Source: a virus. Taken from it: a stretch of DNA of 37,485 bases. Both the position numbers and the translations under genes were made by a program. The stretch lies in the IMG/VR virus record IMGVR_UViG_3300020450_000004, positions 1 to 37,485 of that record. One strand, written 5' to 3'. The notes beneath the pieces were generated by a model. It was not told the origin of the DNA and did no database searches. It saw only the letters and a list, made by a program, of their open reading frames with translations. Every line of letters begins with the position of its first letter. Within the stretch, counting starts at the first letter, position 1. Positions 1 to 37,485 of the stretch are shown in pieces.

Positions 1-77
1 AGTGTCTTCTCTTATAGTCTTTGACCAAGTTCTAAAAGCACTGTTGCCTTGAGAGTCTGTAAATTCATTTAGATTTA
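1..77. repeat. Terminal direct repeat, copy 1 (assembly circle overlap)
   Basis: These 77 bases are identical to 37409-37485. The reading frame of the internal virion protein D gene continues across the join without a break, so the repeat marks the closing of a circular assembly and not a gene boundary. The length 77 equals a commonly used assembler k-mer size, which suggests an assembly overlap. It lies inside a coding sequence, so it is unlikely to be the physical terminal repeat of the virion DNA. Confidence 0.95.
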
Positions 78-3000
78 TTTCAGCTCCATTAATAATTTGA
101 TTAGGTTTAACTGAATTTAAAAAACCCTCAGTGTCTTTCACTGCTTCATATACAACATTACCTTTTTTTAACTTTTTCATTGTAGTAGGGTTTATAGTTC
201 TTTGTATAAATCTTTCAAAGTCAGAATCAGAATCTTTTAATTCTTGAAACAGTGAACCTATTCTTGGTGAAACTGTATCTACACCAAACCCAGCTTTCAT
301 TCTAATTGAATCTAATAAAGAATTCGATTTTCTATAAAATTCATCATTACTTACTTTTTGAATAATATTAGGAACATAAGAAGCTATGTGATTTTGGATT
401 AGTCTTTTAAATTCAAAACCGTCATTATCCTCAATAGCTCTTCCTAGTTCAGCAAACCTTGTTGCAAAAGTTTGGGTAACAACAACATTTTTCTTTGCTT
501 GAACACCAGCTTGAATACCGTTTAAAAATTTAGTTTCAAAAGGAAGTTCTCTATTACCAACAATTTCTTCAGTAGGTATTTTATCATTTGAACCCATTTG
601 TGACATATAAAGTTCCATAATCTCAGCAGAAATTTCTTCTCTATCTTCGTCATTTAAATCGTCATATACTCTAGAAAATTCTGCAACAAGACCTAATAAA
701 GCTCCTGCTGGTGGGAGTTGTCTTAACTCAAACTGTGTGTCAAATATTTTAACTGAAAATGGTGTAAAGTTTTCCTCACTTTTTTTCTCTAAGAATCTAT
801 TGTAATCTTTTAAGTAATTAAAATTTTCATCACCCTTGTAACCAGTAGCTCCAGATAAATAACCCTCTCTGAAAGTAAAGAAAGCTCCAGACATTATTAA
901 AGTGCCAAGAATTTGTTGACCTCTGATTTCAGCAACATTTTCTAAATTTGGTGAATTTCCAAAAAAAGCTTTTGCTCTAGTTGGTGTACCCAATCCAATA
1001 AGAGGTACTCTTTTTATAGTTTCAGTAGCTAAGTTTGTTGTTACTCTAAAAAAAGGAAATACTTGTTTTAATATTGGATATTCGTCCATTGCTTGAGAAA
1101 CTTTCTCGAAAAAACCAATCATTTCATTTTTGTAAGCTCCTCTATTAGCATATCCTAAAGCTTCTCTATTAAGACCAGCTCCAAACTCATCAAATGAATC
1201 TTCTATATATTCGTTAACGGCTTTTGTGTATTCTTCAGTTCCCTCTTTTAATCCACCTCTCCTAGCACTTCTATGAGCTAGTGTTTCTATTCTTGATCTG
1301 TAATTAATTTGAACAAAGAACTCATCAACAGAGTTCATAAATCTACTAGGTAATCTGATTACTTCACCAGTTACATTTATAGCAGTCTTACCTACTTTTT
1401 TGGCAATGTTATCACCCTCTTTTATTTTGGAAGAAATAACTGGACTATCATCAAATTTATCTAATTTATTTTTATTAGTTATTATTGTCTTACCACTTTT
1501 TAAAACTTGGTAAGCATACCTACTTGCTAATTTTATTTTAGATGTAAGATTAACAATTTCATCTTTAGCTTCTTGAACTTGTTTTTGTATTTGCTCGTAT
1601 TCAGCATCATTCATCTCTTTTCCAGTAAGTTTCTTTTTACTCTTAACTGCTTCATCTGGAGATATTGTTTTTTTATGTTTATGAACTATTGAAAGTGGAA
1701 TATTCTTTGTTCTGTTCCATATTTTACCAGCTCCTCCACCTATAATCTTTTCTATTGGTGGAAATACTGACCCTTGTATATTACCAAGAAAGTTTGCAAA
1801 TTGAGTTTTAGGTGAGAATAATACTGCATTGTACCATATCTCATTTGCTATATCCCAAGTCTTTTTACCAGCAACTACTTCAAATACTTTTTCAATAGAA
1901 CTTTTGTCACCAAGACTGGCAACCTTTTCCATAAATATTTCAAATGATTTTGGGTTGCTATTGAAGTCTGGTGAAAACTTCATCAAGTCTTGGATATCTT
2001 CAAACAATGCACCAGATTCATTTATTTTTTGTTTCTCAATCCCAAAACTTCTAACACCTCTACCAAAGTTTTTGGCTACTTTTTTAGTATTACCTACTAA
2101 TTGAATCATTAGACCAGCCAACACTTCAGCTTCTTCTAAAGCAGATTTGTCACCAGATTTATATTTTTTAAATGCTGATATCATTTGTTCAGCTACAGTT
2201 CTATTCATTGATGTAAGAGCTAAAATAGTAGCATTAGCATCATCAGTATTTTTACCTAAAGCATCAGCATCATCAACTAACTTTGCTAAACCATCAATGT
2301 TATTAGCATTACCATATTTTTGTATAGCTTTCCTTTTTACTGCATCATCAGTAACAACTTTATTTAAGCTCTTCATAGTTTTCTTTACTTGATTAAATGC
2401 TTCTTTGAGTGCAACAAAACCCTCTTTAGAAAGTTTTTTATCTTTGATGTAAGGTTTTAGATTTACAAAAACATCTTGTAATTCTATAGCCGTATCAAAG
2501 TCTATTTCACCTTTATTATATTTATCTATCTGCTCATTTAATGTTTTAGGAATGTTATCTATTGCTTCATAGATTGCTGACTTCTGTTCTGATTTTATTT
2601 GAGCTTGTTTAGTATTTAATATTTTACCAGCTTCAGCTTTAATGTTTTGCTTCTTAATATTTTCTTTTACTTCTTTGTTTGCACTTTTTAAATTATCGAC
2701 ATTTACACCTTTTTTTAAGTTATCAATGTCTTCTTTAAGATTTTTTAAATTATCGATATCATCATTTATTTCATCATAAGTTTGTTTTGTACTTTTACCA
2801 GATGTAACATCATTACCTTTTTTAAATAATCTTAATACTGAAAAAACTGCTTCTGAAGAAACACCTAAACCAGCTCCCTCAATAGCATTTTTCATTCTTG
2901 ATTCCCACCAAGTATCATCTTCTTTTGATACAAGATATCCTAACCAAGTGTCTTCTATGTCTGGATTATATTGATGTATAATATCTGTAAGTCTTCCAGT

Positions 3001-3732
3001 ATCTTCACCAAAAGCTACAAAGTCAGTTAATGCACCTAGTGTTATTGTTTTCCCAGCTTTAGCAAGTCTATTTGTGTAATCTGGAATCTTCGTTATTTTA
3101 TCCAGACCTTTATAACCTCCAATAAAAGTAACAATACCCTCTGCCATAGGAGAGAAAGAATTGTTATATTTATCTGGTGATAACGGTTCAAAAAAACCAG
3201 TCCATCTTGGAGCTTCTATTTTAAGAGCATCATCTAAACCTATAGTTCCAGTAATACCAGTTATTCCATAAGTTGGTGTATCTTTATCAGCTACGGCTTC
3301 ATCATAAGGAACATATTGTACAATCCCATTCTTAGCATCTTCACCGTATCTAAATCCACCTAGATTTGTCTTTTCTCCTAAAGTGTCACCTATATCCTCT
3401 AGCAATTCCACAGAAGAATTTATAAAGTTTCTAGAAGCATTGTAGGGAATCTTAGGTAAATCATATATTGTACCTAACATATTATTTCCAAAGTTAGCTA
3501 CACCATCTAAGAATCCACCACTTTGAACTTGTTTTAGTTCACCTAAATCTTTTTGCACTTCAGTTAAAAATATGTCTTCTCTAGGGTCTACATCTTCTTG
3601 CACATTCTCATTTACAGTTTCTGTACCTTGATTATCTTCTTGCTCTAGTGGAACTGTGTTTGTTGTTGAATCAATAGGGTTTCCATCATCATCAACTTTC
3701 ACAAGTTTTCCATCTATCATTTTGAACGGCAT
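1..3732 (-). CDS. Internal virion protein D (T7 gp16-like), N-terminal 1244 codons
   Basis: The ATG at 3732 is preceded by AAGGAG with good spacing. The frame is open for exactly 1244 codons to base 1 and continues through the circle join to the stop at 37061, giving about 1359 aa (T7 gp16 is 1318 aa). In T7 the last and largest core protein is ejected into the cell envelope and forms part of the DNA-ejection channel; that role is inferred from length and position after the gp13, gp14 and gp15 equivalents. Visible features are an acidic N-terminus, a long charged coiled-coil-like stretch around residues 300-480 and a hydrophobic patch near residues 950-970. I see no lytic transglycosylase motif at the N-terminus, where T7 gp16 has one. 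The region carries a promoter-like site at 3373-3392. Confidence 0.85.
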   Translation of the reverse strand, partial: MPFKMIDGKLVKVDDDGNPIDSTTNTVPLEQEDNQGTETVNENVQEDVDPREDIFLTEVQKDLGELKQVQSGGFLDGVANFGNNMLGTIYDLPKIPYNASRNFINSSVELLEDIGDTLGEKTNLGGFRYGEDAKNGIVQYVPYDEAVADKDTPTYGITGITGTIGLDDALKIEAPRWTGFFEPLSPDKYNNSFSPMAEGIVTFIGGYKGLDKITKIPDYTNRLAKAGKTITLGALTDFVAFGEDTGRLTDIIHQYNPDIEDTWLGYLVSKEDDTWWESRMKNAIEGAGLGVSSEAVFSVLRLFKKGNDVTSGKSTKQTYDEINDDIDNLKNLKEDIDNLKKGVNVDNLKSANKEVKENIKKQNIKAEAGKILNTKQAQIKSEQKSAIYEAIDNIPKTLNEQIDKYNKGEIDFDTAIELQDVFVNLKPYIKDKKLSKEGFVALKEAFNQVKKTMKSLNKVVTDDAVKRKAIQKYGNANNIDGLAKLVDDADALGKNTDDANATILALTSMNRTVAEQMISAFKKYKSGDKSALEEAEVLAGLMIQLVGNTKKVAKNFGRGVRSFGIEKQKINESGALFEDIQDLMKFSPDFNSNPKSFEIFMEKVASLGDKSSIEKVFEVVAGKKTWDIANEIWYNAVLFSPKTQFANFLGNIQGSVFPPIEKIIGGGAGKIWNRTKNIPLSIVHKHKKTISPDEAVKSKKKLTGKEMNDAEYEQIQKQVQEAKDEIVNLTSKIKLASRYAYQVLKSGKTIITNKNKLDKFDDSPVISSKIKEGDNIAKKVGKTAINVTGEVIRLPSRFMNSVDEFFVQINYRSRIETLAHRSARRGGLKEGTEEYTKAVNEYIEDSFDEFGAGLNREALGYANRGAYKNEMIGFFEKVSQAMDEYPILKQVFPFFRVTTNLATETIKRVPLIGLGTPTRAKAFFGNSPNLENVAEIRGQQILGTLIMSGAFFTFREGYLSGATGYKGDENFNYLKDYNRFLEKKSEENFTPFSVKIFDTQFELRQLPPAGALLGLVAEFSRVYDDLNDEDREEISAEIMELYMSQMGSNDKIPTEEIVGNRELPFETKFLNGIQAGVQAKKNVVVTQTFATRFAELGRAIEDNDGFEFKRLIQNHIASYVPNIIQKVSNDEFYRKSNSLLDSIRMKAGFGVDTVSPRIGSLFQELKDSDSDFERFIQRTINPTTMKKLKKGNVVYEAVKDTEGFLNSVKPNQIINGAEINLNEFTDSQGNSAFRTWSKTIREDT
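3373..3392 (-). promoter_or_regulatory. SP6-like phage promoter candidate inside internal virion protein D gene
   Basis: The minus strand reads TAGGTGACACTTTAGGAGAA. Its GTGACACTTTAGGAGAA part is identical over 17 nt to the intergenic site at 15271-15290, and the whole resembles the SP6 promoter core (GGTGACACTATAG). It also encodes part of the protein (residues Gly-Asp-Thr-Leu-Gly-Glu), so chance or codon constraint cannot be excluded. Confidence 0.4.
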
Positions 3733-3741
3733 ATTTTCTCC

Positions 3742-5925
3742 TTATTTAAAATTAGCAAGATTATCTTTTAAGAATTTAATTACTTCTGGTGGGAAACCAA
3801 ATGCTTGAGCAAGTTCTACAGTTACCACTGGTTTAATTATTTTATTTTGATATTTGTTTTCAAATTCTGATTCTGTAATAAATTCAAATCCAGTTGGATT
3901 ATCTATATTAGGACTTTCTTTATATAGAAGAACTAAATTATCTTTTCCAAAGTCAAAGGTCTTTTGTGTATTTCCAAAAGCTTTTTCTACTGCTTCTTTA
4001 AAGTTTTCATTTCTTGTTCCTACAAGTATATCACCACCTTTAACTAAATCAGTTCCTTTAGCTTTATTAGTTGTAGCATCAAAAGTATTTCCTACTAATT
4101 CTTCTTTGTCCTTTTTAATATTTTCTTTTGGTTCTGTTGTTACAAATTCACCAATATCTATTGGTCTAGTTTGTTCACTTCCAGAATCTCCGATAGTTTC
4201 TCCAGTAAATATATCTTGTAGACCTTTATATTTTAAAGTTTGCATTTCTGTTGAAACCCAGTCTTCAATAAACTTATTAAAGCCATCTTGTTTTTCTTTC
4301 ATTGTTTTTAGTTTTAAAGCTTCTTCTGATTGTAGCCATTTTTTTGCACTAAACTCTAAAGATGTAACAAACAACTCACCCATTCTCTTTATCTCAGTTC
4401 CATCAGCATAAGCATCTACAAGATTTTTAATAGTTTTCTTGTATATATTATAGTTGTTTAAGGAATCAGTATTTAATAAAAAGTTATTCTTAGGGTCTTG
4501 ATTAAATAATATTTTTGAATTGTTATTTCTAAAATCTTCAAGACTTATCTTATCTTCTGTAAAAGCTTTTTTATTTTTATCATAAGCAGTATTCAAGTCA
4601 TTTTCAAATATAGATTTAATTATAGACTTTTGTGTAGTTTCATCTGTTTCACCTACATTTTTTCTTTGATTTCTTATAAATTCTATTTCAAGAGTAGATT
4701 TATCTACTAGAGCATTAGGACTATATAAGTATTGATATCTCTCTTGTTCACTCATTGCATCAAACTTTTGTACAAGTGAATCAGTTGCAATGACATCTCT
4801 GCTTCTAATAGAAGTTGCTTTTGCATTTTGTTCTTTTGCTTGATTGTCTAATATTTTTGCTTTTTCTATCGATAAGAATTGAGTCATCTCGTCACTATCT
4901 ACAAATTTAGTACCGTCAACAAATTCTATTTTAGGCAAAATACTATCAATCATTCTTAATTGATTTTTGTAATCATTTGGATATTGTTCAATAAAATTTT
5001 GCAAAGAAGACTTAACAATGTTTTTTAACTTTGTTGGGTTCTTGTTGATACTATAGACTTCAGAAAGATTCGATTTTATATCTTGAGCTATATGCCAATC
5101 TGGATTGTCTTTGTCTTGATGTAATTTAAATGACCCAGCTAATATACTTGCAGTCTGACTGTTAAATTTATCTGTTGCTAGTTTTTGTACATTTTGAATA
5201 TAGCTATTTCTAATAGTATTATTTACTGAAGTAGTAGATTTAAAAAATGTTTCTTTTAATAGCTGAGGTGGAAAAGCATCTAAATTATTTTCAAAGAAAA
5301 AATCTTTTAGAATTCCTCTATACCATTTGTTGTAAGCTCCATCAGATACATCATTCTTAATACCATCTTCTTCAAATCTTCTGATTGCATAAGTAGAAAA
5401 TTCATTAAGACCTAAATTTTTAAGTTGAAGTTTGTTACTTACTAAATTGTAATATGGACTATCTGTTTCTTTTATCTCTTTATTTTTAACTTTATCAGCA
5501 AGTATATTTTTAAATTGGTTTCTTTCTTCTATTGCATTACTAACTGTACTTATAGAACTACCGTCAGCTTTTTTACCGTTAATGTTATTATTTAATGGTG
5601 TTACATCTATTTTAGATTTCTTTTCTTCTTTAGGTTTTTCCTCTGGTTTCTCTGTACCGTCACCAAAGTCTATATCTTCTCCTATTTCATATTCAATTTC
5701 AGCTTCTGCTTCTTCTTCTTTTCTTATTTTTTCTCTAGTTAAAATTGCATTTTTAGTAAGACCGTCACTAGCAAAATTTTCTAAAGCTTTTGTAAATTGT
5801 TCTAAACCTTGAGGTAATGGTTTTACTTGAGGTCTATAAAATAAATCAAAATCTCTAACCACTACTTGAGGAAGTTCTGGGTTCAGATTCAAGCTTGGAA
5901 GTTGGGGATTATTTCTTTTTGCCAT
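3742..5925 (-). CDS. Internal virion protein C (T7 gp15-like)
   Basis: A protein of 727 aa (T7 gp15 is 747 aa), placed between the gp14-like and gp16-like genes exactly as in T7. In T7 this protein forms part of the internal core and, after ejection, the periplasmic part of the DNA-translocation tube. The sequence is hydrophilic, has a Pro-rich N-terminus (about residues 8-45), an acidic Glu/Lys segment at about 70-110, and long helical charged stretches. There is no signal peptide or membrane segment. The start has AAGGA about 11 nt upstream. The call rests on size and order more than on a diagnostic motif. Confidence 0.8.
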   Translation of the reverse strand: MAKRNNPQLPSLNLNPELPQVVVRDFDLFYRPQVKPLPQGLEQFTKALENFASDGLTKNAILTREKIRKEEEAEAEIEYEIGEDIDFGDGTEKPEEKPKEEKKSKIDVTPLNNNINGKKADGSSISTVSNAIEERNQFKNILADKVKNKEIKETDSPYYNLVSNKLQLKNLGLNEFSTYAIRRFEEDGIKNDVSDGAYNKWYRGILKDFFFENNLDAFPPQLLKETFFKSTTSVNNTIRNSYIQNVQKLATDKFNSQTASILAGSFKLHQDKDNPDWHIAQDIKSNLSEVYSINKNPTKLKNIVKSSLQNFIEQYPNDYKNQLRMIDSILPKIEFVDGTKFVDSDEMTQFLSIEKAKILDNQAKEQNAKATSIRSRDVIATDSLVQKFDAMSEQERYQYLYSPNALVDKSTLEIEFIRNQRKNVGETDETTQKSIIKSIFENDLNTAYDKNKKAFTEDKISLEDFRNNNSKILFNQDPKNNFLLNTDSLNNYNIYKKTIKNLVDAYADGTEIKRMGELFVTSLEFSAKKWLQSEEALKLKTMKEKQDGFNKFIEDWVSTEMQTLKYKGLQDIFTGETIGDSGSEQTRPIDIGEFVTTEPKENIKKDKEELVGNTFDATTNKAKGTDLVKGGDILVGTRNENFKEAVEKAFGNTQKTFDFGKDNLVLLYKESPNIDNPTGFEFITESEFENKYQNKIIKPVVTVELAQAFGFPPEVIKFLKDNLANFK

Positions 5926-5940
5926 TTTAACTTTGTGTCC

Positions 5941-6501
5941 TTATCTGTTTAATGCTTCTATCATTTTTAAATCATCATCTCTTTGTTGTTCTGCATATTT
6001 AAATCCATAATATTTATTAGCTAAATTTAAAGATTCAGTAGCAAACAACAACATAGGATTTGGTGGTGTTACATAGGTGCTTTGTGCTTCAGCACCAAAC
6101 TTAATTGCTTCTAAGTTTCTTTCATATTGATCAATGTTATTATTTAAGTTTCTATCAACAGAAGCCATATAGTTTCCCTCTACTCTATAGAAGTCACTAT
6201 AAACTGACATTGCACTTCCTCTTAGAGCTATGTTCTTTTCTCCAAAAACATTTCTAGCAGTAGCTCTAGCTTTTCTAGATTTTAATGAAGCTTGATATTT
6301 CTTTTCTAACCCCTCATCAACAACTTGCTGAATTTTTAATTGTTCATTTGCATATCTTTGAATAGCATTTTTTCTTGCTAAATCATTTTGTCTTCTTTGT
6401 TGTTGAGCTACGGCTTTCTGTTGTTGATAGTTCTGATAGAAAGATAATCCAGCAGAAGCAACAGAAGTGGCTATTAATACGGCTGTTGTTGGTTCACACA
6501 T
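5941..6501 (-). CDS. Internal virion protein B (T7 gp14-like)
   Basis: A protein of 186 aa (T7 gp14 is 196 aa). The N-terminus MCEPTTAVLIATSVASAG is a short hydrophobic segment, followed by a Gln-rich helix (about residues 22-60). This is the usual gp14 plan: a membrane-inserting N-terminus that makes the outer-membrane part of the ejection channel, then a helical body. The start overlaps the end of the gp13-like gene by 28 nt and has only a weak ribosome site (GAG), so coupling is likely. It sits directly before the gp15-like gene. Confidence 0.85.
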   Translation of the reverse strand: MCEPTTAVLIATSVASAGLSFYQNYQQQKAVAQQQRRQNDLARKNAIQRYANEQLKIQQVVDEGLEKKYQASLKSRKARATARNVFGEKNIALRGSAMSVYSDFYRVEGNYMASVDRNLNNNIDQYERNLEAIKFGAEAQSTYVTPPNPMLLFATESLNLANKYYGFKYAEQQRDDDLKMIEALNR

Positions 6502-6974
6502 AATTTTGCAATCTCATAAAAAGGTTTATTTAATACTCCATAGTTAAGTTTTCTTATAAATTTAAAGCCACAAAACTTTAACCATTTAATATGTAATGTA
6601 TTTCTTGCATCTACATAGTTCCATAAAAGTGGATAAGTTTTGTGAAAGTTGTTGACCACTCCTCTACATTCTCTAAGAAATGGTATTGATATTTTTTCTA
6701 ATTCTGGTGTTGCTAAAAACCATATAGCTCCAAATACATTTACTCCAAAAATAGCAATAGGAATGTTTTGTACATTACAAATAGTAAAACATAAAGTAGA
6801 TTCAGATATTCCATTAGATATTGCCATAAGTGGAGTATTACCACTTGCACTGATAATTTCCCTTTTGTCCTCGTATCTAAGAGTCTTTGCAAGTATCTTA
6901 GCATCAGATAATTTTGAGAGTCTGAAGTAACCATAGTCTTCTACTCTTTTAGATATCTTGGCTTTGGGTGACAT
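6474..6974 (-). CDS. gp13-like internal virion protein A (GNAT-like, DUF2833 type)
   Basis: I chose the ATG at 6974 (166 aa) because GGAGG lies 6 nt upstream; the in-frame ATG at 6995 lacks a good site. The protein resembles the gp13/DUF2833 family of T7-like phages, which looks like an N-acetyltransferase fold: a central strand (ICNVQNIPIAIFGVN), a GAIWFLATPELE segment, and a C-terminal motif (LHIKWLKFCGFKFIR) as in GNAT proteins. In T7, gp13 is needed for normal virion assembly; no substrate can be named here. The gene overlaps the end of tail tubular protein B by 26 nt and precedes the gp14-like gene. Confidence 0.75.
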   Translation of the reverse strand: MSPKAKISKRVEDYGYFRLSKLSDAKILAKTLRYEDKREIISASGNTPLMAISNGISESTLCFTICNVQNIPIAIFGVNVFGAIWFLATPELEKISIPFLRECRGVVNNFHKTYPLLWNYVDARNTLHIKWLKFCGFKFIRKLNYGVLNKPFYEIAKLCVNQQQPY

Positions 6975-9327
6975 AATATCCCTCCCAATTTGCATTGATG
7001 AAATTACTAGGAAGATGCGAATTATTTTTTAGGACTATACTTAAATTATCGTTTCTTGATTGAACTGAAAATTTAAAATCTCCATCTTCAAGATTTACAG
7101 TACCAAGTAAACCAGCTCCAGTTATTGTTCCAGTGAATGTAGAAGAACTTGTATCTCTAGCTTTTGGTGTAACCTCAGTTTGAAAGAATCCAGTATTATT
7201 AAATGAAACACTCCAATTTCTTATTTGTAATCTTCCCTCTTTAACAGAAATTCTAGCTCCATTACTATCAGCTAGTTGTACAAATTGTTGAGAAAATTTA
7301 AATAAAAATTCATATTGTTCACCAACAAAGAATTTAAAATTTGTAATATCACCAGATACAGTAATTGAAGTTCCAGATTGTGTATTAGTTAGAATTTCTC
7401 TACCAGCTTTGTTTGTTCCACCAACCCTACCTACTACTTTCATAGTGTTATTAATTACATAAGGTAAAGTGATTGTAGTTATATTTGTAGCTGAATCATA
7501 ACTTTTTGTTACTTCAGTTTCTAATAATTTTCTATCTAAGTGAGTTAAGTAAGTAGCTCCAGTATCAACTCTAGCTGGTGACACATCAACCTTTTCTAGA
7601 TAAACACCGTCACTTCTTTCATTAACAATAATTAATGTGTTTTCTATAAAATCTATATTTAAAATATTATCTGTTGTAGCTAAACCGTAATCCCATTTAT
7701 GCCAAGCACTTTGTAATCTTTTCCCAGAAGATACATAATATTGATAAATATAAATACAGTTGGGTGAATCAGAACTTAATATTGCTAATATATTTTCATT
7801 TGTAGCTGAAGTAATTTTAAAAACATTTTTAGGTATAAATACTGGAACATTTGCAGTTATATCATCTGCTTGTTTTGTATCTGTGTCAGAAGCAATAAAA
7901 AACTCTCTCATACCAGTAAAGTCACCTTTAGGAAATGTAAAGAATACATTACTACCAGCACCTTTTGGTTTTGTTTGTCTATCAGCTTCAAATTCTGTAG
8001 CAACATTTATAGCTACATTAGAAGCAGTCAGAGTAGCTTCACCACTCATAATAAATTGTGTTTGGTCACTAAATAATAGTAGTTCTTCATCAAAAGAAAT
8101 GGCGTGTCTAAGTATAGAAACTTTTGTATGTGTACTAGCAATATCAATAGGGTCAGTGTCTAATAGTTGTGTTACAGTTTCTGGAAAGAAATCAAAGAAC
8201 TCTCCAGCTCTCGACATAATAACATTCTCATCTGACAAGAATCCTAGTCTGTTTCTATGAAAGAATAAGTCATTTAGTTTTCTACCTATAAAACTAGGAG
8301 TAGGAGCTGAGTCTTCGTCACCAGCTACTCTTTGACCATACTTAGGTGTTGTAAAATCAGTACCATCTACTTGATATGTTGTACCGTCTAATTGTGTAAA
8401 TCTAAAATTACCGTCAGCAGTTCTAATTAAAGAATGAGGTAATGTTGTTGGGTCTAAAGCAACTTGTATATCTGGTTTTACAGTTTCTTTCCAAACACCG
8501 TCACCATCTTGAAATTCTTCAAATTTAACATAGTAATTATCAAAAGTATTTCCAGCATCTCCAGTTACCTCAACAACCATATTGTTTATAGCTGGAGATG
8601 GTAAATCAGAAAAGTTTTGTACTGTATCTTTAACTACTTGAGAAGCATCATTTCCATAACCATCAGATGAAGAAACTGCTAGTGTTCCAGATGATTTTGT
8701 AATACCTATACTACCTACACCAATCTTGACTACAGTAACATCTGTTGGGGGACTACCTTGTATTGCTGAGAATAAATTATCTCTAATAGTTTCACCGTTA
8801 GTAGAACCTCCAGAAGTGTATTGAGTATTGTCTATTGTCAAACTATAACTAGCTGAACTAACTCCTTGTAAAACTGTATATACTGCTTGTTCTACTTTAG
8901 CTCCAGATGTAACTGTACTATCAAATTGAGGTACTTTTTGTTTATTTAATATAAAAGTAAAATCAGCAACTGTTGTTGCTACATAATCTTGTTTAGGGTT
9001 TGTAGCATCTAAATAATTTAAAGCACCAGTTTGTGCAACTACTGTTCTTTCTGTTCCATCAATTTCAAAAACTTTAATAGAATTAGCAGATATAGATATT
9101 ACATATCTTTCAGTAACATCTCTATTAATAGTATGAACAAAAGAATTAGCAAAACTTGTTGTTGATATTTTAGCAATATGTTTGCTTGGTGGTCTTTTCT
9201 TTAACCCCTCAACAACAGAACTAAAGCCATTAACTTGTTCATCAGCTTGTGACGGTAGTCTTAATATTTCTGGTTGTTGACTAACCCCTTGTACTAAGTT
9301 TGGAATTGTTCTTGATACTAAAGGCAT
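6949..9327 (-). CDS. Tail tubular protein B (T7 gp12-like nozzle)
   Basis: A protein of 792 aa (T7 gp12 is 794 aa). The N-terminus MPLVSRTIPNLVQGVSQQPE, followed by an EQVNGFSSVVEGLKKRPPSK segment, is the family signature. A second typical block is FFHRNRLGFLSDENVIMSRAGEFFDFFP near residue 355. The protein forms the distal tail nozzle through which DNA leaves the virion and to which fibres attach. Its start codon overlaps the stop of tail tubular protein A as TAATG, so the two are translationally coupled. Confidence 0.95.
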   Translation of the reverse strand: MPLVSRTIPNLVQGVSQQPEILRLPSQADEQVNGFSSVVEGLKKRPPSKHIAKISTTSFANSFVHTINRDVTERYVISISANSIKVFEIDGTERTVVAQTGALNYLDATNPKQDYVATTVADFTFILNKQKVPQFDSTVTSGAKVEQAVYTVLQGVSSASYSLTIDNTQYTSGGSTNGETIRDNLFSAIQGSPPTDVTVVKIGVGSIGITKSSGTLAVSSSDGYGNDASQVVKDTVQNFSDLPSPAINNMVVEVTGDAGNTFDNYYVKFEEFQDGDGVWKETVKPDIQVALDPTTLPHSLIRTADGNFRFTQLDGTTYQVDGTDFTTPKYGQRVAGDEDSAPTPSFIGRKLNDLFFHRNRLGFLSDENVIMSRAGEFFDFFPETVTQLLDTDPIDIASTHTKVSILRHAISFDEELLLFSDQTQFIMSGEATLTASNVAINVATEFEADRQTKPKGAGSNVFFTFPKGDFTGMREFFIASDTDTKQADDITANVPVFIPKNVFKITSATNENILAILSSDSPNCIYIYQYYVSSGKRLQSAWHKWDYGLATTDNILNIDFIENTLIIVNERSDGVYLEKVDVSPARVDTGATYLTHLDRKLLETEVTKSYDSATNITTITLPYVINNTMKVVGRVGGTNKAGREILTNTQSGTSITVSGDITNFKFFVGEQYEFLFKFSQQFVQLADSNGARISVKEGRLQIRNWSVSFNNTGFFQTEVTPKARDTSSSTFTGTITGAGLLGTVNLEDGDFKFSVQSRNDNLSIVLKNNSHLPSNFINANWEGYYVTQSQDI

Positions 9328-9929
9328 TAGAAACCTCTAAATCGATTAATTACATATTCTTGTTCTGGTGTGTCAAATATAGAATAATCACCAGTATTAG
9401 ATTCTGCTTGTAATAAAATAGAGTATGCTTTCTTTTCATCTTCAGTTGTGAATTTATGTAAAGCATTAGCTCCTAGTGTTCTATCGTGAAATATTCTAGC
9501 ACTTCTTATTGTAATATATTTTTTTGCTTGTTCTGGTATATCATCAAAATTAAGTAAATAAACTACAACAACATCTTCTAAATTTTCATCAAATGTATCT
9601 GAGTTAGTTGCTAAGTTATATAAAAAATTATTTCTTTGTACTACATCAAAATTTGTTTTTGCATATTTTCTTGGATTTAATTCTACTCTAACAATGTTTG
9701 TAGCTAGTGGGATTTTGTTGTTTGTGTTTCTTGGTAATTGAACTTTATAATGAGTGTTAAAATGCCAACCCTCAGATTGAACATCTCTAGACACTTCATT
9801 CAATACATTTTTAGCTACAGTACCATCAACTGGTAAAGTTCCAACAAGTGTATTTAGAGGAGCTTCACCAATAGTAGATAAAATTGTATTAACGGCTTCT
9901 AGCTGAGTAGTTCTATGTGTAATTGTCAT
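9327..9929 (-). CDS. Tail tubular protein A (T7 gp11-like gatekeeper)
   Basis: A protein of 200 aa (T7 gp11 is 196 aa). The N-terminal TQLEAVNTILSTIGEAPLNTL followed by a VQSEGWHFNTHY segment is characteristic of phage tail tubular protein A. In T7 it forms a dodecameric ring joining portal and nozzle. It lies just after the capsid gene and its hairpin, and is coupled to the nozzle gene by a TAATG overlap. Confidence 0.95.
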   Translation of the reverse strand: MTITHRTTQLEAVNTILSTIGEAPLNTLVGTLPVDGTVAKNVLNEVSRDVQSEGWHFNTHYKVQLPRNTNNKIPLATNIVRVELNPRKYAKTNFDVVQRNNFLYNLATNSDTFDENLEDVVVVYLLNFDDIPEQAKKYITIRSARIFHDRTLGANALHKFTTEDEKKAYSILLQAESNTGDYSIFDTPEQEYVINRFRGF

Positions 9930-9937
9930 ATATAAAG

Positions 9938-9961
9938 TAGGGGAGCTTTTACACTCCCCTA
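9938..9961 (-). terminator. Hairpin terminator after the capsid gene
   Basis: On the minus strand TAGGGGAG and CTCCCCTA form a perfect 8-bp, G+C-rich stem around an 8-nt loop, followed by CTTTATAT. It occupies the short gap between capsid and tail tubular protein A. T7 has its major terminator at the same place after gene 10, where it boosts capsid transcripts over tail transcripts. The U-tract is short, so termination may be partial. Confidence 0.7.
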
Positions 9962-9973
9962 TCTCCTAGTCTA

Positions 9974-10927
9974 TTATTGTGTTTTAATAGATACGGCTGA
10001 TTCTGGTCTTAAAATACCAGCACCCATAACCATTCTACAGGTCATTAGTGTCCCAAGTCTTCTTGGGTCGTAAGTTACTTCAGTGACTAAGTTTTTAGCC
10101 ATTAAGCAACCTAATGCACTTTTGTGAAACAATACTGCTTTATGATACTGGAAATCACCAGTATAAGTATTGTTTTGACCAGTAGTTGAATCACCACTTT
10201 GGTCAGAAAATGTATCTACGGCAGTGTTCGATTTTATAACTGGAACACCTCCAATAGCTACTACTGAACCTTTACCAAAGTCACCATTGTTGTCACTGAA
10301 ATCTCTTGATACCAGCTTATCAACATTAGCTAACTTATAGTAAATGTCTGGGGATACAACAATGACTCTATCAGTAGATGGAACATCATTTTCATCTAGT
10401 CTTTGAATACCCTCAAAGATAGATGCAATCATTGAATCCATATTAGTGTCACAGTCTGCATCAGTGATTTCTAAACCACCAGCAGTGTCACCAGAAATGT
10501 TTGCACTTCCTTGTGAAGCTAAAACACTTAGTGATAACAAGTGCTTGTCTACTCTCGTACTCAAGGCTCTGGCAAGTTCACTAGCATAGATATTTCGAAC
10601 AGAATAATGTAGTTTCAGCTCGTCAATCTCACCAATGAAAGCACTTGATAGTAAGATATCATCTAGGTTGATAATCTTCTCTTGATGCTTAATTGCATCT
10701 CCAGTAATCTCATTACCAATAGTATGATAGCTTGATGTGGTCTTTCCAGTAACTGGGAATGAAGCACTTTTTCCTTGAGTCAGGGTTCTTTTTTGTACCA
10801 TATTCAACATCATATTTTCTCTTTGGAATACTGACAAAATCTCACCACTGAACTTTTTTAGAAAAAGAGCATTAGCATCACCAGTAGCTAGAGCTTGACC
10901 TAACCTTGATGGGGTTGCATTACTCAT
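9974..10927 (-). CDS. Major capsid protein (T7 gp10-like)
   Basis: A protein of 317 aa (T7 gp10A is 344 aa). Matching blocks run along the T7 capsid: DANALFLKKFSGEILSVF near residue 18, GKSASFPVTGKT near residue 52, IKHQEKIINLDDILLSSAFI near residue 84, HYSVRNIYASELARALS near residue 107, a VIVVSPDIYYKLAN block near residue 195, and the C-terminal GAGILRPESAVSIK. It builds the icosahedral head (HK97 fold). AAGGAG lies 9-10 nt upstream of the ATG. A 135-nt leader with hairpin and repeats precedes it and a strong hairpin follows it. Confidence 0.97.
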   Translation of the reverse strand: MSNATPSRLGQALATGDANALFLKKFSGEILSVFQRENMMLNMVQKRTLTQGKSASFPVTGKTTSSYHTIGNEITGDAIKHQEKIINLDDILLSSAFIGEIDELKLHYSVRNIYASELARALSTRVDKHLLSLSVLASQGSANISGDTAGGLEITDADCDTNMDSMIASIFEGIQRLDENDVPSTDRVIVVSPDIYYKLANVDKLVSRDFSDNNGDFGKGSVVAIGGVPVIKSNTAVDTFSDQSGDSTTGQNNTYTGDFQYHKAVLFHKSALGCLMAKNLVTEVTYDPRRLGTLMTCRMVMGAGILRPESAVSIKTQ

Positions 10928-11062
10928 AATTTTTCTCCTTATATTATGTTTGTTAGTTTAGTGTTAAGTTACCCTATCTAGTATTGACTCAGAAAAGTTA
11001 TCACTCGTAAGTGGCTTTACTTTTTAATTTCGATAAGTCACCTCTCTAAAGAGAGATGGTGA
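10928..11062 (-). promoter_or_regulatory. Capsid gene leader with hairpin, repeats and weak promoter-like site
   Basis: This is a 135-nt gap without ORFs, upstream of the capsid gene. At 11039-11061 the minus strand can fold CACC/GGTG plus CTCTCT/AGAGAG with a small bulge, directly after the stop of the preceding gene; there is no U-run, so an RNA-processing hairpin is as likely as a terminator. Three related elements follow (GGTGACTT, GTGATAACTT, GGGTAACTT). AACTTAACACTAAACTAAC at about 10952-10970 loosely matches the phage promoter motif. A capsid promoter is expected here, but none of these is a convincing copy. Confidence 0.4.
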
Positions 11063-11338
11063 TTAAGATATCTTAGTTCCCAGTTTCCAGCTTCTTACTG
11101 CCCAGTAAACTGGAGAAAGATTTTTTTGACCTTTTACTTTTGACAATGTTGCTTTGTGTCTAGCCATAAAAGATTTTCTTCTAGCTGGGTCATCTCTTTT
11201 AATAGACATTGAAGCATCTCCAAATCTAATTGTTTTTATATTCCCACTAGATTTATCTTTGACAAATACTTTAAATTTTTTGTTACCTTTAGTTTCTCTA
11301 ATAATTTTATTTAATGGTTTATTTTCTTTATTTGACAT
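11063..11338 (-). CDS. Small conserved phage protein, DUF5754-like
   Basis: A basic protein of 91 aa located just before the capsid gene. The pattern TIRFGDASM, then DDPARRKSFMARHKA, then SPVYWAVRSWKLG (about residues 38-88) resembles a phage family in which FGD, RRKxFxARH and YWxxxxW are conserved; I recall it as DUF5754, without being able to check. The function is unknown. The position suggests a head-associated or DNA-associated role. Its start overlaps the end of the preceding gene by 11 nt. Confidence 0.65.
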   Translation of the reverse strand: MSNKENKPLNKIIRETKGNKKFKVFVKDKSSGNIKTIRFGDASMSIKRDDPARRKSFMARHKATLSKVKGQKNLSPVYWAVRSWKLGTKIS

Positions 11339-11564
11339 CTTCTAAAACATATCCTTGACCTACTTGTCTTAACCTATGTACTTCTTCATTTACACAAGCA
11401 TAACCCCAAACTTGTTGTTGTTCTTCTTCTGTAAGTTTTTCTTTTTTCATATCTTCAATAACAGTTTCTACCTCGTCACAAGTTGTTACATTACCAACAT
11501 ATCTTTCTTCACCAGTAGAAAGCAAAAGATATAATGCAAAAAAGGGGAGTATCTGAATACTCAT
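11328..11564 (-). CDS. Small protein with N-terminal membrane/signal segment
   Basis: A 78-aa protein I do not recognise. Residues 3-15 are strongly hydrophobic and could be a short signal or anchor. The rest is acidic and helical, with two cysteines (29 and 57) that could form a disulphide if exported. The start codon overlaps the stop of the 48-aa gene as ATGA, so translation is coupled. An envelope or lysis-accessory role is possible but unsupported. Confidence 0.6.
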   Translation of the reverse strand: MSIQILPFFALYLLLSTGEERYVGNVTTCDEVETVIEDMKKEKLTEEEQQQVWGYACVNEEVHRLRQVGQGYVLEDVK

Positions 11565-11707
11565 TTTCCAACTTCTTTTTGTGCTAACTTATGTGCTTGA
11601 GAAAATGATTTTTTATTCTTAGTCATTTCTTTAATCATCATACTGATATGCTTTTTTGAATGATGTTTAGAATGAATTTTTAATTGTTCTCTTTGTTTTT
11701 TATTCAT
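11561..11707 (-). CDS. Small basic protein, 48 aa
   Basis: This reading frame of 48 aa begins MNKKQREQLK and ends AQKEVGK. It starts at an ATG with AAGGAG 6 nt upstream, the best ribosome site in this stretch, and its stop overlaps the next start as ATGA. It is rich in Lys, His and Met and predicted helical, without membrane segments. It fills the gap between the 63-aa and 78-aa genes. The function is unknown; like its neighbours it may bind nucleic acid in the head. Confidence 0.65.
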   Translation of the reverse strand: MNKKQREQLKIHSKHHSKKHISMMIKEMTKNKKSFSQAHKLAQKEVGK

Positions 11708-11716
11708 TTCAACTCC

Positions 11717-11764
11717 TTAAAAAATAATGTAAATTGCTAAATTAATAAGTATATAAGTAACCAT
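11717..11764 (-). CDS. Possible 15-aa hydrophobic micropeptide
   Basis: The frame MVTYILINLAIYIIF begins at an ATG overlapping the upstream stop (TAATG) and ends directly before the ribosome site of the 48-aa gene. The arrangement would allow re-initiation, and the peptide would be almost wholly hydrophobic. It may equally be a non-coding spacer or a leader that only carries ribosomes to the next gene. Confidence 0.25.
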   Translation of the reverse strand: MVTYILINLAIYIIF

Positions 11765-11955
11765 TATTTAACCTTTAATTTTTTCTTAAAACCACCTTGC
11801 ATTCTTTTGTAGGCTTCTTTTGAGATGGTAGATTTCTTTTTTGACCTAGATGTACCAGCTTTTTTTCTTTTATTTATATTATAGTACAAACCTTTTTTAG
11901 CCATTTTACCATCTTTAGTTTTGTGCATAGATGATTTTTTCTTGCCGTAAGCCAT
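11764..11955 (-). CDS. Very basic small protein, 63 aa
   Basis: A 63-aa protein in which about a third of the residues are Lys or Arg. It begins MAYGKKKSSMHKTKDGKMAK and ends FKKKLKVK, with a GLYYNINKRKKAG block in the middle. Similar short basic proteins occur in the structural region of marine podoviruses; I know no tested function. The charge suggests binding of DNA or RNA, perhaps in the head. AAGGAG lies 6 nt upstream of the start. Confidence 0.7.
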   Translation of the reverse strand: MAYGKKKSSMHKTKDGKMAKKGLYYNINKRKKAGTSRSKKKSTISKEAYKRMQGGFKKKLKVK

Positions 11956-11981
11956 AAGCTCTCCTTATATTAATGTTATTA

Positions 11982-12362
11982 TTATTTCTTCTTAATGAAG
12001 CCAGATAAACCTTTAATTCCAAATGAAGCACAAATAGAGATTAAAATTCCACTACTGAGCCAAGATGGACAATCATTTTTTAGAAAAGCAAAACCTTGTT
12101 TCATAAAAGGTTGTAATGCTGGTACAAAAGAAGCAAAGATTATTATAATAAATGCTATAGTCCATAATTCATCTTTTATACTTTGACTACTGGCATCTGC
12201 CATAGACTGCTCCCATTTTCCCGTTTTTTCTATAACAGTTTTTTGTGCATTTAATTTTGTTAATTCTACCTCTTGCTTGAGTTGAGCTTTTTTCTGTTTA
12301 CCCTCTAACCAAGTTGAAGCTAAAGAAGTTACACCCCCCAAGATAGTAGAAAATGGAATCAT
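11982..12362 (-). CDS. Membrane protein, holin-like
   Basis: A protein of 126 aa. A basic and helical N-terminal half (residues 18-62) is followed by two hydrophobic segments (about 66-84, with IIIIFASFVPALQ, and about 101-119), then a basic tail (FIKKK). This layout resembles phage and gene-transfer-agent holins, and it sits in the head-gene block. Holins make inner-membrane holes that release the amidase. A rival candidate lies at 31990-32178, at the T7 holin position, so the assignment is open. The start overlaps the stop of the scaffold gene as ATGA. Confidence 0.55.
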   Translation of the reverse strand: MIPFSTILGGVTSLASTWLEGKQKKAQLKQEVELTKLNAQKTVIEKTGKWEQSMADASSQSIKDELWTIAFIIIIFASFVPALQPFMKQGFAFLKNDCPSWLSSGILISICASFGIKGLSGFIKKK

Positions 12363-13195
12363 AATATATTGCTCTTAGATAATCTTCTTTCTACCATATC
12401 TCTATAAGCTGGGTCATTTTCATATTTAGGATTATTCATATCTGTAGTCATTTCAGCAATAGATTGATAAGGAGCATCAGAACCGTAGTTAGTTGTCTGA
12501 CCCTCAAATAATTCTTGTTGTTGAGGTTGAGGAGAAAGAGAACTTACACCAGCTCTACTCATAAGACCTTGCAAAGCCATATTTAATTGTTGAACACTTC
12601 CATAATCAACAGTGTGATTAAATGCTTCTTTTTCTTCTTGTGATAAATTTTCACTTGCCCAACCAATCAGAGCTTCATAGTTATCTTTACCACCTACTGT
12701 TTGATGTACAGAATTTATGTGTTGATCAGCAATAGCTTTTTGACCATCTATATAAGAGTTAACTAAATCTCTAGGCAATCCCATATCTTCGAGTTCATTA
12801 TAACTATTATCTGATAACTCACCTTTTTCATCAAACTCAGTGTAGAATTTTTCTAGACCAACCTCTTGAACTTCTTCACCATCAGTTTGTTCATTTTCTG
12901 TTTGCTGAGTTTCTTGATTATCTTCTTGTTGTTTTTGAGATTGTTTCTTTTGTAATTCACTATAAGCTTTAGCCATTTCTTCAGCACTAGTAAACTTTTC
13001 TGGTAACCAACTTGGTCTTGTTTCACTAGACATTGGTTGAGTATCTGGTGTTGATACTGTAGCCGTAGTGCCATCTTTAGATGTTACAACATCTTTATTT
13101 ATATCTATTCCCTCTTTAGCTAACTGTTCTTGAGAGTTATCTATATCATCATAAATTTGATTAGGGTTTATTTCTAGTCTTTCAGTGTTACTCAT
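12359..13195 (-). CDS. Capsid assembly (scaffolding) protein (T7 gp9-like)
   Basis: A protein of 278 aa (T7 gp9 is 307 aa), between portal and capsid as in T7. It is very acidic and Gln/Glu-rich and probably mostly helical. It carries the usual block PSWLPEKFTSAEEMAKAYSE (about residues 62-81) and a C-terminal segment rich in Tyr, Arg and Asp that would contact the capsid. Scaffold proteins guide procapsid assembly and then leave. GGAG precedes the ATG, which lies 3 nt after the portal stop. Confidence 0.9.
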   Translation of the reverse strand: MSNTERLEINPNQIYDDIDNSQEQLAKEGIDINKDVVTSKDGTTATVSTPDTQPMSSETRPSWLPEKFTSAEEMAKAYSELQKKQSQKQQEDNQETQQTENEQTDGEEVQEVGLEKFYTEFDEKGELSDNSYNELEDMGLPRDLVNSYIDGQKAIADQHINSVHQTVGGKDNYEALIGWASENLSQEEKEAFNHTVDYGSVQQLNMALQGLMSRAGVSSLSPQPQQQELFEGQTTNYGSDAPYQSIAEMTTDMNNPKYENDPAYRDMVERRLSKSNIL

Positions 13196-13198
13196 TTT

Positions 13199-14833
13199 TT
13201 ATGTTTCTCCTTGATTAGTTTTTGGAACAATACCTATATTACCATCTTCTGTTATAGATAGTGCTTTGTTATTTTTATCAATATGCTCTGCCATCTTAGT
13301 GACCACTTGAGGATTTGCAACTGACTGACTAAACACTTGTTGTTGATATGCTTGATTTTGTTCATCTGCAATTTGCTCTTTTGATTTAATTAATCCATCA
13401 ATATCAATAGAGTTTGCTACTGCAAATTTATGAATAGCATTATCTAAGTTTATATGTTTTGCCAAAGTTTCAGCTCCAAGTGTTTGAGCTAAATCAGATA
13501 TGAAAGTTATTAATCTTACTCTATCTGAAGACCTACCTAAACTTTCTAAACCAACCAAGATTTTAACCTTGACTATATCTTTAGGAAGTTCTGGAAGTAG
13601 TTTTCTTTTTTTCAAAAGATTCATTTTTACGGTAAGATATGGAATTTGAAATTCATTAGTTAAGATTCCATAAACATTACCAAGTTGTTCTTGTAATTCA
13701 TTTTTTAATAATTCTATTTCTGTAGCCGTGACCCTTTCTGCTTGTCTTTGTACAGAAGAATTTAACAAGAAAGCAAACTGTAATCTCTGTTCTATTCTTG
13801 CCATTGTTTCTAAAGCTACTCTAAAGTCATTAAATTTATTAGCTTGTAAAACTGAAACATCAGATGCTGAACCCTCTATGATAGCTCCATTAGGAGCTTT
13901 AGCTAAACTTCTAGCTCTAGTAGTTCCATTAGGAGAAACCATAAATAACATTTTTGATGAAGCTGAACTTCCCTCAATAATAGCTTTTGTAAGTCCCTCT
14001 AAACTTCTTAAATCACCTATGACATTTTCTACCAAACCTCTTCCATAAGACATTCCATCAATCAAGTTAAATGTTAGAGGTATAAATGGTAGCTCATCAT
14101 CTTTATAAAGAATAGTATTGAGTTTAATTTTACCAGCTTCTTGCATTGCACTATAACCGTCTTTTTCTTTTTTAATGCAAGTAAATAAGGAAACAACACC
14201 ACCTTTTTCCCTATCTTCTTTAGGTATTTTATTTGCTATTTCTTCTGGTAAATTTTCTACTGCTATAAGTTCCTTAATAATTATTTTAATTGGAACACCT
14301 CTAGGACTTCTAGAGATTACATAGTTATCAAGTCTATAAACTTTTAAACCCTCTTCTTGAACTTTTAATAGTACATTTCCAGATACTATTAATTGTTTTA
14401 AACACTCATAAACTGCTACTCTATCATTGGTTGCATCAATATTATCCATTACAGATTTTTCTATTTTTGCTAAACCTTTTTGTATTTCTGTTTTTGAATC
14501 TGGATTATCTGATAATTGTTTAAAAACTAATTCGTCAACATCTAATCTGAAAAAGGGAGCTTGGGGAGGAAACAAAGCCAACATCAGTTTAGATGCTAAC
14601 GAAAGAACACCCCTCGAACCAACACTTTGATATGGAGTGGCATATTCAGTAGCTTCATTGTTGCCGTCTGGTGGATATAAATAAGGTATTGTTAGTTCAG
14701 AGCTTTCTCTTGCTCTATCGAGATAAATCTCCCTATGCAGTAACATCTTCTGATACTGTCCTTGAATAGTATTAGGTTGATTCTTGTCATTACCCAAATC
14801 ATTCATTGGAAGATTATAAGTTTCTGTAGCCAT
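13199..14833 (-). CDS. Head-tail connector / portal protein (T7 gp8-like)
   Basis: A protein of 544 aa (T7 gp8 is 536 aa). Typical blocks are YLYPPDGNNEATEYATPYQSVGSRGV, split here for length only, near residues 50-75, LMLALFPPQAPFFRLDVDE near residue 84, and SYGRGLVENVIGDLRSLE near residue 262. The RQAERVTATEIELLKNELQEQLG region near residue 362 is a strong family marker. It forms the dodecameric DNA gate of the head, docks the terminase and seeds procapsid assembly. AAGGA lies upstream of the ATG. Confidence 0.95.
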   Translation of the reverse strand: MATETYNLPMNDLGNDKNQPNTIQGQYQKMLLHREIYLDRARESSELTIPYLYPPDGNNEATEYATPYQSVGSRGVLSLASKLMLALFPPQAPFFRLDVDELVFKQLSDNPDSKTEIQKGLAKIEKSVMDNIDATNDRVAVYECLKQLIVSGNVLLKVQEEGLKVYRLDNYVISRSPRGVPIKIIIKELIAVENLPEEIANKIPKEDREKGGVVSLFTCIKKEKDGYSAMQEAGKIKLNTILYKDDELPFIPLTFNLIDGMSYGRGLVENVIGDLRSLEGLTKAIIEGSSASSKMLFMVSPNGTTRARSLAKAPNGAIIEGSASDVSVLQANKFNDFRVALETMARIEQRLQFAFLLNSSVQRQAERVTATEIELLKNELQEQLGNVYGILTNEFQIPYLTVKMNLLKKRKLLPELPKDIVKVKILVGLESLGRSSDRVRLITFISDLAQTLGAETLAKHINLDNAIHKFAVANSIDIDGLIKSKEQIADEQNQAYQQQVFSQSVANPQVVTKMAEHIDKNNKALSITEDGNIGIVPKTNQGET

Positions 14834-14843
14834 TAATTATCCT

Positions 14844-15080
14844 TTAGGAAGTTGGGAAATTAACACCACTAGAACTAAGTCCAGAAGAAGCTAGAGGTAT
14901 TCTTAAAGAACTTCTACCTACTCTTTTCTTTTCTGTAACTCTTGCTCTACCTTTAGCTTCAGATTCAGCATCTATTGGAGCAGATTGCTTCTTCTCAGCA
15001 GTGACATCTTTAACTTTCACTGGTGGTTCTGGAGCTGGAGGAGGTGGTGGTGGAGCTGAGGGTCTAGCACTTACACACAT
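14844..15080 (-). CDS. Tail/virion protein, T7 gp7.3-like
   Basis: A protein of 78 aa with a Pro-rich N-terminus (SAPPPPPPAPEPP at about residues 8-20), a charged middle and a C-terminus ending VGRSSLRIP then SSGLSSSGVNFP. T7 gp7.3 also lies just before the portal gene and ends in a basic SLSVARSSGGGINI stretch, so position and C-terminal pattern agree. T7 gp7.3 is a small virion protein of the tail/adaptor region, needed for infectivity. AAGGAG precedes the start by about 11 nt. Confidence 0.75.
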   Translation of the reverse strand: MCVSARPSAPPPPPPAPEPPVKVKDVTAEKKQSAPIDAESEAKGRARVTEKKRVGRSSLRIPLASSGLSSSGVNFPTS

Positions 15081-15082
15081 TT

Positions 15083-15265
15083 TTAAGTATCTCCTTTATT
15101 GTGTTGATTATCATATAATTGTTTCAAATGACTGTACACACTTCTTTGACCAGATTTATAAAAGACATCTTTCATTTCATCTTTTAGTTCTGCACAAGCA
15201 TTTGGGAAAAGCTTGTCTAAATACTCTATAAGAGCTTTAGAAATTTGGGGTTCTTTAATATCCAT
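15083..15265 (-). CDS. Small conserved podovirus protein, 60 aa
   Basis: I do not recognise a named family. It is 60 aa, helical and charged, with an ISKALIEYLDKLFPNAC segment and a RSVYSHLKQLYDN segment. It is the first gene of the virion block and starts about 10 nt downstream of the SP6-like promoter core. Its ribosome site (AGGAG) lies within the promoter's initial transcribed sequence. Small genes of this kind are common directly before gp7.3/portal in marine T7-like phages. Confidence 0.7.
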   Translation of the reverse strand: MDIKEPQISKALIEYLDKLFPNACAELKDEMKDVFYKSGQRSVYSHLKQLYDNQHNKGDT

Positions 15266-15270
15266 AGCAA

Positions 15271-15290
15271 GTTCTCCTAAAGTGTCACTT
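15271..15290 (-). promoter_or_regulatory. SP6-like phage RNA polymerase promoter for the virion block
   Basis: The minus strand reads AAGTGACACTTTAGGAGAAC. It shares AAGTGACACT and AG with the site at 21761-21780 and GTGACACT with the SP6 promoter. It touches the stop of the DUF6378-like gene and precedes the whole structural operon. Transcription would start at or near the G of TTTAG, making a very short leader with the ribosome site inside it. Confidence 0.7.
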
Positions 15291-15576
15291 AATCTTTTGT
15301 TCTATTCATTAGCTCTCCAGCTATTGCCATATAACCACAAGCATCTATATAATTATCATCATTATCCTCACCAGCTTGAGTTCTTGCTATTTTTAAAAGT
15401 GCCATCATTACGGCAACATCTTTAGGTGAAATCATTGTTGTAGATTTATTATTAAATAAATAACTATTCCAAAGGTTAGCTATGTTCTGATGATTTACTA
15501 ATTTATCCCCATACTTCTTGTGTCTATCCTCACTAACCAAGTTGCTTGAGGTCTTTAATATTTGTGTACTTTTCAT
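15289..15576 (-). CDS. DUF6378-like phage protein
   Basis: I chose the ATG at 15576 (95 aa) because GGAG lies 9 nt upstream; an upstream start at 15627 would overlap more and add a hydrophobic stretch unlike the family. The pattern SEDRHKKYGDKLVNHQNIANLW, then ISPKDVAVMMALLKIART, then DNYIDACGYMAIAG matches a small domain frequent in phages that I know as DUF6378. The Asp/His-rich helical pattern recalls nucleotide-handling folds, but no activity can be claimed. It overlaps the exonuclease gene by 44 nt. Confidence 0.75.
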   Translation of the reverse strand: MKSTQILKTSSNLVSEDRHKKYGDKLVNHQNIANLWNSYLFNNKSTTMISPKDVAVMMALLKIARTQAGEDNDDNYIDACGYMAIAGELMNRTKD

Positions 15577-16318
15577 AGTTAAAACTCCATAAGTTAATAG
15601 TATTAGTTTCAGTATTATATTCACCATCTCTTACTATCCTTGCTAATCTAGATTGATGGTAAGCATCATTTGGAGTAAGACCAGCTTTCTCAAATTGCTT
15701 AACAACAATTTCCCAGTTTTCATTTATAGTATTTGACGGTTTCAATAATCTTTTTGCAGATACTTTTCCAACACCTTTACAACCAGCATAACCGTCAGCA
15801 GTATCACCAGTCAGAGTTTGTGTTAAAAAATTATAGTCAGCTTGTTTTTCTGAAATTTTTATTAACTTATCTTCCTCTTCATTATAATGTATTCCAGCTA
15901 TAGTTTTTAAATCTTTATCAGTCGAGAAAATTACACATTTATCTTTATAAGTTCCAGTAGCTAAAATACCTATTGTATCATCTCCCTCTAGTCTTGGATA
16001 AATCTGAGATGTAAGTTCTCTACAAACAAAATCTTTTAATGGTTTATAACAAATAGGTTTTCTTATCGATTTTCTATGAGCTTTGTAACTCGAATCTAAA
16101 TCTTTCCTAAAATTTTCTTTGTCAGAAAAACAATGAATAGCAAAATCACACAATGATTTTTTTAAATAATATTTATGTAGCTCTAGATATTGTTCTTTTG
16201 CTTGTTTAAAATCACAATGCAAAGTCCATTCATCATTACCCCAGTCAACTGGTTCTTCTAATGCTGAAGTAATTTTATAAACTAGAATATCTGCATCAAC
16301 TAATAATGTCTTTGGCAT
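15533..16318 (-). CDS. 5'-3' exonuclease / flap nuclease (T7 gp6-like)
   Basis: A protein of 261 aa (T7 gp6 is 300 aa). Metal-binding acidic residues of the FEN/PIN fold are visible: D8 and D10 (LLVDADILVY), E111, D113 and D114 (LEGDDTIG), D134 and D136 (FSTDKDLKT), and D172 and D175 (LTGDTADG). They are followed by the helix-hairpin-helix GCKGVGKVSAKRLL. In T7 this enzyme removes RNA primers, degrades host DNA and supports recombination. GGAG lies 7 nt before the ATG. It is overlapped at both ends by neighbours of the replication block. Confidence 0.93.
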   Translation of the reverse strand: MPKTLLVDADILVYKITSALEEPVDWGNDEWTLHCDFKQAKEQYLELHKYYLKKSLCDFAIHCFSDKENFRKDLDSSYKAHRKSIRKPICYKPLKDFVCRELTSQIYPRLEGDDTIGILATGTYKDKCVIFSTDKDLKTIAGIHYNEEEDKLIKISEKQADYNFLTQTLTGDTADGYAGCKGVGKVSAKRLLKPSNTINENWEIVVKQFEKAGLTPNDAYHQSRLARIVRDGEYNTETNTINLWSFNYEKYTNIKDLKQLG

Positions 16319-16718
16319 TTACTTTCTCCACAAAATATGAATGATTAAATACTTTATTTATAGGTATAAGAACTAACTTTGATGTTTTGTTATCTCCACC
16401 ATAAATGTAACCATTCTTTTTTAAATAAAATTCAACAAATATTTTTAATTTATCTGTTGATATTAATATGATACTTGGAGTGTCATTATCTTTTTCCCAT
16501 AAAATAAAACTCCAATACTGAGCAGTAGTAACTTTAATACCAGATGGTTTGTTTCTTGACTCAATCTCAACGGCTAGATTACCAGTAGTAGACCACTTCC
16601 TATCTGTTTTAACTTCTACCTTAACATCTTTTAAAATTTTCTTTAGTTTGTTTTCCCATTTCAGACCAAACTCTAAGTCCTTTTTGAAATTAATATCATA
16701 TTCCTTAGTGTGTTTCAC
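16296..16718 (-). CDS. PD-(D/E)XK-like phage protein
   Basis: A protein of 140 aa with a GTG start inside the end of the DNA polymerase gene. The segment KVEVKTDRKWSTTGN, then LAVEIESRNKPSGIKVTTAQYW (split for length only), has the acid-x-Lys pairs and the SGI...T..YW block seen in a group of phage PD-(D/E)XK-fold proteins, some annotated as Holliday-junction resolvase-like. A nuclease role in recombination or packaging is inference. No better start is visible; GGAG is almost adjacent to the GTG, so coupling to polymerase translation is likely. Confidence 0.6.
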   Translation of the reverse strand: MKHTKEYDINFKKDLEFGLKWENKLKKILKDVKVEVKTDRKWSTTGNLAVEIESRNKPSGIKVTTAQYWSFILWEKDNDTPSIILISTDKLKIFVEFYLKKNGYIYGGDNKTSKLVLIPINKVFNHSYFVEKVNAKDIIS

Positions 16719-18435
16719 TCCAATTTTTTCCTACTTTAAGTTCTCCATCAAGTGGTACTCTCAACTTTAATTTGTCTTGAGTTAACTTAAAGATTTGTTT
16801 TGAGATTTCTTTAAATTGCTTCAGTTTATCTTCAGCAACAATGAACTGCATTTCATCGTGAATATGTAGAACCATTCCATAGTCTTTACCCCAAATAAAA
16901 CTAGCATCTTCTAATAGCTGATTCATTATAATAGTTCCTTGTTTCACAACAATACTTCCACCAGATTGTATTAAAGTATTTAGACTCGAATGTTCACCTC
17001 TTGGTGTAAGTTGTCTACCGTCAAGACCTCTTAAAAAACCTTTTGTTCTGACTGCATTGATTACATTATCTTTTAAGGTTACCAAAGCTGGAATGTTTTT
17101 CTCCAGATTTTTTCTAATTCTCTTAACTTCACCAGCATCTTTTGAAATAATCTCACCAATTTTTTTATCACCAGCTCCATAGATATAAGAAAAGATAAAT
17201 TTCTTACTATCTGTTCTGCTACTGAGTCCAAGTGCTTTTTGATTTTCTGAGTGTAAATCTTTTTCAAGGAGTTTGTTAATAAAGCTACCCCCATCAAGAG
17301 GAGATAAGTAATGACCAGTAATACGAAGCTCCAAGTTACTGAAATCAATGCCACACATAACCATACTATTAGGAGCATAAAAGAGAGAACGAATCTCTTT
17401 ACCGTAAGGTAAATTTGCTGAAGTCGTTTGCCCAAGATTGGGAGAATGGTGGGTGCATCTACCAGTGATTGCACCATTCGTAATAATTTTTCCATATACT
17501 TTTCCTTTCTTTTCAATTTTTAAATAACCTTGATCACCATCTGCAATTTGTCCCAACCTTTTCTGTAACATAAAATGTTCAGCTAAAAGTTTTGCTTCTG
17601 GATATTTTAGTTGTTTTAATATTCTCTCATTTATTTCTGGTTTACCAGTAGGAGTGAATAATAATGGTTTCCAATTATACTTCTCAATAAGTCTACTTGA
17701 AATTTGTTCTCTAGAACTTGGATTAAAAATTTCTATTTTATCTTTGAGTGGTTTGTTAGTTTTCTCTGATATTCTTTTTATTATTTTTTCTGGAAAAGAT
17801 TTTCTTAATTCTTTATCTATCTTCACAACTTTTTTTAATAATTCTTTTTGCAGTTTCTTAGCTTCATTCACATCAAAATTAACACCAAGTCTTTCTTGTT
17901 TTCTAATCCAATGTGCAAACTGATGCTCTAATTCTATTGCTTGACTTGAATACCTTTTGTTCTGTAAATGTTTATATAATTGTAAAGTAATTTTATTATC
18001 ATTCTCACAATACTCTTGCATCTCTGGAGTCCATTTATCGAATCCATTAATGTTAAGATACTCACCTTTATGTTGTCCTAACCTATGTCCCCAAGCTTCT
18101 AGACTATGCTTACCAAACAATCTGCTAGGTATTTTTTTAAACTCTAAATCTTTATCAAATAAATTAGAATAGATTAATCTTGACACAATTAAGGTATCAA
18201 ATAGTTCTGCTTTTATTTCAATGTCATATAGCTTTTCAATAACTGGAATATCAAAACCTTGTATGTTGTGACCTACAAGTAAGTCAGCTTTAGATATTAA
18301 TTTAACACCGTCATCAATGTTATCTGGAGTAAATGAATAAACCTTTTGTGTATCTAAATCTTCAGCGACAATAGAAAAAATTTTTGTTACTTCCTCGAGT
18401 AAACCATTTGTTTCTATATCAAATACTAATTTCAT
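16705..18435 (-). CDS. Family A DNA polymerase (T7 gp5-like)
   Basis: A protein of 576 aa (T7 gp5 is 704 aa; shorter forms are usual in marine relatives). The N-terminal 3'-5' exonuclease is intact: D6 and E8 (VFDIETNG), a GFDIP block near residue 119 and a YCENDNKIT block near residue 142. Polymerase motif A is GIDFSNLELRITG, motif B is KKFIFSYIYGAGDKKIG and motif C is VLHIHDEMQF. It replicates the phage genome with the primase-helicase and SSB. The deficit against T7 lies between the exonuclease and fingers, so a long thioredoxin-binding loop is probably absent. Its ATG overlaps the previous stop as ATGA. Confidence 0.97.
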   Translation of the reverse strand: MKLVFDIETNGLLEEVTKIFSIVAEDLDTQKVYSFTPDNIDDGVKLISKADLLVGHNIQGFDIPVIEKLYDIEIKAELFDTLIVSRLIYSNLFDKDLEFKKIPSRLFGKHSLEAWGHRLGQHKGEYLNINGFDKWTPEMQEYCENDNKITLQLYKHLQNKRYSSQAIELEHQFAHWIRKQERLGVNFDVNEAKKLQKELLKKVVKIDKELRKSFPEKIIKRISEKTNKPLKDKIEIFNPSSREQISSRLIEKYNWKPLLFTPTGKPEINERILKQLKYPEAKLLAEHFMLQKRLGQIADGDQGYLKIEKKGKVYGKIITNGAITGRCTHHSPNLGQTTSANLPYGKEIRSLFYAPNSMVMCGIDFSNLELRITGHYLSPLDGGSFINKLLEKDLHSENQKALGLSSRTDSKKFIFSYIYGAGDKKIGEIISKDAGEVKRIRKNLEKNIPALVTLKDNVINAVRTKGFLRGLDGRQLTPRGEHSSLNTLIQSGGSIVVKQGTIIMNQLLEDASFIWGKDYGMVLHIHDEMQFIVAEDKLKQFKEISKQIFKLTQDKLKLRVPLDGELKVGKNWSETH

Positions 18436-18701
18436 TGCACCACCACTATTCTTATTTTGCCAACACTAGGTACATATTCAAACAAACTACCTAAAGCATT
18501 TGCTAGAATAATCTGAGTATCAACATCTCTTGTTAATATTACTGGAATCACATTCTTATGTTTTATTGTTAGATAAACTGAATCCATTATTGTTATGAAA
18601 ACTTCTTGAATATACTTCTTATCTCTCTTACTAAAATTTTTATATTCTTCTTTATCTACAAGATAAGCCATAATCAATTTCTTTAATTTTCTTTTGTCCA
18701 T
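18432..18701 (-). CDS. Hypothetical protein, 89 aa
   Basis: Not recognised. It is 89 aa with a basic helical N-terminus (MDKRKLKKLIMAYLVDKEEY) and a hydrophobic beta-rich C-terminal half containing NVIPVILTRDVDTQIILANALG. There is no clear membrane segment. It is coupled on both sides, overlapping the primase-helicase end by 19 nt and the polymerase start by 4 nt. This placement suggests a small partner of the replication machinery. Confidence 0.6.
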   Translation of the reverse strand: MDKRKLKKLIMAYLVDKEEYKNFSKRDKKYIQEVFITIMDSVYLTIKHKNVIPVILTRDVDTQIILANALGSLFEYVPSVGKIRIVVVQ

Positions 18702-20323
18702 TTTTCAGTGAGTCTATTAGTTGATTCATTCCAAACTAAAGTTGTTGCATAACCAATCGTTCCACAAAACCTATTTTTGAGAACCCTCACTGTCATATCT
18801 GTACTTACATCATCTGATTCTTGTCTTCTTGATAAGGATATAATACCGTCACTTAGTTGTGCCAAACTTTGACTACCTCTTAAATGACTAAGACTTACTT
18901 GAACTTCTCCACTCTCGTGACCTTTATTACCGTCTAATCTTTTTAAATGACTAACAAGAAAAAGACATATCTTTAACTCTTCTACTAATTTTCTAAGTGA
19001 AGTCATTGTATTATCTATAAGTCTTCTTTCATCTCCCTCACTTAAACCAGATATAACTATAGAAATATGGTCTAAGAAAATGTATTCACAACCCAGACCT
19101 TGAACCATATATCTAATTCTATTCATTAAATCATCTGAATCTGTTGAACCCCAATGGTCATAAAAACAAACATTATTAGAAACCTTTTCCCAAGCTTCAA
19201 TCATTTCTTTTTTTGTACATATTTTTCTAACCTCTGGTAAATGTATTGGCTTTTCCATCTCAATAGCAACAAGTCCTCTGATACTTCTTTGTACTGATTC
19301 CTCTAATGCTATGTAACCAACCTTTTTATTTTTCTTAATTAAATAGTAAGCAAGTTCTCTACATACTTGACTCTTACCAGTACCAGTTCCAGCACATATA
19401 AGATTTAGTTCTGACTTTCTTATTCCTTTTAATTTATTATTTAAACCATTCCAACCATAAGGAATTGCATCAACTAAATCATCTTGTAATAAAATATTTT
19501 TTGTGTCAGCTCCAAGAATAATACCTTGAGGTGTAAAAGTTTTAGCTTCAAAGATACCATCTATAATTTTATTCTCTTTACCTTTTACTAATAATTCATT
19601 TGCATCTTTACCTTGCAGTGTAGCAATCTTACCTTTTCTTACTGGAAGAACACTGGCACAATCTCTACTAGTTGCTATACCAACTTCATCATTATCGAAA
19701 CATAATATTATTTCATCAAACTTAGCTATCCATTGGAGTTCTTTTAATATAAATTTTTTAGCTGAACCAACACCAGATGGAATTGAAACTACTGGGTATC
19801 TATGCTTTTGTATTTGTGAAATTGACATAGCATCTAATTCCCCCTCTGTAATAATTAATTTTTTACCACCATCTCTCCAGTTCTGTTGACCAAACAATGT
19901 TACATTTTGAAAGTCACCTATCCACTTAAATGCTTTGTTTGGGTATCTCAAATGTTGAGCTACTATCTTATGTTCACTATTATAATAGTTAGCAATATGA
20001 ACTGCTTTACCGTTTTCTTTACCAACTTGATAATTAAAAAACTTACAAGTTTCTTCATTGATTCTTCTCTTCATCAAGTTGTCATATTCACCAGATAAAA
20101 ATTCTTTGTTTACTTGTTTGACTATAGGTTTCACTTGTTCCTCATTGTCTGTATCATTCTGAAAGTCATTACAACCAAAACAGTAAGAATGATATTTGCC
20201 GTTGTTATGTACATAGAGTGCCTTGTTATCTCTTGACCCACACTTTTCACAAGGAAGATGTTTAACAAATTTACTTTCCTTGTTTATGGTGTCTATCGTA
20301 GTCATAATTAGGTATCTGTTCAT
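18683..20323 (-). CDS. Primase-helicase (T7 gp4-like)
   Basis: A protein of 546 aa (T7 gp4 is 566 aa). The zinc-binding domain shows C25, C28, C48 and C51. A TOPRIM primase core follows (IITEGELDAMS, then ILCFDNDEVG). The helicase domain has Walker A (CAGTGTGKSQVCR), Walker B (YIFLDHIS) and a SHLRGSQSLAQLSDGII block typical of hexameric DnaB-like helicases. It unwinds DNA and makes primers at the fork. The annotated ATG lies inside the amidase gene; a second ATG at 20305 is equally possible, as neither has a clear ribosome site. Confidence 0.96.
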   Translation of the reverse strand: MNRYLIMTTIDTINKESKFVKHLPCEKCGSRDNKALYVHNNGKYHSYCFGCNDFQNDTDNEEQVKPIVKQVNKEFLSGEYDNLMKRRINEETCKFFNYQVGKENGKAVHIANYYNSEHKIVAQHLRYPNKAFKWIGDFQNVTLFGQQNWRDGGKKLIITEGELDAMSISQIQKHRYPVVSIPSGVGSAKKFILKELQWIAKFDEIILCFDNDEVGIATSRDCASVLPVRKGKIATLQGKDANELLVKGKENKIIDGIFEAKTFTPQGIILGADTKNILLQDDLVDAIPYGWNGLNNKLKGIRKSELNLICAGTGTGKSQVCRELAYYLIKKNKKVGYIALEESVQRSIRGLVAIEMEKPIHLPEVRKICTKKEMIEAWEKVSNNVCFYDHWGSTDSDDLMNRIRYMVQGLGCEYIFLDHISIVISGLSEGDERRLIDNTMTSLRKLVEELKICLFLVSHLKRLDGNKGHESGEVQVSLSHLRGSQSLAQLSDGIISLSRRQESDDVSTDMTVRVLKNRFCGTIGYATTLVWNESTNRLTEKWTKEN

Positions 20324-20735
20324 TTATCAAAAATTCATCTACATCAAAATTAGGACAAGTTTTTATATCTGATAAATGATAATGTCCCAGAATTTTAGCA
20401 TTAGGATATTTAATTGCTAATCTTTCTAATTCTTTCTTGAGTGCTTCCCACTGTTCAGCAGTAAAGTTATCTTCTGGTTCTTTATAATTTTCTTCTTTGC
20501 TACCACCTATTAAACAAACTGATGTTGAGATATTGTTATATCCTTTACAATGAGCTTGAACTTCATCATCTTCTCTTCCTCTCTCAATCTCACCGTTTCT
20601 TTTTATGACTGTTGCATAACCTACTTTTATAAAACCTCTTTCTCTATGCCACCTATCGATTTCTTTTACTCCTATATCTTGAGATGGTCTTGTTGCACTG
20701 CAATGAACAACAATAAATTTAGTTTCATATCTCAT
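20271..20735 (-). CDS. N-acetylmuramoyl-L-alanine amidase (T7 lysozyme, gp3.5-like)
   Basis: A protein of 154 aa (T7 lysozyme is 151 aa). Conserved blocks are IVVHCSATRPSQ (zinc-ligand H11), a VGYATVI block (Y40, matching catalytic Tyr46 of T7), QAHCKGYNN, and GHYHLSDIKTCPNF with K125 and C127 matching T7 Lys128 and Cys130. It cuts the amide bond in peptidoglycan for lysis. In T7 the same protein binds and restrains the phage RNA polymerase through its extreme N-terminus; here the N-terminus is about six residues shorter, so that function is uncertain. AAGGAG lies upstream and the start follows the endonuclease stop directly. Confidence 0.95.
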   Translation of the reverse strand: MRYETKFIVVHCSATRPSQDIGVKEIDRWHRERGFIKVGYATVIKRNGEIERGREDDEVQAHCKGYNNISTSVCLIGGSKEENYKEPEDNFTAEQWEALKKELERLAIKYPNAKILGHYHLSDIKTCPNFDVDEFLINEQIPNYDYDRHHKQGK

Positions 20736-21182
20736 TTACTTCTCCTTTGCATTTAAACTTTTAATTTCTTTAATCCATTTTTTAGGAAACAATTCTTTTG
20801 TTGAATGAATGCAGTGGTATTCAAAACCATAGTGATTACACCAATCACCGTAAGTTGTTTTAGATTTCTTTCCTATTTTAATTTTGCTATTAGAAAATAT
20901 AAACCTAACTTTGATGTTATCATACTGCTCCTTGATTATTCTGTGCTTCTTTCTGTCAGAAGTTAGGAATCTTCCTTTAGCTTCTATAAAGATAGCTTGT
21001 CCCAAGTCATCAGTATAATTAAACACAAAGTCAGGTCTATAAAATCTTTTTTGAGCTGGTTGCATAAAATAAATTTTTGCACCCTCATAACTAAAATCTA
21101 ATTTCTTAGACTTCAGAAATTTATAGAGGTCTTTTTCCAACCCACTTTTAAGATTTGGTTTGCTAGAAGTCAGCTTCATCAT
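20736..21182 (-). CDS. Endonuclease I, Holliday-junction resolvase (T7 gp3-like)
   Basis: A protein of 148 aa (T7 is 149 aa). Catalytic residues align with T7 endonuclease I: E16 (SGLEKDL), E33 (SYEGAK), D51 (YRPDFVF), E67 and K69 (IFIEAKG). The C-terminal blocks RKKHRIIKEQ and TTYGDWCNHYGF also match. In T7 it resolves branched DNA and degrades host DNA for nucleotide supply. It overlaps the end of the SSB gene by 20 nt. Confidence 0.96.
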   Translation of the reverse strand: MMKLTSSKPNLKSGLEKDLYKFLKSKKLDFSYEGAKIYFMQPAQKRFYRPDFVFNYTDDLGQAIFIEAKGRFLTSDRKKHRIIKEQYDNIKVRFIFSNSKIKIGKKSKTTYGDWCNHYGFEYHCIHSTKELFPKKWIKEIKSLNAKEK

Positions 21183-21738
21183 TTACTGTTACTTCTTGCT
21201 CTTCATCAAGAGAGAAGCCATCTAGTTTATCTAGTAGGTTATCTCCTTGTGAACTTGCATATTCTTTTAACTCGACAACTTGTACTATTCTTGGTTGTAG
21301 AGTTACACCAGAACCTATTGCTGGGGAATAATACTTTTTAGCTAAGTAAACCAATCTAATTTTAGAACCATTGCCAATCATCTTATCCATTGGTATTGGA
21401 TTTTTTTGAGAGTCTAATATTCTGATTCTCCTCTCATATCTTTGATCAGTCTTGCTATTGATTCCACTAGCTTTAACCTTAAAATTAAATATAACATTGT
21501 CCCCATCTTCCTTATACGGTGGTGGAGCTTCCTTTATATTCTTACCTTGATTGCTATTTTTAGCATCATTAAGAGAGTCAACTAGGGCTGACTTAATATC
21601 ATTCAGCATATCAGTTGCTTCTGTTTTTTTAACTTTTAACTTACAAGTATAAACACCGTCTTTATCGAACTTAGTGTCAGCTACTTGAAGTCTAGGATAA
21701 ATAGCTTCTCCTAATGAACTTACTTTTAGTTCTTCCAT
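21163..21738 (-). CDS. Single-stranded DNA-binding protein (T7 gp2.5-like)
   Basis: A protein of 191 aa (T7 gp2.5 is 232 aa). An OB-fold-like body ends in a strongly acidic tail whose last residue is Phe (EEQEVTVNDEADF). T7 gp2.5 likewise needs an acidic tail with a terminal Phe to contact polymerase and helicase. The core pattern with GDNVIFNFKVKASG and GSKIRLVYLAKKYYSPAIGSG is typical of podoviral SSBs. It is the first gene after the RNA polymerase and sits behind the promoter at 21761-21780. AAAGGAG precedes the ATG. Confidence 0.93.
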   Translation of the reverse strand: MEELKVSSLGEAIYPRLQVADTKFDKDGVYTCKLKVKKTEATDMLNDIKSALVDSLNDAKNSNQGKNIKEAPPPYKEDGDNVIFNFKVKASGINSKTDQRYERRIRILDSQKNPIPMDKMIGNGSKIRLVYLAKKYYSPAIGSGVTLQPRIVQVVELKEYASSQGDNLLDKLDGFSLDEEQEVTVNDEADF

Positions 21739-21760
21739 AAGTTAATACTCCTTTCTTTAA

Positions 21761-21780
21761 GTATATCTATAGTGTCACTT
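21761..21780 (-). promoter_or_regulatory. SP6-like phage RNA polymerase promoter for the replication block
   Basis: The minus strand reads AAGTGACACTATAGATATAC. The core GTGACACTATAG is identical to that of the Salmonella phage SP6 promoter. It overlaps the stop codon of the RNA polymerase gene and lies 23 nt before the SSB start codon. This is the strongest member of the family in this genome. Confidence 0.85.
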
Positions 21781-23453
21781 TATATGCAGAAGAACTCAGA
21801 TTGCAGAACATCATCTAATTTAAGAGTACCTTGCTTTGGCATCTCTGGAAATCTTTTCTTGTTCTTATCACTAAGCATATCATACATATAAGTAGACCAT
21901 TGTTTCAGCAAATCTTCTGAGTACAAATCAATAAAAGATTCTCTTAAAGATTTTGCCATTATGTGATAGTCACTAGCAACAACACCAAATGAATCGTGTA
22001 TAATACTAAAACTATCAACACCTCTTTCACTTGCCATAACTACTGACTTCATAAGAAGACAAGCATCTATGGAATGAATTAGATTAGGAGCTACTGATTG
22101 TGCCGTAGCTCTGGGACAAATATTTTTTGTTTCTCTTTGTATAGAAACTTTAATAATACTATCACCCATTTTTGTTTTAACTCTTTTGTTTTCCATTTTA
22201 TAATTTAACATTTGAACTGGAGCATTCAGTGGAGTTATCCAAGTCACTGGTAAATTTTCTGAAGCAACTAATCTAGAAATTGTTTGCACATACTTCATAA
22301 CTTTCCTAGCTCCCACAACAATCTCACCAATACTATCCCAAACTATTGGTGTTAAATATTGTGTAGCTTTGAATAAATTATCATTGAATGGGTTTATTTT
22401 ACCTTTTTCTTTTTGTTGTTTAAGAACTTCATCTTCTAAATATTGTCTACAACTATACTTGGTAAGACCATAAGGTAAACACATTGTAGATTTCTTACAT
22501 ATCTTTCTATCGATACCCCAAGCTAACCAAAGAGAAGCTATCTTTTCACTTTTCTTTTTTAACAATTTAGCTTTTACTTTCTCTGCAATCATTCCATAAA
22601 CATCTTGAGGTTTACTATCTGGTATTAGGTTTGTTGCTTTACCACCAATCTCATCTCTTAACATAGCTGAGTAATGTTGAAGTCCACTGTTACTACAATC
22701 AGCTTGTATTGGTATTGATGAAATAAATTGTAATGAAAATTTTTCTTCAGCTAATTTTTTATATTCATTACACCAAGAATAAAAAGCAAAAGGTTTATCA
22801 GCAGAAGACCACCAGTTATCTTCAAGTGGATTCTTTGCCGTTGATATAATTCTTTGCTCATTATCATCAACCCATTTAAGTCTTGTATCTAAATCTTCTT
22901 TATCTGTTTCACCGTACAACCCAGCTCCAGCAATTTTTAATCTGTTTAATGCTTCCTCAGTTTTTAATCTTTTACCATATTTAAAAGTTAACAATGTCCT
23001 AGACCAATCAGCTCCTTGAGGATTTAACAAAGCTGGTTTAGGGTAGATTCTCCATCTAAAATCATATTGATGTGGGAAGTAACAACTCTTGTTCAGTAAC
23101 TTACTAGCTATCTGCATTATCTGATGGACTTGAATAAACTTAGATACTTCTTTATGTCTTTGTTTATAACAGTTGTTAGCTTTTCTTTTCCAATCTTTAA
23201 GAGCTTCCCTATCATTTTTTAAATCACCAATCTTAGGTGGTAACTCTATTGTGTCTGGATTCACTGGAAGATTGCCTAGTCTATAATTGTTTTTAAGACA
23301 AGTATGTATCAGTTTGTAAACATCTTGATTTATTATCCATTCAGTATTCTGAATTGTATTGATAGCTTTAAATATGATTGGCATAGAACCACTCATATTA
23401 TTAGCTTCTTCAAGTATGTTTCTTGTTCTTGTCTTTTGGAGATTGTAGTGCAT
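21780..23453 (-). CDS. Single-subunit RNA polymerase, C-terminal polymerase part (split gene)
   Basis: From the ATG at 23453 this gives 557 aa and contains the whole catalytic domain of a T7-type polymerase. Visible matches to T7 are D252 in IQADCSNSG (T7 Asp537), R316, K320 and Y328 in RKICKKSTMCLPYG (Arg627, Lys631, Tyr639) and H486-D487 in SIIHDSFG (His811-Asp812). The C-terminus DDVLQSEFFCI matches the T7 end (DILESDFAFA). AAGGA lies 8 nt before this ATG. The frame stays open upstream to 23513, overlapping the N-terminal ORF in the +1 frame. Either it is a separate subunit, or it is joined by +1 frameshift, or the split is a sequence error. It transcribes middle and late phage genes. Confidence 0.93.
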   Translation of the reverse strand: MHYNLQKTRTRNILEEANNMSGSMPIIFKAINTIQNTEWIINQDVYKLIHTCLKNNYRLGNLPVNPDTIELPPKIGDLKNDREALKDWKRKANNCYKQRHKEVSKFIQVHQIMQIASKLLNKSCYFPHQYDFRWRIYPKPALLNPQGADWSRTLLTFKYGKRLKTEEALNRLKIAGAGLYGETDKEDLDTRLKWVDDNEQRIISTAKNPLEDNWWSSADKPFAFYSWCNEYKKLAEEKFSLQFISSIPIQADCSNSGLQHYSAMLRDEIGGKATNLIPDSKPQDVYGMIAEKVKAKLLKKKSEKIASLWLAWGIDRKICKKSTMCLPYGLTKYSCRQYLEDEVLKQQKEKGKINPFNDNLFKATQYLTPIVWDSIGEIVVGARKVMKYVQTISRLVASENLPVTWITPLNAPVQMLNYKMENKRVKTKMGDSIIKVSIQRETKNICPRATAQSVAPNLIHSIDACLLMKSVVMASERGVDSFSIIHDSFGVVASDYHIMAKSLRESFIDLYSEDLLKQWSTYMYDMLSDKNKKRFPEMPKQGTLKLDDVLQSEFFCI

Positions 23454-24402
23454 TTGATATTTCCTTGAGGTTATTATTTTTATTATACTTTTTGCCGTAA
23501 TAACCACCATCAAAAAAGTTTGACCATTCTCTTGGTGGCATCAGCATTGGCATAAACTCTGGGTGTAATGCTTCATTAGACATATTGAAACTTTGAATAT
23601 CTTTTATTAATTTATTTGTAGCTTCAACATATTTAATTGATTTATTTCTTGCTACTTTTCTTGTGTTAGTTGTAACAAGACCTAATATACTTACAAGCTC
23701 GATACACTTTGTACCTAAATGAACTCTTTCTATCTTGTCCCATTTAGCAAACTCAAGATTAGCTTTGTTCATATAATAAACCCAAACATTTTTCTTGTAG
23801 ACATATTTGTTTTCAGTTAGGGGAATAGACTTAGAGCTACTCATTCTCTTTGCTATTTGTCTAAAACCTTTTGTGTCCTTGTTTTGAAATAATGTGATTC
23901 TTGCTTCCATCTCCAAACTATTTGCAATCTTAACTGACAATCTATTTAATGTTTGCCTATGAGATATACCGTCAATACAAGATTTTAATATAATTAAACT
24001 ACAGTTATCCCACTTGCTTGTATCATCTGACTTTAATTTTTTTGCATCAAAATATTTAGACTCTAAACATTGGCATATCAATTTAGAAGCAATTTGGTGT
24101 CTACCAGCTTCTCCACTAAGTGCTATCTTTATCCAATCATTTATTTGTTGACTGAGTATTGATACATATTTTTGTAGTAATAATATTCCAATAAGTGTTG
24201 TTGATTCTTGTTGTTTTGCTAAAGCATTTTTCCAAGTTCTTTGTGACCTATCGATACCACCCCTTAACATTTTGTCTTCCCAATCAAGTTCTTCTTGAAC
24301 TCTTTGAGTGTAATCATTTTTATCTTTAAACTTACCACCAACACCAACTCTTAAAAGTTCTGCCAGATGTTCATCTAAATCATCAAGATTGTGTCTTATC
24401 AT
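23410..24402 (-). CDS. Single-subunit RNA polymerase, N-terminal domain (split gene)
   Basis: A protein of 330 aa covering the T7 RNA polymerase N-terminal domain, which binds promoter and nascent RNA. Recognisable blocks are an ETQxR-like QRTWKNALAKQQESTT segment, GRHQIASKLI near residue 100, and the end block EFMPMLMPPREW then FDGGYYGKKYN, matching VVPPKPW and GGGYW of T7. It ends at 23410 in the wrong frame for the catalytic part. With a +1 shift near 23433-23493 the fused protein would be about 873 aa, against 883 in T7. AAGGAG precedes the ATG. The break lies near the T7 N-domain/polymerase boundary. Confidence 0.9.
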   Translation of the reverse strand: MIRHNLDDLDEHLAELLRVGVGGKFKDKNDYTQRVQEELDWEDKMLRGGIDRSQRTWKNALAKQQESTTLIGILLLQKYVSILSQQINDWIKIALSGEAGRHQIASKLICQCLESKYFDAKKLKSDDTSKWDNCSLIILKSCIDGISHRQTLNRLSVKIANSLEMEARITLFQNKDTKGFRQIAKRMSSSKSIPLTENKYVYKKNVWVYYMNKANLEFAKWDKIERVHLGTKCIELVSILGLVTTNTRKVARNKSIKYVEATNKLIKDIQSFNMSNEALHPEFMPMLMPPREWSNFFDGGYYGKKYNKNNNLKEISNALQSPKDKNKKHT

Positions 24403-24574
24403 ATATGCTCCTTAATTTAAGTTTTAGTTCTTTAATTTGTTCTGAGGTATTTCTACATTCTTTAATATCAAACCATCTATTATCATCTGACCATATCGAA
24501 TCTTCTAAAGTTTCAAATGCCCAAGATAACAATTCCATTTCTTTTTTGTTTAGTTGCATAGCCATCTCATACAT
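24383..24574 (-). CDS. Hypothetical protein before RNA polymerase, 63 aa
   Basis: Not recognised. I chose the ATG at 24574 because it overlaps the end of the 56-aa gene by 8 nt (coupled re-initiation); later ATGs at 24565 and 24559 are possible. The protein is helical and charged, with KKEMELLSWAFETLEDS and EQIKELKLKLRSIYD segments. It overlaps the RNA polymerase start by 20 nt, so its translation may feed the polymerase ribosome site. Confidence 0.55.
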   Translation of the reverse strand: MYEMAMQLNKKEMELLSWAFETLEDSIWSDDNRWFDIKECRNTSEQIKELKLKLRSIYDKTQS

Positions 24575-24737
24575 TAAAAAAGTAATCTGGATATCTAAAG
24601 TATTCGAGTAGCTCAATAATGAGTAAACCAAACAAAGCCAAAGCAATAAGAGTATGATAAATATTCCAAAGAATGTACTCTCTATCTTTACGGTTCAGTT
24701 TAAGAAATTTTTTTATTAATTGATTATTAAATTTCAT
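24567..24737 (-). CDS. Small single-span membrane protein, 56 aa
   Basis: This reading frame begins MKFNNQLIKKFLKLNRKDRE and carries one hydrophobic span (about residues 27-43, with HTLIALALFGLLIIELL), then a Tyr/Phe-rich tail. The ATG has AAAGGAG with ideal spacing and lies inside the last codons of the integrase gene (11-nt overlap). The next gene overlaps its end. Topology suggests a basic cytoplasmic N-terminus. The function is unknown; its place between integrase and polymerase suggests an early host-interaction protein. Confidence 0.65.
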   Translation of the reverse strand: MKFNNQLIKKFLKLNRKDREYILWNIYHTLIALALFGLLIIELLEYFRYPDYFFNV

Positions 24738-25893
24738 TTGCTCTCCTTTTGTTGTTAAAATTTAAATCCATTTGTTCAGCAACTTTTCTTTTCATTTCAG
24801 CAGTTGGCTTTGCATAGTAAGTTAGAGTTGTCTGAATGTTTTTATGACCCATTACATATTGAATTGTTTTTAAATCAATACCCATTGAGATAGCTTGAGA
24901 ACAAAAAGTGTGCCTTGTTGTATAAGGAACATAAGAGCTATCCATAGATGTGAGTGACCTATACCTATCCCACTTATGTCTAATTGAACCTTTAGTTATA
25001 TTAAATAATTTTCTGTTAGGTCTAGACAAAGCTCTTAACTTTGCTCTATTAATACATTGAACTGCAACTGTATCTAATTTAAAATCAGTGTAACAATCAG
25101 TCTTAGTTCTATAAAAATCTAAATAGAAACCATCTTCTTTTTTCTTAATGTTATCGATTGTAAGAGATTCTATTTCTTTATGTCTTAGTCCACTATGTAA
25201 TGCAAAAACAAACCAATCTAAAAACTCTTCATCATTATGAGATTTAATAGCTTCTTGCATCTCAATTTGTTGTCTTGTTTCCATAATTGGTTTTTGTTTT
25301 GTTTCACTAACTGATAGATTTAACATTGTTGGAACTGACTCTGGACTTACAAGTTTTCTATTCTGTAGTTCTTTGTACAAGACTCTTAAAAAAGATAACC
25401 TTTTATTAATACTTCTATTGTTTGCAGTACCAATGCAATTTCTTTCACCAATATATTTTTGTAGTTCCTTTTTAAATTGCTCGATATCCTCAAACTTTAT
25501 TTTAGACATCTCTTTGTCTGCACCAAAAAATCTACAGACATCATTATAATATATTATTGAGTTGTATTCAGATGCAGTATCTTTCCACTTTGATTCAAAT
25601 ACATTGTCAAAAACATCTTTGATTGTTGCTAACTGTTTTTGATTTTTACTGAAGCTATCATCATTACCTTTTTCTACAATGTCAGTTAATGATGCTTTTA
25701 TTTTTAATGCTTCTGATAGAGCTTGATAAAAAGCTGATTCATACTGCTTTGCTGAATAGTTTTTAGGTAAGCTGATCCTTAAATCTTTTGTCTTTCTAGC
25801 TAACTTACCGTCAAAATTTTTACTTGCAGTTATCTGCAATGTTGTTGTGTTTCTTAAACTAATACCTCTTGGTAGTTTATTTACGATATTCAT
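24727..25893 (-). CDS. int: Tyrosine-recombinase integrase
   Basis: A protein of 388 aa with the three-part plan of phage integrases: an N-terminal arm-binding region, a SAM-like core-binding domain (about residues 88-178) and a catalytic domain. Catalytic residues visible are R237 (HSGLRHKEIESL), K264 (YRTKTD), R327 (PYTTRHTFCSQA), H350 (VMGHKNIQTT) and the nucleophile Y359 or Y360 (LTYY). The usual His of the HxxR box is Tyr (Y324). It would integrate and excise the phage at an att site, so the phage is probably temperate. A GAGGG ribosome site precedes the ATG. I could not locate attP. Confidence 0.93.
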   Translation of the reverse strand: MNIVNKLPRGISLRNTTTLQITASKNFDGKLARKTKDLRISLPKNYSAKQYESAFYQALSEALKIKASLTDIVEKGNDDSFSKNQKQLATIKDVFDNVFESKWKDTASEYNSIIYYNDVCRFFGADKEMSKIKFEDIEQFKKELQKYIGERNCIGTANNRSINKRLSFLRVLYKELQNRKLVSPESVPTMLNLSVSETKQKPIMETRQQIEMQEAIKSHNDEEFLDWFVFALHSGLRHKEIESLTIDNIKKKEDGFYLDFYRTKTDCYTDFKLDTVAVQCINRAKLRALSRPNRKLFNITKGSIRHKWDRYRSLTSMDSSYVPYTTRHTFCSQAISMGIDLKTIQYVMGHKNIQTTLTYYAKPTAEMKRKVAEQMDLNFNNKRRANEI

Positions 25894-25908
25894 TTTACCC
25901 TCACTTGT

Positions 25909-26208
25909 TTATATTGTTTTTTCAAATCTAAGTTTCTTTTTCTTTTCACTCCAATTAGTTACTTTGTCAGATTTAAGATTTGTTCTGGAGATAATGATAA
26001 TGTATTTACCAAACTTAAAACTACAGTCATCACCCTCAATTTTCTTTTGATACCATTTAAGATTTGCAACCCTTATTTTATAAATCAATTTGTTTGGATA
26101 TTGATTTCTCAAGTTGTAAATAAAATATTGATATCGATACTCACTGCTCTTAAACCTTTTGTAAGAACAAAAAACTTTAGAGCCAATATCTAGAATAATT
26201 CTTAACAT
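25909..26208 (-). CDS. Hypothetical basic protein, 99 aa
   Basis: Not recognised. It is very basic and aromatic (many Lys, Tyr, Phe), predicted beta-rich, with a Lys-rich tail (SEKKKKLRFEKTI). It starts directly after the stop of the 192-aa gene (TAA then ATG, no ribosome site of its own), so it is probably translated by coupling. It precedes the integrase by 15 nt. The neighbourhood allows a guess at an excisionase or regulator, but no motif supports it. Confidence 0.5.
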   Translation of the reverse strand: MLRIILDIGSKVFCSYKRFKSSEYRYQYFIYNLRNQYPNKLIYKIRVANLKWYQKKIEGDDCSFKFGKYIIIISRTNLKSDKVTNWSEKKKKLRFEKTI

Positions 26209-26787
26209 TTAATATACTTTATAACTTTGATTTATTTTTAATAAAGGTTTTGTTTTGTACTTAGTATCAATAACAATCATTCTAAGTTTCAACATATTAT
26301 TTAAAACTCTGTTAAATGAATTTGGATTTACGAAACTAAACTCTTCTCTAAACTTTATCATAAATGGTTTCTTTTTATATGATTGGCTGGAACAAATCAG
26401 CAAAGAATAAATTAACTTTTGGATAACTCTTGTCCCCTTGTTTGACTTAGCACTGATAGATAAATCTTTCTCACTAACTGGTACTGTTTTAATTCCAGAA
26501 TGAGCAAGAAAAACTTTATATGATTCCTTTATCATTTCGATTGTAGTTCTGGCATTAATATCAGTTCTTTTAACTATTGGCATTGATGTATGCCTATCCA
26601 TAAAATTTAAGAAATTTTTATTCAGCTCTACTGTAAGCTCTTCTTCTTGTTCTATAGCTGATTGTTTATCTATGTATTTATAAATTCTTTCATCAGCTAT
26701 TTGATTAACACCCTCTGCTATCTTTTGTCTTGCTTCTTGTGTTAAGTCGTCAGTGTCTTTTACATCTATGTTAAATAACATTTTCAT
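26209..26787 (-). CDS. Early protein of 192 aa, possible winged-helix DNA-binding protein
   Basis: Not recognised by name. The N-terminal half is acidic and helical. The C-terminal part looks like a winged-helix unit: a helix near residue 120 (RVIQKLIYSLLICSS), a second helix PNSFNRVLNNMLKLRMI, and a beta-hairpin wing (VIDTKYKTKPLLKINQSYKVY, split for length only). Replication initiators and repressors of mobile elements often share this plan, so a lysogeny or replication regulator is inferred. The ATG has AGGAG at close spacing. Its leader carries two interleaved inverted repeats, suggesting regulated expression. Confidence 0.55.
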   Translation of the reverse strand: MKMLFNIDVKDTDDLTQEARQKIAEGVNQIADERIYKYIDKQSAIEQEEELTVELNKNFLNFMDRHTSMPIVKRTDINARTTIEMIKESYKVFLAHSGIKTVPVSEKDLSISAKSNKGTRVIQKLIYSLLICSSQSYKKKPFMIKFREEFSFVNPNSFNRVLNNMLKLRMIVIDTKYKTKPLLKINQSYKVY

Positions 26788-26802
26788 TACTCCTAAAAAG
26801 GT

Positions 26803-26863
26803 GGCTCTGGATTGTGAGGGTGGTCAGAACACCAGAGCCGTAATATTAATATAATGACCACCC
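26803..26863 (-). promoter_or_regulatory. Interleaved inverted repeats in the leader of the 192-aa gene (pseudoknot or switch)
   Basis: On the minus strand the order is GGGTGGTCA (26863-26855), GGCTCTGG (26839-26832), TGACCACCC (26826-26818), CCAGAGCC (26810-26803). The first pairs with the third (9 bp) and the second with the fourth (8 bp). The two stems interleave, so they form either a pseudoknot or two competing hairpins. The last arm is followed by ACCTTTTT and then by the AGGAG of the next gene. Hence the second hairpin could act as a terminator or as a block near the ribosome site. Confidence 0.7.
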
Positions 26864-26867
26864 AATC

Positions 26868-27053
26868 TTATCGTTTAATGTTAGAACCAAGCACTCTTAC
26901 TATGTTCATCATTAGACGATTCTTAATATGAAGCTTGTCATACTTATTATAGATACGGCAAACATCAATATAATTGTCTACTGCATCACTTATGCTTTCA
27001 CCTTGTGTTTCTATCACTGTATTATCTTTTAATTGTAGTTTGTATTTTATCAT
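26868..27053 (-). CDS. Hypothetical protein, 61 aa
   Basis: Not recognised. It begins MIKYKLQLKDNTVIETQG, a beta-hairpin-like start, followed by a helical segment (SISDAVDNYIDVCRIYN) and a basic end. AAGGAG lies at good spacing before the ATG. Its stop codon is separated by only a few bases from the leader structure of the 192-aa gene. It belongs to the run of small early genes between 28551 and the integrase. Confidence 0.6.
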   Translation of the reverse strand: MIKYKLQLKDNTVIETQGESISDAVDNYIDVCRIYNKYDKLHIKNRLMMNIVRVLGSNIKR

Positions 27054-27064
27054 TTTATATCTCC

Positions 27065-27301
27065 TTATACCTCAATTTTCTTTTGATGCCATTCTTTAAA
27101 AAATTCATCAGTTACAGTATTGTTTGGGAAGTTTTTATTTTTACAACTTCTTCTAATATAATCTTCCCTATTATAAAACATTGTTTTGACTTGCCAAAAA
27201 GAAGAGCCGTTATCAGGATAAGTTAACTTAATATGTAATTTACCCTTGTTGTTCTTTATTGTTCTAGTAAAAACAATTAGACCGTCTTCAAATTTAATCA
27301 T
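27065..27301 (-). CDS. Hypothetical protein, 78 aa
   Basis: I chose the ATG at 27301 because GGAG lies 6 nt upstream; the ATG at 27313 would place that site inside the gene. Not recognised. The first half is beta-rich (FEDGLIVFTRTI, then KLHIKLTYPDNG), followed by a basic stretch with FYNREDYIRRSCKNKN and a helical end. The start overlaps the previous gene by 8 nt. Confidence 0.6.
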   Translation of the reverse strand: MIKFEDGLIVFTRTIKNNKGKLHIKLTYPDNGSSFWQVKTMFYNREDYIRRSCKNKNFPNNTVTDEFFKEWHQKKIEV

Positions 27302-27464
27302 TTTTATCTCCATAAAGTTCTTTCAGTGCATCATTTAAAATTCTCTCATAATGTTCTTTATCTTTACTTTTTGTTATGAACCTATCATTCCATTTCTTTC
27401 TGTTTCTTTTGTTGGAATCCCTAGTTCTAACTCTCTTTATGAATCTTATCTTTCTTCCTATCAT
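27294..27464 (-). CDS. Hypothetical basic protein, 56 aa
   Basis: The ATG at 27464 has AAAGGAG with ideal spacing. The frame extends upstream to a GTG at 27527, but that part overlaps repeat elements and has no ribosome site. Not recognised. The N-terminus is very basic (MIGRKIRFIKRVRTRDSNKR), which suggests nucleic-acid binding; the C-terminus is helical and acidic. The leader contains three copies of a GTGCATA-type element, so its expression may be controlled. Confidence 0.6.
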   Translation of the reverse strand: MIGRKIRFIKRVRTRDSNKRNRKKWNDRFITKSKDKEHYERILNDALKELYGDKND

Positions 27465-27476
27465 TGCTACTCCTTT

Positions 27477-27527
27477 AGTATGCACCAGCTCATAACTAGT
27501 GCATACTTGGTTAATATTACTATGCAC
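27477..27527. repeat. Cluster of three GTGCATA(C/G)T elements before the 56-aa gene
   Basis: AGTATGCAC (27477-27485) and GTGCATACT (27499-27507) form a perfect 9-bp inverted repeat with a 13-nt spacer. ACTATGCAC (27519-27527) adds a third copy, and a fourth (GTGCATAGT) lies at 28815-28823 in the large non-coding region. ACTAGTGCATA is identical at 27496 and 28811. This could be a regulator-binding array or an RNA hairpin just upstream of AAAGGAG. Confidence 0.5.
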
Positions 27528-28551
27528 ACTCTTTATTTGGTGTGAATAAATTTCTTAATGATTTGTTTCTCTCTCTGTCCATCTGTCTGTATCTTTCAGC
27601 AAGACAAACATCTCTAAACTTCTCGATATAAATCTCATAAGCTGAGTTATAAGGAAAGTTATTATCATTAGTTATAGAGAATTTATGATACTTAACTGAG
27701 TCTTGGAAGTTATTAGCAAAGTAATCAGTAGAGAACATTACTCTATGAGGTTCAGACATATCCTTAGAATCTTCAGTAAGATTATAAAAGAAAACTCTGA
27801 ATACTGTTTGAAAAAAAGATGTAACATTTTCAATACATCTATCATATCTCTCTGTACCGTCTACTTTAACAATTACAGAGTTAAGCTTAGAAGCAAAAGC
27901 TTCAGCAACTTTTCTATTACCTACATAAGTAAAAGAAGTAGCATTTGGTTGCATAGCCGTTGGACTAACATAACTTTGAATTAGTCTGCTATTACCAAGA
28001 TTATCAAATTTAAACATCTCATATAAAGATAATATGCTATTAACTTCTGTAAGAAGTCTAAGTGGTTTTTTCTCACTAATAGGAATTTTTTTTTCTTTAG
28101 CTAATTTAATATCCTTTGAACCAAACCAACCTTCATAAAAAACATCTTTAGAACATTTAACTGATACTACTTGAATATGGTCAGAAAAAAGACCAGTAAC
28201 CATTGCAATATCAAATGGATTAGTTTTTCTATCTGAAGCTAATATTAATATTTGTCCTAATTCGATTGTTTGATAAAAATGTCTTGTTGGAACAAATTCA
28301 AATGATGTAAGTCTTGAATTACAATATTTACTGTCAGCAAATTTAAATCTATCAGTATAACTATTTTTATTCCATAGTTGTGCTTCTAGCATTACTCCTT
28401 GACTACAAGGATAACTAATTCGAGCAACTTTTTTACTACTAGGTTTTACATTAATCATTACACCACAAACATCAGAGTCTTCATAAACTCCAAACTCATT
28501 GTAGTTATGTTTTATCTTTTGTTGTGGAATTGTTTCTTTTATTTTAGTCAT
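27520..28551 (-). CDS. First early gene, unrecognised 343-aa protein
   Basis: I do not recognise a family. It is a soluble, mixed alpha/beta protein of 343 aa without signal or membrane segments. It has scattered cysteines (for example in VCGVMINV and ISYPCSQGV) and no nuclease, kinase or helix-turn-helix motif that I can see. It is the first gene after the large non-coding region, where T7 carries host-takeover genes such as gene 0.3. The start has a GAGGG site in the sequence AGTGAGGGTAAA, also found before the integrase. A host-interaction or lysogeny role is inferred from place only. Confidence 0.65.
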   Translation of the reverse strand: MTKIKETIPQQKIKHNYNEFGVYEDSDVCGVMINVKPSSKKVARISYPCSQGVMLEAQLWNKNSYTDRFKFADSKYCNSRLTSFEFVPTRHFYQTIELGQILILASDRKTNPFDIAMVTGLFSDHIQVVSVKCSKDVFYEGWFGSKDIKLAKEKKIPISEKKPLRLLTEVNSILSLYEMFKFDNLGNSRLIQSYVSPTAMQPNATSFTYVGNRKVAEAFASKLNSVIVKVDGTERYDRCIENVTSFFQTVFRVFFYNLTEDSKDMSEPHRVMFSTDYFANNFQDSVKYHKFSITNDNNFPYNSAYEIYIEKFRDVCLAERYRQMDRERNKSLRNLFTPNKECA

Positions 28552-28574
28552 TTACCCTCACTATTTAAGTTATT

Positions 28575-28580
28575 ATTATA
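28575..28580 (-). promoter_or_regulatory. Host-type -10 box (TATAAT) before the early gene
   Basis: A perfect TATAAT on the minus strand lies 24 nt before the ATG of the 343-aa gene. A start about 7 nt downstream would give a short leader including the GAGGG site. The -35 region at 16-18 nt upstream is poor, so the promoter may need an activator, or another promoter upstream may serve. Confidence 0.4.
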
Positions 28581-28759
28581 TGTGAAAAATCGAAACAAAG
28601 ACCCCTCACACTAATATTAGGTTCATACTTTAAAGTAATTATCAACAATTATTTTTAAGAAAGTCTGTAAGTTATTGATTCTGTTGCAAAGAAAATTCTA
28701 AAAACAGATAATAAAAAGCAGATGACCAAATCAAAAAATGACGGTTTTTTGCCTATAAT

Positions 28760-28774
28760 TTAGAATGATTCTAA
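28760..28774. promoter_or_regulatory. 15-bp operator-like palindrome
   Basis: TTAGAAT-G-ATTCTAA is a perfect 7-bp inverted repeat about one central base. On the minus strand it falls between TTGTAA and TATAGG, which are 18 nt apart and could be weak -35 and -10 boxes. A palindrome between promoter elements is a classic repressor site. No repressor gene is recognised in this genome. Confidence 0.45.
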
Positions 28775-28848
28775 TTTACAATAGTATATCTTAGCTCATC
28801 AGATTAGAAGACTAGTGCATAGTCATAGTTTCTGCTGGAAATAAAATG

Positions 28849-28872
28849 TTGTTGCAGAAATTGTTGCAGAAT
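28849..28872 (+). repeat. Tandem 12-bp direct repeats (TTGTTGCAGAA)
   Basis: TTGTTGCAGAAA is followed directly by TTGTTGCAGAAT. A related CTGTTGCAAAGAA lies at 28681-28693. Direct repeats of this size could be integrase arm sites, origin iterons or terminase sites; nothing in the sequence decides between them. Confidence 0.5.
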
Positions 28873-28906
28873 AAAAAATTTTTTATAGATAGATACCCTA
28901 CTATCT
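28871..28906 (-). terminator. Hairpin plus A6T6 palindrome, terminator-like
   Basis: On the minus strand AGATAG and CTATCT pair around an 8-nt loop and are followed by ATAAAAAATTTTTTAT, itself a perfect 16-bp palindrome. Transcripts coming from the late genes across a concatemer would meet it after the last gene. The six Ts lie about 8 nt from the stem, so a classic terminator is not assured; a bent-DNA or origin element is an alternative. Confidence 0.35.
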
Positions 28907-28918
28907 CTTAATCAAAGA

Positions 28919-28933
28919 CCATAGCCACTATGG
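28919..28933. repeat. Hairpin CCATAG-CCA-CTATGG
   Basis: A perfect 6-bp stem with a 3-nt loop lies 45 bp after the last late gene. GACCA (28917-28921) can instead pair with TGGTC (28946-28950), giving a competing larger structure. It lacks a U-run in either direction. Confidence 0.4.
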
Positions 28934-28977
28934 GGAAAAGGGTGGTGGTCATATACACATCTACTTGTCAGATTTTT

Positions 28978-29151
28978 TTACCAAAATATTTTATAGAGGT
29001 AGGGGTAGGTGACATAAGCAATGACAACACATATCAAAACTCTAACACTAAATAAGTATTTTACACCGTAAGCTATCATATAAAGAATACCTAAAAAGAA
29101 CATAGCTAACCATACTGAACAATCAGTTAGGTTTCTTTTTATTTCTTTCAT
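28978..29151 (-). CDS. Small two-span membrane protein, 57 aa
   Basis: The frame extends to a TTG at 29172, but the ATG at 29151 is the more likely start. It lies inside the end of the preceding gene (29-nt overlap). Two hydrophobic spans are clear (about residues 12-33 and 35-52), with a basic N-terminus. It is the last gene of the late transcript. It is not recognised; an inner-membrane protein acting in lysis or in early host takeover (the next gene order in a concatemer) is possible. Confidence 0.55.
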   Translation of the reverse strand: MKEIKRNLTDCSVWLAMFFLGILYMIAYGVKYLFSVRVLICVVIAYVTYPYLYKIFW

Positions 29152-29386
29152 ATTTACTTTCAAGTTCAGCAAAAGCTAAAAATATTATATGCTCAAAGAA
29201 GTCTTCTAAATGGTCATCAATGAACTCATTAACTTCTATTGTAGTTTCACCGTCTATTCTTCTATTCATAGATATATACTTATCTTTTTGGTTTGTTCTT
29301 TGCATATACTTATAGTTAATTCTAAGATTATCATTAAGTTTATATTGTACTTGGTGTCTTAATCTGTTCACTGTTTTAATGAACAC
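29123..29386 (-). CDS. Hypothetical protein, up to 87 aa
   Basis: Not recognised. The frame opens at a GTG at 29386; a second GTG lies at 29371 and an ATG at 29305, and no clear ribosome site chooses between them. The N-terminal half is basic and the C-terminal half acidic and helical, with TTIEVNEFIDDHLEDFFEHI. It is the first gene behind the promoter at 29403-29422. Confidence 0.5.
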   Translation of the reverse strand: MFIKTVNRLRHQVQYKLNDNLRINYKYMQRTNQKDKYISMNRRIDGETTIEVNEFIDDHLEDFFEHIIFLAFAELESKYERNKKKPN

Positions 29387-29402
29387 CTAAGATATACTTA
29401 TA

Positions 29403-29422
29403 GTATTCCTATAGTGGAACTT
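29403..29422 (-). promoter_or_regulatory. SP6-like phage promoter before the last two genes
   Basis: The minus strand reads AAGTTCCACTATAGGAATAC. It shares AAGT, CACTATAG and ATAC with the site at 21761-21780. It begins 3 nt after the stop of the 67-aa gene and drives two small genes, and perhaps transcription into the non-coding region of a circular or concatemeric template. Confidence 0.75.
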
Positions 29423-29424
29423 TT

Positions 29425-29628
29425 TTATTTTACTTTTAATAAGCTTTGTTTTATGTATTTTTCCAACATTGCCGTATAAGTTGGAGTGTCTTCTTTTCTA
29501 AGTTTCTTCAACTTCTTTTTTGGTCTTTTATCGAAAGCTTTCTTAGGAAGCTTCTCCATCATAGCTAGTGGTATGTAACCTTGAGATAAACTTTTGGCAT
29601 CTTTAGGTTGTTTATACATCTTCTTCAT
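29425..29628 (-). CDS. Small basic protein after terminase, 67 aa
   Basis: Not recognised. It is very Lys-rich, with a KRPKKKLKKLRKED stretch at about residues 34-47 and a helical C-terminus (TYTAMLEKYIKQSLLKVK). The start has AGGAG at about 10 nt. It follows the large terminase gene after 68 bp and precedes a phage promoter. Its charge suggests nucleic-acid binding. Confidence 0.6.
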   Translation of the reverse strand: MKKMYKQPKDAKSLSQGYIPLAMMEKLPKKAFDKRPKKKLKKLRKEDTPTYTAMLEKYIKQSLLKVK

Positions 29629-29696
29629 ATTAGTTTTTCTCCTATGTTAAGTATTAATAAAAAGGTCTTAGAAGTCATTTTAAGAGCCGTAGACAA

Positions 29697-31352
29697 TCAT
29701 ATCCAAGTGTTCTGATTAGGAACATTATAGAACTTCTCAAGCTCTTGCATAACAAGTTCATCTTTTCTTTGTTTAACGGCTATGTCTTGGTCTTTTGCTA
29801 AGTGTTCAATCCAGTAGTTACAACACATTTGCAGAGCATCTAATCTATCATCTTGGACAAGAGTATTAGCTCCATATTGTATTCTACTTATCTGATACAT
29901 TAGCTGGTATCTTAAAGCTCTTTCTGTTGAGTAAATTGAATTAGTTTCTTCATAATCAGCTTTGATAACTTTAGCATCAATAACAAGTCTATGTTGAGTC
30001 AATAGAGGTTCTAAAGTATCTATGATTCTTTTATGTTTATTAGTGGTGCTTCTAATCAATTCAGTTGTACAAGGATATTGTTTTATAAGATAAGGTTTAA
30101 GTAAAGCTTCAAACATACCTTGACCAAAGTTATCCTCAATAAGAATTTTATTAACCTTATGTTTTTTAGCTAACAATGTGATTCTATCTAAGACATAATC
30201 AGTATAACCAGCATTAAATCCTCCACTAGCTACTAGATAAATATTACCGTTAAGAATCTTTGTAATAGCATAAGCAGTTTCATCAGCTCCTTTACCAGAT
30301 GGGTCAATAGACATTACACAACCAGTATAATCAATCCACTTACCTTGAACTTGCATTGGTCTATAATAGCCATCTCCTTGCAGTCCAACACAAGGTAAAT
30401 CATTTATAGCTAACTCTGGACTACTTGCCCATATAAGTTTCTCTGGAGCATTATCTGGATTAGTTTGCATTACAATAAGGTCACTTAATTTAAGAGGATA
30501 TCTATGTAAATCAGATAGATTTGTATCTAACTGAAATTGCATATTGAATCCAAGTCTACCGTAGGAAGCTTCTCTTTCTAATAAGTCCTCATTACTAAAT
30601 CTATCTGGGTCAGTTGACTCACCAACAATATCACTACTCCAAGTATTTTTAATTAATGGAGCTAGATTATTTCCATAAGATTTAAGCTGAGTTTCATCTG
30701 GATATCTCGAAGACCAGTATCTAATTTTATATCCTTTTTCTTGGAGTCTATTATAAATACTCTGCTCACATTGAGGTGTCCCCAGATAAATAATCCTCGA
30801 GCTTTTAGGTTTTATAACGGCTTCAAATTCAGTTATAGCCGTAGATAACTTATCTCTCATAAATTGAGTTTGAGTATTACCACTAGTTTCAACATCATCT
30901 GCTATAACTACATCAGCTCTACTACCAGTTATTTGAGATGTTATTCCTAGTGATTTAACTGAGGGTTGGTGACTAGCCATAGCTGGAGCTACATCAAAAC
31001 TGATCTTAGATTGCCTTTGTCCCTCTTTAGGTTTTAGGTGTTGTAATATTGGCATCTCTTCTAACAACCTTAAACAAAATGTACTGAAGTCATCAGCTCT
31101 ATTTTTACTAGCTGATACAACAAGAATATTAAGTTGAGGATTTAGAAGTAATCTCCATAAAACATAAGCTGAAGTAATCCAAGATTTACCTACACCTCTA
31201 AAAGCACAAACAATAATTCTTGAATCACCGTTAGCAATGTAATTTGCTATATCATATTGGATTTGTGTAGGTTGAGGTAAATTAAGTTGTTTCCAACAAA
31301 GATATAAAAAATTTCTAAAATCAGTGAGTTGATTTGGTATCTGTTTCATCAT
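29697..31352 (-). CDS. Terminase large subunit (T7 gp19-like)
   Basis: About 551 aa from the ATG at 31352 (T7 gp19 is 586 aa); a GTG at 31367 and another ATG at 31349 are also in frame. The ATPase has Walker A (CAFRGVGKSWIT) and Walker B followed by acidic residues (ADVVIADDVET). The C-terminal RNase H-like nuclease begins at VMSIDPSGKGADETAY and has further acidic residues in KILIEDNFGQG and QDDRLDALQ. It packages concatemeric DNA into the head and cuts it. The start overlaps the small subunit gene. Confidence 0.96.
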   Translation of the reverse strand: MMKQIPNQLTDFRNFLYLCWKQLNLPQPTQIQYDIANYIANGDSRIIVCAFRGVGKSWITSAYVLWRLLLNPQLNILVVSASKNRADDFSTFCLRLLEEMPILQHLKPKEGQRQSKISFDVAPAMASHQPSVKSLGITSQITGSRADVVIADDVETSGNTQTQFMRDKLSTAITEFEAVIKPKSSRIIYLGTPQCEQSIYNRLQEKGYKIRYWSSRYPDETQLKSYGNNLAPLIKNTWSSDIVGESTDPDRFSNEDLLEREASYGRLGFNMQFQLDTNLSDLHRYPLKLSDLIVMQTNPDNAPEKLIWASSPELAINDLPCVGLQGDGYYRPMQVQGKWIDYTGCVMSIDPSGKGADETAYAITKILNGNIYLVASGGFNAGYTDYVLDRITLLAKKHKVNKILIEDNFGQGMFEALLKPYLIKQYPCTTELIRSTTNKHKRIIDTLEPLLTQHRLVIDAKVIKADYEETNSIYSTERALRYQLMYQISRIQYGANTLVQDDRLDALQMCCNYWIEHLAKDQDIAVKQRKDELVMQELEKFYNVPNQNTWI

Positions 31353-31536
31353 CAAAAGGTAACTCACTCATAAGAGATTTAAGTGGTGAGTCCTCAGTAG
31401 GAACTGCATCAACTCCATTATCTCTTAAAAATTGTCTTGCTACATTAAGTTCACTAGCAGTTACTTCTTCATCTCTAACTTTTTCAAGTAACTTCTCAGC
31501 TAACTCATTATGTAGTTCTTTTAGTTTATCTTTCAT
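31321..31536 (-). CDS. Terminase small subunit (T7 gp18-like)
   Basis: A protein of 71 aa (T7 gp18 is 89 aa), placed directly before the large subunit as in T7. It is helical with KLKELHNELAEKLLEKV at the N-terminus, then VTASELNVARQFLRDNGVDA, a pattern usual in small podoviral terminase subunits, and an acidic end. It recognises phage DNA and regulates packaging. The gene overlaps the large subunit start. Confidence 0.85.
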   Translation of the reverse strand: MKDKLKELHNELAEKLLEKVRDEEVTASELNVARQFLRDNGVDAVPTEDSPLKSLMSELPFDDETDTKSTH

Positions 31537-31537
31537 T

Positions 31538-31990
31538 TTAACTCCTAGTTATAAATATATATCCAAAGAAACAAACAATCATAATTACTAAGACTACTAG
31601 AGTCCCAATAGCTACTGCTTCAATAAGTTCTTCTCTTTGTTTTTTTCTTTTTGCAATTTCGAGTTTTCTTTCTTTTCTGGCTTTAGAGCAAAAGCTAAGA
31701 AAGTCTGTATATAAATTTGGTCTACCATATAACAACATAAATTCTTTTAATTCTTCTTCTTGTTTCTTTACTTTTTCTAAAGCCATAAATTCTTCTAAAT
31801 CACCAAAGTTAGTTCCTTTTAATGAGTGGTAAATATTATTTCTTCTCTTAGTTCCTCTTTCTCTAAGCTCTTCTTTAGCTGATACAAATTTGCTTACGGC
31901 TTCACCACATTCAAATATCTCTCTTCCATTTTGTATAGTTTTTTTGATAATCTGGAATGCACTATTGCACATTGCTAATTCAGTGAGCAT
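31538..31990 (-). CDS. Coiled-coil protein with C-terminal membrane span, 150 aa
   Basis: I chose the ATG at 31990 because it overlaps the stop of the 62-aa gene as TAATG; the frame is open further upstream to 32071, antisense to no gene but overlapping that one. The protein begins MLTELAMCNSAFQIIKKTIQ, has a long charged helix (about residues 35-122) and one hydrophobic span at about 124-147. Similar proteins occur near the terminase genes of marine podoviruses. At this spot T7 carries its spanin gene, but spanins anchor by the N-terminus, so that role is doubtful. Confidence 0.6.
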   Translation of the reverse strand: MLTELAMCNSAFQIIKKTIQNGREIFECGEAVSKFVSAKEELRERGTKRRNNIYHSLKGTNFGDLEEFMALEKVKKQEEELKEFMLLYGRPNLYTDFLSFCSKARKERKLEIAKRKKQREELIEAVAIGTLVVLVIMIVCFFGYIFITRS

Positions 31991-32178
31991 TAGCCAATTC
32001 TCATAAATATGGTAACACATAGTGATACTATTGAAACGATACTTGCCATTACCATAGCTTCTAACCTCCATAATCTTTTATCTAAAGTTGTCATTTTATC
32101 ATTAAATGCTTTGTATCTTTCAGCACATTCTCTTTCGTGAGCAACTAATTCAGCTTGAGTGTCTTTTATCGAAGCCAT
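31990..32178 (-). CDS. Holin candidate at the T7 gp17.5 position, 62 aa
   Basis: A protein of 62 aa with a charged helical N-terminus (residues 1-40) and a single C-terminal membrane span (about 41-59, MVMASIVSIVSLCVTIFM). T7 gp17.5, the 67-aa holin, lies at the same place between tail fibre and small terminase. The layout also resembles XhlA-type lysis proteins (coiled coil, then one span). It would permeabilise the inner membrane to free the amidase. It overlaps both neighbours. Confidence 0.55.
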   Translation of the reverse strand: MASIKDTQAELVAHERECAERYKAFNDKMTTLDKRLWRLEAMVMASIVSIVSLCVTIFMRIG

Positions 32179-32282
32179 TTATAACCCCATCTGTTCTCTG
32201 ATTTATCCCAAACACCTTTCATAGATTTTGGTATTTTCACAAAAGAATTTCCAAATTTTATTAATGTTTTTGTTATTTGCAT
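32166..32282 (-). CDS. Small protein between tail and lysis genes, 38 aa
   Basis: The frame begins MQITKTLIKFGNSFVKIPKS and ends WDKSENRWGYKWLR. It starts at an ATG overlapping the stop of the large tail gene (TAATG) and overlaps the 62-aa gene start by 13 nt, so it fills the gap exactly. It is basic and aromatic, without a membrane span. Coupling at both ends supports it as a real gene; the function is unknown. Confidence 0.5.
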   Translation of the reverse strand: MQITKTLIKFGNSFVKIPKSMKGVWDKSENRWGYKWLR

Positions 32283-34417
32283 TACATTACAACTGGTTGG
32301 AATGTTGAATAGTAGTTACCAGTATAATCATTATTTTGATTACCAGAACCAGCACCAACAGTATAGCAACCACCATCATCAGTAATAATTGCATAACCGT
32401 TTTCAGAAGAGTTATAACCTAATGAACATAAATCTATTACTGGCTTTTGGAATATTACTTTTTGCCAAGTATTTTGATTACTGGTTGACCCAATCCCCAA
32501 AGCTCCATTACCGTTGTACCCCACTGCAAATAACTCAGCATCAGATGTTAGAGCCATTACAGACTCATAATTTTCACCACCAGATACAACCATTTTGGTT
32601 ATGTTTGTAGGAGCAGTAGTTGATTGAGTGAATGTACTCCTATTATTTCCGTCACCTAAACCTAATTGTCCATAGCCATTATACCCTGATGAATATACCT
32701 GACCATTTGTTTTTCTGTACCAAGCATTACTATTACCATTACTTGACCTTGTAGATACTATCTCAGCTACATCTGTATCGATTTGAGTTACGGCTTGAGT
32801 AGTGCTGGTTGTTCCATTACCTAAATGTCCACCATAAGGATAACCCCAACCAAATAACACTCCAGCAGAAGTTAATGCAAACCAAGAATGTCTTGTTCCA
32901 ACACACTCTACAACATTATGATTATTACTATAAAATGTTGTTATTTCAGTTGGTACTGAATAGTTTGTATTTGTGTTGAATCCATTTTGGTAATCTCCAG
33001 AATAACCCCAGAAATAAACTCTAAAATAAGTTGGTGTTTGTGTTAAAATATTTGTACCAGAACCAACAGTAGTTCCATCAGTTAATGAATCACCATAGAC
33101 TGCACCTAATCCAATATAACTTGCATACCTATCTCCAGCTTGAAAAATTTTCCAAAATTTCAAAGCAGTTTGGTTTACTGCACCAAAGTTAGTTGCACTA
33201 GTTTGTGAGGAATTGCCTAATTGACCGTAACCATTGTACCCAGTACCGTGAGCCGTTCCATCAGTACAAAGCACTATTGTAGAATCATAGTTCTGAGCAG
33301 TAATACCTTGTGCAATTTGATGTGCTTCTTTACCGTTAATTGAGTTGTTAGTATCAGCCGTAGCATCATAAGGAATTGTCCTATTGGTACTTGTGCCATC
33401 TCCTACTTGTCCGTAGCCATTCTGACCCCACATATAAAGGTGTCCATTATTGCCTATGATTCCCATATTGTAATATGTAGACATTATAACACCATCTCTT
33501 ATAGAACCATCAGCTTCAGTTTTTATACCAACAAAATCATTTGAAGAATCGAAAGCTGGTGAACTTGGAGATAATCTTGTAGTAGTTGTACCGTCACCCA
33601 AAGACCCATAAGAATTTGTACCCCAAACTCTCATAGTATTATCTTCCATTACAACAAAACCTCTTCTATAAGAACTTGCTTTTGCATTCCAAAGTTTTTT
33701 AGCTTTTACACCACTTCTATAATTTGTATCACCCCAAACTGGAAGTTGTGTAGTTCCATCTATTTTTAATACTTGATTAGCATTACCAGTTGGAAGTCTT
33801 TGTAATTGAGAACCATCAAAGTAAATTAAATCACCAGAATTTTGACCTACCCCTAGACTACCTTGAGCAAGTAAATTCCAAGCAGAAGTGGTTGTTGTTG
33901 TTGTAGCATAAGTTGGAGTATTAGCCGTACCACCCATTCCAGAATGGTTACCACAATAATAGTAAAGTATAGGAGCATCAGACCCTACTACTATGGTTAC
34001 GGTAGCTCCAGACTGCCCAGCAGTCCCAGATACTGTCACACCAGTCGTATATTCAGTACCACTATTATGAGTACCATTACTTGTTTCTGAAAATTTAAAA
34101 GGGTGGTTGGCAACACTAGAGTCTGAAACATCAAACACATAAGTATTACCCTCATAAAGTTGTAATGTTGGTGTCTTTACACCGTCAATGTAAAAGTAGT
34201 TACTGCCATAATAAGCTTGAACAGTTACTGTTAAATTTACTGTCTGAGGACTAGTTGTAGAACTAGATGAAGTTGGTGTAGTTCCACTTGTATTGTCTGT
34301 AATACATACAAAAGAATCACCGTTATATTCCACAACATCTTGTGAATTATAAGTTGTACTGGCATCATAACTTCCTTTCCAAGTGAAAGCTACTTTGCCA
34401 AGACTTACTGTAGTCAT
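32282..34417 (-). CDS. RCC1-repeat tail protein with cupredoxin-like domain
   Basis: A protein of 711 aa. Residues about 11-40 (FTWKGSYDASTTYNSQDVVE and on) form a small module shared with the neighbouring tail protein and resembling carbohydrate-binding modules. Residues about 60-165 look like a cupredoxin: H105 in ANHPF, then C155, H158 and M161 in YYYCGNHSGMGG, spaced as in amicyanin. From about residue 245 on there are seven to eight RCC1-like repeats with GYNGYGQLG cores, probably a beta-propeller. It is most likely a host-recognition tail protein attached through the gp17-like base. AAGGAG precedes the ATG. Confidence 0.85.
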   Translation of the reverse strand: MTTVSLGKVAFTWKGSYDASTTYNSQDVVEYNGDSFVCITDNTSGTTPTSSSSTTSPQTVNLTVTVQAYYGSNYFYIDGVKTPTLQLYEGNTYVFDVSDSSVANHPFKFSETSNGTHNSGTEYTTGVTVSGTAGQSGATVTIVVGSDAPILYYYCGNHSGMGGTANTPTYATTTTTTSAWNLLAQGSLGVGQNSGDLIYFDGSQLQRLPTGNANQVLKIDGTTQLPVWGDTNYRSGVKAKKLWNAKASSYRRGFVVMEDNTMRVWGTNSYGSLGDGTTTTRLSPSSPAFDSSNDFVGIKTEADGSIRDGVIMSTYYNMGIIGNNGHLYMWGQNGYGQVGDGTSTNRTIPYDATADTNNSINGKEAHQIAQGITAQNYDSTIVLCTDGTAHGTGYNGYGQLGNSSQTSATNFGAVNQTALKFWKIFQAGDRYASYIGLGAVYGDSLTDGTTVGSGTNILTQTPTYFRVYFWGYSGDYQNGFNTNTNYSVPTEITTFYSNNHNVVECVGTRHSWFALTSAGVLFGWGYPYGGHLGNGTTSTTQAVTQIDTDVAEIVSTRSSNGNSNAWYRKTNGQVYSSGYNGYGQLGLGDGNNRSTFTQSTTAPTNITKMVVSGGENYESVMALTSDAELFAVGYNGNGALGIGSTSNQNTWQKVIFQKPVIDLCSLGYNSSENGYAIITDDGGCYTVGAGSGNQNNDYTGNYYSTFQPVVM

Positions 34418-34447
34418 AATTTGCTCCTTATATTTTTATTGTTAAAT

Positions 34448-36118
34448 TTAAAAAACTACTCTCTTAGGTGAAGATTTGTAGCCGTTATAATCATTGACTG
34501 CATAATAGTTATTATAACCAAAAGCATATAAAGTATTAGATTCTGAAAGTGCAAATACTGAGAAATACCCAGTACCACTCGATCCATAACCATATACGGC
34601 ATAGTCAATAATTTTCTCTGGTATTTTAACTGGTCTTAACCCAGTTGATGGGTCATTAGTATTAGCAACACCAATACCATCTCCACCTTGTTGAGTGTTA
34701 CCCCAACAGTATAATAAACCGTCTTGAGTCAATGCACTCATATGGTGAGTATAGTGACCACCAATCATAAATATTTTAGTTACATTTGTTATAGCATTTG
34801 AGTTGTAATCAGTAAATTGATTCCAAGTTGTAGTAGCACCACCAGTTGGACTAGTGCCATAATGTAATCCTCTATGCCATATTGTACCATCATTTCTTAA
34901 TGAAAGTGCATTAGGATAACCACCATTCATAGTGATAAGTTCTTTTACATTAGTATCAAAAGGGTCAGAAACAACTAGATTCATTCCATTATAACCTTGA
35001 GAACCCCAAGTATTACTACTGTAAAAACCATTAGAGAAAACATAAGCATTACCATTTTCGTGTATTGTAACTAGTGAACCATAGTATGAAGTACCAGCAC
35101 CGTGAAAGTCGTGTAAATTTGATATGATATCTTTTACTGGAGAACCTACACCATTAAGTAAACTTACTTTTTGAAACTCTGTTCCTTGAGGATTAAGACC
35201 ATAACCACCGTGATTACCAGAAGTATATATGTCTTTATTTTCTGTTTGTAAGATAGTCCAGCCATAAGTAGAACCTTGACTAAACATTCTAATAATTTTT
35301 CCTAGTTCAGCTCCAATCCTTTTAATAGTATATACATTAGTGGTTGTGCTATCACCTAACTGACCGTAGTTATTTACTCCATATCCATACACCTTTCCAG
35401 ATTCAGTTAGTAGTAGTGTATGACCTACCCCATACCAGAGATAAGAAGTTATAACATCTACAATTTTCTCACTAGCAAGTTCTGGTAAAGTATCAGAATG
35501 TTTTTTTGGTATGAAACTATTTGAAGTTGATGAAGTACCGTGACCATCATAATGACCCCAACCCCAGCTTTGACCAGTGGAGTCAACGGCAATTCTACAA
35601 TTAACATTACCATATACTTGTTCTATAACTACATTTTTAGGAAAACACACTTGCATTGGTCTATAGGTATTTATGTTGTTTGCAGATTGACCAACACCAG
35701 CTCTACCGTCTGTTTGTCTTTGACCCCATACTCTAACTGTACCATCTGACATAATTGCCATTGGAGTATAATAACCAGTTCCATAAGAGCTTCCTCTATG
35801 AGATGAGTGAAGTCCATCATTCATTAATCTTTTTACATAAGTCCCATTTCTTTCATCAGTATGTCTAAACTCGATACCAGAGTTAAGCTTAGAATGTAGA
35901 ATTTGTGAATTAACACCACCAATAGAAGCACCACCAGTTAATAAATGACCTTTTGTTGTTACATCAGATTGACCTAAAGCAAACTCAGTTAAAGTACCAT
36001 CAGCATTAACTTTATAAGCTCCAGAGTCTTTATAAACTATATCATTTTCTTTATATGTTGCAGTTGAAGAATATTGTCCAACCCATCTGTAACCTAATTT
36101 AGTAATGTCTATTTGCAT
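34448..36118 (-). CDS. RCC1-repeat tail protein, shorter paralogue
   Basis: A protein of 556 aa. The N-terminal module (YRWVGQYSSTATYKENDIVY) parallels that of the 711-aa protein (FTWKGSYDASTTYNSQDVVE). From about residue 115 on there are RCC1-like repeats such as DGTVRVWGQ, a VYGYGVNNYGQLGDSTTTN block and LLYCWG, likely forming a beta-propeller. It lacks the cupredoxin-like domain. Its place after the fibre-base gene and its relation to the next gene suggest a pair of receptor-binding or adhesin-like tail proteins. AAGGA lies before the ATG. Confidence 0.85.
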   Translation of the reverse strand: MQIDITKLGYRWVGQYSSTATYKENDIVYKDSGAYKVNADGTLTEFALGQSDVTTKGHLLTGGASIGGVNSQILHSKLNSGIEFRHTDERNGTYVKRLMNDGLHSSHRGSSYGTGYYTPMAIMSDGTVRVWGQRQTDGRAGVGQSANNINTYRPMQVCFPKNVVIEQVYGNVNCRIAVDSTGQSWGWGHYDGHGTSSTSNSFIPKKHSDTLPELASEKIVDVITSYLWYGVGHTLLLTESGKVYGYGVNNYGQLGDSTTTNVYTIKRIGAELGKIIRMFSQGSTYGWTILQTENKDIYTSGNHGGYGLNPQGTEFQKVSLLNGVGSPVKDIISNLHDFHGAGTSYYGSLVTIHENGNAYVFSNGFYSSNTWGSQGYNGMNLVVSDPFDTNVKELITMNGGYPNALSLRNDGTIWHRGLHYGTSPTGGATTTWNQFTDYNSNAITNVTKIFMIGGHYTHHMSALTQDGLLYCWGNTQQGGDGIGVANTNDPSTGLRPVKIPEKIIDYAVYGYGSSGTGYFSVFALSESNTLYAFGYNNYYAVNDYNGYKSSPKRVVF

Positions 36119-36127
36119 ATTTTATCC

Positions 36128-37048
36128 TTATGGTAAATCTATTTGTAGAGTATTATTAACTATTTGGAACGATACATTTTCTCCTATAAGTTGATAGTCA
36201 TAGTCAGAAGTGTTGTAGTTCCCAGATGAACTAGTTGTTACTTCTAAATTACTTCCATTGATTTTTAGTCCATAGAATTTTGGTGAAGCAACAGAGCTAA
36301 CTAATTCATAACTTGATTCTGCATTGTTAACTTGTAAGAATTTTCCAGCATTACCAGATAATGTTTGAGGTAATGAAGCACTAGATAACAATGTTTGTGT
36401 TGATGTAAATAAAGTATTGGTATCATCTTTGAGAGTTTGTGTATCTGCTTTTAATTGTGTTACATCAGTCTTTAATGTTTGAGTATCATTCTTAAAACCC
36501 TCTGCTTGATTCTTTGCCGTTACTGAATCAGTTACTGCTTGATTTACAGTAGCTACTGAGCTATTAACAGTTGCTATTGCATTATTAACAGTAGTAACTG
36601 CCGTAGAAGTAAGACTATTTACAGTCCTAACATTAACTGCATCAGTATCTGCTGAACCGTCAGCTACATTTTTTATTATTTTATTTTGAGCATCAAACTT
36701 ATTATCTGTGTCAACCCCCATTTTATTAGCTACACCGTCAACTATTTCTTGTACCACAAAGAAGTTTTGGTTGGCAGATTTATCTAAGTCTGATTCTGTT
36801 AATACACTTCCATCTTGGAAGTCTACAATTCTAGCATCAATAGGTGTTACTCTCTTAAATAAAACAACAACCCCAGTAGCTGGAGCAGTGTCAAATGTTA
36901 TTGTACTTTGAGTAACAGTAAAACCAGTTGTTTGAGCTACACCGTCTAAGAAGACTCCTAAATGACTTACATCTAAGTATTCAAATGTTAAAGCAAACTG
37001 GGTTGTGTTACTATCCCCAGTATAGGAAACTTCTGCTAATAATGTCAT
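36128..37048 (-). CDS. Tail fibre base (T7 gp17 N-terminal domain-like)
   Basis: A protein of 306 aa. Residues 1-125 match the T7 tail-fibre N-terminal domain that docks to the tail: SYTGDSNTTQFALTFEYLDV, then VFLDGVAQTTGFTVTQST, VLFKRVTPIDARIVDFQDGS and LDKSANQNFFVVQEIVDG. A coiled-coil of Val/Thr/Asn heptads follows (about 145-220, with repeated TLKTDVTQLKADTQTLK-type units), then a small C-terminal domain. T7 gp17 is 553 aa; here the receptor-binding part is probably supplied by the two RCC1 proteins encoded next. AAAGGAG precedes the ATG. Confidence 0.9.
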   Translation of the reverse strand: MTLLAEVSYTGDSNTTQFALTFEYLDVSHLGVFLDGVAQTTGFTVTQSTITFDTAPATGVVVLFKRVTPIDARIVDFQDGSVLTESDLDKSANQNFFVVQEIVDGVANKMGVDTDNKFDAQNKIIKNVADGSADTDAVNVRTVNSLTSTAVTTVNNAIATVNSSVATVNQAVTDSVTAKNQAEGFKNDTQTLKTDVTQLKADTQTLKDDTNTLFTSTQTLLSSASLPQTLSGNAGKFLQVNNAESSYELVSSVASPKFYGLKINGSNLEVTTSSSGNYNTSDYDYQLIGENVSFQIVNNTLQIDLP

Positions 37049-37060
37049 TTATATACTCCT

Positions 37061-37485
37061 TTAAAAGTTTTGCAGTTTTTCTAATTTTTTAAGTGAACTT
37101 GATGGAATTGCATTTTTATTTTCTCTTTTAAAAATACCCTCAAGTATTTCATTTTCCATTGTAAATTCATAAAGTGTTTTACTATTTCCATCTTCATCAA
37201 TTATTTCAAAGTCATCTCTATAATTTTTGTAGAAGATATCAGTTCCTTTATCTTTGAATCTGTTAATTTCTTTTTGTAACAAATCAATTTTATTCTCACC
37301 CTTATTCACTACTTGACCATTTATAGTTAATTGTTCAGAAGCATTTTTATATTTATTAGAATTAATAAATTTTTCTAAATGTTGCATAAGAGTTCTACCA
37401 CCAATTTTAGTGTCTTCTCTTATAGTCTTTGACCAAGTTCTAAAAGCACTGTTGCCTTGAGAGTCTGTAAATTCATTTAGATTTA
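37061..37485 (-). CDS. Internal virion protein D (T7 gp16-like), C-terminal part
   Basis: This is the end of the gene that runs off base 1; the frame joins at 37408/1 because 37409-37485 repeats 1-77. In the closed circle this part supplies the last 115 residues and the stop. It is hydrophilic and charged, ending SSSLKKLEKLQNF. The tail fibre gene starts 12 nt after the stop. The ATG at 37387 is internal and not a real start. Confidence 0.85.
   Translation of the reverse strand, partial: NLNEFTDSQGNSAFRTWSKTIREDTKIGGRTLMQHLEKFINSNKYKNASEQLTINGQVVNKGENKIDLLQKEINRFKDKGTDIFYKNYRDDFEIIDEDGNSKTLYEFTMENEILEGIFKRENKNAIPSSSLKKLEKLQNF
37409..37485. repeat. Terminal direct repeat, copy 2
   Basis: Identical over all 77 bases to 1-77. 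It shows the contig is circular with a unit of 37,408 bp. Confidence 0.95.

Follow-up and report, generated by a model that had tools for sequence, protein, structure and literature searches.

The window, by which we mean the whole stretch of DNA analysed and at the same time the whole record of an ocean virus, 37,485 bases long, encodes a T7-like RNA polymerase in two genes on the minus strand that overlap in different frames. The features of the locus, and the promoter-like elements considered with it, are as follows.

23410..24402 (-): N-terminal subunit gene of the RNA polymerase, 330 aa, corresponding to T7 residues ~17-290
21780..23453 (-): catalytic subunit gene of the RNA polymerase, 557 aa from ATG 23453, corresponding to T7 residues ~296-883
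23410..23453 (-): 44-nt overlap of the N and catalytic genes in different frames, also present in the relatives L009 and L011
23462..23466 (-): Shine-Dalgarno-like AAGGA, 8 nt upstream of ATG 23453
23442..23453 (-): start of the catalytic gene, ATGCACTACAAT (M-H-Y-N), kept across the split clade
21767..21779 (-): SP6/T7-type promoter-like element AGTGACACTATAG, directly after the catalytic gene and before the SSB gene
15277..15289 (-): second promoter-like element AGTGACACTTTAG, with a similar one in HTVC041P and HTVC011P
29409..29421 (-): third promoter-like element AGTTCCACTATAG, with a similar one in HTVC041P and HTVC011P
3378..3390 (-): fourth promoter-like element GGTGACACTTTAG, with a similar one in HTVC041P and HTVC011P

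The coordinates and frames of the original prediction (N ORF 24402..23410 on the minus strand, 330 aa, with the catalytic ORF in another frame) were confirmed, as was the ATG at 23453 with AAGGA (23466-23462) 8 nt upstream. The prediction had let the catalytic ORF begin at 23513, and the frame, which differs from that of the N ORF and ends at 21780 (-), does stay open up to a TTG at 23513. However, in L009 and L011, two close relatives sharing the same 44-nt overlap, a stop codon in the catalytic frame lies just 5' of the ATG; we therefore take ATG 23453 as the true start, giving a product of 557 aa, and reject the 577-aa product that would begin at the TTG.

Searches against Pfam assigned RPOL_N (PF14700, E 4.9e-14) to the N ORF and RNA_pol (PF00940, E 3.8e-92) to the catalytic ORF. 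Along the 816 positions of PHROG 414, the N protein matches 3-267 and the catalytic protein 262-814, a nearly gapless coverage; because the two matches abut, no part of the enzyme is absent or duplicated at the cut. The expected equivalents of T7 D537, K631, Y639, H811 and D812 are all found in the catalytic subunit, as D252, K320, Y328, H486 and D487. With these residues, the RPOL_N and RNA_pol domains and a T7 fold, the polymerase belongs to the T7-like (single-subunit family) RNA polymerases, although it is not the single polypeptide that is the usual form of this family. A single chain does not define the family; N4 RNAPII, an accepted member, is also without one.

Both halves are predicted to adopt T7-like folds. 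The model of the catalytic subunit (pLDDT 89) matches residues 297-883 of T7 RNA polymerase (Z 42.1, 512 residues, rmsd 2.5). The N subunit model, which is moderately confident (pLDDT 72) and does not resolve the C-terminal tail 298-330, matches the T7 N-domain at ~17-268 (Z 18.7, 240 residues). The structure match and the sequence alignment place the cut between the conserved GGY motif (T7 ~287-289) and T7 ~296, and not close to T7 ~325, where it had been expected.

The split polymerases also carry motifs of their own. Motif A, which is D-G-S-C-S-G in T7, is D-C-[S/T]-N-S-G in the 15 split sequences aligned; in these, the residue corresponding to T7 R632 is K, as it is in SP6, and the C-terminal F-A is replaced by C-[I/V/S], whereas all six aligned intact relatives keep G538, C540, R632 and the terminal FA. 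In the window, motif A is DCSNSG (residues 252-257 of the catalytic subunit) and the C-terminus is FFCI, ending at 556-557. The Gly of DxxGR is relaxed, being W in the window, and SP6 has S there.

In its gene order (integrase, RNA polymerase, SSB, endonuclease I, lysozyme/amidase, primase) the window agrees with the Stopavirus/Fussvirus pelagiphages, and from these relatives we infer a SAR11-type bacterium as the host. The integrase adjoins the polymerase (PF00589, E 6.5e-15). HTVC019Pvirus group III is characterized by a temperate gene set with the integrase beside the RNA polymerase, and a phage tRNA-Leu has been reported for some of its members; searches for tRNAs and RNA families found none in the window. 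A 77-bp direct repeat occupies both ends (1-77 and 37409-37485), so that the genome is probably complete and circularly permuted.

Is the split a property of this record or of a lineage? The prediction had called for a search for the same split in related phages, and scans of IMG/VR and bacterial genomes together with annotated phages yielded 97 non-redundant loci with the same cut, from isolates (HTVC041P, HTVC025P and EXVC018P among them), IMG/VR contigs and SAR11 single-cell genomes. The window shares with the split polymerases of HTVC019Pvirus group III the two ORFs, the break near T7 296 and the start ATGCAYTAYAAT. Three IMG/VR relatives of 83-86% identity have the junction exactly as in the window. 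Across the split loci the catalytic gene begins at a conserved start of its own, ATGCAYTAYAAT, with M1 invariant and H2, Y3 and N4 each conserved in at least 90% of 59 sequences, and a Shine-Dalgarno-like sequence of the GGAG-, AGGA- or GAGG-type precedes nearly all aligned catalytic starts in the relatives. The N gene adjoins the catalytic gene in every locus whose contig extends far enough upstream. Closely similar split polymerases were also seen on SAR11 single-cell genome contigs that are mostly long (L091-L096, L102) and are possibly prophages.

The junction itself varies, from a 44 nt overlap to a 497 nt gap and through all three relative frames. Frame +1 junctions have overlaps of 11, 20, 29, 32 and 44 nt or a gap of 1 nt, frame +2 junctions an overlap of 1 nt or gaps of 5, 131 (L083) and 497 nt, and frame 0 junctions, which contain a stop codon, gaps of 3 and 9 nt. 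In HTVC025P (L006), two small ORFs lie between the polymerase halves (7291-7691). The varied spacing, the three frames and these intervening genes mean that no single frameshift signal or base error explains the split, while independent translation can. As judged from these comparisons, the split is genuine and old, and it is kept across one clade of phages of SAR11-type bacteria.

These observations bear directly on the two alternatives to a genuine two-subunit polymerase that the original prediction had left standing. One is a programmed +1 ribosomal frameshift in the overlap, by which a single fused polymerase would be made and the separate ORFs would be merely apparent. In the window, the catalytic frame is indeed +1 relative to N, the frames overlap over ~100 nt, and AAAAG at 23437-23433 could serve as a slip site. 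A programmed frameshift would nevertheless come with a fixed frame relation and a conserved slippery site, and among the split loci we found three frame relations and gaps of up to 497 nt, so that relatives would need different shifts (+1, +2, or 0 with a stop). The in-frame stop just before the ATG in L009 and L011, the two intervening genes of HTVC025P and the conservation of the ATGCAYTAYAAT start throughout the clade speak against it as well, and we consider this explanation very improbable and have rejected it. Least probable of all is a sequencing or assembly error, that is, an extra base in an A-run of an intact gene. There are A-runs near the junction and the ORF of HTVC011P is intact, but the exact 44-nt overlap is shared by relatives of 83-86% identity, dozens of independent genomes are split, be they cultured isolates, IMG/VR contigs or single-cell genomes, and in Chen et al. 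2019 (PMC6811365) read mapping found no unsplit version in uv-Fonsiphage-EPL. A mixed case, in which two subunits predominate and occasional slippage or readthrough adds a small functional share of fused protein, would be permitted in some members by the short overlaps and by the two in-frame stop-ATG junctions, and the fused form of HTVC011P is evidently tolerated; lacking a conserved signal and impossible in HTVC025P, it appears hardly more probable than the programmed frameshift.

We built a FastTree tree of 114 concatenated sequences including 27 intact relatives. The split polymerases and HTVC011P form one clade with a support of 1.0 against these intact relatives, and the gene was therefore probably split once. 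HTVC011P (L002, KC465900) is the sole intact member of this clade among ~100 and is nested at a tip beside the split loci L018-L021, to which it is 98.5-99.2% identical over 2.6 kb. It differs from these split near-twins at the junction by a single base, at about position 6937 of KC465900. Over 12.5 kb of comparison with L181, only two indels were found: that at the junction and a second one near 4322, where an annotated gene ends. In IMG/VR, no contig carries the fused junction of HTVC011P, and 14 contigs carry the split version of the same junction. Because the record does not abound in indel errors, and one arising at random would need to land within a stretch of a few dozen bases, a late re-fusion in HTVC011P seems more likely than an error in its record. 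An intact ORF in a relative that lacks one base had been named in advance as the observation that would speak for an error in the window; such a relative does exist, but as the sole case and nested inside the split clade it points to late re-fusion instead. The fused gene of HTVC011P also implies that being split is not strictly required.

Does the N subunit still matter to the enzyme? The catalytic subunit might act alone or with another partner, N being a remnant that is decaying or has taken on another role. In favour of this, divergence is faster in the N domain than in the catalytic part, and N4 RNAPII functions with a very small N domain (PMC4496689). Against this, N stands beside the catalytic gene wherever the contig reaches far enough upstream, its predicted fold resembles T7 17-268, and the catalytic subunit begins where N ends, with no domain lost. 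N is, moreover, under strong purifying selection: pN/pS relative to L009 is 0.17 for the N gene and 0.18 for the catalytic gene, and overall 0.05-0.22 for both halves and 0.05-0.17 for N, with one nearly identical N pair set aside. We therefore regard a remnant as improbable, if less so than the readings discussed above. The divergence of N and of the catalytic part is tightly correlated (r = 0.976 over 3741 pairs), which is expected for partners, yet also from shared history alone.

In two comparisons (L041 vs L072/L063/L066, and L105 vs L107), sequence identity changes abruptly ~300-450 nt into the catalytic gene, which looks as if N and the first 100-150 residues of the catalytic subunit moved together in recombination, unless these are assembly chimeras. 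Reassortment of N and catalytic genes at the cut, considered as a reason for the split, gains no support, because the breakpoints of both discordant cases lie within the catalytic gene.

The SP6-like sequence AAGTGACACTATAG at 21767-21779 has a related sequence in the same place in most split relatives. From the sites in the window and its relatives we built the degenerate pattern RGTKMCACTWTAG, which matches the window exactly at four sites, each of them on the gene strand. Tolerating one mismatch raises the number to five, compared with 0.9 expected by chance, and none of the shuffles reached five, an enrichment that is flattering because the pattern was derived from the very sites counted. 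Independent support comes from HTVC041P and HTVC011P, in which related sites lie behind the RNA polymerase gene and in three other similar contexts. These sites suggest that the enzyme retains specific promoter recognition. Just 5' of the promoter-like element, many relatives (e.g. L018, L061) have a TGCAC-N2-GTGCA-like palindrome, maybe a terminator or operator.

We propose that the two subunits are translated separately and then come together as one T7-like polymerase with promoter specificity, a reading to which we assign a probability of roughly 0.88. A single operon transcript would carry both genes, and translation of the catalytic gene, probably coupled to that of N, would start from a Shine-Dalgarno sequence and an ATG of its own, which lie within the 3' end of the N gene. 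By homology with T7, the N protein would make the upstream contact with the promoter, open it and serve in RNA exit, and the catalytic protein would supply the thumb, palm, fingers and specificity loop. The two would join non-covalently to an enzyme equivalent to T7 RNA polymerase cut at ~296, which would transcribe the phage genes from SP6/T7-like promoters. At the level of sequence, this proposal builds on two conserved genes, their separate start signals, clade-wide retention, purifying selection on both and the T7-like folds predicted from them; physical assembly, activity, promoter use and translation coupling we infer. We further speculate, as a rather unlikely extension, that the separate N subunit is a removable factor for promoter recognition and opening and that, through its supply or binding, it controls the polymerase of these temperate phages, e.g. 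keeping it off in lysogeny. If true, the clade would hold a phage transcription switch that is natural, has two components and differs from N4 RNAPII.

The fragmentation itself has been seen before. Chen et al. 2019 reported that the RNA polymerase genes of group III HTVC019Pvirus are in two parts, HTVC011P excepted, and that this is not recent (PMC6811365); the group III split polymerases include those of HTVC025P, S30-C28-type phages and uv-Fonsiphage-EPL (PMC6811365), and also those of HTVC041P and EXVC018P in GenBank. The present finding is therefore not a first sighting. The window has the same gene order and the same split as group III, but its catalytic part is only ~52-56% identical and its overlap is longer (44 nt). 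The accessible part of Chen et al. 2019 (PMC6811365) speaks of a "fragmented" gene, without a break site, translation signals, a subunit model or an explanation of HTVC011P, and in the portions available of other literature on pelagiphages we found no discussion of the split. Added here are the position of the break, the signals for translation, the single origin, the near-identical fused and split pair, the contrast with N4 and the promoter-like sites.

The N4 RNAPII of Schitoviridae is a heterodimeric RNA polymerase with the cofactors gp1 and gp2. The parallel with N4 drawn in the original prediction holds for the number of genes, two genes encoding one T7-like polymerase (gp15 + gp16, PDB 6DT7), but not for the place of the break. 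In N4 the break follows the thumb and DxxGR, both of which gp15 carries (PMC4496689); gp16 (6dt7_B) aligns to residues 165-557 of the catalytic subunit and the end of gp15 (6dt7_A) to 93-158. The window polymerase is not broken between thumb/DxxGR and palm; its break lies ~160 residues earlier and leaves an N domain of nearly full size. T7 and SP6 RNA polymerase share its domains and catalytic residues, and the window contains an SP6-like promoter element, but these enzymes are one chain. T7 RNA polymerase has also been cut by design in surface seams, and the fragments were expressed and active (Segall-Shapiro et al. 2014, PMC4299498). That split is artificial, and in the portions available of the literature on the positions of its five seams we found no residue near 296.

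In the literature covered, N4-like phages are the only ones in which natural T7-family polymerases of two subunits have been studied. The polymerase described here would represent a second lineage with another break site, spread over a whole clade, with very abundant ocean bacteria as hosts and apparently re-fused once. It would be a natural counterpart to the engineered split T7 polymerases, and it calls for caution, as annotation may read such split genes as broken. The occurrence of the split and the fused enzyme in near-identical backgrounds offers a testable natural comparison.
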